Shown one piece after another: positions 1 through 64,000 of a DNA stretch of 64,000 nt; the stretch's first letter is position 1, and each line of letters starts with the position of its first letter. Location: assembly GCF_000702065.1 (NCBI RefSeq), contig NZ_JNKN01000001.1, positions 124,001 to 188,000 on the forward strand. Reading direction: 5' to 3'. The DNA comes from Kandleria vitulina DSM 20405. Its GTDB lineage: Bacteria > Bacillota_I > Bacilli_A > Erysipelotrichales > Coprobacillaceae. The notes under the pieces were generated by a model. It worked only from the letters and a program-made list of their open reading frames with translations, had not been told where the DNA came from and did no database searches. Position numbers and translations under genes: made by a program.

Positions 1-1025
1 CCAAAGGCAATACGACTTGCTAATTTTTCAATATCGTAGATTTCATTGATCATATCCTTGATAGTTTCTCTTTCAATAAGATTATCTACAAAGATTTCTA
101 CCATATCTAAACGTTCTTCTATAGCGTCTTTATTAAGTAAAGGATGATCAATCCAGCTTTTCAGCATTCTTCCACCCATAGCTGAGTGCGTATGATCCAA
201 TAGCCAAAGCAATGTCCCATATTTTTCCTGATTGCTGTTTTTTGTTAACTCTAAGGCTTTTTTTGTAGAAGCATCAAGAACTACATAGTTCTGCTGATCA
301 ACTTCAGTCAATGGCTGAATGTAGTCTAAATCACGCTTCTGTGTTTCTAGCATGTAGTTAAGAAGGTTGCTTGCCACCTTGATTTCTTTTAGGTCACTTA
401 CGCCTTCAAATAGTTTTTTATATTTATCTTGAATATGTTCATTATCATAATGAGAGATCATTAAAGAATCATCTTCATAACCATCTTGATTCATTACTAA
501 TTCCTTAAGATCCAATGTTTCAATCTGATTCTTTAATTTACGATCATCTTTTTCAAGATTAAGACAATAGAACTCTCCTGTAGAAATATCAGCGTATGCT
601 AATGTGTAATGAAAATCAAAGATACCTAGGGCACCGATAAAGTGATTGACTTTCTCATTAAGCTTAAGATCCATAATAGTTCCCGGTGTTACAATCTGTA
701 CAACACCACGTTCTACAAGTCCCTTTGAAGCTTTAGGGTCAGTCAGCTGTTCTACAATAACAACCTTATGTCCCATCTTGACAAGGTCTTCAATATATCC
801 CTGTGCTGAATGGAACGGTACACCACACATTGGTACACGTTCACTCACACCAGCGTTTTTTCCTGTTAATGCAATATTCAATGCTTTTGAAGCCACAATG
901 GCATCATCAAAAAACATCTCATAAAAATCTCCTAATCGATAGAAGACGATGCTGTCCTGATAATCTTTTTTTAATTCAAGATACTTTGTCATCATCGGTG
1001 AATATTTTTCTTTTTTCTTAGCCAT
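1..1025 (-). CDS. mutS: DNA mismatch repair protein MutS (N-terminal part, cut by window edge)
   Basis: MutS recognises mismatches and small loops and recruits MutL. The minus-strand frame starts at ATG 1025, preceded by AAGGAGG (1029-1035), and stays open for 341 codons to the window edge. The N-terminus carries the mismatch-binding domain signature: Met-Met-x-Tyr near the start, then YRLGDFYEMFFDDA, which contains the F-x-E mismatch-reading motif (here FYE). A connector domain and the start of the lever domain (MGGRMLKSWIDHPL) follow. The core and ATPase domains lie outside the window, so the truncation is an edge effect and not a broken gene. In Bacillus mutS also lies near miaB-ricA, which fits the neighbours here. 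Confidence 0.96.
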   Translation of the reverse strand, partial: MAKKKEKYSPMMTKYLELKKDYQDSIVFYRLGDFYEMFFDDAIVASKALNIALTGKNAGVSERVPMCGVPFHSAQGYIEDLVKMGHKVVIVEQLTDPKASKGLVERGVVQIVTPGTIMDLKLNEKVNHFIGALGIFDFHYTLAYADISTGEFYCLNLEKDDRKLKNQIETLDLKELVMNQDGYEDDSLMISHYDNEHIQDKYKKLFEGVSDLKEIKVASNLLNYMLETQKRDLDYIQPLTEVDQQNYVVLDASTKKALELTKNSNQEKYGTLLWLLDHTHSAMGGRMLKSWIDHPLLNKDAIEERLDMVEIFVDNLIERETIKDMINEIYDIEKLASRIAF

Positions 1026-1049
1026 GTTAAGCCTCCTTAAAACTATCAT

Positions 1050-1078
1050 ATTATAACATAATCTCTACTTCGTTTTAA
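1050..1078 (-). promoter_or_regulatory. Candidate mutS promoter
   Basis: Minus-strand TTAAAA (1073-1078) and TATAAT (1050-1055) are separated by 17 nt. A start near 1043 would give a short leader that still includes the AAGGAGG site of mutS. Confidence 0.5.
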
Positions 1079-1247
1079 GCACATTTCTCCTTTTATAGAG
1101 ATGTAAAAAAAGATGATTTTTTCAAATAAAAAATGAATCTCTTCTCATTCTTTCTTTCTAAAATATCTTCATGATATCATATTAAAATTTAAGAATAGAT
1201 CTTTCTGCTTATTTAACTCATTAAAACTCAAAAGATTCTATGCACCG

Positions 1248-1273
1248 CCACTATTTAGTGGTTTTTACTTTTT
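1248..1273 (+). terminator. Small orphan terminator-like hairpin
   Basis: A 5-bp stem CCACT/AGTGG with loop ATTT is followed by TTTTTACTTTTTT on the plus strand. No recognised plus-strand gene lies upstream. The rest of the 303-base gap between mutS and the cyclase (1026-1328) holds the mutS promoter and a TATAAT at 1282-1287 that probably serves the cyclase. I see nothing else in it. Confidence 0.3.
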
Positions 1274-1328
1274 TATGACATTATAATATAAATAGAGATT
1301 CAATTTGATATTATTAAGGAGTGTTTTT

Positions 1329-3008
1329 ATGAATTTTAAACTAGATGATAACTCCCAAGAAAAAAAGAAATTAAACACAGTTTGGCTGTTTACAGGTCTC
1401 ATTATCGCACTCGTAGCTTTTCTCTGGTTTTTTATGAGCTTTCTAACACCATTTCACGAAACATATGATAAGTTTTCTTCATTCTGGCATATTTCAGTAA
1501 ATGATAAAGTCGTTTATCACGGACGAATAAGTAATTATCGCTTTAATCATATTCATAATAATGATGTAATTACTTTTTCTACAAAAAAGATGATTAACAA
1601 AAATGATACTTCTTTAATGGTCAATGTCCCATTCAGTGCAGTTAAACTCTATCAAAATAAAAAGCTAACGTATACTTATCATGAAAAGAAGAAATTTGTA
1701 CCGATGGCAGTACTTGAGATTCCACTTTCTAAAAGCAATGAAATGCAGGATTTAAAAATTGTAGTAGAACCATCGATCAATGATCCTTTTACAAATATTG
1801 CGGACTTTAGATTAATAAAAAGTGGTACATTGAATGAAACGATAATCAAGGATTCTCCTCAGACTTTGCTGCTGGCAAGCTTTCTTATTTTACTTGGAAT
1901 CATCCTGATTGCCCTGGCTTCTTCGTTAATACGTACTCTCTACCAAGTGTTTGCGATTGGGCTCTACAGTCTGCTTGGAGGCATCTGGATTCTTTGTTGC
2001 ACAAAGATCATTCAGGTATTTTTAACTAATCACTTTATTAATACGTATGCTGAATTTTATTCATTATATCTATCCGGTATTGCCTTTTCCTTATTACAAT
2101 ACTCCTTTATTAGAGATAATAAATATTGCAAAAAGATTTACCCAATGCTCATTTTTATGAGTTGCTTCTCTGTATTCATTATTGTTTTTTCTTATCTCAA
2201 TTTCTTCAGCATTCAAGCTCCGCTTGTGATATTCCAGCTCTTTGAAGCAATTACAAATGTTGTCTTCATTATTGCACTTTATTTAGATAGCAACTGGAAA
2301 ACAAGCAAACGTATTGTAGCGCTCGCATTTATCGTTCATTTTGCATTTGGTATTTTGGATGTACTGCGCTACAACATCGAACGTTATCTTATTGCTAATG
2401 AAACTCATATTGGTTCTACATATACACAATATGGATTATTGGTTTTGATTATTTTAATGGTCTACGCCTTTGCTATTAGGAATGAAGAAATCATTCGTGT
2501 TCAGATAAAAGAGACTACATGGCAGGAAATTGCCTATACGGACTCATTGACTAAACTTAGAAATCGTACTTATTTTAATGAAAAGATTTCTGAAATTATT
2601 CATGAAACAAATAAATATACAATTATCTATTTTGACTTGAATGGACTTAAATTTGTCAATGACAACTTCTCCCATGTTGCTGGCGATATGTTTATTTTAG
2701 AATTTGCAACTTTCCTCAAATCTCATTTTAATGATGCGAACATGATCGCCAGAATGGGGGGAGATGAATTTATTATTGTCTATAATCATTGTAATCAGGA
2801 GAAAATCAATAGTCTCTTTGAAAACTTCGAAGAAGCGGAATATAAAGCTTCTCACCATAAAGATTATCCGCTTACTTCCTCATATGGTATTGCCTACAGC
2901 TTTGAGTGCAACAATGATTTTAGTCAGGTTATCTCCTTAGCTGATCATCGCATGTATTATATGAAGAACAAGTACTATGAAACACATGAAAATGAAAGAA
3001 GAAATTAA
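1329..3008 (+). CDS. Membrane-anchored diguanylate cyclase (GGDEF)
   Basis: Predicted to make cyclic di-GMP from two GTP. The start is ATG 1329, with AAGGAG at 1316-1321; an in-frame upstream TTG lies before the ribosome binding site. The 559-aa protein has a transmembrane segment near residues 15-37, an extracytoplasmic region of about 130 residues, roughly seven hydrophobic helices up to about residue 390, and a C-terminal GGDEF domain. The layout resembles 7TMR-DISM sensors. The active-site motif is intact (RMGGDEF), and DSLTKLRNR marks the start of the domain. No RxxD inhibitory site lies five residues before GGDEF, so product inhibition by that route is unlikely. No EAL or PilZ gene is seen nearby. 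The signal sensed is unknown. Confidence 0.9.
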   Translation: MNFKLDDNSQEKKKLNTVWLFTGLIIALVAFLWFFMSFLTPFHETYDKFSSFWHISVNDKVVYHGRISNYRFNHIHNNDVITFSTKKMINKNDTSLMVNVPFSAVKLYQNKKLTYTYHEKKKFVPMAVLEIPLSKSNEMQDLKIVVEPSINDPFTNIADFRLIKSGTLNETIIKDSPQTLLLASFLILLGIILIALASSLIRTLYQVFAIGLYSLLGGIWILCCTKIIQVFLTNHFINTYAEFYSLYLSGIAFSLLQYSFIRDNKYCKKIYPMLIFMSCFSVFIIVFSYLNFFSIQAPLVIFQLFEAITNVVFIIALYLDSNWKTSKRIVALAFIVHFAFGILDVLRYNIERYLIANETHIGSTYTQYGLLVLIILMVYAFAIRNEEIIRVQIKETTWQEIAYTDSLTKLRNRTYFNEKISEIIHETNKYTIIYFDLNGLKFVNDNFSHVAGDMFILEFATFLKSHFNDANMIARMGGDEFIIVYNHCNQEKINSLFENFEEAEYKASHHKDYPLTSSYGIAYSFECNNDFSQVISLADHRMYYMKNKYYETHENERRN

Positions 3009-3034
3009 AAGACGCATGATAATCATGCGTCTTT
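3008..3034. terminator. Bidirectional terminator between cyclase and guaB
   Basis: A 12-bp stem (3008-3019 with 3023-3034, loop TAA) is flanked by A and T runs on both sides. It can end both converging genes. Confidence 0.8.
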
Positions 3035-3038
3035 ATTA

Positions 3039-4547
3039 TTACTGATTCTGGTTTGGAGTATTTTCTTTTAATACTACGTCATGTGCTCCACCTTCTACGA
3101 TAGAAGTAGAAGATACTAATGTAATCTTAGCTTTTTCCTGTAATTCTTTAATTGTTAAAGCACCACAGTTGCACATTGTGTGTTTCATCTTGCTTAATGA
3201 TAAAGCAACATTGTCTTTTAATGGACCAGCATATGGTACATAAGAATCAACACCTTCTACGAAAGAAAGCTTCTTATCCCCACCAAGGTCATATCTCTGC
3301 CAGTTACGAGCTCTTGCAGATCCTTCACCCCAGTATTCTTTCATATACTGTCCGTTAACCATAACTTTATTAGTAGGAGATTCATCAAATCTTGAGAAGT
3401 AACGACCTAACATGATGAAGTCAGAACCCATTGCTAAAGCAAGAGTCATATGGTAATCGTAAACGATACCACCATCTGAACAGATTGGTACATAGATACC
3501 AGTTTCTTCGAAATATTTATCTCTTTCTTTTGCAACTTCAATTGTAGCAGTAGCCTGACCACGACCGATACCTTTTGTTTCACGAGTGATACAGATTGAT
3601 CCTCCACCGATACCGATCTTAACGAAATCAGCACCTGCTTCTGCTAAGAATCTGAATCCTTCGCCATCTACGACATTTCCAGCACCAACTTTTACTTTGT
3701 CACCGTAATGTTCTCTGATCCATTCGATAGTAATTTTCTGCCATTCTGTATATCCTTCAGATGAATCGATACATAAGATATCTACACCAGCTTCTACAAG
3801 TGCAGGAACACGTGTAGCGAAATCTCTTGTATTGATACCAGCCCCAACTACGTATCTCTTCTGTTCATCTAATAATTCATCTGGATGAGTCTTTCTTGTT
3901 TCATAATCTTTTCTGAATACGAAATATACAAGATTCTGCTGATCATCAACGATTGGTAATGCATTAAGCTTATTATCCCAGATGATATCATTTGCTTCTT
4001 TTAAAGTTACATCTTTATGTGCAACTACAAGCTTTTCAAATGGAGTCATGAATGAAGAAACTTTTTCTTCTTTATCCATACGTGAGACACGATAATCTCT
4101 TCCTGTTACAATACCAAGAAGTTTACCGTTTGCAGACCCGTCTTCAGTTACAGCCATTGTAGAATGACCAGTTTTTTCTTTAAGTGCTAATACATCTTCT
4201 AATGTATTATCAGGACTTAAGTTAGAATCACTAGTTACAAAGCCAGCCTTATAAGCTTTAACTTTTCTTACCATTTCAGCCTGATCTTCAACTGACTGTG
4301 AACCGTAAATGAAGGAAACCCCACCTTCTTTAGCAAGTGCAACAGCCATTTTGTCATCTGATACAGCCTGCATAACTGCAGACACTAGAGGGATATTTAA
4401 TGAAAGAGAAGGTTCTTCTCCTTTTTTAAATTTCACCAATGGTGTTTTAAGACTAACATTGCCCGGAATGCAGTCTGGTCCTGAGTAACCAGGAACTAAC
4501 AAATACTCACTGAATGTATGTGATGGTTCGTCGTAATAATATGCCAT
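3039..4547 (-). CDS. guaB: IMP dehydrogenase
   Basis: Oxidises IMP to XMP with NAD+, the committed step of guanine nucleotide synthesis. The start is ATG 4547 with AGGAGA five bases upstream. An upstream in-frame start at 4577 overlaps the -10 box, so it cannot be used. The 502-aa chain has a split TIM barrel interrupted by two CBS domains (about residues 105-220). The catalytic cysteine is in the GSICITRE loop (Cys319), and the barrel nucleotide loop [10 protein letters not shown] is present. It is slightly longer than the usual 488 residues. It has its own strong promoter and no purine riboswitch is visible, so it is probably transcribed alone. Confidence 0.96.
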
Positions 4548-4576
4548 AATGTTCTCCTTAAATATAAATTTTCCCA

Positions 4577-4605
4577 ATTATAATAAATAACAGCAAATTA
4601 GTCAA
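4577..4605 (-). promoter_or_regulatory. guaB promoter
   Basis: TTGACT (4600-4605), a 17-nt spacer and TATAAT (4577-4582) on the minus strand, about 30 bases before the guaB start. This is a near-consensus housekeeping promoter. Confidence 0.85.
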
Positions 4606-4609
4606 TATG

Positions 4610-4930
4610 TTATGACAATTCGTTATTAATGAGATCTTCTACATTTAGAAGAAGTGCATTCACTTCTTCTTTCACATTAAGGTAATTCACAATAAGAGGA
4701 TGCTCTTCAAATGCTTTCTTTTTCGTTAGATACTCCTCATAAAGATCAGATATCTCCTCATCTCTGACCTTTCTTCTTGTCAATTCCTTCTGCATTGCCT
4801 TAAGCTCATCCTCCATCTCCTTAATCTCTGGATGATCCTTAAGCAATGACTCATACTGCTTATAAGCGATAACTTCCTCTTTACTTAAAAGATAGTCATT
4901 AATAAGCTGTGCCTTATCCTTCGTTGACAA
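4610..4930 (-). CDS. ricA: RicA/YmcA-like YlbF-family protein
   Basis: A small all-helical protein of the YlbF/YmcA (Com_YlbF) family. In Bacillus, RicA with RicF and RicT forms the Y-complex that steers RNase Y cleavage; that role is family knowledge. About 106 aa, highly charged helices. The frame is open from 4945, but no ATG is available. TTG 4930 lies eight bases after GAGGGTG and gives an N-terminus that lines up with YmcA; GTG 4939 and TTG 4945 are alternatives. The gene overlaps the end of miaB, matching the Bacillus miaB-ymcA order. RNase Y itself is encoded a few genes away (7650-9203). Confidence 0.75.
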
Positions 4931-6368
4931 CCTCTTCACCCTCAAGTGTCCAAGTCTTAGCTTCTGTAATCTTTACTGGCACAATAGTTCCAATATGTTC
5001 TGGATTTCCTTTAAAGTTTACAAGCTTATTTGTTTCTGTATATCCAGAAAGAATATCTGGATTCTTCTTGCTTGGTCCATCAACCAATACTTTCTGTACA
5101 GTATCAATATATTTCTTATTAGCAATACCTGCATAATAATTAACTTTTTCATTAAGACGCTGAAGTCTAGCTTCTTTTGTCTTAATATCCACATTGTCAA
5201 TCATCTTAGCTGCAGGTGTACCTTCTCTTGCAGAATAGACGAAAGTATAAGCTAAATCGTACTGACAATGATCATATAGACTTAATGTATCTTCAAACTG
5301 TTCTTCTGTTTCATTTGGGAAACCAACAATAATATCAGTCGTGATAGCACACTTAGGCATCACTTCTCTAATACGATCAAAAAGCTTTAAGTACTGTTCT
5401 CTTGTATAGACTCTACCCATGATCTTTAAAACATCTGAGTTCCCTGATTGAACAGGCAAATGAATAAATGGCATGATATTATCATATTTTGCGATAACCT
5501 GAATCATGTCCTCAGAAAAGTCCCAAGGATGACTAGTCATAAATCTTACTCTAGGAATACCGATCTTTGCGACTTCTTCTAACAATGTCGCAAAATTATA
5601 ATCAGTATCTAGATCTTTACCATAAGAATTGACATTTTGTCCTAACAGATTAATTTCAAGATAGCCTTTATCCTTTAATTCCTGTACTTCCTTTAAAACA
5701 TCCTCCATTAAACGAGAACGTTCCTTACCTCTTGTATAAGGGACAATACAGTATGTACAGAACTTATTGCATCCATACATGATATTAACCCATGCTTTCT
5801 TATCTTTCGCACGTGTACTAGGAAGATTTTCAATAACATCTCCCTCTTTGCTCCAAACTTCAATAACAGTTTCTTTTTCAAGCATAGCCTGCTTAAGAAG
5901 CTGAGGCAAACGATGAATATTATGTGTACCAAAGATCAAGTCTACTTGTTTCATCTTCTTGCGAATCTTTTCAACAACGACTTCTTCTTGAGCCATACAT
6001 CCACAAACACCAAAAATAATATCAGGATGCTCTCTCTTCACATTCTTAAGATAGCCAATCTTACCAAATACTTTTTCTTCAGCATTTTCTCTGATTGCAC
6101 ATGTATTAAGCAATACAACCTGTGCATCCTTGACATCATCGGCTTTACGATAACCCATTGTTTCAAGAATACCAGAAAGAACTTCTGTATCTCTCTCATT
6201 AGCCTGGCAGCCGTATGTCTGTATAAAATAAGAACGCCCTTTACCGATACCAACCATATCTGGAGGAATTTCAAAAACGTTATCTAGACGTCTTACATCA
6301 GTCTTTCCACGTTTTCTTGCATCTTTTAAAGAAGGGCCTTTAAAATATTCACTATAATCTTTTTTCAT
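4914..6368 (-). CDS. miaB: tRNA-2-methylthio-N6-dimethylallyladenosine synthase
   Basis: A radical-SAM methylthiotransferase that converts i6A37 to ms2i6A37 in tRNAs reading codons starting with U. The 484-aa chain has all expected parts: the N-terminal UPF0004 domain with three cysteines ([27 protein letters not shown]), the radical-SAM cluster motif CNKFCTYC, and a C-terminal TRAM domain. Start ATG 6368 follows AGAGAGG. An extended -10 (TGTTATAAT, about 6391-6399) lies just upstream. The 3' end overlaps ricA, so the two are translationally linked. Confidence 0.96.
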
Positions 6369-6417
6369 ATTATTCCTCTCTTTCGGCGTTATTATAACAA
6401 ATCTTCAACATAAAAAA

Positions 6418-6441
6418 AATAAGAACTTTTCAGTTCTTATT
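6418..6441 (-). terminator. Terminator after the 82-aa gene
   Basis: A 10-bp stem with loop TTTC, followed on the minus strand by a run of U (plus-strand A run 6412-6417). It separates the small gene from miaB. Confidence 0.8.
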
Positions 6442-6448
6442 CATATTC

Positions 6449-6697
6449 CTATTTACCAAAGAATCCTTCTGGCTGGATTGAGAAATATAATACTTTACCA
6501 GCTGGTGTGTTTTTAAATAAACTCTTGCAATGTCCTGCTGCTTCATCTGCAGATAATTCAGATTCTACATCAAAAGTAGCTTTGATACCTTTCTTTGAAA
6601 TATATTTGCATTTGATTTTATCATCTTCATATCCATCAAAGAAATCAATAAGTTTCTGTACCTGTGCTGTCTGCATTAAAATTTTATGTGTTGCCAT
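6449..6697 (-). CDS. Conserved-looking small protein of unknown function
   Basis: 82 aa, starting at ATG 6697 behind AGGGGGAAG. A longer frame reaches 6727 but lacks a site for its start. I do not recognise the family. The sequence looks like a compact soluble alpha/beta protein with no signal peptide or membrane segment: an N-terminal helix (MQTAQVQKLIDFFDGYE), two lysine-rich strands, a helix with HCKSLF, and a C-terminal strand ending PEGFFGK. It has its own -10 (TATAAT, 6732-6737) and terminator, so it is monocistronic between ymdB and miaB. A real gene by start signal and codon pattern, but function cannot be given. Confidence 0.7.
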   Translation of the reverse strand: MATHKILMQTAQVQKLIDFFDGYEDDKIKCKYISKKGIKATFDVESELSADEAAGHCKSLFKNTPAGKVLYFSIQPEGFFGK

Positions 6698-6793
6698 TAT
6701 TACTTCCCCCTTATATATTTTCGACACCTTTATTATAGTGCAGTTTTATTAAAAAGAAAACACTTTCATAATTTATTTCTATTTCAGAAAAAA

Positions 6794-6813
6794 ACAGGCA
6801 ATTTCTTGCCTGT
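6794..6813 (-). terminator. Terminator after ymdB
   Basis: An 8-bp stem ACAGGCAA/TTGCCTGT with loop TTTC, followed by a U run on the minus strand. Confidence 0.8.
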
Positions 6814-6817
6814 CATG

Positions 6818-7606
6818 TTATTGAAACGGATGATCCTTATCAATACGAATACGCATAATATCCGTACATTTATTTGTATGATCATCAAAAGTAAGCAATG
6901 TAGCTAAGAACTGCCCTTCATCTTCTGCCACCCTAAATGGTGTCATAAGACTCGTTAAATTACGTTTAATGATTGTTTCCTTTTCACAGCCGATAACAGA
7001 TTCATAAGGACCAGTCATACCTACATCACACTGGAAAGCTGTTCCTTGTGATAAGATCTTTTCATCTGCAGTAGGAACATGCGTATGCGTACCTAAAACA
7101 GCCGATACACGTCCATCTAGATAATACCCAAGTGCAATCTTATCACTTGTCGTTTCAGCGTGGAAATCGACAATATGGATGTCACTGTCATCTTCTAATA
7201 GAAGATCATCAATCACTTCAAATGGATTGTTAGACTTGCCATCCATAAAAGTCAATCCTAAAAGATTAGTCACACGGACCTTCTTCCCCTTGATTTCAAT
7301 CTGACGACTTCCTACTCCGGGAAGACTTCTAGGTTTATTTAATGGGACAATCAATCGATCAGCATCATCGATATAATCAAATAGTTCTCTTTTTGCATAA
7401 GTATGATTTCCCATTGTGATCAATGAAATGCCTTCAAATACCATTTCATCATAATGCTTGCGAATAAGTCCTTTACCATGAGAAACATTTTCTCCATTAG
7501 CAATAACCATATCCACATTGTATTTCTTTTTTACTTGAGGAAGATATCTAGAAAGCACCTGTCTTCCCGTCTTTCCAAAAACATCTCCGATAAATAATAT
7601 TTTCAT
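6818..7606 (-). CDS. ymdB: YmdB-family metallophosphoesterase
   Basis: A 262-aa phosphodiesterase of the YmdB/TIGR00282 family. In Bacillus the protein hydrolyses cyclic 2',3' and 3',5' nucleotides and affects biofilm and motility decisions; this is family knowledge. Metal-site motifs are in order: IGDVFGKTGR near residue 6, NGEN at about 37, GNHTYAKRE at about 67, DFHAE at about 148 and GTHTHVPTAD at about 173. Start ATG 7606 follows AGAGGATG. It lies directly downstream of rny, as in Bacillus, with an intrinsic terminator between them that may lower its expression relative to rny. Confidence 0.92.
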   Translation of the reverse strand: MKILFIGDVFGKTGRQVLSRYLPQVKKKYNVDMVIANGENVSHGKGLIRKHYDEMVFEGISLITMGNHTYAKRELFDYIDDADRLIVPLNKPRSLPGVGSRQIEIKGKKVRVTNLLGLTFMDGKSNNPFEVIDDLLLEDDSDIHIVDFHAETTSDKIALGYYLDGRVSAVLGTHTHVPTADEKILSQGTAFQCDVGMTGPYESVIGCEKETIIKRNLTSLMTPFRVAEDEGQFLATLLTFDDHTNKCTDIMRIRIDKDHPFQ

Positions 7607-7626
7607 ATAACATCCTCTTTACAAAA

Positions 7627-7654
7627 AATAAGATAGGAAAAGTCCTATCTTATT
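7627..7654 (-). terminator. Terminator at the end of rny
   Basis: A 12-bp stem (7627-7638 with 7643-7654, loop AAAG) contains the rny stop codon. A short U tract follows on the minus strand, so it may be leaky and allow ymdB transcription. Confidence 0.7.
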
Positions 7655-9203
7655 TTGCAATTTCATTTGCGCGAACTTCTCTGATCACAGTGACCTTGAT
7701 ATGTCCTGGATAAGTAAGTTCATTTTCAATCTTTTCCTTGATATCTCTTGCAAGTTTATGTGATTTGAGATCATCAACTTTTTCTGGGTTGACAATAACT
7801 CTCACTTCACGTCCTGCCTGAATAGCGAAGACTGTATCAACACCATCAAAGCTCTTAGAAATTTCTTCAAGCTTTTCAAGTCTCTGAATATAGTTTTCAA
7901 TTGTTTCACTACGGCTTCCTGGTCTAGCGGCAGAAAGCGTATCAGCAGCAGATACTAACACTGCAACAACTGATTCAGTTGGGACATCTCCGTGGTGAGA
8001 CGCAATCGCATTGATGACAATATTATTTTCACCCATACGTTTAGCAAATTTAGCACCAAGCTCAACGTGGCTTCCTTCCATTTCATGATCCATGGCTTTA
8101 CCAATATCATGAAGTAATCCTGCACGTTTGGCCAACTGCTGGTTAATACCTAATTCAGCAGCCATGATGCCTGCGAAATGTGCAACTTCTACCGAATGCT
8201 GTAAACCATTCTGACCGTAGCTTGTACGATACTTAAGTTTACCGATCATACGGATTTCTTCTTTCTTCATCTTAGAAAGACCAAGTTCAAAGACCGCATC
8301 TTCCCCTGCCTTATAGATGATATCGTCGATTTCCTTCTTCGTATTTTCGACAACTTCTTCAATTCTTCCAGGCTGGATACGACCATCCTTAATTAACTTT
8401 TCAAGAGCCATTCTGGCAATTTCTCGTCTTACTGGATCAAAACACGACACAGTAATAACTTCCGGTGTATCATCAATGATCAATTCAGCGCCAGTAGCAC
8501 TTTCAAAAGCACGAATGTTTCTACCTTCACGACCAATGATACGCCCTTTCATTTCTTCACCAGGTAAAGAAACAACATTAACAGTACGTTCTGTTACTTC
8601 TTCCTGAGAATAGCGATTTATCGCATTAGCGATAATATCTTTTGCAAAGAGTGAAGCCTTTGTTTTTGCTTCTTCTTCCTGTTCCTTGATATAGGCAGTG
8701 ACTTCATTTTCCATCTGTACCTTTACCTGTTCAAACAGTTCCTTCTTTGCTTCCTGTGCTGACATCGCAGCAATTTTTTCAAGTTCAGCAACCTTTTCAT
8801 CAATCTGATGTTTAAGCTGCTCTTCATACTTACCTAGTTCTGCTTGTTTCTTATCTAATTGTTGGTTTTTCGAATCAAGGATATCCTCTTTTCCTTGTAA
8901 CGCGATATCTCTTCGATCAATATTCTGTTCTCTCTGAGATAGCTGATTTTCAAATTTTGTCAGTTCTAGACGCTCAGCTTTAATTTCTTTTTCTGACTGT
9001 AGCTTATATTCATAAGCTTGAGTCTTTGCATCTAAATTCGCTTCTTTGATAATATTATCTGCTTTAGCGTTTGCATCATCAACAATCTTTTTGGCTTCAT
9101 CTTTCGCCTTTGATAATTTAATGCTAGTATATACATTTTTGATGATAATACCTAAAATGATACCTATAACAAAAACCAGAACAAGGAATACATATTTTTC
9201 CAT
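7650..9203 (-). CDS. rny: Ribonuclease Y
   Basis: A membrane-anchored endoribonuclease that starts mRNA decay in Firmicutes. The 517-aa protein has the full family layout: an N-terminal transmembrane helix (residues 3-21), a long Lys/Glu/Gln-rich coiled coil (about 30-190), a KH RNA-binding domain with [15 protein letters not shown], and an HD domain with [10 protein letters not shown]. Start ATG 9203 follows AGGAAGG. A strong promoter lies about 50 bases upstream. The presence of RicA nearby suggests that Y-complex-assisted RNA processing is retained. Confidence 0.97.
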
Positions 9204-9252
9204 GCCATTCTTCCTTCCTATGATTTTTTGAGGTAATTAAAATACCATATCA

Positions 9253-9281
9253 ATTATATATGATTTATTCATCAATTTCAA
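9253..9281 (-). promoter_or_regulatory. rny promoter
   Basis: TTGAAA (9276-9281), 17-nt spacer, TATAAT (9253-9258) on the minus strand. Confidence 0.85.
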
Positions 9282-9355
9282 TACTCACACATTTCTAGAA
9301 TAAACTCATTTATGTCAAATAAATAAATTAATACCCTTTCTTTTTCTTTAATATG

Positions 9356-9389
9356 ACAAAGAGAGAATGTCTACACATTCTCTCTTTGT
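9356..9389 (-). terminator. Terminator of the recA-tetR unit
   Basis: A 15-bp stem (9356-9370 with 9375-9389) that includes the last codons and stop of the tetR gene. A weak U tract follows. Confidence 0.7.
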
Positions 9390-9928
9390 TTAAATGCAAT
9401 ATCAAGATTTGATCCAGTATATCTGACAAGCTGATCTACAAATTGTGAAGAAGCATCTTCATCCATGCCATCTTCAATCCATTGCATCATCATGCCAACA
9501 AAAGCAAAACGACAGAAATTCAGCAAAAACTCCTCGTTGTCTTTCTCATCTTCTTCAATGATATAGTATTTTTCAAGATAAGCCTTCACAATCGTATAGA
9601 AACTATCACCAAGCAATGTCGTCATACGCTCATCATAGGAGGATGAAATCATATGACGGGCGCGATTTTGATTACACAATACAAAATCAATGATAGCTCT
9701 CATACAGTTTTCAAAGCTTTCGCCCTCTTCAATATAGCTTAATGCCGCCTGTGTCTGTCTTAAAAAAAGCTTCTCTAATAGATCATAGATATTATCAAAA
9801 TGATAATAGAACGTATTACGATTAACATGACAATAATCAGCTAAATCCTGGATAGTAATCTTATCCATAGTCTTCTCATCAAGCAAATCAAAGAAACCCT
9901 TGAGAAGCACTTCTTCCGTATCGTGCAT
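9371..9928 (-). CDS. TetR-family transcriptional regulator translationally coupled to recA
   Basis: 185 aa with an N-terminal TetR helix-turn-helix (about residues 15-55: MDKITIQDLADYC, then NRNTFYYHFDN) and a C-terminal all-helical domain of the kind seen in DhaS-like regulators. No ligand can be named. Its ATG (9928) directly follows the recA stop TAG (9929-9931). The sequence GGGAGAAGAG in the end of recA serves as ribosome binding site, so translation is coupled. Its target is not obvious: no divergent efflux or metabolic gene sits beside it, unlike most TetR repressors. It might act on the recA transcript unit or on a distant gene. Confidence 0.88.
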   Translation of the reverse strand: MHDTEEVLLKGFFDLLDEKTMDKITIQDLADYCHVNRNTFYYHFDNIYDLLEKLFLRQTQAALSYIEEGESFENCMRAIIDFVLCNQNRARHMISSSYDERMTTLLGDSFYTIVKAYLEKYYIIEEDEKDNEEFLLNFCRFAFVGMMMQWIEDGMDEDASSQFVDQLVRYTGSNLDIAFKQRENV

Positions 9929-10951
9929 CTACTCTTCTCCCATCATGATGGCACGTACCTGTGTCTCCACTTCTTCCATGATTTCAGGATGATCATTAAG
10001 ATAAGATTTCGCATTTTCACGTCCCTGACCAATCTTTTCTCCCTTGTAGGCATACCAAGCCCCAGATTTTTCAATAATGTCATACTGAGTCGCTAAATCA
10101 AGCACTTCTCCATCATGAGAAATACCTTTTCCATAGATGATATCAACCTGAGTTGTCTTAAATGGTGGGGCCACCTTATTTTTAACAACTTTAATGTTGG
10201 CCTTATTACCAACAACATCACCACTAATTTTGATCTGTTCACTTCTTCTAATTTCAATTCTTACTGAAGAATAGAATTTTAAAGCACGACCACCTGTAGT
10301 TGTTTCAGGATTACCAAACATTACCCCAATCTTTTCTCTTAACTGGTTGATAAAGATAACTGTACAGCTTGTCTTGTTCATAATACCTGAAAGCTTTCTT
10401 AAAGCCTTGGACATAAGTCTTGCCTGAAGACCCATATTCTGGTCGCTCATTTCTCCATCAAGTTCAACCTGTGGCACCAACGCTGCAACAGAATCGACTA
10501 CAACCAGGTCAATAACACCTGAACGTACAAGCATTTCTGCAATCTCTAGCCCCTGCTCACCACTATCTGGCTGAGATAAGATCAGTTCATCAACATCAAC
10601 ACCAAGATTTTTAGCATAGACAGGATCAATGGCATGTTCTGCATCAATAAACGCTGCCTTGCCGCCTTGCTTCTGACATTCTGCAATTGCATGCAAAGTC
10701 AATGTGGTCTTACCACTTGATTCAGGACCATAGATTTCAATAATACGTCCCTTAGGATATCCACCTATTCCTAAAGCAAGATCTAATGTCAATGAACCAG
10801 AAGGGATAACATCAACATCCACTGAAGCACGATCACCAAGCTTCATGACAGACCCTTTACCAAATTTCTTTTCAATTTGCTTAATAGCGTCATCTAGCGC
10901 TTTTTCTTTATTCTCAACATTGACGCTAACACTCTTTTTCTCTTTTGCCAT
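9929..10951 (-). CDS. recA: Recombinase RecA
   Basis: The ATP-dependent strand-exchange protein of homologous recombination and SOS induction. 340 aa with Walker A GPESSGKT (residues 75-82), Walker B-like [13 protein letters not shown], loop L2 around GNPETTTGG, and the C-terminal domain. Start ATG 10951 follows AGGAGA. It lies between the CinA-domain gene and the coupled TetR gene, as recA follows cinA in many Gram-positive bacteria. I could not find a Firmicute SOS box (CGAAC-N4-GTTCG) upstream. Confidence 0.98.
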
Positions 10952-10964
10952 AATTCTCCTCCTA

Positions 10965-11447
10965 TCATTCTATACACGCTGATGATGTATTTTTCTTTAT
11001 TTCATTTTTAAGATTATCAATACCAAGCTGTAATGCTTTTTCTACAATATCTTCACGTTTACCAGAAAGACGATATTCAAAAACAGAAACGTGATCAAGA
11101 TAAGCAATGCCAATATAAATAAGTCCTACCGGTTTTCCTTCCATAGCATCCGGTCCAGCATTTCCTGTAAAGGAAATGCATATATCACTATCAAAGATTT
11201 TTTGTCCATGTAGACACATTTCCTTGGCAATCTGACTTGAAACAACGCCGTATTTATCAATTAAATCTTGATCGATGCCCACCACTTTATGCTTAATCAT
11301 CGTCTGATAGCTGACAATCGAACCACGGTATACTTTCGAAATACCTGGGTTCATGCCAATGCGGCTCGCAAAATGTCCTACCGTAAATGATTCTACACTA
11401 GAAATAGATAAATGTGCATCAATAAGCATCTTTGCTAATTCTTTCAT
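10965..11447 (-). CDS. CinA C-terminal-domain protein (PncC-like), divergent signature
   Basis: 160 aa matching only the CinA C-terminal domain. In PncC this domain is a nicotinamide-mononucleotide amidohydrolase. The N-terminal MoaB-like half of full CinA is absent. The start is ATG 11447, seven bases after AAGGAG; an adjacent GTG at 11450 is less well placed. Family landmarks are the early signature (here [13 protein letters not shown], where the family normally has ESCTGG), [21 protein letters not shown] and [16 protein letters not shown]. The Cys and first Gly of the signature are replaced by Phe and Val, so enzymatic activity is doubtful. It sits just upstream of recA, the usual cinA position. 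Confidence 0.85.
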
Positions 11448-11469
11448 CACAAATCTCCTTTACAAAAAT

Positions 11470-11501
11470 AAATCGTATGACACAAGACTGCCATACGATT
11501 T
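11470..11501 (-). terminator. Terminator between rodZ and the cinA gene
   Basis: A 10-bp stem AAATCGTATG/CATACGATTT followed by a T-rich tract on the minus strand. Because the cinA ribosome binding site begins only a few bases later, cinA-recA must depend on read-through or on a promoter inside rodZ. Confidence 0.7.
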
Positions 11502-11505
11502 TTTA

Positions 11506-12429
11506 TTAGTTCTTCTTTACAATTGTCAATGTCGAAGTCTTAGCGTTTTTCTGTGCATTTGTCAACGGTACTTCTTTATCATTAATATAGTACTTAGTAT
11601 CAGTAGAACGACCATTAACAATCTTTAATTTTTTAAACTTAGCAGCATTCAATTTAGCTGTGACAGTTTCACCTGCCTTATATGTTCTATTTTCAAACTT
11701 CGATGAAGCTACGCCATTAACATAGAATCCTGCCCAACTTTTCTTACCAAAGACAACCTTAACAGTAATCTTGTCCGTTTCACCAGATACATTTACCTGA
11801 TACATAGGATAACGCGTACTTGAAGAAAGCGACTTAAATGAAACAGTAGCTTCTTTCTTTTCTTCTTTTTCTTCCTTTACAGGAGCTGTTTCCTTTTTCT
11901 TAGTTTCCTTCTTCTTAGTAGTCTTAACACTACCAGTAGTCGACTGCTGTGTAGATTCAGATGATGATCCCGCTGGCAATGACTTGATAGCAGTATACGC
12001 TACAGCAACAATCAAGGCGACAACAACACAAATAATACCAGCACGAATAAATTTGAGGTGACTCTTGTCTCTATAGACATTATTTTTCCCATTGTAATTA
12101 GGTCTTTCAAATTGGAAATTATTCTTGTTCTGAACTTTTTCCTTTTGCGCTTCAACAGCCTTAGCTGCTTTTTCTAATTCTTCTTTTTTTATTTCTTCAG
12201 TTAAAGCTAAATAAGAAGCAGTAACCTCATCAACATCCATATCAAGTACTTTACAAAGCTTTCTTAAGTACATGCGAACATACATTTCATCACCTTCATA
12301 GCGATTAAATGCTCCACTTTCAATATCCTTAAGGATTGCAATAGAAAGCATAGTTTTTTCTGAAAGCTGTTCAATTGTTAGCCCTTTTTCTAGCCTTTTC
12401 TGTTTTATTAATTCACCTAAATTATTCAT
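11506..12429 (-). CDS. rodZ: RodZ-like cell-shape protein
   Basis: RodZ links MreB to the elongation machinery. The 307-aa chain has an N-terminal Cro/C1-type helix-turn-helix (about residues 3-65, IKQKRLEKGLTIEQLSEKT), a charged linker, one transmembrane helix (about 128-146), a Ser/Thr/Lys/Glu-rich stretch (about 150-195) and a C-terminal beta domain resembling DUF4115. Start ATG 12429 follows GGAGG. In Bacillus the homologue ymfM lies upstream of pgsA-cinA-recA. Here pgsA is missing from that interval. Confidence 0.85.
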   Translation of the reverse strand: MNNLGELIKQKRLEKGLTIEQLSEKTMLSIAILKDIESGAFNRYEGDEMYVRMYLRKLCKVLDMDVDEVTASYLALTEEIKKEELEKAAKAVEAQKEKVQNKNNFQFERPNYNGKNNVYRDKSHLKFIRAGIICVVVALIVAVAYTAIKSLPAGSSSESTQQSTTGSVKTTKKKETKKKETAPVKEEKEEKKEATVSFKSLSSSTRYPMYQVNVSGETDKITVKVVFGKKSWAGFYVNGVASSKFENRTYKAGETVTAKLNAAKFKKLKIVNGRSTDTKYYINDKEVPLTNAQKNAKTSTLTIVKKN

Positions 12430-12463
12430 AATGACCTCCGTCTATGATTAACATATTAATTAA

Positions 12464-12493
12464 AACATAAAACTCGAGTTTTGACAACGTCAA
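12464..12493 (-). promoter_or_regulatory. Candidate rodZ promoter
   Basis: TTGACG (12488-12493), 18-nt spacer, TATGTT (12464-12469) on the minus strand, between rnpB and rodZ. Confidence 0.55.
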
Positions 12494-12520
12494 AGAAAAG
12501 TTTTACATCATGACTATAAA

Positions 12521-12548
12521 TGAAAAAACACGATAATATATCGTGTTT
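12521..12548 (-). terminator. rnpB terminator
   Basis: A 10-bp stem AAACACGATA/TATCGTGTTT followed by six U on the minus strand, directly after the RNase P RNA. Confidence 0.85.
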
Positions 12549-12877
12549 ACGTCTGCTCTTGTAAGCCGTGTTCTGTTTTTCAACCAATCATTTCTCTTAG
12601 TTTCCTACCTGATGTCAGTTCAGTTCCTTCCATCAGACTCCCCTACCAAATTTGGGTTTCTACCTCGCGGAGTTTACCAACTTTTCACTCTTAGCTTTCG
12701 CTAAGCCATAGTCTCTGTGGCACTTTATGGCTAGCTCCATATCAAAGACTTAGGAGCATCGCCGTCGTCAACTTGCGTTGCCTAGGCTTATTGGGCCTAG
12801 CACGAACACTACGAGCATCACAGCTCGTGATAGCACGGACTTTCCTCTACTTCTAGCGATTGATTCTCGCAGACGCT
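12548..12877 (-). ncRNA. rnpB: RNase P RNA, bacterial class B
   Basis: The catalytic RNA of RNase P, which trims tRNA 5' ends. On the minus strand the 5' part contains the diagnostic GAGGAAAGTCC, and the 3' part contains AGAACACGGCTTAC. The ends pair as helix P1: CGTCTGC (12869-12875) with GCAGACG (12550-12556). The length of about 330 nt and the gpsB neighbour match the B-type RNA of Firmicutes. Its 5' end touches the gpsB stop codon (12876-12878). A -10-like TATAGT (12891-12896) inside gpsB is a possible promoter. End positions are good to a few bases only. Confidence 0.95.
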
Positions 12878-13208
12878 ATTCAGATTTCTTACTATAGACT
12901 TCTTTTTCCAACTGAGAAAGTCTTTTTAACAAATCAACATTCGATTCCATCTGAGATTCAATATTTTTAGCACTCTCTGCTTTTGCATTATTTTCATAGG
13001 ACTGAACTTGCGCTTTCAATTTAGATACTGTTTTCTGCAATGTATCAATTTCATCATATGCGCGATTGAGCATAGCGGCAAAATTTTCATAATCAGCCAC
13101 AACAACATCTAAAAAATAATCAACTTCATTGGCATTGTAGCCTTTAGAATCGATCTGAAACTGCTTATTCACGATTTTCTTTGGACTTAACTTAATCTTA
13201 TTTTCCAT
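12876..13208 (-). CDS. gpsB: Cell-cycle protein GpsB
   Basis: A small DivIVA-family membrane-associated protein that moves between side wall and septum and regulates penicillin-binding proteins. 110 aa: an N-terminal DivIVA domain (PKKIVNKQFQIDSKGYNANEVDYFLD), a coiled coil (about residues 40-80), and a C-terminal helical segment. Start ATG 13208 follows GGGAGTGAAGAG. It is divergent from recU-ponA, whose product is a classic GpsB partner, and is followed at once by rnpB. This is the same gene neighbourhood as in Bacillus. Confidence 0.93.
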   Translation of the reverse strand: MENKIKLSPKKIVNKQFQIDSKGYNANEVDYFLDVVVADYENFAAMLNRAYDEIDTLQKTVSKLKAQVQSYENNAKAESAKNIESQMESNVDLLKRLSQLEKEVYSKKSE

Positions 13209-13231
13209 ATACTCTTCACTCCCTGATAATC

Positions 13232-13259
13232 ATTTTACAAAAAAAGACAAGAAATGCAA
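13232..13259 (-). promoter_or_regulatory. Candidate gpsB promoter
   Basis: TTGCAT (13254-13259), 16-nt spacer, TAAAAT (13232-13237) on the minus strand. Confidence 0.5.
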
Positions 13260-13329
13260 GCAAAATCTTATTCTTTACTGTTTATGAGGTGTTCTCCCCT
13301 CTTTTTTTATAGCCATGACCATAAAATAT

Positions 13330-13338
13330 TGGTATAAT
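13330..13338 (+). promoter_or_regulatory. Extended -10 promoter of recU-ponA
   Basis: TGGTATAAT gives an extended -10 element (TATAAT at 13333-13338) 20 bases before the recU start. No good -35 is seen at the expected spacing. Confidence 0.6.
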
Positions 13339-13357
13339 AAGTCAGAAGGAGAAACGT

Positions 13358-13954
13358 ATGGTTAAGTATCCTAATAAAAAGAAAGTGACACATTTGTGCT
13401 TGCAGCCTTTAAAAGGGGAAAGCCGGCATTATACAGCTTATCGTGGAATGAACTTGGAAGAAGATATTAATCTTTCTAATTCCTACTATCTTGAAAATGA
13501 CATTGCGGTCATCTACAAGAAACCTATTCCCGTTCAGATTGTTAAGGTGGACTATCCAAAACGAAGTGCTGCAAAAATTGTAGAAGCTTATTATCGTAAG
13601 CCATCTACAACTGACTACAATGGGTTATATAAAGGAAAATATGTAGATTTTGAAGCCAAGGAAACGAAGGTTGACAATTTTCCTTTTAAGAATATCTCCG
13701 ATCATCAGATCAGACATCTTGATCGTGTTATTCATCATGGAGGCATTGCCTTCTTGATTATTGCATTCACTTCAATCAATGAGGTCTATCTCATTGATGC
13801 ATCCTACATTGTAGATCGTTACTGCCATGCGAGTAAGAAATCCATCTCTTATGAGGAAATCAAGCAACTTGGTCATCTCATTAAACAAGGATTTCAACCT
13901 CGTCTAGACTATCTTAAAATTTTAGATGAGTTTTACCTTAAGGAGGATTCATAA
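13358..13954 (+). CDS. recU: Holliday junction resolvase RecU
   Basis: The Firmicute enzyme that cuts Holliday junctions during recombination and chromosome segregation. 198 aa with RecU landmarks: an N-terminal NRGMNLEEDIN-like region (here YRGMNLEEDIN), the nuclease core VDFEAKET with the D-x-E-x-K metal triad, and a C-terminal DEFY. Start ATG 13358 follows AGAAGGAGA. Its 3' end contains the AAGGAGG ribosome binding site of ponA, with only two bases between stop and the ponA ATG, so the pair is an operon. Confidence 0.95.
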   Translation: MVKYPNKKKVTHLCLQPLKGESRHYTAYRGMNLEEDINLSNSYYLENDIAVIYKKPIPVQIVKVDYPKRSAAKIVEAYYRKPSTTDYNGLYKGKYVDFEAKETKVDNFPFKNISDHQIRHLDRVIHHGGIAFLIIAFTSINEVYLIDASYIVDRYCHASKKSISYEEIKQLGHLIKQGFQPRLDYLKILDEFYLKEDS

Positions 13955-13956
13955 TA

Positions 13957-16635
13957 ATGAAGACAAAGAAAGTCAAACTGAACAAGAAAGCCAAGCGACG
14001 TTTAATCATCGCTGCCATATTAGCAGTTTGCGTCTTGATTGCAAGTTTTGCTGTTTACTTCACAGCCTCAGTCTATTCACAGATTAAAGACTTTGACATC
14101 AACAACTTAACAACAACAGCCACTTCTAGTCAGGTTAGCGAAAATGGGAAAACGTACTATACATATGGCTCTGCACAAGGGAAATATACGAAGTATTCAG
14201 AGATTCCAGAAGTTATGGTTGATGCCATAGTTTCAGCCGAAGATTCACGTTTCTTCGTCCACGATGGTTTCGACTTACCTCGTATTATTAAAGCGACAAT
14301 CGGCCACATCACCCATATCGGTGTTGGTGGTGGTGGCTCTACTATCACTCAGCAGCTGATGAAGAAAACTTACTATCCTCAAGAAAAAAAGACAATGCAA
14401 AGAAAGCTTGGGGAAGCAATTCTTTCTATTCAGGCTACTCAGCAGACAACTAAACAGAAGATACTAGAACTTTATTTAAATAAGATCTATTTTGGTAGAG
14501 GGGAAAACACTGTTGGAATCTATGCTGCAAGCAAGTACTATTTCAACAAGGTTCCATCTCAATTGACATTACCTGAAGCTGCTTATCTTGCAGGTTCATT
14601 AAACAACCCAGTGTTCGATGATGTTTATTATGTTTACCAGCGTTCTGAAAATCGTCGTAATGTGATCTTAAACTTAATGAAGAGACATGGTTATATCAGC
14701 GATTCGCTTTGTGAAGCCACAAAGAAGGTTCCTTTAGCAAATACGCTTCAAAAGAATCCAGTTAAGCAAAGCAAGAAATACGCTGCTTATGTTGACCGTG
14801 TTACAAGAGAACTTAAATCTGATTGGGGCATTGATCCAAGCAAGACCAATGTTACAATCTACACTTATCTAGATACCGAAGTACAGCAGTATCTTGATGA
14901 TATTGCTTCAGGAAAGAACTATTCTTTCCCTAACAAATATATGCAGACTGGTGGGGTCGTTCAGGAAAGTGCAACTGGACGTATTCTTGGATTATTATCT
15001 GGACGTGATTTCAAGGTCGGCAACTATTCTTATGCCTTCTCTGATCGTCATCAGCCAGGTTCTTCAATCAAGCCTATTCTAGATTATGCTACTGCATTTG
15101 AATATCTATACTGGTCAACTGGTCATATGGCCGATGACTCTACTTACTCTAAAGGTGGATGGACACCAAAGAACTGGGATAGAAAAATCCACGGTGATGT
15201 TACACTTTATGAAGCATTAGGTAAATCTTGGAACTTAGCTGCGATCCATGCCTTAAATGATGTATGGAAAAAGACAGGTAAACAGAAGCTTATCGATTAT
15301 CTAAAAGGCTTAGGTTTCCAGATGGATAAAGAAACATTCTCACTTGCCTATGCAATCGGTGGTTGGTCATACGGTACGACTCCACTTGAAATGGCTGGTG
15401 CTTATGCTGCTATTTCTAATGGTGGTACTTATATTAAGCCACATACTATCAAGAAGGTTGTTGTTAATACAACTGGTGAAACAATTAATGTTGATGAAAG
15501 ATTAAAATCTGACAGCAAGCAGGCTATGGCTGATTATGCAGCCTTCATGCTAAGAGAAATCATGACAACTTATGTCAAGGATGAAAAAGATTATTCAGCC
15601 TTTGATATTGGCTACAATATCGGTGCTAAGACTGGTACTACCAACCATGATGGTAAAGTTCCAGGTATTCCTAGAGGTAAATCAAAAGATAACTGGCTTT
15701 GCGGTTTCTCTGAAGATTACTCATGGGCATTCTGGAATGGATATACTGATAGTGACCAGCGTAAGCATGGTTTATATATCAGCGGTACTAACCAGTCTAA
15801 GTTAATTGCTGCTAAAGTCGCAAATCTATTATCTAAACGTAAAGCTAAACATTCTTATGAAACACCAAGTTCAGTAGTTCAGGCTAAGATGGTTCAGGGT
15901 ACTTACCCATATGAAGCACCTAGAAACAGCTATACTACTTATCAGAATGGCAAGAAAGTCATTACTGCATGGTTCGTTAAAGGACATACACCATCTGGTT
16001 CAAGTTCAAATGAAACAAGTGCAGATACACTTTCTACATTATCTTCATTTAGTGCTAGCGTAACTGATGATAATCAGATCAGAGTTACATTTAGTTCTTA
16101 TGATCCACGTTCAATGGTTACAAGCGGAGATGTTGTCTACCGTGTTCAAGTCTACGAAGGAAGCACTCTTGTTCACTCACAGTCCTTGAGTTCTTCTTCC
16201 GCTACTCTTGGTTTCACACCTGAAGCCAATAAGACTTACCGTGTTGTAGGATTCTATTCATGGTCAAATGGTTCTGGTACTTCTAATAAGGTTTCTAGAA
16301 CTATTACTACTAAGAAATCTTCTACAGAAAAGACATCTTACAGCGTTTCATCAAATGGTTCACGTGTATCCGATGGTTCTACTATTACTGGTAGCTCAAT
16401 TACCGTAAGAACATCAGGTGATTCTTCAAACCAGGTTACAATTCGTCTTTCTGGTTCAGGAACTGCCAGCAATACAATCACTGCTGGAAGAAGCACTACA
16501 TTCAGTGGTCTTCAGCCTGGTGGAAGCTATACTGTAACACTTACTGAAACAACAAGTGATGGTTCTACAAAATCGCTTGGATCATTTAGTTTCAAGGTAC
16601 AGTCAAACACAACTGAAGAAACAACAGAAGACTAA
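13957..16635 (+). CDS. ponA: Class A penicillin-binding protein (PBP1-type)
   Basis: A bifunctional peptidoglycan synthase. The 892-aa chain has a short basic cytoplasmic tail, a transmembrane anchor (about residues 17-37), a glycosyltransferase 51 domain with EDSRFFVHDGFD and GGGGSTITQQLMKKTYY, and a transpeptidase domain with SSIKPI (SxxK), SWN (SxN) and KTGTTN (KTG). The C-terminal 200 residues are Ser/Thr-rich with two fibronectin-III-like stretches. The protein ends in an acidic TTEETTED. Linked to recU and divergent from gpsB as in other Firmicutes. Confidence 0.97.
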   Translation: MKTKKVKLNKKAKRRLIIAAILAVCVLIASFAVYFTASVYSQIKDFDINNLTTTATSSQVSENGKTYYTYGSAQGKYTKYSEIPEVMVDAIVSAEDSRFFVHDGFDLPRIIKATIGHITHIGVGGGGSTITQQLMKKTYYPQEKKTMQRKLGEAILSIQATQQTTKQKILELYLNKIYFGRGENTVGIYAASKYYFNKVPSQLTLPEAAYLAGSLNNPVFDDVYYVYQRSENRRNVILNLMKRHGYISDSLCEATKKVPLANTLQKNPVKQSKKYAAYVDRVTRELKSDWGIDPSKTNVTIYTYLDTEVQQYLDDIASGKNYSFPNKYMQTGGVVQESATGRILGLLSGRDFKVGNYSYAFSDRHQPGSSIKPILDYATAFEYLYWSTGHMADDSTYSKGGWTPKNWDRKIHGDVTLYEALGKSWNLAAIHALNDVWKKTGKQKLIDYLKGLGFQMDKETFSLAYAIGGWSYGTTPLEMAGAYAAISNGGTYIKPHTIKKVVVNTTGETINVDERLKSDSKQAMADYAAFMLREIMTTYVKDEKDYSAFDIGYNIGAKTGTTNHDGKVPGIPRGKSKDNWLCGFSEDYSWAFWNGYTDSDQRKHGLYISGTNQSKLIAAKVANLLSKRKAKHSYETPSSVVQAKMVQGTYPYEAPRNSYTTYQNGKKVITAWFVKGHTPSGSSSNETSADTLSTLSSFSASVTDDNQIRVTFSSYDPRSMVTSGDVVYRVQVYEGSTLVHSQSLSSSSATLGFTPEANKTYRVVGFYSWSNGSGTSNKVSRTITTKKSSTEKTSYSVSSNGSRVSDGSTITGSSITVRTSGDSSNQVTIRLSGSGTASNTITAGRSTTFSGLQPGGSYTVTLTETTSDGSTKSLGSFSFKVQSNTTEETTED

Positions 16636-16663
16636 AAAGGAGAATCGGTTGATTCTCCTTTTT
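16634..16663. terminator. Bidirectional terminator ponA/nth
   Basis: A 13-bp stem (16634-16646 with 16651-16663, loop GGTT) with A and T runs on opposite sides, between converging genes. Confidence 0.85.
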
Positions 16664-17298
16664 CATAGTTTCTTATTCTTTTCTTTGCATAGATCTACAA
16701 GCTGGCATTCCTTGCATCGAGGTGATTGGGCTTTACAGAAATATCTTCCAAAGAAAATAAACTGATGATGCAGCTTGTTCCATCTTTCTCTTGGCAGTGT
16801 GCGCTTAAGCTTCTTTTCAACTGTAAGTACACTATCCTCGTTTTTCGCAAATCCTAGGCGTTTTGAGACACGTTCTACATGTGTATCTACAGGAACACTA
16901 GGAACATAAAAAGCTTCTCCTACGACCACGCTAGCCGTTTTACGGCCTACTCCCGGTAGAGTGATCAGTTCATTGATGCTTTGAGGCACTTCACCATCAT
17001 ACTTCTCACAAAGCATTGCAGCCATTTTCTTGATACTTCTTGCCTTATTGCGATAAAGACCAATACGTCTTATCAATTGTTCAATATCTTCCTGATTGGC
17101 ATCACGATAATCACTTGCACTATGATACTTCTTAAAAAGTTCAGGTGTTACCTTATTGACTGAAGCATCAGTTGTCTGTGCTGACAATAAGACCGCAATC
17201 AATAATTCAAGTGGAGTTGTATAATGAAGTTCACACTTAGCATCAGGGTAAAGACGATCAAACTCATCTAATATTCTATTCTGTTTCTTCTCTATCAT
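16663..17298 (-). CDS. nth: Endonuclease III
   Basis: A DNA glycosylase/AP lyase that removes oxidised pyrimidines. 211 aa from ATG 17298, which shares its A with the dnaD stop (TAATG) and follows GGTGGGG. An earlier in-frame start at 17310 lies inside dnaD and has no better site. The helix-hairpin-helix LPGVGRKTA carries the catalytic lysine and VDTHVERV the catalytic aspartate. A C-x6-C-x2-C-x5-C iron-sulfur motif lies near the C-terminus. The dnaD-nth pair is conserved in Bacillus. Confidence 0.95.
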   Translation of the reverse strand: MIEKKQNRILDEFDRLYPDAKCELHYTTPLELLIAVLLSAQTTDASVNKVTPELFKKYHSASDYRDANQEDIEQLIRRIGLYRNKARSIKKMAAMLCEKYDGEVPQSINELITLPGVGRKTASVVVGEAFYVPSVPVDTHVERVSKRLGFAKNEDSVLTVEKKLKRTLPRERWNKLHHQFIFFGRYFCKAQSPRCKECQLVDLCKEKNKKL

Positions 17299-17879
17299 TA
17301 GCCCCACCATTTAAAGTCTTTCACTTCATCGCTAAAGCTAGAAACAGACTCCTCTTCCTTCGTTTTAATCACCTTGCCATATTCACTCCAGTTTTGTAGA
17401 ATACGTTCCACATAGCGGAAATTCTTCACATTAGCCTTCACAGCTTCCTTGACTGCATCCATGATCATTTCATCATCATAGCCAGATCGTTTAAAGTCAT
17501 TGATAAAGCCAATCTCTGTAACAGAAAGAGAACGACCAAATGATTCTTCAAAGAAGGATACAAGATTGACATCCTCCTTTTTTTCTTCCTTTTCATCCAA
17601 AAGCTTCATTTGAATAGGTTTAAAATCAAGCTGTCCATTACATCTATTAACAAAATGACCATTGATCAGCTTTAACATAATTTCATCAATACGAGAAAGC
17701 GCAAGTGATGAATATCGTGAAAGACATTGTGGTGTAATAGGTCTGATATTGAGCTTATGACATGTCATCATAAGCATGAGAATATGAATATCTTCATCTG
17801 TAAGATTCAGTTGTTTCCCTTTTACTAAAAGTAAAGTATTCCAATCTACACAGCCATAATCAATAATATCCAGATTCAT
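17298..17879 (-). CDS. dnaD: DnaD-family replication initiation protein
   Basis: DnaD helps load the replicative helicase at oriC and at stalled forks. 193 aa: an N-terminal winged-helix region (about residues 1-95) and a C-terminal DnaB_2/DnaD domain (about 110-175), with SFGRSLSVTEIGFINDF and the YVERILQNW helix that ends the domain. Start ATG 17879 follows AGGAGGACATC. It overlaps nth by one base and follows the tseB-like gene, an order shared with Bacillus dnaD-nth. Confidence 0.9.
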   Translation of the reverse strand: MNLDIIDYGCVDWNTLLLVKGKQLNLTDEDIHILMLMMTCHKLNIRPITPQCLSRYSSLALSRIDEIMLKLINGHFVNRCNGQLDFKPIQMKLLDEKEEKKEDVNLVSFFEESFGRSLSVTEIGFINDFKRSGYDDEMIMDAVKEAVKANVKNFRYVERILQNWSEYGKVIKTKEEESVSSFSDEVKDFKWWG

Positions 17880-17888
17880 GATGTCCTC

Positions 17889-18368
17889 CTATAGATTATA
17901 TGATTTCACAAAGTCCCCTTCTAATGAATAAAAATAATAGTATAAATGATTCTTGTTTTGATATTTTGCATAGTACATGAATTTATCATCTTCATAGCAG
18001 ATATGAACAGCCTTTACTTCATGATGTTCTTTCTTAACTTTCTCTTTAATACGAGCATCACTCATGTAGTTTCCTTCATAGCTTCCTACGAGTTTCTTTT
18101 TTTCATCAAATGCGACAAGTTTCTTTTTGCCATCTTGTTTTACTTTCATGATGTAATATGTCTTTTCTCCATAATAAGGATAAAAATAATGATCATATTG
18201 CATCTTATTAGAAGAAAGAAGTTCATTTCTTAATGATTGTCCTTGTTGCTGATGTTTACTGTATGGTGTATGAACCATATTAATCAAAATAATCATACCG
18301 ATCAGAAAAACAATGACCACCGTTGAAACTCCAATAAAAAGATAATGTTTCTTATTCTTAGTATCCAT
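17889..18368 (-). CDS. TseB/YpmB-like membrane protein
   Basis: 159 aa: a short cytoplasmic tail, one transmembrane helix (about residues 9-30) and an extracellular domain of about 125 residues rich in Tyr and Lys. Size, layout and position upstream of dnaD match Bacillus YpmB (TseB), a DUF5590 protein that binds a penicillin-binding protein and modulates cell elongation. That assignment rests on layout and synteny more than on motifs. The aspB gene found between them in Bacillus is absent here. A TATAAT lies at 18391-18396. Confidence 0.65.
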   Translation of the reverse strand: MDTKNKKHYLFIGVSTVVIVFLIGMIILINMVHTPYSKHQQQGQSLRNELLSSNKMQYDHYFYPYYGEKTYYIMKVKQDGKKKLVAFDEKKKLVGSYEGNYMSDARIKEKVKKEHHEVKAVHICYEDDKFMYYAKYQNKNHLYYYFYSLEGDFVKSYNL

Positions 18369-18416
18369 ATTCTCTCCTCCAGTGATGTTTATTATATACC
18401 ATCCCTTCTACAAAAA

Positions 18417-18434
18417 AAAGGGCATACGCCCTTT
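18417..18434 (-). terminator. Terminator after the zinc peptidase gene
   Basis: A 7-bp stem AAAGGGC/GCCCTTT with loop ATAC, containing the stop codon, followed by a U run on the minus strand. Confidence 0.75.
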
Positions 18435-19161
18435 AATCGTTACGACTGCTGCCAATGATGACAAGCAGTATTCTAAGCATTGATGCAATTGTCGAAATAA
18501 CAGCTGCCACATAAGTCAAGGCTGCCGCAGAAAGCATGCGCTTTGCGCCAACATATTCATCATCCGTCAAGAAAGATGCATCGAGAATATGCAATGCACG
18601 TGCTGATGCATTAAATTCTACTGGCAAAGTGACAACCTGGAATAGTAAGATTCCAATGATCAAGAAGAAGCCTACCCAGGCAATCTTTGTAGCTCCTAGA
18701 GCTAAACCGATCATGATTGCGATCCAGCCAAGATAGTTGCCCATATTGGCAAATGGCACAATCGCATTTCTAAAAAAGATTGGACGATAGTTCGTATTGT
18801 ATTGAATCGCATGCCCACATTCATGAGCTGCAACTGCAATAGATGCAATAGAGTTTCCTCTATAGACATCACGGGAAAGATTGATTGTCTTCTTAGAAGG
18901 ATCAAAATGATCAGAAAGTTCGCCGTTGACCTCATAGATAGGCATATCAGCCATGCCGTTGGCATCAAGAATCATACGCGCAACCTGTGCGCCTGTGAGG
19001 CCTCTTTCATTAGGGACTTCCTTATATCTCGCATATGTTGTTTTAACTTTAATCTGGGCATATAAAGCCAATAAGGCTGCAAGACCAACAAAGATTGTTC
19101 CTATCAGATAATAAGGATTACGCAACATCATGCTATAATACCATAAATTAAGCATAAACAT
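18433..19161 (-). CDS. YugP-family membrane zinc metallopeptidase
   Basis: 242 aa of the Zn_peptidase_2 (YugP) family. The zinc motif HECGH lies near residue 110, flanked by membrane segments: one N-terminal (about 15-35) and two or three after the motif. Upstream sequence TINLSRDVY and the later EFNASARAL, whose Glu may be the third ligand, are family features. Start ATG 19161 follows AAGAGGTAA. The natural substrate is not known. It is transcribed alone from a TATAAT at 19188-19193 and has its own terminator. Confidence 0.9.
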   Translation of the reverse strand: MFMLNLWYYSMMLRNPYYLIGTIFVGLAALLALYAQIKVKTTYARYKEVPNERGLTGAQVARMILDANGMADMPIYEVNGELSDHFDPSKKTINLSRDVYRGNSIASIAVAAHECGHAIQYNTNYRPIFFRNAIVPFANMGNYLGWIAIMIGLALGATKIAWVGFFLIIGILLFQVVTLPVEFNASARALHILDASFLTDDEYVGAKRMLSAAALTYVAAVISTIASMLRILLVIIGSSRND

Positions 19162-19221
19162 TTACCTCTTTCTTTAAATATACTTTTATTATACACGAAA
19201 ATATGAATTATTTATGTACAA

Positions 19222-19251
19222 AAAAGACGCAATTAGTTCATTGCGTCTTTT
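19222..19251 (-). terminator. HU gene terminator
   Basis: A 12-bp stem AAAAGACGCAAT/ATTGCGTCTTTT with loop TAGTTC that includes the stop codon, followed by a short U run. Confidence 0.8.
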
Positions 19252-19505
19252 AGTCTATTGCTAGGCTTGAAACTTACAGTTCTGCTTGCAGGAATTGTAA
19301 TGATTTCTTTTGTCTTAGGTGAAACACCTTTTCTTTCATGACGGTTGTTAACTTTAAAAGTTCCAAATCCAGAAATAAGAACTTTTTCGCCATCCAACAT
19401 TGTATCTACCATAGTATCAAATACTGTGTTGACTAAGATCTCAGCATCTTTTTTAGTAAGATTTCTTTTCTCTGATACTACGTCAACTAATTCTTTTTTA
19501 TTCAC
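19233..19505 (-). CDS. hup: DNA-binding protein HU
   Basis: A 90-aa histone-like dimeric protein that bends DNA and organises the nucleoid. The signature GFGTFKVNNRHERKG, followed by the beta-arm and TVSFKPSNRLKDAMN, is complete. It starts with GTG (19503-19505) after GAGGAGG. It has a strong promoter and terminator of its own, as expected for an abundant protein. It follows cmk-der-gpsA, like hbs in Bacillus. Confidence 0.97.
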   Translation of the reverse strand: MNKKELVDVVSEKRNLTKKDAEILVNTVFDTMVDTMLDGEKVLISGFGTFKVNNRHERKGVSPKTKEIITIPASRTVSFKPSNRLKDAMN

Positions 19506-19534
19506 GAAAAAACCTCCTCAATGAAACTGTAAAT

Positions 19535-19563
19535 ACTATAACAAAGTGAACTCATAGTTTCAA
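19535..19563 (-). promoter_or_regulatory. HU gene promoter
   Basis: TTGAAA (19558-19563), 17-nt spacer, TATAGT (19535-19540) on the minus strand. Confidence 0.8.
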
Positions 19564-19614
19564 GTAAGAAAGTCAAATTTTTACGCTTTTTTCAACAAAA
19601 TATAGCAAAAAAAA

Positions 19615-19632
19615 TGTCAGCATGCGCTGACA
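19615..19632 (-). terminator. Terminator after gpsA
   Basis: A 7-bp stem TGTCAGC/GCTGACA with loop ATGC, followed by an A run on the plus strand (U run in the minus transcript). Confidence 0.75.
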
Positions 19633-19637
19633 GATTT

Positions 19638-20645
19638 TTAATAAAGTCTTTCTGGTTTAAGTTCACGGTTCATAAGCTCTTTAATCTTTTCACTAGGCTT
19701 ATCTCCGCAATAGAGTACTTCATAAATAGCCTGTGTAATTGGGGCTTCAAAACCAGGATAGTTAGCAATGTCATCATGGATGACCTTACATGTTCTTACC
19801 CCTTCAACGGTCTTAGTATTACCAACCATGAAGTCAGAAGCACCATCAGCTTCACCAATTTCCTTACCAGCCTGGAAGTTTCTTGAATGAACACTTGAAC
19901 AAGTAACAATCAAATCTCCAAGACCAGTTAGACCAAAGAATGTTTCTTCTTTAGCACCTTTTAATAGACCATAAGAAACCATTTCCTTAAGTCCTCTTGT
20001 AATTAATGCAGCACGGGCATTATCACCATAGCCAAGTCCCTTTAAGACACCTGAAGCTACCGCAATAACGTTCTTGTAGGCAGCACCTAATTCAGCCCCT
20101 ACTTCATCATTACCAGTGTATACTCTTAAATATTCATTTGAGAATAATGACTGAACGCTTTCTGCTGTCTTTTGATCCTGTGAAACAGCACATACGCTTG
20201 TCAACATTCTTACAACGACTTCTTCTGCATGAGAAGGACCAATTAAAGAAACAACTGGGTTGATTTCATCTTCAGTAAATACTGAACGAATCGTATCTGA
20301 AATACGGCTGTTCGTATTCATATCAAACCCTTTAGCAGCATTGATGATTGTCACCTTCTTCTTAAGAATCTTTTTAATATCTTCCAAGACAGTACGAATA
20401 AACTGAGAAGGAATAGTTACCAAGATAAAATCAGCGCCATCAATTGCTTCTGCTAAATCCTTAGTAGCTCTGATATTTTCTTCGATCTTAATATTCTTAA
20501 AGTATTTATAGTTACAATGTCTAACATTGATGTCTTCGATTTCTCGATCATCAACACCATACATCAATAAATCTACTCCATTATCATTCAATACTCTCGC
20601 TAGACCTGTAGCCCAGCTTCCTGTTCCTAAAATTGCTACTTTCAT
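19638..20645 (-). CDS. gpsA: Glycerol-3-phosphate dehydrogenase [NAD(P)+]
   Basis: Reduces dihydroxyacetone phosphate to sn-glycerol 3-phosphate for phospholipid synthesis. 335 aa with the N-terminal Rossmann motif GTGSWATGLA, the substrate-domain AAYKNVIAVASG with the catalytic lysine, and GLTGLGDLIVTC. The start at 20645 lies two bases after the der stop codon, so the two are co-translated. Last gene of the cmk-der-gpsA unit. Confidence 0.96.
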   Translation of the reverse strand: MKVAILGTGSWATGLARVLNDNGVDLLMYGVDDREIEDINVRHCNYKYFKNIKIEENIRATKDLAEAIDGADFILVTIPSQFIRTVLEDIKKILKKKVTIINAAKGFDMNTNSRISDTIRSVFTEDEINPVVSLIGPSHAEEVVVRMLTSVCAVSQDQKTAESVQSLFSNEYLRVYTGNDEVGAELGAAYKNVIAVASGVLKGLGYGDNARAALITRGLKEMVSYGLLKGAKEETFFGLTGLGDLIVTCSSVHSRNFQAGKEIGEADGASDFMVGNTKTVEGVRTCKVIHDDIANYPGFEAPITQAIYEVLYCGDKPSEKIKELMNRELKPERLY

Positions 20646-20647
20646 TG

Positions 20648-21955
20648 TTAGTCCCTCTTTCTGCAGATAATATGAATTGGTGTTCCTTCAAAACCAAAAG
20701 CATCTCTAAACTTGTTTTCTAGATAACGCTTATAACTGAAATGAAGGAATTTTGGATCATTGACAAATAACACGAACGTTGGCGGTGTTACTGCCACCTG
20801 ATTACCATAATAGATTTTTAGACGTCCACCTTCAAAGTTAGATGTAGGATTCATTGCCTGAGCATCAACCAATACATCGTTCAATACGGAAGTGGCAACA
20901 CGTTTTCTCTGATTATCATATGCTTCATGAATAAGGTCAAACAATGTCTGAACACGTGCGCTTGTCTTAGCACTGACAAAGGCAATACGTGCATAATCAA
21001 GATACTTAAAGTCTTCTCTTAATTTCTTCTGCATCTTAGCCATAGTCTTTTCATCCTTGTTCACAAGGTCCCATTTATTGACAACCAGGACAACCCCTTT
21101 ACCAGATTCATGTGCATATCCAGCAATGTGTTTATCCTGTTCAATAATGCCACGTTCACCATCGACAAGAATAAGAATTACATCCGATTTTTCAATGGCA
21201 CTCATAGCTCTTAAGACAGAGTATTTTTCAACGTTTTCATAAATCTTACCTCTTTTACGCATACCAGCTGTATCAATGACACGATACTTCTGACCATCTT
21301 TAGTAAAAGCTGTATCGATAGCATCTCGTGTTGTACCTTCAATATCAGATACGATAACACGTTCTTCTCCAAGAAGTGCATTAGTTAAAGATGATTTTCC
21401 AACATTTGGGCGTCCAATTAAACTAAATTTAATTTCATCTTCTGGAAGATCATCCTCTTTATCAGGCAAGAGACGTACAACCTGATCAAGTACATCCCCT
21501 ACACCAATCCCGTGTGAACTTGACACGGGAATAGGATCTCCTATTCCTAATGAATAGAAATCGTAAATATTATCTCTAAATGCAACATCATCAATTTTAT
21601 TACAAGCTAAAACAACTGGTTTCTTTGATTTCTGCAAGATTCTTGCCACCATCTGATCTTCAGCAGTTACACCTTCACGACCATTTGTCACAAAGACGAT
21701 GACATCCGCTTCTTCAATCGCAATTTCAGCCTGCATTCTAATTTCTTTGACGAAGTCATGATTAGCAAGTTCAATTCCTCCAGTATCAATAACCGAGAAA
21801 TCTCTAGTGAGCCATGAAGCACGGGCATAAATACGATCTCGCGTAACACCGGGCGTATCTTCTACGATGGAAATACGTTCACCTACAATTCTATTAAAGA
21901 GCGTTGACTTTCCGACATTCGCTCTACCGACTATCGCAACAACACCTTTCATCAT
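20648..21955 (-). CDS. der: Ribosome-assembly GTPase Der (EngA)
   Basis: A tandem-domain GTPase needed for 50S maturation. About 435 aa: first G domain with GRANVGKST (the family usually has GRPNVGKS), second G domain with [13 protein letters not shown] and NKWD motifs in order, and a C-terminal KH-like domain. Three in-frame starts exist (GTG 21958, ATG 21955, ATG 21952) behind AAAGGG. 21955 is chosen on spacing and on the family N-terminus M-K-x-V-V-A-I. It follows cmk by about 16 bases. The rpsA gene often found between them is absent. Confidence 0.95.
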
Positions 21956-21971
21956 CACTCATCATCCCTTT

Positions 21972-22634
21972 CTAACCTAATTTCTGACTGACAAGATCCA
22001 TGACAGTAGCGACTACTTCATCCAAGCTCATATCCGATGTATCGATTTCAATCGCATCATCAGCTTTCTTTAATGGAGAAATTTCTCTCGTCATATCTGC
22101 ATGATCTCTTTCAGCTATTTCTTTTTTAATTTCTTCTAAATCAGAATCAATACCTCTTTCAAGGTTTTCTTTATGTCTTCTAATAGCACGACATTCAATA
22201 GAAGCAACCTGATAAATCTTTAATTCCGCATCAGGTAATACGACAGTCCCAATATCGCGTCCATCTAGAATGACACCTCCACCTTTCGCCATATCTCTTT
22301 GCTGAGAGACAAGGAAAGATCTCACTCTGCTATATCCTGATACAATGCTTGCTCCCATGGATACTTCGTTTTCACGAATAGCCATTGAAACATCCTGATT
22401 GTTTAGCATAATAATGCCACCAGGCAACATATTGATTTTTATATCTTTAAGTAAATTGCATACGCCTTCTTCATCATGAAAATCGACCTGATGAATAAAC
22501 GCATAGTAGGCAACACATCGATACATTGCTCCTGTATCGATGTATGTATAATTAAGATTATTTGCAACCATTTTTGCAATTGTTGACTTACCGGCGGCAG
22601 CCGGTCCATCAATCGCAATTGATATTTTATCCAT
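21972..22634 (-). CDS. cmk: Cytidylate kinase
   Basis: Phosphorylates CMP and dCMP. 220 aa with P-loop GPAAAGKSTIA (about residues 9-19), YIDTGAMYRCVAY, the NMP-binding insert and DGRDIGTVVLPDA. Start ATG 22634 follows AAGGAG. It is the second gene of a unit headed by the Lys/Glu-rich membrane protein, 12 bases downstream of its stop. Confidence 0.96.
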   Translation of the reverse strand: MDKISIAIDGPAAAGKSTIAKMVANNLNYTYIDTGAMYRCVAYYAFIHQVDFHDEEGVCNLLKDIKINMLPGGIIMLNNQDVSMAIRENEVSMGASIVSGYSRVRSFLVSQQRDMAKGGGVILDGRDIGTVVLPDAELKIYQVASIECRAIRRHKENLERGIDSDLEEIKKEIAERDHADMTREISPLKKADDAIEIDTSDMSLDEVVATVMDLVSQKLG

Positions 22635-22646
22635 TCCAAAGACTCC

Positions 22647-23462
22647 TTACACTATTTTCATCTGAACCAAGATAGTATAAACAATAAACATGAGAACTGC
22701 AAGAAATAATAAGACAATAATAAGATTTAGGAAGAAATCTAGTACTGGATGAGCCTTTTTATCGTCATTTTTCTTCTTAGATTGCTGACGTTCAACTTCT
22801 TTTGTTTGCTTCTTATCTACTTTTTCCTGTTTCTTAGCTTCTTTTTCTTGCTTCTTAAGCGCTTTTTCTTCTTCAGCTTTCTGTCTCTTAGCAGCCTTTT
22901 CTTCTTCTATTTTCTGACGTTTAGCAGCTTTTTCTTCTTCCTTTTCCTGCTTAGCAGTCTCTTTTTCCTGTTTCTTTAATGCCTTGATTTCTTTTTTTGA
23001 AAGCTGAGTCGTTTCTTCTTCTACAATAACAGGAATGACAGGTTCTTCTTCTTTTTCCTCTTCCTGAGACATTTCAGTAAGTGTTTCCTGAACACTCATA
23101 GGAGAAGATGAAACATCCTTTCCTTCGCTTAAATCCTCTTCATCCACATTGATGCTAGTAGCATGATGATCTGCCTTTAAACGATTAAGAATATCCATTC
23201 TTGTAGAAAAATCATCTTTACCGATATTTTCCTTTACACGATTAAGTGCAGACTTCACATTCTCATCTACTTCCAATGTTTCATAGCTAAGCGGGTTAAG
23301 CATTGATTCATCAACCTCAGCATCTTTTGACTTTGGAATAAATGAAAGAAAATCGTCTTCTTCTTCCGCTGTTTCTTCTACAACTGGAAGTTCTTCCTGA
23401 TTTTCCTGTGTGGCTTCTCTTAAATCTTTATATTTGTTTGTTCTTGTCTGTTTTTCTTCCAT
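22647..23462 (-). CDS. Lys/Glu-rich coiled-coil protein with C-terminal membrane anchor, unknown function
   Basis: About 271 aa, unrecognised. Residues 1-150 are acidic and low-complexity. Residues about 150-235 are a long charged coiled coil built from imperfect repeats of the type EEEKAAKRQK and KKQEKE. A single transmembrane helix closes the protein (about 245-268), so it is probably a tail-anchored cytoplasmic coiled coil. A longer frame begins at 23480, but that codon overlaps the -10 box (23479-23484). ATG 23462, or ATG 23468, must be used. The inferred transcript start (about 23472) leaves a leader of only about ten bases. It heads the cmk-der-gpsA unit. Confidence 0.75.
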   Translation of the reverse strand: MEEKQTRTNKYKDLREATQENQEELPVVEETAEEEDDFLSFIPKSKDAEVDESMLNPLSYETLEVDENVKSALNRVKENIGKDDFSTRMDILNRLKADHHATSINVDEEDLSEGKDVSSSPMSVQETLTEMSQEEEKEEEPVIPVIVEEETTQLSKKEIKALKKQEKETAKQEKEEEKAAKRQKIEEEKAAKRQKAEEEKALKKQEKEAKKQEKVDKKQTKEVERQQSKKKNDDKKAHPVLDFFLNLIIVLLFLAVLMFIVYTILVQMKIV

Positions 23463-23478
23463 TTTCATCACCACGAAC

Positions 23479-23541
23479 ATTATAACATAACTTAAATATT
23501 CTGAAAATAGGCTTTCAAAATAGAATAAGATGGTTTATAAT
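23479..23541. promoter_or_regulatory. Divergent promoters for the Lys/Glu-rich protein and the ferredoxin
   Basis: Minus: TATAAT at 23479-23484 with a weak -35 TTTTCA (23502-23507) at 17 nt. Plus: TATAAT at 23536-23541 with a weak -35 TTTCAA (23513-23518) at 17 nt. The two -35 regions lie only five bases apart, so polymerase binding may be mutually exclusive. Confidence 0.65.
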
Positions 23542-23574
23542 AATCTGTGTAAATTATTGATAGGAGGATCGTTT

Positions 23575-23754
23575 ATGGTTAAAGTAAATGAAAATTGTAT
23601 CGGTTGCGGTGCTTGTACTGCAGTATGCCCTGATGTATTCGATCTTAATGATGACGGTGTGGCAGAAAACATCTTAGGCGAAGTACCTGCAGATTTAGAA
23701 GAATCTGTAAAAGAAGCTGCTGAAAGTTGTCCTGTTGAAGCAATCGAATTATAA
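23575..23754 (+). CDS. fer: Single-cluster ferredoxin
   Basis: A 59-aa [4Fe-4S] electron carrier. Start ATG 23575 follows AGGAGG; an upstream in-frame start at 23530 lies inside the promoter. Cluster ligands are C-x2-C-x2-C near the start (CIGCGAC) and a C-terminal SCPVEAIEL. A further Cys-Pro (AVCPD) lies after the third ligand, as in Thermotoga-type ferredoxins. Acidic overall. Its redox partners are not in the window unless the GGGtGRT operon is one. Confidence 0.95.
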   Translation: MVKVNENCIGCGACTAVCPDVFDLNDDGVAENILGEVPADLEESVKEAAESCPVEAIEL

Positions 23755-23761
23755 TTCCACT

Positions 23762-23792
23762 AAAAAAAGTCCTATTTGTTAGGACTTTTTTT
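23762..23792. terminator. Bidirectional terminator ferredoxin/rluB
   Basis: A 13-bp stem AAAAAAAGTCCTA/TAGGACTTTTTTT with loop TTTGT, between converging genes. Confidence 0.85.
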
Positions 23793-24512
23793 CTTTCTTA
23801 ACGCTAAGTTTCTTAAAACCTTCACTTCATGTGGAGTCAAGCGACGACAGCTTCCTGGTGTCAATCCTTTTAAGTCAATAGGACCGATCATAATACGATG
23901 CAATCTCTTAACCGGATGACCAACTGATTCAAACATCTTCTTAACCTGACGGTTCTTTCCTTCAATAAGTCTGATCATAAGCATAGTTGTACCATGTTCA
24001 TCATCTACATCTACTACCTTGATCTTAGCTGGAAGTGTCTTTACCCCTTCAAGATAAACACCTGATTCAAGCATCTTCTTTTCCTTTGTCTTAAGAATAC
24101 CCTTAATTGATACTTCATAGATCTTTTCTAAATGAGAAGACGGATGCATCATTAAATTAGCGAATTCTCCATCATTACTCATAAACAATACACCAGTTGT
24201 ATCATAATCAAGTCTTCCAACAGGATAGACACGTTCCTTGATAGCTGTGAAATAATCAGCTACACATGGACGATTATGTTCATCTTTCATTGAACAGATG
24301 ACACCTTTTGGCTTATAGAATAAATAATAGACTTTATTTTCTTTTTCTAAAGAATGACCATTGATAGTAATGACATCATTCCCACTTACTTTTGTACCTA
24401 AAACGTTGCAGACAACACCGTTGACTTCAACTTTTCCAGCTTTAATAAGTTCTTCAGCTTTTCTACGCGATGTATACCCGCTCTGGGCAATAACTTTCTG
24501 TAAACGTTCCAT
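23772..24512 (-). CDS. rluB: Pseudouridine synthase of the RsuA/RluB family
   Basis: Makes pseudouridine in 23S rRNA (RluB-type). 246 aa: an N-terminal S4 RNA-binding domain (about residues 1-60) and a catalytic domain with GRLDYDTTGVLF, whose first Asp is the catalytic residue, then LIEGKNRQVKKMFE. It starts one base after the patatin stop, so it is the third gene of a DUF5662-patatin-rluB unit. RluB often lies close to scpAB in Firmicutes, as here. Confidence 0.92.
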   Translation of the reverse strand: MERLQKVIAQSGYTSRRKAEELIKAGKVEVNGVVCNVLGTKVSGNDVITINGHSLEKENKVYYLFYKPKGVICSMKDEHNRPCVADYFTAIKERVYPVGRLDYDTTGVLFMSNDGEFANLMMHPSSHLEKIYEVSIKGILKTKEKKMLESGVYLEGVKTLPAKIKVVDVDDEHGTTMLMIRLIEGKNRQVKKMFESVGHPVKRLHRIMIGPIDLKGLTPGSCRRLTPHEVKVLRNLALRKKKSPNK

Positions 24513-24513
24513 A

Positions 24514-25356
24514 TTACTCTCCTCTAATAAATCTTGCTATCTTCTCAGCATCATTATAGCCTTTTCTATAGAGAAGATATAGATTTTGTTTTTCTTTTGA
24601 TAAAGTTGACATATGCCCAATTGTATCTGGCGCAACAATCAATACTTTTCCTTGTTTTTCAAGCTCCAATGCATCCTTTAAAGCAGCATTGTACACTTCT
24701 GCTCTTTTTCTTAAATGCTCACTTGCTTTCTTATCAATCTTAGAAAGAATGTTGGCATTTAATTTATCGTGATCAGAATCACGCATGTAATCTTTTGGTC
24801 TTGTTAAGATCAATACAACTTTATCACAGCCATCTTCTAAGGCACGTCTAACTGGGATGGGTTCTATAATGCCCCCATCATAGTAAGGTACACCTTCAAT
24901 ATTGACTGGCTTGCAGACAATTGGTAAGCAGGATGATGCTGAAAAGATGCGATATTCATCCTGGTTGATATCTTTCTTGGTAAAAATATGAGGTTCTCCC
25001 GTATTGGCATTATAAGCCAACACATTAAATTTCATCGGATTATTCTTCAAGGTCTCATAATCTAAAGGATTTTCTCCTTCTTTTCTTGATAATGTGTAAT
25101 AAATATAATCCAGATCAACATAGCTTCCTTTGTTGATGAAATTCTTTAAGCTCATATATTCTTCCCTGAACGCATAATCCATGAAGAAATGATAGTTTCT
25201 TTTATATTGTTTAGCAGTAAAAGAAGCAAGATTGGCACTTCCTGCTGAAATGCCGATACCATAGTCAAATGTAATATGATGCTCTAGGCAATAATCAAAT
25301 ACGCCTGCACCATAGATATCTCTTGTTCCACCACCTACATCGATAATACCAATCAT
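24514..25356 (-). CDS. Patatin-like phospholipase
   Basis: 280 aa of the patatin lipase family, with a Ser-Asp dyad. Nucleophile elbow GISAGSA (G-x-S-x-G) lies near residue 37, and the Asp is in YYDGGIIEPIP near residue 164. The oxyanion-hole stretch reads GGGTRDIYGAG, whereas the family norm is DGGGxRG. No signal peptide, so probably cytoplasmic. It starts two bases after the DUF5662 gene stop and ends one base before rluB. Substrate unknown. Confidence 0.9.
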   Translation of the reverse strand: MIGIIDVGGGTRDIYGAGVFDYCLEHHITFDYGIGISAGSANLASFTAKQYKRNYHFFMDYAFREEYMSLKNFINKGSYVDLDYIYYTLSRKEGENPLDYETLKNNPMKFNVLAYNANTGEPHIFTKKDINQDEYRIFSASSCLPIVCKPVNIEGVPYYDGGIIEPIPVRRALEDGCDKVVLILTRPKDYMRDSDHDKLNANILSKIDKKASEHLRKRAEVYNAALKDALELEKQGKVLIVAPDTIGHMSTLSKEKQNLYLLYRKGYNDAEKIARFIRGE

Positions 25357-25358
25357 AA

Positions 25359-25898
25359 TTAATCTCCTAAAGGATAATCTTCATACCCTTTTTTCGTCTT
25401 GATCATTTTAACAGTAGCTTCTAATCCATGCTCTGATAAATACTTTAATAAATAAACAAGAAGTTCTCTTGTTTCTTCATTCATGATATAGCTATGTGCC
25501 CCATTAAGATAATACTGTAATGGAAAATCATCAGTATAATTTTCGCCATTATAGATCATACTTGCTGCCACGCGGTCACAAAACATTTCAAGAACATAGC
25601 GATAAGGCATCTTGGCAGCCTTGATGCCATCTCTAGTAAAATCCACCCAGAATTCCCAGTGATGCATGTTTCTTCCTTTATGATGAAGCCATGCCAGCGA
25701 ATAGCCATTCAGCTTACGTTCCGCACCATTAGGAGAACTTGTTCCACGGTAGTAACGGATTCCCGTCTTAAATTCTGTCCAAGTATATTTAGATAAATCA
25801 TGAAGCAGCCCCTGCTTATAAAGTCCCACTTTAAAGCAGAGTCTGCCAACTAATATTTTATGTGCTGTAATTGTCTTAAAATGATTCCATGCATTCAT
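25359..25898 (-). CDS. DUF5662 family protein
   Basis: 179 aa, soluble, rich in aromatic residues and His. Matches the DUF5662 family by its LLHDLSKYTWTEF start and the HHKGRNMHHWEFW block. The HD pair and clustered histidines suggest a metal-binding, HD-like fold, but no activity is established. First gene of a tight three-gene unit with the patatin and rluB. Start ATG 25898 follows GGTGAG. Confidence 0.8.
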   Translation of the reverse strand: MNAWNHFKTITAHKILVGRLCFKVGLYKQGLLHDLSKYTWTEFKTGIRYYRGTSSPNGAERKLNGYSLAWLHHKGRNMHHWEFWVDFTRDGIKAAKMPYRYVLEMFCDRVAASMIYNGENYTDDFPLQYYLNGAHSYIMNEETRELLVYLLKYLSEHGLEATVKMIKTKKGYEDYPLGD

Positions 25899-26000
25899 TA
25901 TTTCTCACCAATCGTAAGTATACACACTTTCTTGCACGTGTCAAATGGCTTTTCTTTTTTAGAAGTCATGATATAATGTATAAAAAGTGGAGGTGGTCAT

Positions 26001-26375
26001 ATGCCATTCAAAATTGATATTCAGACAAATATTGATGAGAAAAACCTTGATATAGAAACATGTAAAAATCTCATCCGTTCTCTTGAAGAAACGTATAAAA
26101 ACACACGTACTGAAATATATAGTCATTTCTTAGGAATGAAATCCATGCGTCTAGCACTCATGCTTGCGGCAACATCGCTTTTCTTCTATTTCATGACAAC
26201 TATGCCATTCTTCTTATATGGTGCCTTTGGAAGTGTCCTTCTTATCATGATTGCATCTTTACTGTTGGCAGAGACAACATCAAAGATCATAAGAAAACAA
26301 GTTAAAATGAAAATTGAACAGTTCAAAGAAACGCTTGATCGTCTTCAGCGTATGAAAGAACTTAAAAAATCCTAA
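26001..26375 (+). CDS. Small two-helix membrane protein, unknown function
   Basis: 124 aa, unrecognised. A charged N-terminal helix (about residues 1-48), two adjacent transmembrane helices (about 52-72 and 74-92) and a basic amphipathic C-terminal helix (about 95-124). Start ATG 26001 follows GGAGGTGG, with a TATAAT at 25972-25977. Its stop overlaps the scpB stop on the other strand. Start signals make it a real gene, but no function can be given. Confidence 0.7.
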   Translation: MPFKIDIQTNIDEKNLDIETCKNLIRSLEETYKNTRTEIYSHFLGMKSMRLALMLAATSLFFYFMTTMPFFLYGAFGSVLLIMIASLLLAETTSKIIRKQVKMKIEQFKETLDRLQRMKELKKS

Positions 26376-26392
26376 TCTTCATTAGGATTTTT
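26365..26392. terminator. Bidirectional terminator over the overlapping stop codons of the membrane protein and scpB
   Basis: A 12-bp stem AAAAATCCTAAT/ATTAGGATTTTT with loop CTTC. Both converging genes end inside it. Confidence 0.85.
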
Positions 26393-26953
26393 TTCTTTAT
26401 ATTTTGTATTAAAGATATCTTCTTCATCAAAATCATCACTGATTTCTTTAAGCTTAGGCAATTCATCAAGACTCGTTAACTGAAATGCATCCATAAAGAC
26501 ATCCGTAACCCCATAAAGGATCGGTCTCCCCGGTGCATCAGAACGTCCCACTTCCTTGATAAGCGCCTTGGCGCAAAGCTTTCTTACCATCGCTTCACAT
26601 CCCACACCGCGGATCTCTTCGATCTGTACACGGGTGATTGGCTGATAGTAGGCTACAATAGCCAATGTCTCTAAGGCTGATTTTGACAATTTAGCAACGT
26701 TTTCTTTAAAGAGTGATTGATAATACTGCTTATGCTTTAAGAGCGTTACCATCTTAAAATAGCCGCCATAATTGACAATCTCAAACCCTTTGACTTCTTT
26801 TTTTTGATACATATGAATAAGTTCATCCACATACATCATGACTTCCTGTAAAGAGAGCTCTAAAGCTTCACCAATCTGCTTTACACTGATTCCTTCATCT
26901 CCTGAAAGAAAAATCATGCCTTCAATTATTGATAAATATTCATTCTTATTCAT
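26372..26953 (-). CDS. scpB: Segregation and condensation protein B
   Basis: The winged-helix partner of SMC-ScpA condensin. 193 aa with two winged helices; SKSALETLAIVAYYQPITRVQIEEIRG is the family hallmark. The C-terminal 25 residues are acidic. Its start overlaps the end of scpA by 8 bases, so translation is coupled. Confidence 0.95.
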   Translation of the reverse strand: MNKNEYLSIIEGMIFLSGDEGISVKQIGEALELSLQEVMMYVDELIHMYQKKEVKGFEIVNYGGYFKMVTLLKHKQYYQSLFKENVAKLSKSALETLAIVAYYQPITRVQIEEIRGVGCEAMVRKLCAKALIKEVGRSDAPGRPILYGVTDVFMDAFQLTSLDELPKLKEISDDFDEEDIFNTKYKEKNPNED

Positions 26954-27674
26954 AATACTTTCCTTTCAGATAGATTCTATCAAAGTTTTCTTCCTGCGTG
27001 ATGACCAGCTTCTGATTCTTGACAAGAACAAGAACCGAAAGAAATGTTACGACCGCAAAATAGCGATCCCCTTCATCAAAGAGATCTTCAAAATCGACAA
27101 GCTGCCCCTTCTTCATGCTGAAGAACGTTTCAATCTGTTCACATCTTTCCGCAATAGAAATTTCTACTCGGGCTACTTTTGATTCCAATGGCGACTGCGC
27201 CATTTTTCTTTTTAATATCTTCTGCATCGCAGAAATAAGATCATAGACTTCCAGATTATCAGGAAGCTGATCTTCTACTTCACTGCTGAACTGATCTAGT
27301 GTCGGCATCTTAGAAAACATCATTTGTCTTTGATTGTATGCTTCCTCAAATTCCTGAATCACTTCATTAATCTGATTCTTTTCGATCAGCTTTCTGATCA
27401 TTTCCTGACGTTTTTCTTCATAGTCATCTTCTTCATCAAGATGCTCTTTTGGCAAAAGCAGTCGACTCTTCATTTCAATAAGCCAGGCAGCCATCACAAG
27501 ATATTCAGACATCGCTTCTAAATAAGAAGGATCCATCGTTTCTATATATGCGAGATACTGATCACAGATGATGGAAACATCAAGATCAAGAAGATCCATA
27601 TTCTTCTCTTTAATAAGATGCAACAACAGATCCAGCGGTCCTGTAAATTCTTCTGTTTTTACCTGATATTCCAT
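26946..27674 (-). CDS. scpA: Segregation and condensation protein A (kleisin)
   Basis: Bridges the SMC heads and recruits ScpB. 242 aa from ATG 27674 after AAGGTGAG; the frame opens earlier at 27707 without support. The N-terminal FTGPLDLLLHLIKEKNMDLLDL and the C-terminal winged helix (VVTFLSVLVLVKN) are typical of the kleisin. Confidence 0.95.
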   Translation of the reverse strand: MEYQVKTEEFTGPLDLLLHLIKEKNMDLLDLDVSIICDQYLAYIETMDPSYLEAMSEYLVMAAWLIEMKSRLLLPKEHLDEEDDYEEKRQEMIRKLIEKNQINEVIQEFEEAYNQRQMMFSKMPTLDQFSSEVEDQLPDNLEVYDLISAMQKILKRKMAQSPLESKVARVEISIAERCEQIETFFSMKKGQLVDFEDLFDEGDRYFAVVTFLSVLVLVKNQKLVITQEENFDRIYLKGKYYE

Positions 27675-27710
27675 CTTCTCACCTTCTTTAGAAAACAATT
27701 TTAACAAAAA

Positions 27711-27731
27711 AAGCCTTAATATTTAAGACTT
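27711..27731 (-). terminator. Terminator after the 2-hydroxyacid dehydrogenase
   Basis: A 9-bp stem with one G-U pair (27711-27719 with 27723-27731) followed by a U run in the minus transcript. Confidence 0.7.
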
Positions 27732-27733
27732 TT

Positions 27734-28696
27734 TTACTCATTCACAACATTCCTTAATGTACCTTCAATAAACAATCGCACATTCTCATACACTTCATCA
27801 GCACATTTTTGTCTTGCTTCAACACTGCCCCATCCCACATGAGGAGTCAGAATTGCACGCTCAGGATATGTTAACTGTAATAGACCACTGCTTTTTTCAA
27901 GTGGTTCTTTTTCATAGACATCAAGACCTGCTCCGTAGATTTCTTCATTATTTAACGCCTTTACAAGCGCTTTTTCTTCTACGATAGGTCCTCTACCAAC
28001 ATTAATCAGGATAGCTGATGATTTCATCATCTTGAAGACCTCTTCATCAAAAAGATGATGCGTCTTATCAGTCAGCGGAGAATGAATAGAAATCACATCG
28101 CATTCACGACACAATTTTTCAAATGACACTCTCTCATATTCCTCCTTGCGATCCACTCCAGAAAAGGATGTATAAACCACTTCAGCACCAAACGCGGAAG
28201 CGATGGAAGCCACCTTGCGTCCGATTGCACCAAGTCCGACAATTCCCCAGCGCAAAGAAGAAAGGGTGTGGAACGGATTTCCAAAATATGAGAATGCCCC
28301 ACTTTCGCTGTAAGCGCCGCTTTTAACATAACCGTCATAATGAGAAAGGCGTTCTACTAAACTTAACGCCATAGTCATCGTCAGCTGCGCGACCGCATCC
28401 GTCGAATAGCCTGACACATTCTCGACCACAATGCCTTTCTCTTTAGCATATTCGAGATCGACATTGTTGGCTCCAGTGGCTGTTAAGGCAATCAATTTAA
28501 GATGCGGACAGCTGTCGATGACTTCTTTATTAAAAAGATTCTTATTCGTAATGACAATTTCCGCATCCTTAGCGTAATTAATAACCTGATCCTGGGTTAC
28601 ATGTTCATAGAAGGAGATATCTTCAAAGTTATTGAACTTCTCTAGATCAACATCTTCTCCTAGTGTTTCTTTTTGTAGAAATACAATCTTAGACAT
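27734..28696 (-). CDS. D-2-hydroxyacid dehydrogenase
   Basis: 320 aa, an NAD-dependent D-2-hydroxyacid dehydrogenase, closest in feel to hydroxypyruvate/glycerate dehydrogenases. Start ATG 28696 lies nine bases after GGAGG; an ATG at 28705 is too close to that site. The NAD fold has GLGAIGRKVA; catalytic Arg in VGRGPIV, Glu in the following segment and His in LTPHVGWGS. It overlaps the 3' end of the metallophosphoesterase gene by 8 bases. The real substrate cannot be read from sequence. Confidence 0.9.
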   Translation of the reverse strand: MSKIVFLQKETLGEDVDLEKFNNFEDISFYEHVTQDQVINYAKDAEIVITNKNLFNKEVIDSCPHLKLIALTATGANNVDLEYAKEKGIVVENVSGYSTDAVAQLTMTMALSLVERLSHYDGYVKSGAYSESGAFSYFGNPFHTLSSLRWGIVGLGAIGRKVASIASAFGAEVVYTSFSGVDRKEEYERVSFEKLCRECDVISIHSPLTDKTHHLFDEEVFKMMKSSAILINVGRGPIVEEKALVKALNNEEIYGAGLDVYEKEPLEKSSGLLQLTYPERAILTPHVGWGSVEARQKCADEVYENVRLFIEGTLRNVVNE

Positions 28697-30137
28697 GTTT
28701 TTCATCCTCCATAATATAGATTTCTATACGAGAACGATTAGTCTTTAATCGATCGATATAGAAAATAAAGCATACTGACATCTTATTGTTTATATAATCA
28801 TATTTCAATAGATTATAAGAAAGATATTTGCTTTTCTCTTCCTTGAGACCCCCACCGGTCGCACTTCCTGCCGAAATAATATAAGCGTGATCCTTTTTCA
28901 TGAAGAAAGGAATGTGCTTATGACCGTGCAGGACATAACGAATACGCTGTCTTTTCAGCCAGCTGATAAAGATGGGCGCATCGATGAGCGCTTTGCTTGA
29001 ATCAAGCAGTTTTCCTAGTATTGCTTTTTCTTTAAAAGCGACCTTCAAGAAATCCGCTTTCCCGACCTTGTAGACATGATGATGCAATAATACAACTGGG
29101 GTATAGTCTTCAAGATGATCAACTGTCGAAAGTTCTTCTTCTATTTCATAAAGCTGACGTGAACCAACGGCCCCTCTTGCAAGTGACCCTTGTGAATTGG
29201 AATCGATTTTTATCAGGATGATCTTATCATCTTCTAAAATCTTGATCTTATCCCCTAAAAGATAAGCGATAACCTTGGACTTCTGTCCACCTCCAATATT
29301 GACCCCATGTACAATCATATCATGATTGCCAAGCACAAAAGTTACATCAGTGTGATATCGCTTTTTAAGACTGGTCATAAAATCATTAGCTTTATACATG
29401 TTCTTCTTGCTTGGTGAATTCATCAGATCACCTGTAATGATCGTCTTTAGCTTATGATCACTATGAAGATAAGGCATCAAGGCATTGAGTGAATCATAAA
29501 GAGCATCCAGCTGTCTGCTCTTTTTAGCAGGCCCTAAATGAAGATCACTTAAATGAAGATAATAACTATTATGGGTTCTTTTATTCTTGTAGAGCTGATC
29601 ACTGTTGATAAATGCTTTTAGCTTTTCAATATCGTCTTGTGAACGCATTGGAAAGAATGTGGATTGTCCTTCAGTAAAGATCAATGCGCCTGGCCATTTA
29701 TCAATGTTTAATATTGCATCAAGACATCCTGGGAAAGGATCATCCATAACCAGATGTGTTTCATCGATCTTATAGTTGATATTATGTATCATCACATGAG
29801 GATCATCCCACGAGAAAGTTGGCCATGGTTCCTCATTGACACCGGGGAAGAAAATAATATGCGTCATAGGCGCATATTTACTTCTTATTTCATTAATTTC
29901 TTCACGGAGATCACCATGTAGAACGTGTCTTACCTCATTTACTGAATTAAAAGATTTCGCAACAGAAAATATAGTCTGGTCAATGATATTAAATGAAGGC
30001 ATGTATATATCATGATGAAACAGCCATTCACGAAAATAACAGAAATGTTCATATGTTTCAAAAACATCTCTCATGAAGGCTGTATCTTGCCCGTATATCA
30101 TATTATAGAAAATGTTAATACAATCAAATTCATTCAT
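28689..30137 (-). CDS. Calcineurin-like metallophosphoesterase with an unrecognised N-terminal domain
   Basis: 482 aa. The C-terminal part (about residues 195-470) is a metallophosphoesterase: HLSDLHLG, TGDLMNS, LGNHD, LLHHHVY and VLHGHKHIP give the full two-metal site. The first ~190 residues match nothing I know. They look like an alpha/beta domain with a hydrophobic strand MTHIIFFPGVNEEPW, then PGALIFTEGQST. No signal peptide or membrane helix, so it is cytoplasmic. Start ATG 30137 follows GGTGGTC. It overlaps the downstream dehydrogenase gene. Confidence 0.85.
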   Translation of the reverse strand: MNEFDCINIFYNMIYGQDTAFMRDVFETYEHFCYFREWLFHHDIYMPSFNIIDQTIFSVAKSFNSVNEVRHVLHGDLREEINEIRSKYAPMTHIIFFPGVNEEPWPTFSWDDPHVMIHNINYKIDETHLVMDDPFPGCLDAILNIDKWPGALIFTEGQSTFFPMRSQDDIEKLKAFINSDQLYKNKRTHNSYYLHLSDLHLGPAKKSRQLDALYDSLNALMPYLHSDHKLKTIITGDLMNSPSKKNMYKANDFMTSLKKRYHTDVTFVLGNHDMIVHGVNIGGGQKSKVIAYLLGDKIKILEDDKIILIKIDSNSQGSLARGAVGSRQLYEIEEELSTVDHLEDYTPVVLLHHHVYKVGKADFLKVAFKEKAILGKLLDSSKALIDAPIFISWLKRQRIRYVLHGHKHIPFFMKKDHAYIISAGSATGGGLKEEKSKYLSYNLLKYDYINNKMSVCFIFYIDRLKTNRSRIEIYIMEDEKHV

Positions 30138-30182
30138 ATGACCACCATCCTTGTTTCTATTTTATCAATATTAAAAAAAAGA

Positions 30183-30204
30183 AAAAAGGGCATAAGCCCT
30201 TTTT
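30183..30204 (-). terminator. asnS terminator
   Basis: A 9-bp stem AAAAAGGGC/GCCCTTTTT with loop ATAA, followed by a U run. It ends the DUF402-tsa-rex-asnS operon. Confidence 0.8.
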
Positions 30205-30206
30205 CA

Positions 30207-31601
30207 TTAGAATTTAAGATTACGTGGAGTACGTGGGAATGGTTCAGTATCTCTGATATTGCCCATACCTGTCAAGTACATTAAGAAACGGTCAAATCCA
30301 AGACCAAATCCGGCATGTTTACATCCACCGAAACGACGTAAGTCCATATACCACTGAAGTGTATCAGTTGTCATGTTCTTTTCTTTCATCATTGCTTCAA
30401 GAACATCGTAACGTTCTTCTCTCTGGCTTCCACCAACTAATTCACCGATACCTGGTACAAGAAGGTCACAAGCTGCAACTGTCTTCTTGTCATCGTTTAA
30501 TCTCATGTAGAATGCCTTGATATCTTTTGGATAATCAGTTAAGAATACTGGACCTTTAACGATTTCTTCACAGATGTATTTTTCATGTTCAGCATTTAAA
30601 TCCATACCCCAGTATACTTTATTTTCAAACTTCACACCATTAGCGATTGCTTCTTCAAGATATTCAATAGCTTTTGTATATGTCATACGTTCAAAGTGTG
30701 AATCTCTGACATGTGTGATTCTCTTAATACATTCTTTATCAATTCTTTGTTCAAAGAATTTCATTTCTTCAGGTGCATTATCTAATACATACTGAATACA
30801 GTATTTTACCATATCTTCGATAAGATCCATATCATCTTCAAGATCAGCGAAAGCAATTTCAGGTTCTACCATCCAGAATTCGCTGGCATGTCTAGTCGTA
30901 TTAGAATTTTCAGCTCTGAAGGCAGGACCGAATGTATAAACATCTCTAAATGCCATAGCGAATGCTTCTACATGAAGCTGTCCAGTTACTGTCAAGTATG
31001 CTTCTTTACCAAAGAAGTCATTTTCAAAATCATCGTTGTCGATAGTAGTCGCTCTAAACATTTCTCCAGCACCTTCACCATCGTTACCAGTGATGATTGG
31101 TGTATGCACATAAATAAATCCCTGTGACTGGAAGAATTCATGGATAGCCATTGATAAGATAGAACGTAATCTAAACATAGCGTAGAATGTATTTGCTCTT
31201 GGTCTTAAATGAGGAATTTCTCTTAAGAATTCAAATGAAGTTCTCTTCTTCTGTAATGGGTAATCTTCATCGCAGCTTCCTTCTACTTCAATTGCAGTAG
31301 CAACAATTTCAAATGGCTGTTTAGCTTCTGGAGTGATTTTAAGCTTACCGGTAACGTGGATTGATGAACCAGTTGAAATATGGGCAACTTCTTCAGCGTT
31401 CTTTAATGTTTCCTTTTCATAAACAATCTGGCAGTTTCTAAAATAAGTTCCATCGCTTAAGGCGATAAATCCGATTTTACCGCTATTTCTATTTGTTCTT
31501 ACCCAACCTTCTAATTCAACGTATTCTAAACTATCAGTTTCCATTGGCTGGTTTGATAGAATCATTTCATATAATTCTCTTACTGTAATAAATTCAAACA
31601 T
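30207..31601 (-). CDS. asnS: Asparaginyl-tRNA synthetase
   Basis: Charges tRNA-Asn. 464 aa from ATG 31601, eight bases after AGGAG. An earlier ATG (31619) lies in the end of rex. N-terminal OB anticodon-binding domain (about residues 15-110), then the class II core with motif 2 around FGPAFRAEN and motif 3 [15 protein letters not shown]. Four bases separate it from rex, so it is the last gene of the t6A/rex operon. Confidence 0.97.
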
Positions 31602-31605
31602 TTTT

Positions 31606-32253
31606 TTACTCCTCTTCATTTGCTTTCGCTTTCATTTTAAGTTCGAGTTCCTGAATTGCCACAACAACATCTACATTCTGTACTTCGACTCCTTCAGGAA
31701 CAGTAAAGTGGCTGTGAGTAAAGTCTACAATACCTTTTACTCCAAGCTTTACTAATCGATCTACTACACTTTGCACATCTTCTGAAATGGCGAGAATGGC
31801 AATCTTGCACTCTTTAGGGAATGATGATTCAAGATCTTCAATATTTCTAATCTCTACCCCAAATCTTTCTCCGATAATATTTTTATCACGATCATAAGCA
31901 CAGACAATCTTGCCGACCGTGTATTTCCATCTGTTGTATTTTAATATGGCACTTCCAAGATTACCGACACCAAGAAGGATGATTGGTTCATCTAGTCCTA
32001 ATCCCAACACTTCACTTAAGGCATCAATAATATGTGTTGTATCGTAGCCATATCCGCGTTTTCCAAGAGTTTCCTTCTGAGGAAGAAAACCAAAATCTCT
32101 TCTGATTGTTGTATCCTGGATATGCGTTACTTCTGAAAGTTCACTAGAAAGAAAACTTTCCTTTCCAGCCTGTCCCATTGTACGTAATGCTTTTAGATAA
32201 ATTGGAAAACGTGCCATTGTCGCACGTGAAATTTTCTGTTTCTTTTCCACCAT
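31606..32253 (-). CDS. rex: Redox-sensing repressor Rex
   Basis: Binds DNA when NADH is low and represses fermentation and NADH-using genes. 215 aa: an N-terminal winged helix (about residues 1-85, [13 protein letters not shown] and TIRRDFGFL) and a Rossmann domain with [10 protein letters not shown]. It starts three bases after tsaD and ends four before asnS. The alcohol dehydrogenase at 57396 is a plausible kind of target, but no Rex operator was identified. Confidence 0.95.
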
Positions 32254-32256
32254 AAA

Positions 32257-33258
32257 CTATCCTACACTTTCCTCTTCAAGATCATAATGTGGTTTCACGC
32301 TTATATCAAGCTCTGAAAACTTCTCATGACGATACATGACGCTTGCTGCTGAAGCAATCATAGCCGCATTATCTGTACAGTATTTCATCGGTGGGAAGAT
32401 AACAGGAACGGGGCTCTTGGCCATCTTTTCTCTTAATCCCTTATTTGCGCTTACACCACCAGCTACAATGATTTCTTTTACATTAAGATCCACTGCTGCC
32501 TTAATGGCTTTTGTACTTAACACTTCCACAGCAACATCCTGGAATGTACAAGCTAAATCATTCTTTCTGACTTCTTCTCCACGCTGTTCAAACTTATGAT
32601 TTAAATTGATAACAGCACTCTTCAATCCACTAAAACTAAAATTATAGCTGTCATCTAGAAGCGGTACTGGAAGATCGTAAGTATGTTCACCTAAGTGTGC
32701 CATACGATCGATTTCTGGTCCTCCAGGATAAGGGAGATGAAGTACTCTTCCGACCTTATCATAAGCTTCTCCGATTGCATCATCATATGTTGTTCCTACG
32801 ACTTCAAAATTAAACTCGCTTTTCATATAGACAAGTTCTGTATGTCCCCCTGATACGACAAGGGCAAGACATGGATAATGAATTGTATTCTCAATTGCGT
32901 TGGCATAAATATGCCCAGCAATATGATGTACGCCAATAAGCGGCTTATTAGTCGCAATAGCTAAAGTCTTCGCTTCCTGCATCCCAACATGAAGCGATCC
33001 GACTAATCCTGGACCTTTTGTGACAGCTATTGCATCCACATCATCAATTGTGATATTGGCAGTACGTAAAGCTTCCTTCAACACTGTTGAAACGCATTCT
33101 ACATGCTTTCTGCTGGCAATTTCTGGAACTACTCCACCATACTGCTTATGTATATCAATCTGTGATGCAACGACATTGGCCAATAATTCTTTTTCATCTT
33201 TAAGAATTGCGACACTCATTTCATCACAGCTTGATTCAATAGCTAAAATCGTTGCCAT
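32257..33258 (-). CDS. tsaD: tRNA N6-threonylcarbamoyladenosine synthase TsaD
   Basis: Transfers the threonylcarbamoyl group to A37 of ANN-reading tRNAs. About 333 aa with the metal site HHIAGH (H-x3-H), the N-terminal ILAIESSCDE and the ATP-binding VVSGGHTELV. ATG 33258 gives the family N-terminus; an ATG six bases earlier is possible. Overlaps rimI by about 23 bases. Confidence 0.96.
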   Translation of the reverse strand: MATILAIESSCDEMSVAILKDEKELLANVVASQIDIHKQYGGVVPEIASRKHVECVSTVLKEALRTANITIDDVDAIAVTKGPGLVGSLHVGMQEAKTLAIATNKPLIGVHHIAGHIYANAIENTIHYPCLALVVSGGHTELVYMKSEFNFEVVGTTYDDAIGEAYDKVGRVLHLPYPGGPEIDRMAHLGEHTYDLPVPLLDDSYNFSFSGLKSAVINLNHKFEQRGEEVRKNDLACTFQDVAVEVLSTKAIKAAVDLNVKEIIVAGGVSANKGLREKMAKSPVPVIFPPMKYCTDNAAMIASAASVMYRHEKFSELDISVKPHYDLEEESVG

Positions 33259-33703
33259 AGTCATCCAACCTTTCTTTAATCATGAGATATGCATCTTCAT
33301 GATTATCTACATAATAATTCTTACGAATAGCTTTTTCTTCAAAACCAAAAGACTTATAGAGTCCAATCGCTACCTTGTTAGAAACTCTCACTTCAAGATC
33401 ACACTTTTCACAACCGTGAAGCGCAGCCCTCATAAGTGCATAGCCAAGCAGTTTCTTGGAAAGATGTTCTCCCTGTCTTTTTTTAGAAATGCCAATCGTT
33501 GTGACAGTTGCCTGTTCATAAACAAACCACATGCCAATATATCCAATTATTTCTTTATCTTCAAGTACAAAATAATGAGCAAAGCCATTATTTTCTATTT
33601 CTCTAAGATAATCTTCCTTCTTCCATGAAGAATGAGGAAAAAGCTCCTCTTCCAACTTCATGACAGAAGCAAGATCATCCACTTTCATTGCTCTTATATG
33701 CAT
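33236..33703 (-). CDS. rimI: Ribosomal-protein S18-alanine N-acetyltransferase RimI
   Basis: A 155-aa GNAT acetyltransferase. Acetyl-CoA site is the KKRQGEHLSKKLL segment (R/Q-x-x-G-x-G/A type, here RQGEHL), followed by LEVRVSNKVAIGLYKSFGFEE. Sits between tsaB and tsaD with overlaps on both sides, the standard rimI position in t6A operons. Confidence 0.9.
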   Translation of the reverse strand: MHIRAMKVDDLASVMKLEEELFPHSSWKKEDYLREIENNGFAHYFVLEDKEIIGYIGMWFVYEQATVTTIGISKKRQGEHLSKKLLGYALMRAALHGCEKCDLEVRVSNKVAIGLYKSFGFEEKAIRKNYYVDNHEDAYLMIKERLDDYGNDFSY

Positions 33704-34299
33704 GCCTTCTTCGCCTCTACATTTTTAATATAGGTTGGCGTTAATGCATCCACATATTCTTCAGCCTCTACATTTAAAGAAAGCTGATAGATATTATTGC
33801 ATAGATCAGCTTCTTCAGGATCTACTCCTAAAAGTGAAGTCTGTCCTACAAATGAAAAATCAGGGTACTGCTGTTTTAAAGCCAAGGCTTCTTCATAAGT
33901 ACACATCATTTCTTCCATCAATGGTTTTCCTTGATCATAGACACAAGCAAATACCTTCTTGCTGCGGGCATCAATAATAGAAATAGCTTTCTTATTTCCA
34001 GCATAGGCAGCTAAAGAAGAAACTGTCTTGATCTTAACTGGCGCAATCGCTGCTAATGTTTTAGCAATAGTCATAGCTACACGTACCCCTGTATAAGACC
34101 CTGGACCTTTCGTAATAATCATTTCATCCACGCTTCTTAATGAAAGGTCATGTCTTTCAATTAAACTATGAAGTACCGGAATGGCATCTTCCGATTGTCT
34201 TTTTGTCCCTATTTTCTGATAAGCATCCAACATCTTTCCGTCTTTAAAAAGACCGACAGATAAATACTGATTGCTTGTATCCATCACTACACTAATCAT
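33694..34299 (-). CDS. tsaB: t6A synthesis protein TsaB
   Basis: The inactive TsaD homologue that scaffolds the TsaBDE complex. About 201 aa from ATG 34299, six bases after AGGAGG. The earlier ATG at 34314 has no site. The N-terminal actin-like fold VVMDTSNQYLSVGL and ITKGPGSYTGVRVAM are characteristic. Overlaps tsaE by 8 bases and rimI by 10. Confidence 0.95.
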   Translation of the reverse strand: MISVVMDTSNQYLSVGLFKDGKMLDAYQKIGTKRQSEDAIPVLHSLIERHDLSLRSVDEMIITKGPGSYTGVRVAMTIAKTLAAIAPVKIKTVSSLAAYAGNKKAISIIDARSKKVFACVYDQGKPLMEEMMCTYEEALALKQQYPDFSFVGQTSLLGVDPEEADLCNNIYQLSLNVEAEEYVDALTPTYIKNVEAKKACI

Positions 34300-34738
34300 G
34301 ACAAACCTCCTCAACGAGCTTTACATATCTCTCTCCGACAGGATGGAATATAATGCGTCGTGACTGATCTTCATTTTTTCTTATTTCAATTTCTAATCGT
34401 TCTTCAGGAAGAAGATCTTCAATATACATTGGCCATTCAATAACACAGATGCCATCATCGTCGATCATTTCTTCAAAGCCTAGATCGTCATCGCTATCTT
34501 CTAGACGATAAGCATCAAAATGATATAAGGTCTTATCTCCTTCATAGATCTTAACAATAGTAAATGTTGGAGAATTAATAATCTTCTTGATTCCAAGACC
34601 TCTTCCAATACCTTTAGTTAACGTTGTCTTGCCTGCTCCTAATTCACCAGTAAGCGTAATGACACTGTGTGATTCTAACGCTTTACCAAGCTTTTCACCA
34701 AAAGCAATCATGTCAGCTTCATTATGAAATGTTAACAT
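34292..34738 (-). CDS. tsaE: t6A synthesis ATPase TsaE
   Basis: 148 aa P-loop ATPase that drives the TsaBD cycle. Walker A GELGAGKTTLTKG, then SPTFTIVKIYEG and HFDAYRLED, are the family pattern. Shares one base with the stop codon of the DUF402 gene. TsaC, which makes the threonylcarbamoyl-AMP, is not in the window. Confidence 0.95.
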   Translation of the reverse strand: MLTFHNEADMIAFGEKLGKALESHSVITLTGELGAGKTTLTKGIGRGLGIKKIINSPTFTIVKIYEGDKTLYHFDAYRLEDSDDDLGFEEMIDDDGICVIEWPMYIEDLLPEERLEIEIRKNEDQSRRIIFHPVGERYVKLVEEVCHD

Positions 34739-35277
34739 TATACTTTCTCCTTTTCACTTTTCAGATAAGCATCATACCATTTCTCCGCAAATCCCGGTCT
34801 AAATGGACCTTCCATATTCTCTGTCATTTCAATAAGAATATCTAGCTGTTCACGGAAGATGTGATCCAACTCATCCGAATATCCATATAGTTTTTTATGG
34901 CTAGCATATTCTGCCTCATCAAGAACTTTATAATGGTAATCTGGGAACACTTTTAAATCGAGATCATAATCGATATATTTAAGAGCTTCTCCATCATAAA
35001 GAGTTGGAGATGCGATATTGCAGTAATAAAAAACGCCATTTTTTCTAATCATACAAATGACATTGAACCATTTATCCTTTGGAAAATAACAAATGGCTGG
35101 CTCCCTTGTAAACCAAGTACGACCATCGCTCTCAGTAACCATCGTCCTATTATTTATAGAAATAAAATGCTGATCTGTCTCTTCTAGAATAACTGTATGA
35201 GACCAGCTCCGGTGAGGTTTCCCATCATGCTTATAACAATGGATCAGCTGCTTTGATCCAACAAACGCTTCATTCAT
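34738..35277 (-). CDS. DUF402 nucleotide phosphatase (NtdP-like)
   Basis: 179 aa of the DUF402 family; the Bacillus/Staphylococcus relatives (YgaC/NtdP) hydrolyse nucleoside di- and triphosphates. Typical features are KHDGKPHRSW, then KWFNVICMIRKNGVFYYCNIASP, YDLDLKVFPD with acidic metal ligands, and FRPGFAEKWYDAYL. ATG 35277 has GAGGT six bases upstream; an ATG at 35283 would be too close to it. First gene of the tsaE-tsaB-rimI-tsaD-rex-asnS unit, with a TATAAT at 35306-35311. Confidence 0.85.
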   Translation of the reverse strand: MNEAFVGSKQLIHCYKHDGKPHRSWSHTVILEETDQHFISINNRTMVTESDGRTWFTREPAICYFPKDKWFNVICMIRKNGVFYYCNIASPTLYDGEALKYIDYDLDLKVFPDYHYKVLDEAEYASHKKLYGYSDELDHIFREQLDILIEMTENMEGPFRPGFAEKWYDAYLKSEKEKV

Positions 35278-35352
35278 TTCCATACCTCATTTCACATTCA
35301 TGGCTATTATACACGTTTTCTCTTGTTTTTACTAGAAAATCATATATGAAAA

Positions 35353-35373
35353 AAGAAGGCTTTACGCCTTCTT
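35353..35373 (-). terminator. thiT terminator
   Basis: An 8-bp stem AAGAAGGC/GCCTTCTT with the thiT stop codon at the loop, followed by a U run in the minus transcript. Confidence 0.75.
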
Positions 35374-35871
35374 CATTTTTAATACTTTTTCTAGTCTAGG
35401 ATAGAGAATCATAAAGAGAATAACACAGGCTACAAGTGTTCCTACATTATAAGGAACATTGTAAGTTAAATTCCCTTTTAGAGGTGTCTTAAACTGATAC
35501 CATCCAGCAATAAGATGTGAGATTGTCTTAAGTACCATAGCTACGACAATTCCTACTGGAAAATGTTTAATTGATGGCACAATTGCGGCAACTCCACATA
35601 ATACCATCGGGATCACGTAATCAAAAGCAACTGAGTAAGGACCATAGAATGTGGCTAACCCCAAAGCAAAATGAAGACCACAGCACACAAGTCCTACAAC
35701 TGCTCCATAAAGCGGACCAAGCAAATAAGAACAAAGAAAGATAGCGACTAGCGAAAAGGCTACGTTTCCTCCTTGTGGCATGCTTGGTGTAAATTTCGTT
35801 AAGAATTCTAGTACAATCTGCATTGCTGCAAACATGGCCATCAGTGTCATGGCTTTAGTGTCTAATTTCAT
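35362..35871 (-). CDS. thiT: Thiamine transporter ThiT (ECF S component)
   Basis: The substrate-binding subunit of an ECF thiamine importer. 169 aa, about six hydrophobic helices. The preceding TPP riboswitch fixes the substrate class. ThiT landmarks: an N-terminal AMFAAMQIVLEFLTKF, PQGGNVAFSLVAIFL (a glycine-rich loop 1), and HLIAGWYQF, a likely thiamine-stacking Trp. Start ATG 35871 follows AAGGGGG. The shared EcfA1/A2/T module must be elsewhere. Confidence 0.93.
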   Translation of the reverse strand: MKLDTKAMTLMAMFAAMQIVLEFLTKFTPSMPQGGNVAFSLVAIFLCSYLLGPLYGAVVGLVCCGLHFALGLATFYGPYSVAFDYVIPMVLCGVAAIVPSIKHFPVGIVVAMVLKTISHLIAGWYQFKTPLKGNLTYNVPYNVGTLVACVILFMILYPRLEKVLKMKKA

Positions 35872-35910
35872 TATTTTTCCCCCTTATAAATATATAAGAA
35901 GCCAACAAAC

Positions 35911-35940
35911 AAAAAAGGCTCCACATACAGTGAAGCCTTT
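35911..35940 (-). terminator. Riboswitch-controlled terminator before thiT
   Basis: Minus-strand AAAGGCTTCAC pairs with GTGGAGCCTTT (one G-U pair, loop TGTAT) and is followed by six U. It sits directly downstream of the TPP aptamer, so it is the likely expression platform. Confidence 0.85.
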
Positions 35941-35947
35941 GATATCT

Positions 35948-36030
35948 CGATTTGCACTCTCTACGCTGGCACTACCCAGTTCAGATCATAAGGGTCACTC
36001 TCAGCCTTGCGGCACCCCTGGCTTCTCATT
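35948..36030 (-). ncRNA. TPP riboswitch (THI element)
   Basis: Minus-strand sequence contains the conserved aptamer blocks CAGGGGTGCC, GGCTGAGAGTGACCC, TTATGATCTGAACTGG and GTAGTGCCAGCGTAG in order. TPP binding is expected to favour the terminator at 35911-35940 and switch off thiT. Transcription starts within a few bases of the aptamer. Confidence 0.97.
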
Positions 36031-36031
36031 G

Positions 36032-36060
36032 ATTATATATGTTCTAACACATTATTTCAA
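36032..36060 (-). promoter_or_regulatory. Promoter of the TPP riboswitch-thiT unit
   Basis: TTGAAA (36055-36060), 17-nt spacer, TATAAT (36032-36037) on the minus strand, directly downstream of the surface-protein stop at 36064. Confidence 0.85.
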
Positions 36061-36063
36061 TCA

Positions 36064-38337
36064 CTAATGACGAAAGCCAATCGTAAATATTATAGCTAGT
36101 GAAATCACCATCATTAAAACAATCGCAATAATTGAAGTAGAATCTCCTGTTTCCACAGTCTTCTTGCTGAGTTTTACTTCCTTATTCTCCTTTTTCACCT
36201 CATAATGTTTTCTATTCATCACTGTAAGCGTGATTGTTCCATCACCTCTTGTATCATTATTTATATGCACTATCTCTTCTTTTCTATTAAGCTCATAGCC
36301 CTTAGGTGCTTCTTCTTCCTTAATGATATACGTTCCAAAGAGAAGATGATCAAATTTCACTTGACCATTTTCTAAATGTTTTTTCATAATGCACTTCTTA
36401 TCTTTATATAAGCCAAAGACACCACTTTTATCATTAAGTACTTTTCCTTCTTCATCTACCTTCTCTACAATTAGATCAGTATAAAGATAATCATCATGCA
36501 TGATGATTGTCTTTTCTACTTTATCATTCTTCACTTTAAAAGACATGCTATTGGCAATCTGATAGCCCTCTGGTGCCATTGTTTCAGTTAAGATATACTC
36601 ATGATTTTCTTCTAATCCTTTAATAGGATGAGCCTTATTATCACTGATCCATTCATCTACTTCTTCTCCTTGATCACATTTCTTATTCTGATTGCGATCT
36701 TCAAAGACACAAAGATGAGCACCCTCTACTTCTTGATCAGCCATATCTTTCTTATAGACACGATAGACATTATCCTTCATTTCCACCTTTGCTTTCACTT
36801 TACCATTAATGATTACATCACTATGACTATCAATAGAGAAGGCTACATCTTCACTTTTCACATAGCCTTCGGGTGCTCCATTAATAAAGGAATCATCTTT
36901 TTTAAGGACTTCACTTAATATATAGGAATGATCAGTCTTTAATCCTTTAGCAAGATGTTCACTGCCATCACTTTCCCATTCATCGACAATGTTTCGTTCA
37001 TTTTGATCTAAGACACCATTCTTGTTAGTATCTTCAAAGATTGTCAAATGGGCTCCCTTAACTTCTTTTCCCGTTGTGATATCAGTCTTAGAGATCACTA
37101 CATTTCTATTGATAATAGGTTGTCCATTATTTAAGGTATAAACCTCATTGTCTTTACTTAAGGTAAAATGATATTCCTTCTGGTCTAGTACATGTCCCTC
37201 CACAGTTTTTTCTTCTACCACATAATACTTGCCTAGTCCTAGCTTAGATGAAATAGCTTCTCCTTTTTCATCTGTTTCTAGCTGTTCAATCTTATCTCCT
37301 TTCTTGTATTTCACAAAATCTTCATCTGCTCTAAGTGAGAAGATAACATGTGGCAGTGGCTTAGCATGGTTATGCTTAACAAGTTTCACTTGTCCTAAAG
37401 AAGGACGGTCTACACTTTTACAGATGATATTTTCTGCATTTAGATTCACCTTGATAGGATTATCCATAATCTGATAGTTCTTTGGTGGAGTCTCCTCTTT
37501 GATGTAATAAATGCCTTCTTCTAATTCAGGAGAGAGTGCCTTCCCTTCTTTATCTGTAACAAGGCGTCCGACCTCCTTTCCTGATGGTGAATCATTGTGA
37601 ATAGAGAAGATAGCACCAGAGAGATCTCCGCTCGTATTGACGCCTTCAGTGGTAGCGCTTTTTAAAAGCGTAAATCGATACTTCTTCACTGTCTTCCATT
37701 TATAGACACGCCACAGTTTCACAGTCTTTTTCTTAGGTTCAATCTTAGATATACGGTTTCCCGTGACTATCCCCTCAATAAGGTTCCCTTTAGAGGTCTT
37801 ATCTTGACGATTGCTAGAATGCCAATACTTGTCATCATGGGGTGAATCACCCCAGAAGAATCCAACGTGATGGGATCCGTTCTTCGTTGTCACGCCCCCA
37901 TCTACAAACGACCAGATGATATCTCCTTTTTCCAGTATGCCAGAATTAAGCATATCCTTCTTGGTCTTAAAATCATAATAGCGAATGTTATTCTTATTGG
38001 CCCAGCTGACCCATCCTACCTTATTGGCAGAGACACCATCAGGAATCTCATTTCGCGCATGATGCTTCTTTACTGGCATATTGTAAAGCACATACCAGAT
38101 AAATCCCGTACATTGCATATGTCCCTTCTTGCCTGGTACAGGATCTTCATGAGCCTTGTCAGCACCATAAGGTGTTCCTAAAAAACGTGACTTGTTTTTT
38201 GTCAGATAGCTGACAACCTCATTTCTTGTGACTCCAAAATAATCAGTTAAATCATATTTCATGCTGTTGGCTGCCATGACCGGCGTCACTGCTGATATAA
38301 GCAGTCCAATCATCAATACTATTCTCCATTTTTTCAT
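36064..38337 (-). CDS. Secreted NlpC/P60-like protein with SpaA/Cna-B repeats and C-terminal membrane anchor
   Basis: 757 aa from ATG 38337, after AGGAGG. Signal peptide (about residues 1-24). Next is a cysteine-peptidase-like domain (about 30-205) with HMQCTGFIWYVLY (candidate nucleophile Cys) and SHHVGFFWG (candidate His), like NlpC/P60. About 215-700 hold four or five prealbumin-like SpaA/Cna-B repeats with E-rich strand ends such as YYIKEETPP and YILTETMAPEGY. Two repeats carry Ca-binding-like loops (DTNKNGVLDQNE, DRNQNKKCDQGE). The end reads VETGD, a hydrophobic helix and Arg-His, a sorting-signal layout without Leu-Pro. Its ATG overlaps the MazF-like gene stop by ATGA. Possible adhesin or pilin-like wall enzyme. 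Confidence 0.85.
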   Translation of the reverse strand: MKKWRIVLMIGLLISAVTPVMAANSMKYDLTDYFGVTRNEVVSYLTKNKSRFLGTPYGADKAHEDPVPGKKGHMQCTGFIWYVLYNMPVKKHHARNEIPDGVSANKVGWVSWANKNNIRYYDFKTKKDMLNSGILEKGDIIWSFVDGGVTTKNGSHHVGFFWGDSPHDDKYWHSSNRQDKTSKGNLIEGIVTGNRISKIEPKKKTVKLWRVYKWKTVKKYRFTLLKSATTEGVNTSGDLSGAIFSIHNDSPSGKEVGRLVTDKEGKALSPELEEGIYYIKEETPPKNYQIMDNPIKVNLNAENIICKSVDRPSLGQVKLVKHNHAKPLPHVIFSLRADEDFVKYKKGDKIEQLETDEKGEAISSKLGLGKYYVVEEKTVEGHVLDQKEYHFTLSKDNEVYTLNNGQPIINRNVVISKTDITTGKEVKGAHLTIFEDTNKNGVLDQNERNIVDEWESDGSEHLAKGLKTDHSYILSEVLKKDDSFINGAPEGYVKSEDVAFSIDSHSDVIINGKVKAKVEMKDNVYRVYKKDMADQEVEGAHLCVFEDRNQNKKCDQGEEVDEWISDNKAHPIKGLEENHEYILTETMAPEGYQIANSMSFKVKNDKVEKTIIMHDDYLYTDLIVEKVDEEGKVLNDKSGVFGLYKDKKCIMKKHLENGQVKFDHLLFGTYIIKEEEAPKGYELNRKEEIVHINNDTRGDGTITLTVMNRKHYEVKKENKEVKLSKKTVETGDSTSIIAIVLMMVISLAIIFTIGFRH

Positions 38338-38873
38338 ATTGCTTCCTCCTTGCACTCATCAAATATTTTTTCTTTTATAAATGATTTGATATCTTCTTTA
38401 TTGGTGCACACTTCATAGATGGGCTTTCTTTCATCTAAACGCTGCAGATCCACCATTCTCATATCCGAAAGCTGCATACGACAATGCATCTTTTCGTGGT
38501 GATACATCGTTTCTATTTCCATCTCAAAGTTTTCATTGATAGCAGAGGAATTCTCTTTAATGGATGTACAAGGCACTATCAACATCTTATATCCAAAATC
38601 TTTTAATACATAACACCAGTGTCCATCCTGAAGTTCTTTAGGATAACCACGTCCAATATTGAAATAAGCCAATGTATGAATCTTGGGCTTATGGTGAACA
38701 TGGTAGAACGTGTGATCGACATTATGATCCTTCACCAGCTGACAAAAAAAGAAAGCCAGCTGACTAGTCTGAAACATCAGACTATGCGTATATTTCTCTA
38801 CGTCGTAGCATCCTGATTGTTCAAGTGACAGCAAATATTTCTTAAATTGAATAAGATTCGTCTGTGTACTCAT
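38334..38873 (-). CDS. MazF/PemK-like protein coupled to the surface protein
   Basis: 179 aa. The middle and C-terminal parts recall PemK/MazF barrels: YFNIGRGYPKELQDGHWCYV, then MLIVPCTSIKENS (the VVPLTS block of MazF), and RMQLSDMRMVDLQRLDERKP (the block reading LSQIRTIDKRRL in MazF). About 65 N-terminal residues are extra and helical. No antitoxin-like gene lies upstream. Its stop overlaps the start of the surface-protein gene (ATGA), so the two are made together. The family call is from motif resemblance only. It could be a MazF-like RNA-binding regulator and not a toxin. Confidence 0.55.
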   Translation of the reverse strand: MSTQTNLIQFKKYLLSLEQSGCYDVEKYTHSLMFQTSQLAFFFCQLVKDHNVDHTFYHVHHKPKIHTLAYFNIGRGYPKELQDGHWCYVLKDFGYKMLIVPCTSIKENSSAINENFEMEIETMYHHEKMHCRMQLSDMRMVDLQRLDERKPIYEVCTNKEDIKSFIKEKIFDECKEEAI

Positions 38874-38988
38874 CTTTTTCCCTTCTTCCTATAAAAAATA
38901 AATTCTATTTTTCTATTCTTAAAAAGAAGGTTTTTTTCTCATAGAAATATGAAAAGATTTTTATATGATTAAAATAATAGCAAAAGAC

Positions 38989-39017
38989 TTTCCATTTTAA
39001 ACTAAAGTCCCTATAAT
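38989..39017 (+). promoter_or_regulatory. glmS promoter
   Basis: TTTCCA (38989-38994), 17-nt spacer, TATAAT (39012-39017), about 30 bases before the ribozyme cleavage site. Confidence 0.6.
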
Positions 39018-39048
39018 ATGTTTGTGTCACAATGTCTACAATAAATAT

Positions 39049-39178
39049 AGCGCCAGAACTCTTCGGAGTTGACGAGGACCAGATTTATCGAATATTCGGC
39101 GGATGATCTGGAGGTATGATGCTACCTGAACGATGGGCAAAACAAGAAGCAATTCTTGCACAAATTCCATTTGGCATC
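39049..39178 (+). ncRNA. glmS ribozyme-riboswitch
   Basis: The leader of glmS contains the conserved ribozyme core: AGCGCC at the cleavage site (cut expected between A39049 and G39050), GTTGACGAGG, TTTATCGAATATTCGGCGG and a downstream pairing region ending near TTTGGCATCATTC. Bound glucosamine-6-phosphate triggers self-cleavage and decay of the mRNA, lowering GlmS. P1 is capped by a CTTCGG-type loop. This accounts for most of the 346-base gap before glmS. Confidence 0.96.
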
Positions 39179-39219
39179 ATTCATTGTCGACACATATTTC
39201 ACTAATAGGAGGTCAAAAT

Positions 39220-41022
39220 ATGTGTGGAATTACAGCCTATGTAGGTAAAGGAGAAGCTCTTCCTTTCCTAATGCAAGGGTTATCTAAACTTGAATACCGC
39301 GGTTATGATTCAGCCGGGGTCACTGTTTTAAAGGATGGTCATTTAACAACTGTTAAATGTAAAGGACGCCTTACAAACTTAGAAGAAGAATTAAAAAAAT
39401 ATGATATGAGCGGATGTGTGGGTATCGGTCATACAAGATGGGCTACACATGGTGTACCATCAAACTTAAACTCTCACCCTCATACAAATATGAGCAATAC
39501 ATTATCAATTGTTCATAATGGAATCATCGAAAACTATCGTGAACTTAAAGAAACATTGATTGAAAAAGGCTATACTTTTAAATCAGATACTGATAGTGAA
39601 GTTGTCGTTCAGTGCCTTGATTATTTCTATCATGGAGATATCATCGATGCAGTTCATAAAGTTCTAGCAGTCATCGAAGGATCTTATGCATTATGTATCA
39701 TTTCTACTGAAAATCCAGATAAGATCGTCGTTGCTAAAAAGGATTCACCATTAGTTATCGGTAAGACTGACGAAGGTTATGTTGCTGCGAGTGATACACC
39801 TGCTCTTCTTGCTTATACTAAAGATGTTTATTTCTTAGATGATAATGATATTGCCATCTTAACAGCTGATAGTGTTTCTTTCATCGATAAAGACAACAAC
39901 CCTATCGAAAAAGAAATCGTCACTATCCCATATGATATGGAAGCTGCTCAAAAAGATGGATATGACACTTACATGTTAAAAGAAATCAATGAACAGCCTC
40001 ATGTTATCAATGAAACATTAAGAGGAAGAGTCTTTGAAGATAAAGTTGTTCTTAATGAAATCAAAGATGTAGATTTCTCAAAATTCAATAAAGTATACTT
40101 TGTTGCATGCGGTACTGCTTACCATGCATGCTTATGCGGTGCTCAGATTCTTGAAAGAGCTACAAAGCTTCCAGTTATCACTCAGGTTGCTTCTGAATTC
40201 CGTTACAATGATCCAATCATTGATGAAAAGACATTATGTATCTACGTTTCACAGTCAGGTGAAACTGCTGATACTTTAGCAGCACTTCGTCTTGCTAAAA
40301 GCAAAGGCTGCACAACAATCGCTATTGCCAATGTATTAGGCTCTACAATTTCAAGAGATGCTGATTATACATTATATACTTGTGCAGGTCCTGAAATCGC
40401 GGTTGCTTCTACAAAAGCCTATACAACTCAGCTTGTCTTATTGACTTTATTGGCATTATATATCGCTCAAGATCTTCATTTAGATGTAGATCAGGATATC
40501 TTAAATCAGCTTAATGATCTTCCTGCCTATGTTGAAAATCTTATTAAAGATGAAGAACTATTCGCTAACTACGCTAAAATGCTTAAAGATAAACATGACT
40601 GCTACTTCATCGGTCGTTCATTAGACTACGCATCAGTTCTTGAAGGAGCATTAAAATTAAAAGAAGTATCTTATGTTCACGCTGATGCCTATATCGCTGG
40701 TGAATTAAAGCATGGTCCAATTGCTTTAATTGAAGATGGCACAGTTGTCATTGCGGTGGCAACACAGCCTCATGTAGCAGCTAAGACTATTTCAAACATC
40801 CAGGAAACTGTCGCTCGTGGTGCAGATGTTATCTTATTTACAACTGAAAATGAAGAAGTAAACAATGTAAAGAACACTTACATCTTACCTTCAATCAACC
40901 CACTATTACAGAGCGTGCTTGTTGCTATCCCACTACAGCTGATTGCTTACCATACAGCTAACATCAAGGGATGCGATGTTGATAAACCAAGAAACTTGGC
41001 AAAATCAGTTACTGTAGAATAA
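39220..41022 (+). CDS. glmS: Glutamine-fructose-6-phosphate aminotransferase
   Basis: Makes glucosamine-6-phosphate for cell wall precursors. 600 aa from ATG 39220 (AGGAGG at 39208-39213). The N-terminal CGITAYVG exposes Cys as the nucleophile after Met removal. The frame stays open upstream through the ribozyme, which is not translated. The glutaminase domain (about residues 1-240) is followed by two SIS isomerase domains (SQSGETADTL, STKAYTTQ, ELKHGPIALI). The C-terminal DKPRNLAKSVTVE is invariant in the family. Confidence 0.97.
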   Translation: MCGITAYVGKGEALPFLMQGLSKLEYRGYDSAGVTVLKDGHLTTVKCKGRLTNLEEELKKYDMSGCVGIGHTRWATHGVPSNLNSHPHTNMSNTLSIVHNGIIENYRELKETLIEKGYTFKSDTDSEVVVQCLDYFYHGDIIDAVHKVLAVIEGSYALCIISTENPDKIVVAKKDSPLVIGKTDEGYVAASDTPALLAYTKDVYFLDDNDIAILTADSVSFIDKDNNPIEKEIVTIPYDMEAAQKDGYDTYMLKEINEQPHVINETLRGRVFEDKVVLNEIKDVDFSKFNKVYFVACGTAYHACLCGAQILERATKLPVITQVASEFRYNDPIIDEKTLCIYVSQSGETADTLAALRLAKSKGCTTIAIANVLGSTISRDADYTLYTCAGPEIAVASTKAYTTQLVLLTLLALYIAQDLHLDVDQDILNQLNDLPAYVENLIKDEELFANYAKMLKDKHDCYFIGRSLDYASVLEGALKLKEVSYVHADAYIAGELKHGPIALIEDGTVVIAVATQPHVAAKTISNIQETVARGADVILFTTENEEVNNVKNTYILPSINPLLQSVLVAIPLQLIAYHTANIKGCDVDKPRNLAKSVTVE

Positions 41023-41025
41023 GCT

Positions 41026-41056
41026 AAAACGTACATCAGGATATGATGTACGTTTT
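41026..41056 (+). terminator. glmS terminator
   Basis: A 13-bp stem AAAACGTACATCA/TGATGTACGTTTT with loop GGATA, followed by T. Confidence 0.85.
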
Positions 41057-41153
41057 TTCATGTATTTCTAATATTTTTATATTCATTACAACCGCTTTCG
41101 TTTTTCTTCACATTATCCAAAAAAAATGGTAAACTTAAGTATGAGGTGATAAT

Positions 41154-42395
41154 GTGGACAACAAAGAAAACAAAGATTTAACAGCGTATGATAACCGTTT
41201 CCACGAAGATCCAACATCTTTTAATGATTTTCAGGCCGCTGATTATATCAAGGAATTAAAGAACCAGGGCAAGAATGACGAAGCTATTGAAGTAGGTCGT
41301 ACATTCTTGGAAGTAGCTCCTGAATTAAAGAGATACATCAACTATTTCGGTTATGCGCTATATAACCGTTATATCAATATTGAAGATGAAAAGATTGCAG
41401 AAAATGAAACATTATTCTTTACAATCCTGGATGAAATTGCAAATGTATGCAAGCAAGAACGTTATTCTCCATTGGAAGCTGCTGTTAATAAAGCAATCAA
41501 ATATGTCAGCAAGAAGAATCCTGTTGACTACGGAAAACTATCTGAAATTCTAGAGTATCTTGATGCCCCTACTTTAGATGATACACCATTCATCAATAAA
41601 GAAGGCAGAGAGTACGAAAGCAAGAAAGAAAAATGGTACAGAATGAAAGTTAGAGCACTTTATGAAGTGAAAGACTACAGAAACTGTATCGAACAGGCGA
41701 ACATCGCGCTTACCCTACCTTTAAAATGGCATTATAACAATTTAAACTGGGTAAAATACTACCGTGGTGTTTCTCTAATTGAAGTAGGAAGATATGAAGA
41801 AGCTGAACATGTATTCCTTGAATTAAAGAACAGCTTCAAGATCGTTAACCTTTCATCAGTCCTTTATAAGCTTTATGTCAATACTGGACGTGAAAATGAT
41901 GCGTATACTTATCTTATCAACGATTTCTTCCTATCAGGATATGATGCTTCAAACTTAGATAACTATGTTGCTATCGCAAAAATGGCACATGATAAAGGTG
42001 TAGAAAAAGCTGAAAAGATTGCTGCTGCAATGATCAATAAGATCAAGAGCAACGCTTATGAAACTGAATTAGATCTTTCTGAATATGACAATGAAAGTGC
42101 TGATTCATTATTCGATATGCTTTATTCTGAAATCATGTATCATCTTGAACGTTATATCAAACGTGAAGAAGGTAAAGTTATCTACTACAACAACAGTAGA
42201 AACTTTGGTAGCATTCTTCAGGAAAATGAAGATGACAATCTATTCTTCATGCAGGCTGATTTCATCGATGATGAAGAAGTCAGAAAATTCGATGTTGTTG
42301 AATTTTCTCGTATTGCAACATATGATCGTAAGAAGAAACAGGCTTCTACTAAAGCAGTTCTTCTTAAGGTTTTATATGAAGATATCAACTATTAA
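41154..42395 (+). CDS. TPR-like repeat protein, unknown function
   Basis: 413 aa, soluble, helical and acidic. Degenerate tetratricopeptide pairs are visible around residues 30-65 (NDEAIEVGRTFLEVAPELKR), 165-195 and 200-245 (YRGVSLIEVGRYEEAEHVFL). The last ~100 residues differ: strand-like, with FGSILQENEDDNLFFMQADF. It starts with GTG 41154 after GAGGTG. An ATG two bases earlier is out of frame and opens only nine codons. Monocistronic, with a terminator just behind. I cannot name a function; a scaffold or RNA-associated role would be guesswork. Confidence 0.75.
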   Translation: MDNKENKDLTAYDNRFHEDPTSFNDFQAADYIKELKNQGKNDEAIEVGRTFLEVAPELKRYINYFGYALYNRYINIEDEKIAENETLFFTILDEIANVCKQERYSPLEAAVNKAIKYVSKKNPVDYGKLSEILEYLDAPTLDDTPFINKEGREYESKKEKWYRMKVRALYEVKDYRNCIEQANIALTLPLKWHYNNLNWVKYYRGVSLIEVGRYEEAEHVFLELKNSFKIVNLSSVLYKLYVNTGRENDAYTYLINDFFLSGYDASNLDNYVAIAKMAHDKGVEKAEKIAAAMINKIKSNAYETELDLSEYDNESADSLFDMLYSEIMYHLERYIKREEGKVIYYNNSRNFGSILQENEDDNLFFMQADFIDDEEVRKFDVVEFSRIATYDRKKKQASTKAVLLKVLYEDINY

Positions 42396-42396
42396 T

Positions 42397-42425
42397 AAAA
42401 AAGACTGATTTTTTCAGTCTTTTTT
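42397..42425 (+). terminator. Terminator after the TPR gene
   Basis: A 12-bp stem AAAAAAGACTGA/TCAGTCTTTTTT with a T loop, followed by T-rich DNA. Confidence 0.8.
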
Positions 42426-42505
42426 ATTTTATAGCTATAATTTTTTTCTTTTTATTTAGGATAAATCATCAAATTCAAAAACATTTTTGCAAATGTACAA
42501 AATTA

Positions 42506-42534
42506 TTGACAAAATAATGAAACTTCACTATTAT
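42506..42534 (+). promoter_or_regulatory. Promoter of the T-box ABC transporter operon
   Basis: TTGACA (42506-42511), 17-nt spacer, TATTAT (42529-42534). Close to consensus. Confidence 0.85.
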
Positions 42535-42540
42535 TTAAGT

Positions 42541-42783
42541 AATATCATATAAAAAACATTGAAGTGACATAGTAAAGAGCACTGTGGCAAAAGAGATATC
42601 ACGGATGGTGAAAGTGATACGCAAAGGTTCTTGAATTCACCACGGAGTTATACAGCAGAAAAGCTGTTTCGGCAGTGCCCGTTATCGCACATGGTTCTTT
42701 GAACCTAGTAAGGCAGAACTTGTGAAAGTTATGCAACTAGAGGTGGTAACGCGTGGATTCGCCCTCTTGGGTGAGTCTTTTTT
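42541..42783 (+). promoter_or_regulatory. T-box leader, specifier read as UUC (Phe)
   Basis: Uncharged tRNA binding stops termination and turns on the transporter. Stem I shows AAGAGATATCAC, GGATGGTGAAA and GTGATA; then GAATTCACC, where TTC (42636-42638) sits between GAA and AC, the same frame as GAA-GCT-AC in the alaS T-box of this window. The antiterminator carries GGTGGTAACGCG (42742-42753). Its UGGU bulge pairs with a tRNA ending A-CCA, which fits tRNA-Phe and not the usual G73 of tRNA-Trp. The terminator is GATTCGCCC/GGGTGAGTC (42756-42777) plus six T. Confidence 0.93.
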
Positions 42784-42808
42784 GTTTTTAAGAAAGAGAG
42801 GAATGGAA

Positions 42809-43780
42809 ATGAAAAAAGTTTTAAGTATCTTATTGGTTCTTGGATTAGTATTAACTGGATGTAATTCATCTAGTAAAAAGGACAAGAAGGATGTAAAGAT
42901 TGCAGTATTACAGTATATGCCACACGCTGCCTTGGATGCTGCTTATAAAGGATTTAAGGATAAGCTTGTTAAAGAAGGATATAGTGCAAAGAATATTACT
43001 TTAAAGAATGCTCAGGGAGAAATCTCTAACTGTGAAACAATTGCTGAACAGATGGTCAATGAATCACCTGATTTAATTTATGCAATTGCAACTCCAGCTG
43101 CTCAGACTATCGCAAAGAAGACTAAGGATATTCCTGTTGTCATCAGTGCGGTTACTGATCCTGAAACTTCTAAGCTTGTTAAATCTAACAAGAAACCTGG
43201 CAACAATGTTACTGGTACTTCTGATTTAACTCCTGTTAAAGATCAGATTAAATTATTGAAATCATTATTACCTAATGCAAAAGAAGTTGCTGTTCTTTAT
43301 ACAGGAAGTGAATCTAACTCTGAAATTCAGGCTAAGATTGCTGTTAAAGAAGCTAAAGCTAACGGTTTAAATGTAGTTGAAAAGACTGTTTCTGATTCAA
43401 ATGATATCGATGCTGTTGCTCGTTCAATTAAATCTGATGTTGTCTATATTCCAACTGATAACCTATTAGCTGCAAATGTTCCTACTGTAACTCAGGCTTT
43501 AAATGAAAACAATATTCCACTTATCTGTGGTGAAGAAGCTATGGTTAAAAACGGTGGATTAGCTACTTACGGTATTGATTACTACAAATTAGGACAGAAG
43601 TCTGGAGAAATGGCTGTTAAGATTCTTAAGGGTGCTACTCCTGCTACTATGCCTATTGAATATCTTGATTCAAATGACTGTCAGCTTACTATCAATAAGA
43701 CTCAGGTTTCTCGCTTTAAAGTAAGCGTTCCTGCTGATCTTGAAAAGAAAGCTAACTATGTAACTACCAATAAACAATAA
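42809..43780 (+). CDS. ABC transporter substrate-binding lipoprotein (TrpX-like family)
   Basis: 323 aa of the ABC_sub_bind family (PF04392 type). Start ATG 42809, seven bases after GAGAGG; frames opening at 42722 run through the terminator and are not used. Signal peptide with lipobox LVLTGC, Cys at about residue 20, then a Ser/Lys linker. Family landmarks: PHAALDAAYKGFKDKL, AIATPAAQT, VTDPETSKLV, GTSDLTPV, LYTGSESNS, and ATYGIDYYKLGQKSGEMA. Relatives in trpXYZ loci are thought to bind tryptophan. The T-box here points to phenylalanine instead. Confidence 0.93.
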   Translation: MKKVLSILLVLGLVLTGCNSSSKKDKKDVKIAVLQYMPHAALDAAYKGFKDKLVKEGYSAKNITLKNAQGEISNCETIAEQMVNESPDLIYAIATPAAQTIAKKTKDIPVVISAVTDPETSKLVKSNKKPGNNVTGTSDLTPVKDQIKLLKSLLPNAKEVAVLYTGSESNSEIQAKIAVKEAKANGLNVVEKTVSDSNDIDAVARSIKSDVVYIPTDNLLAANVPTVTQALNENNIPLICGEEAMVKNGGLATYGIDYYKLGQKSGEMAVKILKGATPATMPIEYLDSNDCQLTINKTQVSRFKVSVPADLEKKANYVTTNKQ

Positions 43781-43797
43781 AACAAAGGGGTATATTT

Positions 43798-44721
43798 ATG
43801 GATTTATGGATTAACGCGATGCAAGGTGCCGTTAACCAGGGGATTCTCTGGAGCATCATGGCACTTGGTGTCTACATTACATTCAGACTGCTTGATATTG
43901 CAGATCTGACTGTTGACGGATCATTCGCTACCGGGGGTGCAGTGTGTGCAGTGATCTTAGTAAACGGTGGTGATCCAATCGTTGCGATTCTTGTTTCTAC
44001 CTTAGCAGGATGCTTAGCCGGATGGGTAACTGGTTTTCTACTTACAAAATGCCACATTCCTGCCATTCTTGCAGGAATCCTATCACAGATTGGTCTTTAT
44101 TCTATCAACTTACGTATTATGGGAAAATCAAATATCCCACTATTATCTACAAAGAGTCTTTATGACTGGGGATATAGTGCTGGATTAAAGACAACACAGG
44201 CATCTATGATTGTTGGACTTCTTATTACAGTTATGATCATCGCTATTCTTTACTGGTTCTTTGGTACAGAACTTGGTTCTGCTATCCGTGCAACTGGTAA
44301 TAATGAACAAATGGTACGTGCTGTTGGGGTCAATACAAACTTTACTAAGCTTGTAGGGACAACATTATCAAATGGTCTTATTGCCTTATCTGGTGCATTG
44401 ATTACTCAGCAGCAGGGGTTTGCGGATGTTAAGATGGGGATTGGTGCTATCGTCATCGGATTAGCTTCCATCGTTATCGGTGAAGTGGTATTTGGCAATC
44501 ACGGTAATTTCCTAGTAAGATTAATTGCTATTGTTACAGGTTCAATTATCTACCGTTTAATCATTGCCCTTGTGCTTCAGGCCGGCTTATCTACTGATGA
44601 TCTTAAATTATTGACTGCCATTGTAGTAGGCGTTGCCTTAACGATTCCACATATTCTATCTAATCGTAAGCAGGTTGCCTTATATAAGAAACTTACGAAA
44701 GAGGTGGATGAGAATGCTTAA
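43798..44721 (+). CDS. ABC transporter permease (TrpY-like)
   Basis: 307 aa, a BPD_transp_2 permease with about eight membrane helices (LLDIADLTVDGSFATGGAV near the start, NGLIALSGALITQQQGFADV in the middle). Follows the lipoprotein gene by 17 bases with its own AAAGGGG site, and overlaps the ATPase gene by 8 bases. Forms the channel of the T-box-controlled importer. Confidence 0.94.
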   Translation: MDLWINAMQGAVNQGILWSIMALGVYITFRLLDIADLTVDGSFATGGAVCAVILVNGGDPIVAILVSTLAGCLAGWVTGFLLTKCHIPAILAGILSQIGLYSINLRIMGKSNIPLLSTKSLYDWGYSAGLKTTQASMIVGLLITVMIIAILYWFFGTELGSAIRATGNNEQMVRAVGVNTNFTKLVGTTLSNGLIALSGALITQQQGFADVKMGIGAIVIGLASIVIGEVVFGNHGNFLVRLIAIVTGSIIYRLIIALVLQAGLSTDDLKLLTAIVVGVALTIPHILSNRKQVALYKKLTKEVDENA

Positions 44722-45508
44722 GATCAAGAATGTTTCAAAGACTTTCAACATTGGTACTATCAATGAGAAGAAAGCTTTAAAGAATATTAACTTAGAATTA
44801 AATGATGGGGACTTTGTCACTATCATCGGTGGGAATGGTGCTGGTAAATCAACACTTATGAACATGATTGCTGGTGTCTACCCTATTGACTGTGGTCATA
44901 TCCTCATTGACAGCAAGGAAGTTTCATTGGACTCTGAATACAAAAGAGCTTCCATGATCGGACGTGTCTTCCAGGATCCAATGCTTGGAACTGCAAGTGC
45001 CATGTCTATTCAGGAAAACTTGGCGATGGCTTCTCGTCGTGGAAAGTCAAGAACCTTAAGATGGGGTATTACTAAAAAAGAAAGAAAAGAATTCAAGGAA
45101 CTTCTTAAACCTCTTGGATTAGGTCTAGAAAACCGTTTGACTTCTAAAGTAGGATTATTGTCCGGTGGACAAAGACAGGCGTTAACATTGCTTATGGCTA
45201 CTGTTAAGAAGCCTAAAGTACTGCTTTTAGATGAACATACTGCCGCATTGGATCCTGCCACTAGCGCTAAGGTTTTAATGCTGACAAATGAAATTGTCAC
45301 AAAGCAGCATCTTACTACTATGATGGTCACTCATGATATGCAGGAAGCAATCGATGTGGGCAATCGTCTTATTATGATGTATGATGGCCAGATCATCTAT
45401 GATGTAAGAGGAGAAGAGAAAAAACAGCTTACTGTACCAGATCTTCTTAAGAAATTTGAAGAAGCTTCAGGTAGTGAATTTGTTAATGATAGAATGCTTT
45501 TAGGATAG
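44714..45508 (+). CDS. ABC transporter ATP-binding protein (TrpZ-like)
   Basis: 264 aa from ATG 44714, with GAGGTGG upstream inside the permease gene; the frame opens earlier but without a site. Walker A GGNGAGKST, signature LSGGQRQ, Walker B VLLLDEHTAAL, switch His in MVTHDMQEA. Energises the importer. Last gene of the operon; a terminator follows immediately. Confidence 0.95.
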   Translation: MLKIKNVSKTFNIGTINEKKALKNINLELNDGDFVTIIGGNGAGKSTLMNMIAGVYPIDCGHILIDSKEVSLDSEYKRASMIGRVFQDPMLGTASAMSIQENLAMASRRGKSRTLRWGITKKERKEFKELLKPLGLGLENRLTSKVGLLSGGQRQALTLLMATVKKPKVLLLDEHTAALDPATSAKVLMLTNEIVTKQHLTTMMVTHDMQEAIDVGNRLIMMYDGQIIYDVRGEEKKQLTVPDLLKKFEEASGSEFVNDRMLLG

Positions 45509-45529
45509 AAGATGACAACATCTTCTATC
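45504..45529 (+). terminator. Terminator of the ABC operon
   Basis: An 11-bp stem GATAGAAGATG/CATCTTCTATC with loop ACAA and seven T. Confidence 0.85.
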
Positions 45530-45537
45530 TTTTTTTG

Positions 45538-45566
45538 TTTGCACCTTTATAAAGAAAGGTTATAAT
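45538..45566 (+). promoter_or_regulatory. Candidate promoter of the LCP gene
   Basis: TTTGCA (45538-45543), 17-nt spacer, TATAAT (45561-45566). The leader is short, with AGGAGATGA before the start. Confidence 0.6.
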
Positions 45567-45588
45567 AGACCCTACAGGAGATGATTAA

Positions 45589-47055
45589 ATGAAAAAAAAG
45601 AAACATGCAAAATTCAAGAAGGGGTCCTTGATCTTAGCAGCTCAGTTCATTGCTTCGCTATTGATCATGTTCACTTCTCTTAAGATTGCTTTTTTACCTT
45701 GGTTCTATCAGCTTCTTCTTGCAGTTCTACTTATTTTATTATTAGGACTTGTACATAAGATTATTTATCCAAAAAAGAAGGAAAAAAGAAAAGCTTTTCG
45801 TCAATTGACGGGAATCATCTTATCCCTTGTGCTTTCTTTTTTCCTAGTCATAAGTTCTTCCTACCTTAATGTAGCGAATGCCGCCTTGTCAGGAATGGCT
45901 AAATCTGATCCTACTGCCAATTATCGTACATATGTCATTGATGGCAGCTATAACAGCATCGGTAAGCTACAAGGACAGACTGTAGGTCTCTTAACTCTAG
46001 GTGATGAGGCTGAACATACAAAAGCAAAGCAGATTATAAAAAATAAACTCCATTGTGAAACGGAAGATTATGATACTGTTCTTGATATGCTTTCTTCTCT
46101 TCGCCGTGGAGAGATTCAGGCGGTCTTTATTAATGATGCCTATAAGACAGTATGCGCCAACAACTATACTGGATGGAATCGCAACGCCTACTGTGTTGAT
46201 AAGATATCCTTTACCTACGATGAAGAAGATACCCCTTCTACTAATAAAAACATTTCTAAAAATGCTTTTACAGTACTGATCAGTGGTGTCGATAGTCGTA
46301 AGAGTGTAACAGAAACCTGTCGTTCTGATGTCAATATGCTTGTGACAATTCAGCCAGAAACACATCAGATCCTGATGACCAGCATTCCTCGTGATTATTA
46401 TGTATCATTAAATAATGCTCAAGGTCATAAAGATAAATTATGCCATGCGGCTTTATTTGGTACCTATACTCTACAAAAAACATTAATCAATACACTTGAT
46501 ATCAATATTGACTTTTACACACGTGTCAGCTTCACATCCCTTACAAAGATCGTTGACCTCATCGGAGGCGTTAAGATCTATTCCGATAAAACCTTTGTCC
46601 CATGGACAGATCGTGGCATTACCATCAAGAAAGGATGGCAGACTATGAACGGGCGCTATGCCTTGGCATTCTCAAGAGAAAGAAAGACTTACACCAACGG
46701 TGATTCTCACCGTGCTGCTAACCAGCAGGCGGTCTTGAAAGCTATTATTGAGAAGATGTCTTCTTCTCCACTGCTTATCAAGAAGTATCCGGAAATCATG
46801 AAGGCTCTTTCGACATCCATTCAGACCAATATGTCTTCTGATCAGATGAAGCAGCTTTTACGTCTAGAGATTGCTTCTCATCCATCATGGGACATTATGA
46901 ATACTGTTCTTGAAGGTAACTCAAAACGTATGTTAGGTGGCTATCTGATGCCTCATACATCACTTTATTATATGATTCCTGATGAGAATAGTATTGATGA
47001 ACATCGTCAATATATTCAGAATATGATCAATGGTCAAAAAATATCTGTAAACTAA
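45589..47055 (+). CDS. LytR-CpsA-Psr (LCP) family cell-wall ligase with accessory domain
   Basis: LCP enzymes attach teichoic acid or polysaccharide to peptidoglycan. 488 aa: a basic tail, three membrane helices (about residues 15-37, 42-58, 72-95), an extracellular domain of about 110 residues, then the LCP domain (about 220-480) with LISGVDSR, RSDVNMLVTI and TSIPRDYYV, giving the Arg/Asp set that binds the polyprenyl diphosphate. The intermediate domain (LQGQTVGLLTLGDEAEHTK, then LRRGEIQAVFIND) looks like half of a family 3 solute-binding protein. Alternatively it is the accessory domain of CpsA-type proteins. Confidence 0.92.
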   Translation: MKKKKHAKFKKGSLILAAQFIASLLIMFTSLKIAFLPWFYQLLLAVLLILLLGLVHKIIYPKKKEKRKAFRQLTGIILSLVLSFFLVISSSYLNVANAALSGMAKSDPTANYRTYVIDGSYNSIGKLQGQTVGLLTLGDEAEHTKAKQIIKNKLHCETEDYDTVLDMLSSLRRGEIQAVFINDAYKTVCANNYTGWNRNAYCVDKISFTYDEEDTPSTNKNISKNAFTVLISGVDSRKSVTETCRSDVNMLVTIQPETHQILMTSIPRDYYVSLNNAQGHKDKLCHAALFGTYTLQKTLINTLDINIDFYTRVSFTSLTKIVDLIGGVKIYSDKTFVPWTDRGITIKKGWQTMNGRYALAFSRERKTYTNGDSHRAANQQAVLKAIIEKMSSSPLLIKKYPEIMKALSTSIQTNMSSDQMKQLLRLEIASHPSWDIMNTVLEGNSKRMLGGYLMPHTSLYYMIPDENSIDEHRQYIQNMINGQKISVN

Positions 47056-47087
47056 AAATAATCTGGAGAAGTTCTCCAGATTATTTT
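47055..47087. terminator. Bidirectional terminator LCP gene/52-aa membrane protein
   Basis: A 14-bp stem (47055-47068 with 47074-47087) with a T run on the plus side and A run on the other, between converging genes. Confidence 0.8.
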
Positions 47088-47239
47088 TTATTACGAAGCA
47101 TAAAGAACATGCTCACTGCTCCTAAAACAAGACATATGCTGCCATAAAGCATAAAAAGCATTGTTCCTTTAATAAGTGCTGCTGTATAAAGAATAAGAGC
47201 ACCTAAGTACAATAAAACAGGCAATAAGAGTGTTTTCAT
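47081..47239 (-). CDS. 52-aa double-spanning membrane protein
   Basis: A short minus-strand gene from ATG 47239 to TAA 47081, eight bases after GGTGG. The product is almost wholly hydrophobic: helix 1 about residues 4-21 (LLLPVLLYLGALILYT), a short Lys-Gly turn, helix 2 about 27-47, and a basic end RNKK. The positive-inside pattern fits both ends in the cytoplasm. It follows the greA terminator. Family unknown. Accepted because of the good ribosome binding site, full-length reading frame and membrane topology. Confidence 0.6.
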   Translation of the reverse strand: MKTLLLPVLLYLGALILYTAALIKGTMLFMLYGSICLVLGAVSMFFMLRNKK

Positions 47240-47265
47240 ACATTATCCACCTTTCTTTTTAAAAA

Positions 47266-47289
47266 AAGAAAGAACAATTGTTCTTTCTT
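47266..47289 (-). terminator. greA terminator
   Basis: A 12-bp perfect inverted repeat centred on CAATTG at the greA stop, followed by a U run in the minus transcript. Confidence 0.75.
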
Positions 47290-47770
47290 ATCCTTCAATT
47301 TCAATATTAGTGATTTTTACATCATATGGGCTAGCAACCGCAACAGTAACAACATCACCAATAGCATGATCAAGAATAGCTTTTGCTAATGGTGATTCAT
47401 TAGAAATCTTACCATTTAAAGGATCAGTTTCAGTTGTACCTACGATCTTGTAAGATTCTTCTTCAGCATTTTCTTCAGATAAATCTAAGATAGTAACGAT
47501 ATTACCAAGTCTAACAACGTCACTAGACATATCAGCTTCATCGATAACTTCTGCATGCATTAACATGTCATCGATTTCTTTGATACGACCTTCGATTCTA
47601 GCCTGTTCATCTCTGGCTGCATCGTAGTCGGCGTTTTCAGATAAATCCCCTTGACTTCTTGCTAATACTAAGTCTTCTCTATTCTTAACACGATCAACGT
47701 TGACTAAGTGTTCACGTTCTTCTTGTAGTTTTTTGTACCCTTCTTGAGTTAAAATGACTTTATTATCCAT
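47288..47770 (-). CDS. greA: Transcription elongation factor GreA
   Basis: Rescues backtracked RNA polymerase. 160 aa from ATG 47770, seven bases after GAGGTG; a GTG at 47779 overlaps that site. N-terminal coiled coil with the acidic tip (DLSENADYDAARDEQ) and C-terminal FKBP-like domain ending SPLAKAILDHAIGD. It follows udk, the same order as in Bacillus. Confidence 0.97.
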   Translation of the reverse strand: MDNKVILTQEGYKKLQEEREHLVNVDRVKNREDLVLARSQGDLSENADYDAARDEQARIEGRIKEIDDMLMHAEVIDEADMSSDVVRLGNIVTILDLSEENAEEESYKIVGTTETDPLNGKISNESPLAKAILDHAIGDVVTVAVASPYDVKITNIEIEG

Positions 47771-47814
47771 ATTTTTCACCTCACGCGTAAATTAATATAT
47801 CATATTTAGTTGAT

Positions 47815-48438
47815 TTATTCAATAATACTTCTAATTTTAGTGATCAGCAAATCAATCGCAACAACATTGCTGCCACCATTAGGAATAATGATATGAGCAT
47901 ACTTCTTTGAAGGCTCAATAAACTGCTCATGCATAGGTCTTACAGTATGAAGATACTGTTCACATACTGAATCTAGTGAACGTCCTCTTTCTTCCATGTC
48001 TCTTCTTAATCTTCTGATGAAACGGATATCTCCATCAGTATCTACATAAACAAGAATATCACACTGTTTTCTTACTTCTTCTTCAGCTAATACGAAGATA
48101 CCTTCAAGGATAAGAACATCTTTTCCTTCGATAACTTCTGTAATATTGCTTCTTGTATGCTGAGTGTAATCATATGTTGGTTTTTCGATTGTGACTTTCT
48201 GTTTAAGCATCTTTAGATGCTTAACAAGCAAGTCAGTATCAAATGCTAATGGATGATCATAGTTGGTCTTTACTCTCTCTTCCATTGGCAAATCGCTTTG
48301 ATCTTTATAGTAGTCATCTTGTTTGATAATAACTACCTGATGCTTTTCTTCAAATGCTTCATAGACTTTTGCGGCAATACTTGTTTTACCTGAAGCACTT
48401 CCTCCTGCGATTCCAATAATGATTGCTTTATCGTTCAT
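47815..48438 (-). CDS. udk: Uridine kinase
   Basis: Phosphorylates uridine and cytidine for salvage. 207 aa from ATG 48438 after GGAAGG. P-loop GGSASGKTSIA, QDDYYKDQSDL, DHPLAFDTDLL and LILEGIFVLAE are family motifs. Overlaps the end of the U32 peptidase-like gene by about 11 bases. Confidence 0.95.
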   Translation of the reverse strand: MNDKAIIIGIAGGSASGKTSIAAKVYEAFEEKHQVVIIKQDDYYKDQSDLPMEERVKTNYDHPLAFDTDLLVKHLKMLKQKVTIEKPTYDYTQHTRSNITEVIEGKDVLILEGIFVLAEEEVRKQCDILVYVDTDGDIRFIRRLRRDMEERGRSLDSVCEQYLHTVRPMHEQFIEPSKKYAHIIIPNGGSNVVAIDLLITKIRSIIE

Positions 48439-49681
48439 TTTTAACCTTCCTTCCCATATCATTCATGGCCACATTCTCTGATAATGGAATATAGAGAACT
48501 TCCATTGGATGATTGGCTACTTCTACTTCTTCTTTATCTTCATTATAGATTTTTTCTACTTTAAATGTAAAATTATCTCTCTTTGGTGAGAAAATTTCTA
48601 CTGTATCTCCTACTTTAAAGTAGTTTCTTTGTTCTATCTTAGCTAAATGTTTTTCTTGATCATAATCAAGTACTCTCATGACAAATTCCTGTGTGGGATG
48701 TTCATCACGAAGATTGAAAAGCTGATAACTAGCATCTGGTCTGCCATTAAAAAGTCCTTCACAAAAAGCACGGTTGGCAGCCTTGTTTAGCTCACTTTCA
48801 TACCATGTATCCCTGAAATGATCAGGATCTGCACAGTAGGCATCAATCAGCTTTCGATATGTCGATACCACGGTCGCAATATAGTGCACAGATTTCATGC
48901 GTCCTTCTATTTTGAAGGAATCCACACCAATTTCGATAAGTTCACCGATATGATGAACAAGTGCCATATCTTTTGAACTCATTGAGAAAGGAATATCATC
49001 TTCCTGATTGATTCTTTCTCCATCAGCTTCGATATCATAATACCAGCGACAAGACTGTGAACAGCCACCGCGGTTGGCATCTCTTCTTGAATAATAGTTT
49101 GATAGCATGCATCTTCCTGAATAGGCAATACACATTGCTCCATGAACAAAGTATTCCATATCAATGTTTGGGATCTTTTTTCTGATAACCTTAAGATCCT
49201 TAAATTCTGTTTCACGCCCAAATACAACACGTTCCATGCCTAGTTCTTTCCAGAACTTGATAGCTTCTGAATTCAATGTAGACATCTGCGTTGAAACATG
49301 CACTTCCATCTTAACACCTAGCTCTTTAGCGAGCATCATGATATACGGATCAGCAACAATGATCGCTTTAACTCCAATTTCATCTAATGTCAATAAGTAT
49401 TCTTCTAATCCTTCTAGATTATCTTCATGAAGAATAATATTGCAAGTCACATGGATATCAGCTCCATGTTCATTAGCAAACTCAACAGCTTCCTTAATAT
49501 CTTCTAATGTAAAGTTTGATGCTGCTGAACGTAAAGAGAACTCTTTTCCCCCTACAAATACAGCATCTGCCCCATAGAGAATCGCTGTCTTTAATTTTTC
49601 AAGATTTCCTGCTGGAGCAAGAAGCTCTGGCTTCTTGATAAATACACGTTTTCCATTTTCATCTCTTCTACATAGAGCCAT
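48428..49681 (-). CDS. trhP: U32-family tRNA 5-hydroxyuridine synthase component (TrhP2/YrrO-like)
   Basis: 417 aa, from ATG 49681 after GAGGAGG. The U32 family includes TrhP, which with prephenate and an Fe-S cluster hydroxylates U34 of tRNAs (ho5U); in Bacillus the YrrN-YrrO pair does this. The signature EYFVHGAMCIAYSGRCMLSNY is followed by the cysteines of RGGCSQSCRW, the likely cluster ligands. C-terminal beta domain with YFKVGDTVEIFSP. Its start overlaps the end of the TrmR-TrhP fusion gene, and it is followed by udk and greA, the exact Bacillus yrrO-udk-greA order. Confidence 0.93.
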   Translation of the reverse strand: MALCRRDENGKRVFIKKPELLAPAGNLEKLKTAILYGADAVFVGGKEFSLRSAASNFTLEDIKEAVEFANEHGADIHVTCNIILHEDNLEGLEEYLLTLDEIGVKAIIVADPYIMMLAKELGVKMEVHVSTQMSTLNSEAIKFWKELGMERVVFGRETEFKDLKVIRKKIPNIDMEYFVHGAMCIAYSGRCMLSNYYSRRDANRGGCSQSCRWYYDIEADGERINQEDDIPFSMSSKDMALVHHIGELIEIGVDSFKIEGRMKSVHYIATVVSTYRKLIDAYCADPDHFRDTWYESELNKAANRAFCEGLFNGRPDASYQLFNLRDEHPTQEFVMRVLDYDQEKHLAKIEQRNYFKVGDTVEIFSPKRDNFTFKVEKIYNEDKEEVEVANHPMEVLYIPLSENVAMNDMGRKVKNER

Positions 49682-51182
49682 TGCGATCCCTCCTCTTGAC
49701 ATCTTCTAAACGATACAATGTACTATCGTGAAGGAAACCACGATCTAATGGAGAAGACATATTCTTAAGAAGTGGCATATATTCTTTGACATGATGCACA
49801 TAGACTTCAAGTCCCTGATCATAATATGTCTTAAGACAATCACTGTACATATGTGTCACTTCAATAGCTTCGCTTACGTCCATATAGTTTGTTTCAATAT
49901 AAAGATAGTCAAATACATCAAGCTGATTAAATAGATCTAATGTATAAAGCTTATTTACACTATAAATAGTTGTTCCACGTTCATCTTCATAAATATGACT
50001 CGCATAATCACTTTCACGAGCATGTAAGATAACATTATCTTTATTAAAACTTCTATCAATAGCCTGCTCATAAGTAGAGATCAGATGTCTCTTGCTTGAC
50101 ATCATATACTGTACGCCATGACCTTGAATCATAATTGGCATATGCGTATTTTTCTTAATAGAAATCTGTTCTTCTAAAGGAATTTCTTTTGATACCCAGG
50201 CACTTGATACCCCCTGATCACCAAGTACATTTAATGTACGATGGTTGGTATTAAGGGTCATCGGTGCATACATCATATCAAATTCATATCTTTTCTTCTT
50301 CACATAGTGCAATACTGCAAAATCCTGGAATAGTATTCCTCTGATAGAAAGTTTTGCAAGTTCATCAATGTACTTGAATAAACGACTTAATTCATGTTCA
50401 TCATATAATCCATTGACCATCACATAAGTCTCATTGACACGTTCATTGATTTCAGCTATTTCATCTAAAGTATACTTTACAGGAGAATACGCACTAAAAT
50501 CACCTGCCACAATAAACATTTCTACACCCATTTGCTTGAAGTCATGAATGTAATCTTTATGTGTCAGATGTAACGCCATTCTTAATTGATGTTTTTTCTT
50601 AGTAATCAAACATACACCATCTCCTACATCGAAATACTCAACTGCATAATCTCTATTATGTCTGATCCAGTTTCTAAATCTTCCAATTTTTCTAACGAGT
50701 GCTCTTGTATTTCTGTTTTCAATTTCATCAACATGATGAATCATACCATGAAAATCAAGATTGTCCACTATAACTACACCATCATCTTTTAAATATGGTA
50801 CATATTTCTCGAAAAATTTACGATATTGTGCTTTCGCAGCATCGATGAAGATAATATCGTAAGGAGCATTTTTTAATGTCTGATCATCAAAGAGAAGCGC
50901 ATCATCGTGGTAGATCGTAATACGATCTTCGAGATGATGTGCTTTAATATGTTCACATGCTTCCTTGTAGCATGCATCATTACGTTCAATTGTTTCTACT
51001 TTTAATCCTTCAACGTTGGATACCATCATCATTGATGAGTATCCAATCGCTGAACCAATTTCCAATAAAGACTGTCCTTTATGTTTTTTTATTTGTTCAA
51101 TCAAGAAGAGAATGCCTTCCTTTTGCATAACAGGAATGTTGCGTTCTCTTGCACTTTGTTCTAATTCATCAAAAAATATCAT
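49668..51182 (-). CDS. Fusion of tRNA 5-hydroxyuridine methyltransferase (TrmR/YrrM) and U32 protein (TrhP1/YrrN)
   Basis: 504 aa in one uninterrupted frame. Residues 1-200 are a family 3 O-methyltransferase: SLLEIGSAIGYSSMMM (SAM site), IDAAKAQYRKFFE, VIVDNLDFHGMI with metal-binding DN. Residues about 205-500 are a small U32 protein without the four cluster cysteines, like YrrN. In Bacillus these are two genes, yrrM and yrrN, side by side in this order. The junction reads KKKHQLRMALHLTHK. An internal Met at the junction has no ribosome binding site. The ATG immediately follows the mltG stop, with AAGGAG inside mltG. Predicted to join hydroxylation support and methylation to mo5U34 in one chain. 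Confidence 0.92.
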   Translation of the reverse strand: MIFFDELEQSARERNIPVMQKEGILFLIEQIKKHKGQSLLEIGSAIGYSSMMMVSNVEGLKVETIERNDACYKEACEHIKAHHLEDRITIYHDDALLFDDQTLKNAPYDIIFIDAAKAQYRKFFEKYVPYLKDDGVVIVDNLDFHGMIHHVDEIENRNTRALVRKIGRFRNWIRHNRDYAVEYFDVGDGVCLITKKKHQLRMALHLTHKDYIHDFKQMGVEMFIVAGDFSAYSPVKYTLDEIAEINERVNETYVMVNGLYDEHELSRLFKYIDELAKLSIRGILFQDFAVLHYVKKKRYEFDMMYAPMTLNTNHRTLNVLGDQGVSSAWVSKEIPLEEQISIKKNTHMPIMIQGHGVQYMMSSKRHLISTYEQAIDRSFNKDNVILHARESDYASHIYEDERGTTIYSVNKLYTLDLFNQLDVFDYLYIETNYMDVSEAIEVTHMYSDCLKTYYDQGLEVYVHHVKEYMPLLKNMSSPLDRGFLHDSTLYRLEDVKRRDRNGSM

Positions 51183-52235
51183 TTAATACCACTTATTCTC
51201 CTTAACTGCCTTCTGATGTTCTTCAAAAGTTTTAGAATAAATTACAGTACCATCCTTCTTAGCGAAGAAATAGTAATAATCTGATTTCTCATAATTTAGT
51301 ACAGCTTTTAAAGTCTTAAGCTGAACTGTTGAGATTGGACCGATAGGTAGTCCTTTATACTTGTATGTATTGTATTTTGAATCCACCTTAAGCATAGAAT
51401 GACTTACCTTAACGCCAGTTCTGCCTAAGGCATAATTTACAGTGATGTCGCTCTGTAATGCCTTATTGGCATTAAGACGGTTGATAAATACTCCTGCAAT
51501 CTTTGCTTGATCTTTATCATAAAGCGATTCTCTTTCAACGACACTTGTTAATGCTAAAAATTGATGCACTGAATATCCTGAAGCCGCAATCTTGCTTTTT
51601 AATGGAGTAAGCTTCTTATCCATTTCATCTAAGAATTTCTTAGTGACACTTTCAATAGTAGGATTCTTCTCATTACAATAATATGTTTCTGGATAGAAGT
51701 ATCCTTCTAATGGATAAAGAATATCTTTTTGAAGAATATCATCAGTCAAGAACCAATAAGATGAAATCAATGATTTAAGATAAGATTGATCTTTCCATTT
51801 TGCGATAACATCCTGATCTGTTACAGTCTTCCCTGTCACCTTCGTTAAATAAGTTGCTACCGCTTTGGCTGTCTGCGGAATTGTTGTTCCTTCTCCCACT
51901 TTAACTTTCTCATTAATGATATATTGCTTCTGTGTTCCTTTCATGATAGAAACCATCTTAGCAAATGACATATTCTGATTAAGTTTATAAGTGTTAGCCT
52001 TAAACAATGGCTTTTTTAACTTAAGATACACTTTAGCAGCAGTAATATTTCTAACTAGCTTATGCTTATTAAGCTTAGATAGTACTGTTCTTGCACTTTC
52101 ACCAGAGTCGACACTCACAATAACATCCTTACTCTTTGATGAAATGGCATGTCTTGTACCATCTATATACATATATGATCCACCAGCTACAATAAGTAGA
52201 ATGGCAATTAATATTACTAATAATTTTTTCTTCAT
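51183..52235 (-). CDS. mltG: Endolytic murein transglycosylase MltG
   Basis: Cuts nascent glycan strands and helps terminate chain growth. 350 aa from ATG 52235 after GAGGAACG; the frame opens 12 bases earlier. One N-terminal membrane helix (about residues 5-25), LysM-like subdomain, then the YceG core with the catalytic Glu in LTSVVERES and AGVFINRLN, LQSDITVNYALG, NTYKYKGLPIGPIS. In Bacillus (yrrL) it lies between the DUF1292 gene and yrrM, as here apart from the inserted lactonase. Confidence 0.96.
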   Translation of the reverse strand: MKKKLLVILIAILLIVAGGSYMYIDGTRHAISSKSKDVIVSVDSGESARTVLSKLNKHKLVRNITAAKVYLKLKKPLFKANTYKLNQNMSFAKMVSIMKGTQKQYIINEKVKVGEGTTIPQTAKAVATYLTKVTGKTVTDQDVIAKWKDQSYLKSLISSYWFLTDDILQKDILYPLEGYFYPETYYCNEKNPTIESVTKKFLDEMDKKLTPLKSKIAASGYSVHQFLALTSVVERESLYDKDQAKIAGVFINRLNANKALQSDITVNYALGRTGVKVSHSMLKVDSKYNTYKYKGLPIGPISTVQLKTLKAVLNYEKSDYYYFFAKKDGTVIYSKTFEEHQKAVKENKWY

Positions 52236-52328
52236 AACGTTCCTCACTTTTTCTCATTATATAGGATTTTATTTAGATAAGAAAGGTTTTACGTCGAGAA
52301 ATACAAGAGAAAACTCTTTCATTATAAA

Positions 52329-52349
52329 AAGGAAGTCTATAACTTCCTT
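52329..52349 (-). terminator. Terminator after the lactonase-like gene
   Basis: An 8-bp stem AAGGAAGT/ACTTCCTT with loop CTATA, followed by four U and A-rich DNA. Possibly partial, as mltG follows. Confidence 0.6.
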
Positions 52350-53447
52350 CTAGTTAAACATATTCATAACAACACTTTGATTCTCTGCACCTTTTTCCAT
52401 ACATACAGGCTGATGAAGCGAGAATGCTGAATGAGTCTCATATAAGACACCATTACGTTCTCCTTCTCTTATTTCAAAGCTTTCAATTGTTCCTGATTGT
52501 TTAGAGGCGACAACAAGCCAACGATCTTTAAAGATCAGCATCGCAATTGGGCCAGCATCAGTTTCCATGCAGTCAATGCGCTTGATTGTGCCATCTTCGC
52601 TAACAGCAAAGACAACGACAGTATCATCGCCCTTGTTGCTGACAAAAAGATATTTGCCATTTTCTGAGAGAATAATATCAGTTGGTGTATTTTCATGTTT
52701 GCATTCATCTTCTTTATATGAAAGCTGTTCTTGAATAAGTTCATATTTTCCATCATTGATCTTATAGACATTGATCATACTTGAAATCTCATTGATCATA
52801 TAAGCATGATGTCCTCTTGAAGAGTAGACTACTTTTCTAGGACCACTGCCATCTTTGACTTTAAATGAACATTCTTCATCTTTTATAAGAGCACCGTTTT
52901 CACCTTGATCATATAGAATCACTTCATCGCCACCCATATCGGTAACAAGAATCTTATTTTGTGGTGTCACACACACAAAGGTTGGATGTGATTCTGTCTG
53001 CTTAATAGGATCAATGCCTTTTCCTTTTAATTCATCAACAACTTTAATATTTACAACTTTCGACTTCTTGATTGGTGACTTAACGACTTCTCCGTTGTAA
53101 TAATCAACACCATAGAGATACTTTCTATCCCCGTCTACAGCTGTACTAAAGAATGTATGTCCCTCGTGAGAAACACGTGCAGCTAAACCAAGCTGCAGAT
53201 CCATGCAGGCATATTGCCAGATGCCTCCATCAACCTGATTTCCTGAGCCATTTCGATATGTGATATACATCCAGCGGCCATGTTTATGCATGGACAAAGG
53301 ACTAGCCTGTGCCTTTGTAAATTTTCGCTTAAAAATTTCCCCTGTATTAATATCTATGTAAAAAGAATATATACCTCTGTCAATTTCAGTTCCTTCTGAA
53401 CCAACGAAAAATATATCTACTTTTTTTGTTCGATTAAATAGGCCCAT
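52350..53447 (-). CDS. Lactonase-family seven-bladed beta-propeller protein
   Basis: 365 aa of the 6-phosphogluconolactonase (YkgB-type, lactonase_2) propeller family. Repeated blade strands are visible, such as GIYSFYIDINTGE, ILVTDMGGDEVILYD and YLFVSNKGDDTVVVFAV. No signal peptide, so cytoplasmic. Whether it hydrolyses 6-phosphogluconolactone is unproven; no pentose phosphate gene is near. It is an insertion into an otherwise Bacillus-like gene order (DUF1292 then mltG). Start ATG 53447 follows GAGGAG. Confidence 0.87.
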   Translation of the reverse strand: MGLFNRTKKVDIFFVGSEGTEIDRGIYSFYIDINTGEIFKRKFTKAQASPLSMHKHGRWMYITYRNGSGNQVDGGIWQYACMDLQLGLAARVSHEGHTFFSTAVDGDRKYLYGVDYYNGEVVKSPIKKSKVVNIKVVDELKGKGIDPIKQTESHPTFVCVTPQNKILVTDMGGDEVILYDQGENGALIKDEECSFKVKDGSGPRKVVYSSRGHHAYMINEISSMINVYKINDGKYELIQEQLSYKEDECKHENTPTDIILSENGKYLFVSNKGDDTVVVFAVSEDGTIKRIDCMETDAGPIAMLIFKDRWLVVASKQSGTIESFEIREGERNGVLYETHSAFSLHQPVCMEKGAENQSVVMNMFN

Positions 53448-53470
53448 ATATTACTCCTCACTAATAATAT

Positions 53471-53749
53471 TTATTCGCAGTCTTCCCCACCGCAGGACTC
53501 ACCGTCCACTGCATCGTTGGCAAGGTAAGAATCAAGAATTTCTTCTGTCTTATCCCATTCTTTTGGATCTTCAATAGGATAAAGATGTCCTTCTTCATCA
53601 TATTTAGATACAAATACCTGTTCTTCATCATTTTCATCATAATAGAAAACATAATGAGAAGATGAATCTTCATCATCGTAAGTAAACAGGATTTCAAATT
53701 CCTTCTTCTCTCCAGACTGGTCATAGACAGTAATTTTATTATCTTTCAT
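53471..53749 (-). CDS. DUF1292 family protein (YrzB-like)
   Basis: 92 aa, very acidic. N-terminal DUF1292 region (ITVYDQSGEKKEFEILFTYDDED, then YYDENDEEQVFVSKYD). The C-terminus adds a cysteine-containing tail GESCGGEDCE. Function unknown. Starts one base into the ruvX stop region (shared A), in the conserved ireB-ruvX-DUF1292 string. Confidence 0.9.
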   Translation of the reverse strand: MKDNKITVYDQSGEKKEFEILFTYDDEDSSSHYVFYYDENDEEQVFVSKYDEEGHLYPIEDPKEWDKTEEILDSYLANDAVDGESCGGEDCE

Positions 53750-54174
53750 TATTGTCTCCCTATACGGTCAAGATACCCCTGAAGAATCTCTACAGCTGCC
53801 ATCTTGTCCACTACTTTTTTTCTTTTCTTTCTTGAAACATCTCCAAAGATCAGATTGTTTGTTGCAATAACAGTTGTCAATCTTTCATCTTCCAAGATAA
53901 CTTCAACATCCATCATATTTTCTAGGACTTCCTTAAAATGAATGGAGATCTGGGCGCGTTCTCCCAAATCACCATTCATATGTTTAGGCAATCCTAATAC
54001 AATTTTATGAATACCGTATTCTTCCACAAGAGCCTTAACGCGATAAGCGCATTTCTTATAAGCCCCTTCAGAAAAACGATATGTTTCAACACCATGAGCA
54101 AGCATTCCTAATGAATCACTTACCGCAATGCCACATGTTCTTGATCCAAGATCTAAACCTAAAATTCTTTCCAT
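53749..54174 (-). CDS. ruvX: RuvX/YqgF Holliday junction resolvase-like nuclease
   Basis: 141 aa RNase H-fold protein, thought to process pre-16S rRNA or recombination intermediates. LGLDLGSRTCGIAVSD carries the first catalytic Asp; EDERLTT and the C-terminal DKMAAVEILQGYLD the others. Its ATG shares a base with the ireB stop. Bacillus yrrK is the syntenic homologue. Confidence 0.95.
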   Translation of the reverse strand: MERILGLDLGSRTCGIAVSDSLGMLAHGVETYRFSEGAYKKCAYRVKALVEEYGIHKIVLGLPKHMNGDLGERAQISIHFKEVLENMMDVEVILEDERLTTVIATNNLIFGDVSRKKRKKVVDKMAAVEILQGYLDRIGRQ

Positions 54175-54428
54175 TACTTATTCTCCAAATAGAATTTTAC
54201 GAGCTCTTCAATAATTACATCTCGATCAATCTGCTGAATGATCGAACGTGCACCACGATGACTAGAAATATAAGCTGGATCATTAGAAATTAAATATCCT
54301 GCAATCTGATGAACCGCATTATATCCTCTTTCATCCAATGCTTTTGCTACACTCACAAGATTGCTATGAATCGCTTCTTTTCTCAACTCTGCTGAATTGA
54401 AAACTTGCGTCTTTTGTAAATCTTTCAT
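54174..54428 (-). CDS. ireB: IreB family regulatory protein (DUF965)
   Basis: 84 aa. In Enterococcus, IreB is phosphorylated by the Ser/Thr kinase IreK and controls cephalosporin resistance. Near-invariant block GYNAVHQIAGYLISNDPAYISSH is present, cut here by positions about 34-60, followed by RGARSIIQQIDRD. First gene of the downstream unit, with promoter 54476-54504. Start ATG 54428; AGGAGG is 11 bases upstream, slightly long. Confidence 0.95.
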   Translation of the reverse strand: MKDLQKTQVFNSAELRKEAIHSNLVSVAKALDERGYNAVHQIAGYLISNDPAYISSHRGARSIIQQIDRDVIIEELVKFYLENK

Positions 54429-54475
54429 CCTACGAAGACCTCCTTTATATCAATGTAAGCCGTTTCTATTCTTAT

Positions 54476-54504
54476 ATTGTATACCAATTATAAACAAATT
54501 ACAA
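54476..54504 (-). promoter_or_regulatory. Promoter of ireB-ruvX-DUF1292 unit
   Basis: TTGTAA (54499-54504), 17-nt spacer, TACAAT (54476-54481) on the minus strand, just downstream of the alaS stop. Confidence 0.7.
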
Positions 54505-54514
54505 TTAAGTAGAC

Positions 54515-57124
54515 TTATAAGTTACTCTTAATAAGCTCAATAGCTTCTTTTACACCATCAAGAGTAGGTGCTCCACCCTGAGCAATATCAGGTTTTCCGC
54601 CACCGCGGCCATTCATTACCGCATTGATAGATTTAACAAGGTCCCCTGCTTTAATGCCTTTTTCATTTAAGTCTTTAGTTACACCAACAAAGTAAGAGTT
54701 CTTATCTTCAAATGTACTTGTTAAGAAGATAACACCACTTCCTAATGTATCCTTATAATCAAAGACAAGCTGTTTAGCATCTTTGGCATTCTTTTCTACA
54801 TGTTCATACAAGAATCTTACACCATTGACTTCTTCAACATCGCTTGCTTTAGACTTAGCCTGTAAAGCATTCAACTGACCATTTAACTTTTCAATTTCTT
54901 TTCTTAAGGCAGCATTTTCATCTACTAAATCTGCAACCTTTTCTACTACCTGAGCACGGTTCTTTAATTTTAATGTTGCTGCAACAGCATTGACAGTTTC
55001 CTTTTCTGCCATCATAGCCTTGTAGGCTTCTGATGAAGTCACAGCTTCAATTCTTCTGATACCAGAACCAACTGATGATTCAACATTGATTTTAAATAAA
55101 CCAATTCTTCCAGTATTTGGAGCATGACATCCACCACATAATTCAACAGAGAAATCAGAAGCCTTTACAACTCTGACAACATCTCCATACTTTTCATCAA
55201 ATAAAGCAGTAGCGCCTGCTTTTAAGGCATCTTCTTTTTTCATTTCAGAGATTTCTACAGGAATACCTGCGAAGATCTTCATGTTGACAAGTTCTTCAAC
55301 TTTCTTGATTTCTTCTTCACTCATCTTTGAAGGATGTGTAAAGTCAAAACGTAATCCCTTTTCATCAACATAAGAACCAGCCTGTGCCACATGTTCACCT
55401 AAGATTTCTTTAAGTGCAGCATCTAATAAATGTGTTGCTGTATGGTTATTTTCAATAAGTACACGTTTAGCTGTATCTACTTCTAAAGTGAAGACATCTC
55501 CAACTTTTACGCTACCGTTAACTTTTACATAATGAAGATGCTGACCATTTGGTGCCTTTAGAACATTAACAACTTCACCTTCAACATGATCATTAGCAAA
55601 TGTTCCCTTATCAGCAACCTGTCCACCCATTTCAGCGTAGAATGTAGTCTGATCAAAGATAATTTCACCTTCATCAGTAATTTCTTCAACCTTTTCACCA
55701 TTCTTGAATAAAGCGATAACTTTTCCATCAATTGGTGAAGGATCATAATTGAATGTAGATGGTTCTTCAAAATCCATTAAATCTGCTTTCTGAGATGCAA
55801 ATGATTCAAGATCTCCTCTAGCAGCTCTTGCTCTTTCCTGCTGAGCTTTCATTTCTTCATGGAATCCTTCTTCATCAACAGTGAAGCCTTTTTCTTCAGC
55901 GATTTCTACTGTTAGTTCATAAGGGAATCCGTATGTATCATAAAGCATGAATGCTGTCTTGCCATCGATGACTTTTTCATCTTCATGTTTCTTCATGAAG
56001 TTCTGAATTCTCTTTTCACCCTGGTTCAATGTTTTAGCAAATGCTTCTTCTTCTTTCTTGACACTAGCCTTAACCATTTCAGCTTTAGAAGGAAGATAAT
56101 CATAGAATTCTTTCATCATATCTGAAACTGTGTCAACTAATTCATAAAGGAAAGCTCCTTCAATACCAATAGCTTTACCATAACGAACAGCTCTTCTTAA
56201 GATACGTCTTAATACATATCCTCTACCAGCCTTATCAAACATTGCTCCATCACTTAATGCGAAAGTAACAGTTCTGATATGGTCAGCAATAACTCTATAA
56301 GCCATCTTGTTTTCTTCATAAGAAACATTAGCTAATTTTTCTGTTTCTCTAATTAAAGGCAAGAATAAATCTGTATCAAAGTTTGTTTCTCCACCCTGGA
56401 TAATTGAAACAAGTCTTTCTAATCCCATACCTGTATCAATATTCTTGTGTGGCAATTCCTTGTATTCCTTACGATCAATGGCAGGATTACAATCAAACTG
56501 TGAGAATACGATATTCCATACTTCTACATAACGATCATTTTCTAGATCTTCATGCAATAATCTTAACCCGATATGATCTGGGTCAAAATCTTCTCCACGA
56601 TCATAGAAGATTTCACTATCAGGACCTCCAGGACCTTCACCGATTTCCCAGAAGTTATCAGCAGTCTTCCACATATGGCTAGGATCTACGCCACATTCTT
56701 CAGTCCAGATACGATATGCTTCTTCATCATCAGTATAGACTGTGACATAAAGCTTATCTTTATCCATCGCAATCCAATCTTCACCTGTTAAGAATTCCCA
56801 AGCAAAATGAATGGCTTCTCTTTTAAAATAATCACCAATTGAGAAGTTACCAAGCATTTCAAAGAAAGTATGATGACGTGCTGTCTTCCCTACATTTTCA
56901 ATATCATTAGTACGAATTGATTTCTGTGCATTGGCAATACGATGGCTGGCAGGTTTTTCTGTCCCATCGAAATATTTCTTTAATGCAGCTACACCAGCAT
57001 TGATCCAAAGTAAAGTTGGATCATTGTGAGGAATCAGGCTTGCACCTGGTTCAATCATATGTCCCTTAGACTTAAAATAATCAAGGAACATCTGTCTAGT
57101 TTGATTACCTGTTAATTTTTTCAT
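54515..57124 (-). CDS. alaS: Alanyl-tRNA synthetase
   Basis: Charges tRNA-Ala. 869 aa from ATG 57124 after AGGAGG; the frame opens earlier through the T-box terminator, which is not translated. Class II core with the HTFFEMLGNFSIGDYFK stretch, editing domain with HTATHLLDAAL and the second zinc pair. That pair reads CGGCHAPNTG, where most AlaRS have CGGTH. C-terminal coiled-coil C-Ala domain ending GGGKPDIAQGGAP. Regulated by the Ala T-box upstream. Confidence 0.97.
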   Translation of the reverse strand: MKKLTGNQTRQMFLDYFKSKGHMIEPGASLIPHNDPTLLWINAGVAALKKYFDGTEKPASHRIANAQKSIRTNDIENVGKTARHHTFFEMLGNFSIGDYFKREAIHFAWEFLTGEDWIAMDKDKLYVTVYTDDEEAYRIWTEECGVDPSHMWKTADNFWEIGEGPGGPDSEIFYDRGEDFDPDHIGLRLLHEDLENDRYVEVWNIVFSQFDCNPAIDRKEYKELPHKNIDTGMGLERLVSIIQGGETNFDTDLFLPLIRETEKLANVSYEENKMAYRVIADHIRTVTFALSDGAMFDKAGRGYVLRRILRRAVRYGKAIGIEGAFLYELVDTVSDMMKEFYDYLPSKAEMVKASVKKEEEAFAKTLNQGEKRIQNFMKKHEDEKVIDGKTAFMLYDTYGFPYELTVEIAEEKGFTVDEEGFHEEMKAQQERARAARGDLESFASQKADLMDFEEPSTFNYDPSPIDGKVIALFKNGEKVEEITDEGEIIFDQTTFYAEMGGQVADKGTFANDHVEGEVVNVLKAPNGQHLHYVKVNGSVKVGDVFTLEVDTAKRVLIENNHTATHLLDAALKEILGEHVAQAGSYVDEKGLRFDFTHPSKMSEEEIKKVEELVNMKIFAGIPVEISEMKKEDALKAGATALFDEKYGDVVRVVKASDFSVELCGGCHAPNTGRIGLFKINVESSVGSGIRRIEAVTSSEAYKAMMAEKETVNAVAATLKLKNRAQVVEKVADLVDENAALRKEIEKLNGQLNALQAKSKASDVEEVNGVRFLYEHVEKNAKDAKQLVFDYKDTLGSGVIFLTSTFEDKNSYFVGVTKDLNEKGIKAGDLVKSINAVMNGRGGGKPDIAQGGAPTLDGVKEAIELIKSNL

Positions 57125-57142
57125 GTGTCCTCCTAATAAAAA

Positions 57143-57348
57143 AGTCGTTCCTATAAAAGGAACGACTATAATCGCGGTACCATCCTTATTCAAGGCTTAC
57201 GCCTTGCTCTTTATACCCTTAACGCAGGCTCACGTTGATGTTTACATCACTCTCCAAAGTAGCTTCCCCCATAGTCATGAGAAACTTGCACCATCCGTTT
57301 CCTCTCTTGCCACTTCTATAAGGTACTCTTCTTCTTCTACGATTTAAC
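57143..57348 (-). promoter_or_regulatory. T-box leader of alaS, specifier GCU (Ala)
   Basis: The minus strand shows stem I elements (AAGAGAGGAAACGGATGGTGCAAGTTT), the specifier GCT at 57261-57263 in the context GAA-GCT-AC, the antiterminator T-box GGATGGTACCGCG and the terminator AGTCGTTCC/GGAACGACT (57143-57167) with six U. The UGGU bulge fits the A73 of tRNA-Ala. It clearly reads its own amino acid and so calibrates the other T-box in the window. Confidence 0.95.
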
Positions 57349-57354
57349 ATCAAC

Positions 57355-57383
57355 ATTATAATGGGTTTATTCGCATATTTCAA
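57355..57383 (-). promoter_or_regulatory. alaS promoter
   Basis: TTGAAA (57378-57383), 17-nt spacer, TATAAT (57355-57360) on the minus strand. Confidence 0.85.
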
Positions 57384-57395
57384 TAGTTTTATCTT

Positions 57396-58613
57396 CTAGA
57401 AATCTACATCTAGATCATAGTAACAAGCTTTAAGCAGCTTTTCCATTTCTTCCTGACTTGGCTGACGTGGGTTAGAACCTGTACATGCATCCGCAATCGC
57501 ATTTTTAGCAATCTCTGGAAGTCTTTCTAGGAAGACTTCTTCAGGTACAAATCCATTTTCAGTTGGATAAGAATCTGCTCCATAGTTCTTGATACAATGT
57601 GGAATATTCAAGGAATCATTCATTCCTCTTAAATATTCAATAAGTAATTTTACTTTTTCATCTTCATTATTTCCACCAAGCTTCATTTCATCAGCGATAA
57701 ACGCATAGCGTGCTTTCGCAGTTGGATCTTTCGCATTAAATGCAATAACTTTTGGCAAGTACATTGCATTAGCTGCACCGTGGATGATATGTGCTCCATA
57801 ATCCGCAAAGACAGCACCAGTCTTATGAGCCATAGAATGTACAATTCCTAATAGCGCATTAGAGAATGCCTGTCCAGCTAGACACTGTGCATCATGCATA
57901 TTATCTCTAGCAGTCATATCTCCTTCATAAGAGTTGACTAAATCTCTTTGAATCATCTTGATTGCCCAGATTGCCAATGGATCAGTATAGTTGCAGTTGG
58001 CAGTAGACACATAAGCTTCAATTGCATGTGTCATAGCATCCATACCAGTATGAGCAACTAGCTTCTGTGGCATTGTTTCAGCGAGTTCAGGATCTACGAT
58101 AGCGACATCAGGTGTGATTTCAAAGTCCGCAATTGGATATTTGATACCTTTTTCATAATCAGTGATAATTGAGAAAGCTGTAACTTCTGTAGCTGTACCA
58201 GATGTAGATGAAACTGCACAGAAATGTGCTTTCTTTCTTAACTGCGGAATACCGAATACCTTACACATATCTTCAAATGTACAATCAGGATATTCATACT
58301 TGATCCACATTGCTTTTGCGGCATCAATTGGTGAACCACCACCGATGGCTACAATCCAATCAGGTTCAAAAGCAAGCATTGCATCTGCTCCCTTCATGAC
58401 TGTCTCTACCGATGGATCTGATTCAATACCTTCAAATAGCTGCACTTCCATACCAGCTTCTTTTAAATAATCAATGGCACGATCTAAAAAGCCAAAGCGT
58501 TTCATAGATCCGCCACCAACACAGACCATCGCTTTATGTCCCTGTAATGTCTTTAGGGCTTCCAAAGCCCCTTTTCCATGATATAAATCTCTAGGTAATG
58601 TAAATCTTTTCAT
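57396..58613 (-). CDS. Iron-containing alcohol dehydrogenase
   Basis: 405 aa of the group III (iron-containing) family. Start ATG 58613 after AAGGAGG. N-terminal Rossmann-like domain with GGGSPID for the cofactor; metal ligands in HTGMDAMTHAIEAYV and SMAHKTGAVFADYGAHIIHG. It probably reduces an aldehyde or ketone in fermentation; butanol-type or lactaldehyde-type specificity cannot be told apart. A cre site overlaps its transcription start, so carbon catabolite repression is expected. Confidence 0.93.
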   Translation of the reverse strand: MKRFTLPRDLYHGKGALEALKTLQGHKAMVCVGGGSMKRFGFLDRAIDYLKEAGMEVQLFEGIESDPSVETVMKGADAMLAFEPDWIVAIGGGSPIDAAKAMWIKYEYPDCTFEDMCKVFGIPQLRKKAHFCAVSSTSGTATEVTAFSIITDYEKGIKYPIADFEITPDVAIVDPELAETMPQKLVAHTGMDAMTHAIEAYVSTANCNYTDPLAIWAIKMIQRDLVNSYEGDMTARDNMHDAQCLAGQAFSNALLGIVHSMAHKTGAVFADYGAHIIHGAANAMYLPKVIAFNAKDPTAKARYAFIADEMKLGGNNEDEKVKLLIEYLRGMNDSLNIPHCIKNYGADSYPTENGFVPEEVFLERLPEIAKNAIADACTGSNPRQPSQEEMEKLLKACYYDLDVDF

Positions 58614-58636
58614 AATATAGCCTCCTTGCAATAAAC

Positions 58637-58650
58637 TGTAACCGTTTTCA
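58637..58650 (-). promoter_or_regulatory. CcpA cre site at the alcohol dehydrogenase promoter
   Basis: Plus-strand TGTAACCGTTTTCA matches the cre consensus TGWAANCGNTNWCA at every position, and so does its complement. It abuts the -10 box and covers the expected start of transcription, a repressing position. Confidence 0.75.
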
Positions 58651-58678
58651 TATAATTATCTTATCAAAAAATTCACAA
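58650..58678 (-). promoter_or_regulatory. Candidate promoter of the alcohol dehydrogenase
   Basis: TTGTGA (58673-58678), 17-nt spacer, TTATAT (58650-58655) on the minus strand. Confidence 0.55.
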
Positions 58679-58726
58679 CTGAGATTAGAATGAAATTAGT
58701 ATATCTCTATATCGAAATATATATAC

Positions 58727-59503
58727 TTACTTAATGAGTTCATAATGTCTTAAAGCCTTGACTATTCCATCATGATCAACATCATCACAGACATATTCCG
58801 CAATCTGCTTTAACTGCTCTTCACCATTGCCCATAGCGATCCCGTGAGCAACATGATTTAACATTTGCAGATCATTTCCCCCATCACCAAAGGCCATGGT
58901 TTCTTGTCTATCAATATTATAATAGGAAAGGAACTTATCAATACCTAACTGTTTTGTCCCTCCTAGCGGTGTGACATCAGTAAACAATGGATGCCATCTT
59001 GCACTTGTGCAGTGAGGCATTTTCTCAAGAAGTTTCTCTTCTTCCTGTTTAGATACAAAACACATAAGCTGGTAGACCTTCTCATCAAGAACACGTGAAA
59101 GATCTCCAGTAGGCTGATCATCATTATGTGTAATCGAATGAATTTCAGCGACACGCTTATCCTTATAATTATAGATTTTTCCAGTCTTCATAGTAAATCC
59201 ACAAGGGAATGGTTGTTCATCTAACACTTCCAATAATGAAGCAAGATCCTCTTTTTCAATAAAGTTCTCATAAACCACTTCTTTATTTGTATAACAATAC
59301 TGTCCGTTTAAAGTGATATAGCCATCAAAAGGAATATCTCCCAACACTTCTAATCCATCTTTAAAGCGACCAGTCGCAATAAAGATCTTTATACCATTAT
59401 TATGAAGCTGCCATAAGGCCTCTTTTGTAGAAGCTGGCATCTTGTGATTCTTGAAACTTACTAGTGTTCCATCAATATCAAAAAAAACTGCTTTAATATT
59501 CAT
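58727..59503 (-). CDS. HAD-superfamily Cof-type phosphatase
   Basis: 258 aa, Cof/YidA-like with a C2 cap. Motif I DIDGTLVSF (nucleophile Asp near residue 9), motif II in IATGRFKDG, motif III Lys in TKQLGIDK, and motif IV FGDGGNDLQML. Sugar phosphates or FMN are common substrates of relatives; no substrate can be fixed. Start ATG 59503 overlaps the LysR gene end, with AAAGGAGC upstream, so the two are coupled. Confidence 0.9.
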   Translation of the reverse strand: MNIKAVFFDIDGTLVSFKNHKMPASTKEALWQLHNNGIKIFIATGRFKDGLEVLGDIPFDGYITLNGQYCYTNKEVVYENFIEKEDLASLLEVLDEQPFPCGFTMKTGKIYNYKDKRVAEIHSITHNDDQPTGDLSRVLDEKVYQLMCFVSKQEEEKLLEKMPHCTSARWHPLFTDVTPLGGTKQLGIDKFLSYYNIDRQETMAFGDGGNDLQMLNHVAHGIAMGNGEEQLKQIAEYVCDDVDHDGIVKALRHYELIK

Positions 59504-60404
59504 TGTTCAATGCTCCTTTTAGACGCTCAATATACTTTAGTGCCTCATTTGAGAAGACATATCCTTTCCTATAGATCAAGAAATCCTTGATTACTATTTC
59601 ATAATCATTACATTCTTTTAAACAAAGATCATAACGATCCAATACACTCTTAGGAAGATGGGTGCTCCACATAAACGCATCATCCATGCTAGAAAGAAGA
59701 GAATACATCGTTTCTCTTTCACTAACCATGATGCTTCTATCAACGCCCTCCTTTTCTAGAAGTGACTGCACAAATGACATTGTATGTCCTGGCATAGATG
59801 TTCCGTGTATGATATGCACATCATTTTTAAGTTCACCAATAGAAAGCGTCTGTTTCTTTGCGTGAGGTGAGTGAGATGAAATAAGAAGCTTTAGTTTTGA
59901 AGTAGATAAAAGACTGCTTTTTATATTGCGGTAAAGCAACTGATTTTCATAATAGACTTCAGAAAAATCAAAGCATCTTAAAATACCAAAATCAACATCT
60001 CCATTTGAAACCTTCTCAATAATGTTCTTAGGTCCTTCTTCTTCATAATGAATATGATAAGAACTCTCTTTATTTTGAGAGATTAACTCTTTTAAGACTT
60101 CTACAAAAACAGATGATGAAGGGACTGCTACATGAAAAGAAAGTGTTTCCTCTAAACAGGACAAATGACTTAACTCATTAAAATCCTTAATGATATTCTC
60201 AATCTTAGCAATCACTTCCTGACCACGGTTGGTCACTTCCATACCATGATGAGAACGCTTAAAGATTTTTAAGCCTAAATCATTCTCTACTTCCTGAATA
60301 ACTTTTGATAAATAAGGCTGATTGAGATAAAGCACTTTAGCAGCCTTTGAGATAGATCCCTGCTTCTCTACTTCAAGAATATATCTTAAATGATCGATAT
60401 TCAT
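59493..60404 (-). CDS. LysR-family transcriptional regulator
   Basis: 303 aa from ATG 60404 after GAGGTG; an upstream frame start at 60413 overlaps that site. N-terminal winged helix-turn-helix (GSISKAAKVLYLNQPYLSKVIQEVE, about residues 15-40) and a C-terminal two-lobe effector domain (about 90-290). Coupled to the HAD phosphatase. It could regulate that gene or the divergent NifU/GGGtGRT operon. No T-N11-A operator was assigned. Confidence 0.93.
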   Translation of the reverse strand: MNIDHLRYILEVEKQGSISKAAKVLYLNQPYLSKVIQEVENDLGLKIFKRSHHGMEVTNRGQEVIAKIENIIKDFNELSHLSCLEETLSFHVAVPSSSVFVEVLKELISQNKESSYHIHYEEEGPKNIIEKVSNGDVDFGILRCFDFSEVYYENQLLYRNIKSSLLSTSKLKLLISSHSPHAKKQTLSIGELKNDVHIIHGTSMPGHTMSFVQSLLEKEGVDRSIMVSERETMYSLLSSMDDAFMWSTHLPKSVLDRYDLCLKECNDYEIVIKDFLIYRKGYVFSNEALKYIERLKGALNNEY

Positions 60405-60445
60405 TTTATTCACCTCGCATACTCCCTATTCTAACATAGGAAAAA

Positions 60446-60459
60446 TGAAAACGATACCA
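60446..60459. promoter_or_regulatory. Probable cre-like site upstream of the LysR gene
   Basis: TGAAAACGATACCA fits the loose cre form (WTGNAANCGNWNNCW) and differs at one position from the stricter one. It overlaps the likely -35 of the LysR gene (TAGAAT -10 at 60428-60433). Confidence 0.45.
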
Positions 60460-60592
60460 TTATTATCCTGCTTCATTTCCGCATATATCAAATAGTTATC
60501 AAAAATACAAATGTTTTATCCCAAGGCGTACAAAAAGGCATTTTTTCTTAAGAAATTAAGGATTTTATCTTTCATATTTTCAAGAAAAGTAA

Positions 60593-60755
60593 TAATATAG
60601 ATACAGGGAAATGCAATCCTTGGGATCAGAATCCCTAAAGAGCTTCTGGCTAATAATAAGTACTACAATTATAAGGGTGCTTTTTCATGCTTATATGGTG
60701 TGGGTATGAAAAATGAGTTATTAGTTTATCGTTAATTAAAGGAGGAAAAAATTTA
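60593..60755 (+). promoter_or_regulatory. Promoter and structured leader of the NifU-like/GGGtGRT operon
   Basis: A TAATAT -10 at 60593-60598 would start a leader of about 150 nt. It contains a nested hairpin in AGGGAAATGCAATCCTTGGG and what follows (AGGGA with TCCCT, ATCC with GGAT; about 60604-60636). It also has a 10-bp stem TTTTTCATGC/GTATGAAAAA (60681-60690 with 60704-60713, one G-U pair). No terminator T run follows. I do not recognise a known riboswitch class. The rest of the 351-base gap from 60405 holds the LysR promoter and the cre-like site. Confidence 0.45.
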
Positions 60756-61448
60756 ATGATCTATTCATCAGAAGTAAAGAACATGTGTCCTGTCACACAA
60801 GGCGCTCATCACGGTTGTGCTCCTATTCCTGAAGAAGGAAAATGGGTATACTCAAGAGAAATCAAAGATATCTCTGGTTACACTCATGGTATCGGTTGGT
60901 GTGCTCCACAGCAAGGTACTTGCAAACTTTCATTAAACGTTAAGGAAGGTATCATCGAAGAAGCATTAATCGAAACAGTAGGATGCTCAGGTATGACTCA
61001 CTCTGCAGCAATGGCTGCTGAAGCTTTATCAGGAAAAACTATCCTTGAAGCTTTAAACACTGACTTAGTTTGTGATGCAATCAACACTGCAATGAGAGAA
61101 TTATTCTTACAGATTGTTTACGGACGTACTCAGTCAGCATTCTCTGAAAATGGTTTAGTTATCGGTGCTGGTCTTGAAGACTTAGGTAAAGGTTTACGTT
61201 CAATGGTTGGTACTGCTTACTCAACAAACGCTAAAGGACCTCGTTACCTTGAATTAACTGAAGGTTACATCACTAGAAACGCTTTAGATGAAAATAATGA
61301 AATCATCGGTTACGAATTCGTTAACTTAGGTAGAGTTATGGAAATGGTAAAAGATGGTATGGATGCTAATGAAGCAATCAAAAAAGCAACAGGTACATAC
61401 GGCAGATTTGCAGACGCTGCTAAATACATTGATCCAAGAAAAGAATAA
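60756..61448 (+). CDS. NifU/IscU-like iron-sulfur scaffold family protein
   Basis: 230 aa, starting at ATG 60756 after AGGAGG. A NifU_N-like core: the cysteines HHGCAPIPEEG, GWCAPQQGTC and ETVGCSGMTHSAAMAAEAL resemble the three-Cys scaffold of IscU, with LSLNVKEGIIEEALIETVGC as the strand before the third. The C-terminal third (NLGRVMEMVKDGMDANEAIKK and beyond) is an addition not found in classic scaffolds. Codon use is highly biased, suggesting strong expression. Always read together with the next gene, 20 bases downstream. Confidence 0.8.
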   Translation: MIYSSEVKNMCPVTQGAHHGCAPIPEEGKWVYSREIKDISGYTHGIGWCAPQQGTCKLSLNVKEGIIEEALIETVGCSGMTHSAAMAAEALSGKTILEALNTDLVCDAINTAMRELFLQIVYGRTQSAFSENGLVIGAGLEDLGKGLRSMVGTAYSTNAKGPRYLELTEGYITRNALDENNEIIGYEFVNLGRVMEMVKDGMDANEAIKKATGTYGRFADAAKYIDPRKE

Positions 61449-61468
61449 TATAGGGGGAGAAAGATATA

Positions 61469-62470
61469 ATGGCAATTACATTTGAAGGTTACGAAAGACG
61501 TATTAACCAAATCAACAAAACTCTCAACGAATATGGTATCAAAGATATCGAAGAAGCAAAAAAAATCTGCGATGATGCTGGTATCGATGTTTATAATATC
61601 GTTAAGTCTACTCAGCCAATCTGCTTCGAAAACGCATGTTGGGCTTATACTGTAGGTGCTGCTTTAGCACTTAAGAAAGGTGACAAGAAGGCTGCTGACG
61701 CTGCTAAAACTATCGGTGTTGGTTTACAGTCATTCTGTATCCCTGGTTCAGTTGCTGATGACCGTAAAGTAGGTTTAGGTCATGGTAACTTAGGTTCAAG
61801 ATTATTAGATGAAGAAACTAAATGTTTCGCATTCTTAGCTGGTCATGAATCTTTCGCAGCAGCTGAAGGTGCAATCAAGATTGCATTAAACGCTAACAAA
61901 GTAAGAAAAGAACCATTAAGAGTTATCTTAAACGGTTTAGGTAAAGATGCTGCTAAGATCATCTCAAGAATCAATGGTTTCACTTATGTTGAAACTCAGT
62001 TCGATTATTTCACTGGTGAAGTAAAAGAACTTTCAAGAACTCCTTACAGCAATGGTGACAGAGCTAAAGTAAACTGCTATGGTTCTGATGACGTACGTGA
62101 AGGTGTTGCTATCATGCATAAAGAAGGTGTAGATGTATCAATCACTGGTAACTCTACTAACCCAACTCGTTTCCAGCATCCAGTAGCTGGTACATACAAA
62201 AAAGAATGTATCGAAATGGGTAAAAAATACTTCTCAGTTGCATCAGGTGGTGGAACTGGTCGTACATTACATCCAGATAACATGGCAGCAGGTCCTGCTT
62301 CTTATGGTATGACTGATACTATGGGACGTATGCATTCTGATGCTCAGTTCGCTGGTTCTTCTTCTGTACCTGCTCACGTAGAAATGATGGGCTTAATCGG
62401 TATGGGTAACAACCCAATGGTTGGTGCTACTGTAGCAGTAGCTGTAGCTATTGAAGAAGCTTCTAAATAA
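61469..62470 (+). CDS. GGGtGRT family protein, function unknown
   Basis: 333 aa with the family-naming motif SGGGTGRTLHPDN (near residue 265). Also GLGHGNLGSRLL and TGNSTNPTRFQHPVAG. Several conserved Cys and His (CFENACWAY, CIPGS, GHESFAAAEG) suggest a metal or cluster site. No signal peptide. The family is known to be encoded beside a NifU-like partner, but no activity is established. Strong start (GGGGGAG) and codon bias indicate high expression. An Fe-S-dependent enzyme is a plausible inference only. Confidence 0.88.
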   Translation: MAITFEGYERRINQINKTLNEYGIKDIEEAKKICDDAGIDVYNIVKSTQPICFENACWAYTVGAALALKKGDKKAADAAKTIGVGLQSFCIPGSVADDRKVGLGHGNLGSRLLDEETKCFAFLAGHESFAAAEGAIKIALNANKVRKEPLRVILNGLGKDAAKIISRINGFTYVETQFDYFTGEVKELSRTPYSNGDRAKVNCYGSDDVREGVAIMHKEGVDVSITGNSTNPTRFQHPVAGTYKKECIEMGKKYFSVASGGGTGRTLHPDNMAAGPASYGMTDTMGRMHSDAQFAGSSSVPAHVEMMGLIGMGNNPMVGATVAVAVAIEEASK

Positions 62471-62481
62471 TTAACGACTAA

Positions 62482-62503
62482 AAAGACTCCCTCGGGAGTC
62501 TTT
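62482..62503 (+). terminator. Terminator of the GGGtGRT operon
   Basis: A 9-bp stem AAAGACTCC/GGAGTCTTT with loop CTCG, followed by a T-rich tract. Confidence 0.8.
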
Positions 62504-62514
62504 CTTTGTATATT

Positions 62515-62541
62515 AAAAGAAGGCTCATCAAGCCTTCTTTT
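62515..62541 (-). terminator. Terminator of the PTS IIB gene
   Basis: An 11-bp stem AAAAGAAGGCT/AGCCTTCTTTT with loop CATCA, read on the minus strand. Confidence 0.75.
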
Positions 62542-62844
62542 CTACTTTACTAAAGTTAATGCGTGTTCAAGAACCTTCTGACCATTCATCATGCCATAGT
62601 CTTTCATATCAATGACTTCAACAGGTTTATCTGGGAACAATCCGCTAACTTTCTTAAGTTCGAAACGAACCTGTGGGCCTAAAAGAATAACATCAGCATC
62701 TGCTCCTGCACTTGTCACTTCAGCTTCTGGATGAGCTTCAATAGTAATATCTTCTAACCCCTTAGCTTCTGCAGCTTTAATCATCTTATTTACTAGAAGA
62801 CTTGTAGACATCCCTGCTGAACAAATTAATAAAATCTTCACCAT
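62542..62844 (-). CDS. PTS lactose/cellobiose-type IIB component, isolated
   Basis: 100 aa phosphocarrier. Start ATG 62844 after AGGAGGTGG; the frame opens at 62871 without support. The phosphorylated Cys8 lies in LLICSAGMSTSLL, the P-loop of the cellobiose/chitobiose IIB class. No IIA, IIC or glycosidase gene is near, so it works with distant partners or has a regulatory role. An inverted repeat lies upstream (62888-62918). Confidence 0.92.
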   Translation of the reverse strand: MVKILLICSAGMSTSLLVNKMIKAAEAKGLEDITIEAHPEAEVTSAGADADVILLGPQVRFELKKVSGLFPDKPVEVIDMKDYGMMNGQKVLEHALTLVK

Positions 62845-62887
62845 GTCCACCTCCTTATTACATTTTATCATTAAAAGCCCTTACATC

Positions 62888-62918
62888 ATTATTATTTTCA
62901 GAATCTGTAAATAATAAT
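62888..62918. repeat. 10-bp inverted repeat upstream of the PTS IIB gene
   Basis: ATTATTATTT (62888-62897) and AAATAATAAT (62909-62918) are exact complements with an 11-nt gap. It lies between the IIB gene and the second cyclase, so it is a possible operator. Its AT-richness weakens the case. Confidence 0.4.
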
Positions 62919-63021
62919 CATTTTCAATTATTTTAAATATTATATCTTCCATATCTTTTATTTACGATTTGACATTTATTTTACTTTTTTATTGTGTTAC
63001 ACTTAATTCAGGAGCATTATT

Positions 63022-64000
63022 ATGGAAAACTTAATATTATATTGTGAAAACTATTTATTTTGCATAGCGATTATATCAATTCTCCTTATCCGTCTAAAGT
63101 ATGATATCGAGAAACAATATTCAAAAACCTTATATACGAGAATACTTCTTTCATGTCTTCTGTGTTTTACCAGCAACATTCTTTCAAGGATATGTGAGAT
63201 ACCACCAATAAGTGATAACTATCTATTCTTATTCTATTTATTTAAGATGTTATTCTTTATTTTCTTGGCAGAAACCATTCTTTCAATGTTCTTCTACTCT
63301 GAAAACATAAGAAAGCCGAAAAACAATCTTTCTTCTAAAACAATATTTCTCTATTCTATCCCTTTTCTTATTTCAGTCATGATAGCTATCTTCTCAACAG
63401 CTACTCACTCACTGTTCTATTTTGATAACGGCTATAATAGAGGGCCAGCCTACGTGATCTATTTAAGCATTCTCAGTCTCTATTTATTGCATCTTGTCGT
63501 TAATTCCATCATACAGGCACATTATGAGATTAATCCCTCACGAAAGCAGAAACTCATCCAGATGATTATTTTCCCATGTATGTGTGGCTTGACATTCTTT
63601 TTAAGTGTTTTCTTTATGAACTATCCAATCATATCAATAGGACTGACACTTAATCTGGTACTGCTTCATCTTTCTGTTCTTTATGAATCCATCACGATTG
63701 ATCCTCTTACTGGATTAAACAACCGTCAAAGATTGTTAGACTATATCAGTGACAAGATTCATAATCCCATTGAAGATGTCTACATCGCCATGATTGATGC
63801 AGATAACTTCAAATACATCAACGATAACTTCGGTCATATTGAAGGAGATCTCGTCTTAAAAGAGATTGCGGATGCATTAAAGAACGCCTGTCATCATTTT
63901 AAAAGAAGACCCTATATTGCAAGATATGGCGGAGATGAATTTATCATTATCATTGATGGCAACTATAATGACATCACTAACCTTATGATTGCCATACGAA
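63022..64000 (+). CDS. Membrane diguanylate cyclase (GGDEF), cut by window end
   Basis: Starts at ATG 63022 after AGGAGC and stays open to the window edge (326 codons). Six or seven hydrophobic helices occupy about residues 8-225. A GGDEF domain follows, with ITIDPLTGLNNRQRLLDY and an intact RYGGDEFIIII motif. No RxxD I-site precedes it. It is unrelated in its membrane part to the cyclase at 1329. Both may feed one c-di-GMP pool. The C-terminus is missing only because the window ends. Confidence 0.9.
   Translation, partial: MENLILYCENYLFCIAIISILLIRLKYDIEKQYSKTLYTRILLSCLLCFTSNILSRICEIPPISDNYLFLFYLFKMLFFIFLAETILSMFFYSENIRKPKNNLSSKTIFLYSIPFLISVMIAIFSTATHSLFYFDNGYNRGPAYVIYLSILSLYLLHLVVNSIIQAHYEINPSRKQKLIQMIIFPCMCGLTFFLSVFFMNYPIISIGLTLNLVLLHLSVLYESITIDPLTGLNNRQRLLDYISDKIHNPIEDVYIAMIDADNFKYINDNFGHIEGDLVLKEIADALKNACHHFKRRPYIARYGGDEFIIIIDGNYNDITNLMIAIR

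Follow-up and report, generated by a model that had tools for sequence, protein, structure and literature searches.

How is the expression of the NifU-like/GGGtGRT gene pair achieved, and what part is played by the RNA leader that precedes it? A conserved leader provides a handle on the way in which this gene pair is expressed. In passages of PMC11204068, GGGtGRT is presented as a poorly characterised protein with high in vivo expression in a number of gut anaerobes. Passages of PMC5395762 report that in C. pasteurianum, in the early phase with iron, GGGtGRT was 7.1-fold higher and a NifU-related protein 2.4- and 3.7-fold higher (two spots). In B. thetaiotaomicron, where a NifU gene lies beside GGGtGRT (BT0173-74), an 11- to 12.8-fold decrease upon iron depletion is given in an excerpt of PMC10434189. 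These iron data were obtained in other lineages, whose leaders differ. As for the leader of the NifU-like/GGGtGRT operon, no literature was found in the portions of text returned by an open-access search.

The operon and its surroundings

The analysis bears on a stretch of 64,000 nucleotides from Kandleria vitulina DSM 20405 (genome G000), hereafter the window. The leader is held in an intergenic space of 342 nt, flanked on one side by a divergent LysR-type gene (59493-60413, minus strand) and on the other by the gene pair. The first gene of the pair (60756-61448, plus strand) encodes a NifU_N-like protein of 230 aa, which passes the Pfam NifU_N cutoff by a small amount and matches the NCBIfam NifU/IscU/SufU models weakly, below cutoff. 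The second (61469-62470, plus strand) encodes the GGGtGRT protein of 333 aa (Pfam PF14057, E 1.2e-196). On its 3' side, at about 62482-62503 on the plus strand, a hairpin resembling an intrinsic terminator, AAAGACTCC-CTC-GGGAGTCTTT, was recognised by eye. The two genes look like a two-gene operon. When the effective codon number was computed for the 43 ATG-started open reading frames of at least 200 codons, listed mechanically in the window, the two genes of the operon had the lowest and the second-lowest values (30.9 and 34.5). The operon is probably very highly expressed.

Two other candidates around the leader were rejected. The LysR-type protein was dismissed as a regulator of the operon since its gene is not a neighbour of the operon in two relatives, G019 and G020; the upstream neighbour there looks, from its translation, like a co-directional ABC transporter. 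A reading frame that opens at the ATG at 60611, upstream of the gene pair, was dismissed because it is not conserved, the frame of G020 stopping after five codons; by eye, it also has no ribosome-binding site at the proper spacing.

Structure of the leader

A preliminary description of this DNA had placed one nested hairpin at 60604-60636. Such a fold is possible, at -8.7 kcal/mol, but two tandem hairpins are equally stable in the window, at -8.9 kcal/mol. As the conserved form, the nested fold was rejected: in G020 the tandem arrangement reaches -10.0 kcal/mol versus -3.5 kcal/mol for the nested one, and G019 folds in tandem at -7.8 kcal/mol, its sequence offering no nested form that could be imposed. 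According to these folding models, the region is better read as two tandem hairpins, the form that relatives have kept. The first of them, P1 (60605-60621), consists of AGGGA and UCCUU around a loop of 7 nt and is the predicted 5'-terminal hairpin. The second, P2, GGGAU(CAGA)AUCCC (60622-60635), abuts P1. A core of 23 nt, CCCTAAAGAGCTTCTGGCTAATA, occupies 60633-60655.

The 3' part of the leader is predicted to form a three-way junction. Its closing helix, P3, pairs UGGCUAAUA with UAUUAG(U)UUA (60647-60728) and encloses two hairpins, P3a (60659-60681) and P3b (60682-60712); like P1, P2 and the core, all are on the plus strand. P3b corresponds to the 10-bp stem with a 13-nt loop of the preliminary description, which was recovered exactly as it had been drawn (60681-60690 with 60704-60713, one pair being G-U); the minimum-energy fold lengthens it to 14 bp (60682-60695 with 60699-60712). 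Further downstream, a strong Shine-Dalgarno sequence, AAAGGAGG (60738-60745, plus strand), is mostly unpaired in the ensemble, the mean unpaired probability of its GGAG being 0.80 in the window and 0.83 in G020. The start codon is mostly paired in the window fold (unpaired probability 0.05, and 0.40 in G020), which argues for some repression.

The strength of this structure was estimated with shuffled sequences. For the whole leader (60604-60755) the z-score was -1.71, with 10 of 200 shuffles as good, and a repeat gave -1.54 with 24 of 300. A longer stretch (60590-60770) gave -2.09 with 8 of 200, and the inner 63 nt between the strands of P3 gave -3.40 with 5 of 1000. The 3' half is clearly above chance and the whole leader only mildly so; the main support is given by the relatives.

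Relatives sharing the leader of the window

At least 577 relatives were found, and the upstream regions of the best 80 were compared by eye; the same leader was seen in only one of these 80, L001 (RUG246), which is also G020 (L087 among the leaders). Its NifU-like protein is 91% identical to that of the window. Between the two genomes the core shows no difference and the segment running from UAUUAG to the Shine-Dalgarno sequence almost none; the DNA between these conserved stretches, and upstream of them, has diverged. The inner 62 nt of G020, different in sequence, fold into the same two-hairpin junction (z-score -3.31, 3 of 1000 shuffles as good). P3, P3a and P3b are on this ground considered a three-way junction shared by both genomes. 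Both strands of P3 itself are identical in G020. G019, which belongs to the genus of G020, retains P1, P2 and a simpler third element (z-score -3.21, 0 of 200 shuffles), not the core. Read from the folds, the fourth pair of P2 is A-U in the window and U-A in both G020 and G019, and one G-C pair of P1 in the window is A-U in G019. RNAalifold, applied to the window and G020 alone, reported two pairs changed on both sides; the inner hairpins are out of register in the alignment used. Two three-sequence alignments (A2 and A4) mis-register P1 and P2 and were left out of the counts; model R1 is alike weak in P1 and P2.

The core is single-copy in the genome of the window. When up to 3 mismatches were allowed in 315 genomes of the order, it was found only in this genome, in G020 and, with 3 mismatches, in G006 (L083), where the match lies inside a coding sequence and was discarded. 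A covariance model was built from G000 and G020, both of which match it by construction; beyond these two, it detected nothing better than E 0.038 in the 43 genomes of the family. Among 395 genomes drawn from the class it retrieved only G000, G020 evidently not being in the draw. No exact 18-mer of the core was found in viral contigs, and the leader was not found in plasmids. Since the core was found in two genomes only, it does not represent a riboswitch class widespread among the genomes searched.

A hairpin at the predicted 5' end of the leaders of the family

The 5' part of the leader has a much wider distribution. The NifU-like gene is present in 32 of the 43 family genomes, and usable leaders were extracted from 30 of them, representing 16 genera (the genes of G005 and G014 are fragments and gave no leader). 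In L102 and L114 the script had misplaced the promoter, and these two leaders were trimmed by eye to the hairpin. Identical leaders were counted once, which left 27 unique leaders for folding z-scores and start-region pairing and 24 for the comparison with controls. A front hairpin of 5-7 bp equivalent to P1 was found in 30 of 30 leaders, this count being taken from the best stem starting at AGG, without shuffles. Across the 16 genera, its fourth pair exists in five types (U-A, U-G, G-C, G-U and A-U) and its fifth pair is G-C in 13 genera and A-U in 3. The loops vary in sequence and in length, from 3 to 9 nt, and G-U is tolerated at pairs 2, 4, 6 and 7. What has been conserved in P1 is thus the structure, not the sequence.

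The same hairpin could be viewed as a DNA operator, an inverted repeat bound by a repressor just downstream of the -10 box, the RNA hairpin being incidental. In many relatives the promoter is indeed followed immediately by AGGTGA...TCACCT, an inverted repeat that is nearly perfect. The spacing of the half-sites nevertheless varies with the loops, the tolerated G-U wobbles would break a DNA palindrome, the second hairpin covaries too in the sister leaders (see below), and in the two relatives mentioned above the operon does not have the divergent LysR-type gene of the window as a neighbour. The G-U pairs, the varied loops and the pair changes favour an RNA hairpin, and a DNA operator is judged quite improbable.

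For the first 26 nt, a folding energy of -3 kcal/mol or better was obtained in all 24 unique family leaders and in 6 of 19 control promoters, the latter taken from stretches of four family genomes and from the window; the medians were -7.2 and 0.0, respectively. The family leaders are related, so that these counts are not independent. A smaller control set, with 4 family promoters among its 12, agreed in direction. Hairpins at the 5' end are not exclusive to this operon, as the six control promoters that have one attest. The folding z-score is negative in 27 of 27 unique leaders and -2 or lower in 14 of them.

The hairpin that follows P1 was studied in ten aligned sister leaders, drawn from the 27 family leaders other than those of G000, G019 and G020, the structure being derived from the same ten sequences. 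Six of its nine pairs have changed on both sides. The covariation score of the whole structure was 0.242 versus 0.131 in shuffles (0 of 500 as high), and the number of pairs changed on both sides was 6 versus 3.5 (10 of 500). Sliding the pairing partner always lowered the score, the best value being 0.169 at +1; at this slide 7 pairs instead of 6 have changed on both sides, but in fewer cells (11 versus 16). For P1, no pair has changed on both sides within these ten leaders. Structure is conserved among relatives, as the preliminary description would require: P1 across the family and the next hairpin of the sister leaders both covary.

These results bear on another view, that of an unremarkable leader in which most of the structure would be incidental. 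The leader of the window is, taken alone, weakly unusual according to the shuffles reported above, and the whole-leader z-scores of the family (median -2.33) are not significantly below those of the 9 controls of usable length (median -1.21, p 0.077), both of which agree with this view. It is difficult to reconcile, however, with the compensating changes in P1 and in the next hairpin, with the constant position of P1, or with a shared junction and an identical 23-nt core amid otherwise diverged intergenic DNA. Incidental structure is consequently held to be improbable.

Beyond the family, a 5' hairpin of this type (-3 kcal/mol or better) was detected in 11 of 27 scannable leaders versus 2 of 8 controls (p 0.048); its occurrence there is patchy, not universal. 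Five leaders (L012, L018, L024, L034 and L035), from metagenome-assembled genomes named Eubacteriales, Clostridiales, Clostridia or Oscillospiraceae, have a hairpin of different sequence, of the GGAAAA...UUUUCC type, directly after the -10 box.

Promoter and transcription start

In the family leaders, about 5 nt separate the end of the -10 box from the CAGG or TAGG of P1. By analogy, a putative -10 box, TAATAT (60593-60598, plus strand), can be proposed in the window 5 nt before P1; it is weak (4 of 6 positions) and has no good -35 box. The script had placed the -10 box of the window at the overlapping AATAAT, and a search by consensus found no plus-strand promoter at 60380-60800. The script placed a -10 box 5 nt or so upstream of P1 in 28 of the 30 family leaders; in L102 and L114 it settled on a different position, yet a TATAAT is visible just before the hairpin. 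Transcription would, by this analogy, start at about 60603. Given that a script-placed promoter directly precedes P1 in those 28 leaders, transcription seems unlikely to begin downstream of 60713; the promoter of the window itself is weak.

Most sister leaders have a TTGACT or TTGACA -35 box. In the three genomes of the window's branch (60560-60600 in the window, L086 and L087), the -35 boxes are off-consensus, with 3-4 of 6 positions, which could reflect dependence on an activator or compensation by the leader.

Pairings near the Shine-Dalgarno sequence and the start codon

Several pairings compete at the 3' end of these leaders. An element, AAUCAUUUU, can pair with the start-codon region over 9-10 bp in 8 of the 27 unique leaders (L090, L098, L099, L100, L104, L105, L106 and L111). 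The same element is complementary to the bases just before the Shine-Dalgarno sequence, and could in its own right constitute a translational switch. In many leaders the alternative is a small hairpin whose 3' end immediately precedes the Shine-Dalgarno sequence; in the window and G020, it is P3 that competes with a hairpin beside that sequence. RNAalifold preferred the start-region helix for the ten sister leaders. Seven of its nine pairs never vary and none has changed on both sides, so that this helix gains no support from covariation. Its mean length over the 27 leaders is 7.3 versus 6.3 in shuffled leaders; three of the eight leaders with 9-10 bp have 5% or fewer shuffles as good, and the value for the window is 27%.

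In the window and G020, the core itself may reach into the coding sequence. Its segment GCUUCUGG (60642-60649) is complementary over 8 bp to UCAGAAGU in codons 5-7 (60768-60775, plus strand), and 2.75% of shuffled linkers are equally good in the window and 3.1% in G020. The pairing is put forward as a hypothesis only. It is preferred over a pairing of the core with the Shine-Dalgarno sequence when the start of the coding region is included. The latter pairing, through CUUCU, was rejected: it is predicted only when the coding region is left out, and otherwise it loses to the alternative (-39.5 versus -45.6 in the window, -43.3 versus -47.8 in G020). Codons 1-7 are identical between the two genomes, while the gene-wide identity is 72% among the codons that could differ synonymously; this proves little because the gene contains other, longer identical runs, of up to 18 codons. 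G019, in which the core is absent, uses other serine codons there, and its linker can pair instead with codons 1-3 (7 bp, 14% of shuffles).

Such pairings invite the idea of a regulated translational switch, in which the start codon would be freed or hidden depending on iron, on Fe-S status, on an RNA-binding protein or on a small RNA. Mutually exclusive pairings do exist, between AAUCAUUUU and the start region and between P3 and the hairpin beside the Shine-Dalgarno sequence, and the operon responds to iron in C. pasteurianum and B. thetaiotaomicron, as far as the passages of PMC5395762 and PMC10434189 relate. Against this stand a start-region helix that barely varies, exceeds shuffles only modestly and is missing from many leaders, iron data that come from lineages with different leaders, and a core that is single-copy in the genome of the window and was found in two genomes only. 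A switch is possible but rather unlikely. A narrower form of the idea is that of an iron- or Fe-S-responsive RNA: iron would free the start codon, so that the mRNA, protected at its 5' end, would be translated and, without iron, the start region would be clamped by the NifU-like scaffold, by another protein or by a metal-free fold of the leader. If this were true, the iron dependence of the operon in other bacteria would be explained at the RNA level; it is regarded as very improbable.

A leader that may stabilise the mRNA

The preliminary description had announced that no terminator follows the leader and that it matches no familiar riboswitch class. No terminator-like site was indeed detected at 60380-60800, and no Rfam family (Rfam 15) reaches its gathering score in the leader of the window. 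For a structured leader that is kept in relatives and has neither terminator nor Rfam match, control of mRNA stability or of translation is the natural reading, as had been suggested from the outset. The preliminary description is largely correct in what it observed and partly so in how it read it; that the role of the leader would be regulatory rather than constitutive is unsupported.

The explanation towards which the analysis leans slightly is that of a leader with a stem-loop at its 5' end and a strong ribosome-binding site, which would stabilise the message of an operon expressed at a high level, the added domain shaping the initiation of translation. The transcript would start at about 60603, with P1 at its extreme 5' end. 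P1, beside P2, would hide this end from 5'-phosphate removal and from decay of the RNase J type. Together with an exposed AAAGGAGG, this protection would yield a long-lived and well-translated mRNA, as for aprE of B. subtilis and ompA of E. coli. The junction formed by P3, P3a and P3b would pack the rest of the leader and present the ribosome-binding site, and the core may touch codons 5-7.

Computation established the hairpins conserved with compensating changes, their site just after the -10 box and the junction held by two diverged sequences. Several observations weigh against the stabilising role: the elaborate 3' domain exceeds the needs of a stabiliser, the weak promoter of the window sits ill with the presumed high expression of the operon, the start codon is mostly paired in the window fold, 5'-terminal hairpins are also present in control promoters, and outside the family the hairpin occurs only here and there. 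The 5'-end hairpin recurs in 30 leaders of 16 genera within one family; if it were a stabiliser only, the leader would be a useful but ordinary element.

Comparison with known RNA classes and leaders

A relaxed Rfam search of the window locus gave five matches, with 12.6-19.7 bits versus gathering scores of 37-110; the best, to speF (E 0.011), lies at 60420-60502, outside the leader. The core loosely resembles the consensus of the c-di-GMP-I (GEMM) riboswitch. The likeness is superficial, and the Rfam listing up to E 10, with its five matches, does not contain this class. In 16 of the loci collected two matches were obtained, both close to the gene and neither of them in the leader: a ZMP/ZTP riboswitch in L114 (3548-3625, plus strand) and a T-box leader in L112 (2459-2686, plus strand).

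Elsewhere in the window, known RNAs were recognised. T-box leaders reach the gathering score at 57155-57348 (minus strand) and 42550-42769 (plus strand). The former lies upstream of a gene, which presumably encodes an alanyl-tRNA synthetase, and overlaps its TTG-extended start. A glmS ribozyme (39038-39183, plus strand) and a class B RNase P RNA (12561-12867, minus strand) are also present.

The leader of the NifU-like/GGGtGRT operon is real and structured; Rfam does not include it, and the kind of element to which it belongs is a known one. Two kinds of leader come closest to it. With translational riboswitches and autogenous leaders, such as that of B. subtilis L20 (PMC6097659), it shares a structured nature, the lack of a terminator and competing pairings near the Shine-Dalgarno sequence and the start codon; it differs from them in having no Rfam match and a core found in two genomes only. 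The second kind, that of aprE, ompA and papA, combines a hairpin at or near the 5' end with a strong ribosome-binding site and an abundant mRNA, and involves neither terminator nor ligand. Works on the B. subtilis aprE leader and on the 5'-terminal stem-loops of E. coli ompA and papA mRNA are cited in PMC3997798. Unlike these, the leader of the window has tandem hairpins, a three-way junction and a 23-nt core, and its stabilising role is a prediction; like them, it has a strong ribosome-binding site, here downstream of a hairpin that would lie at the 5' end.
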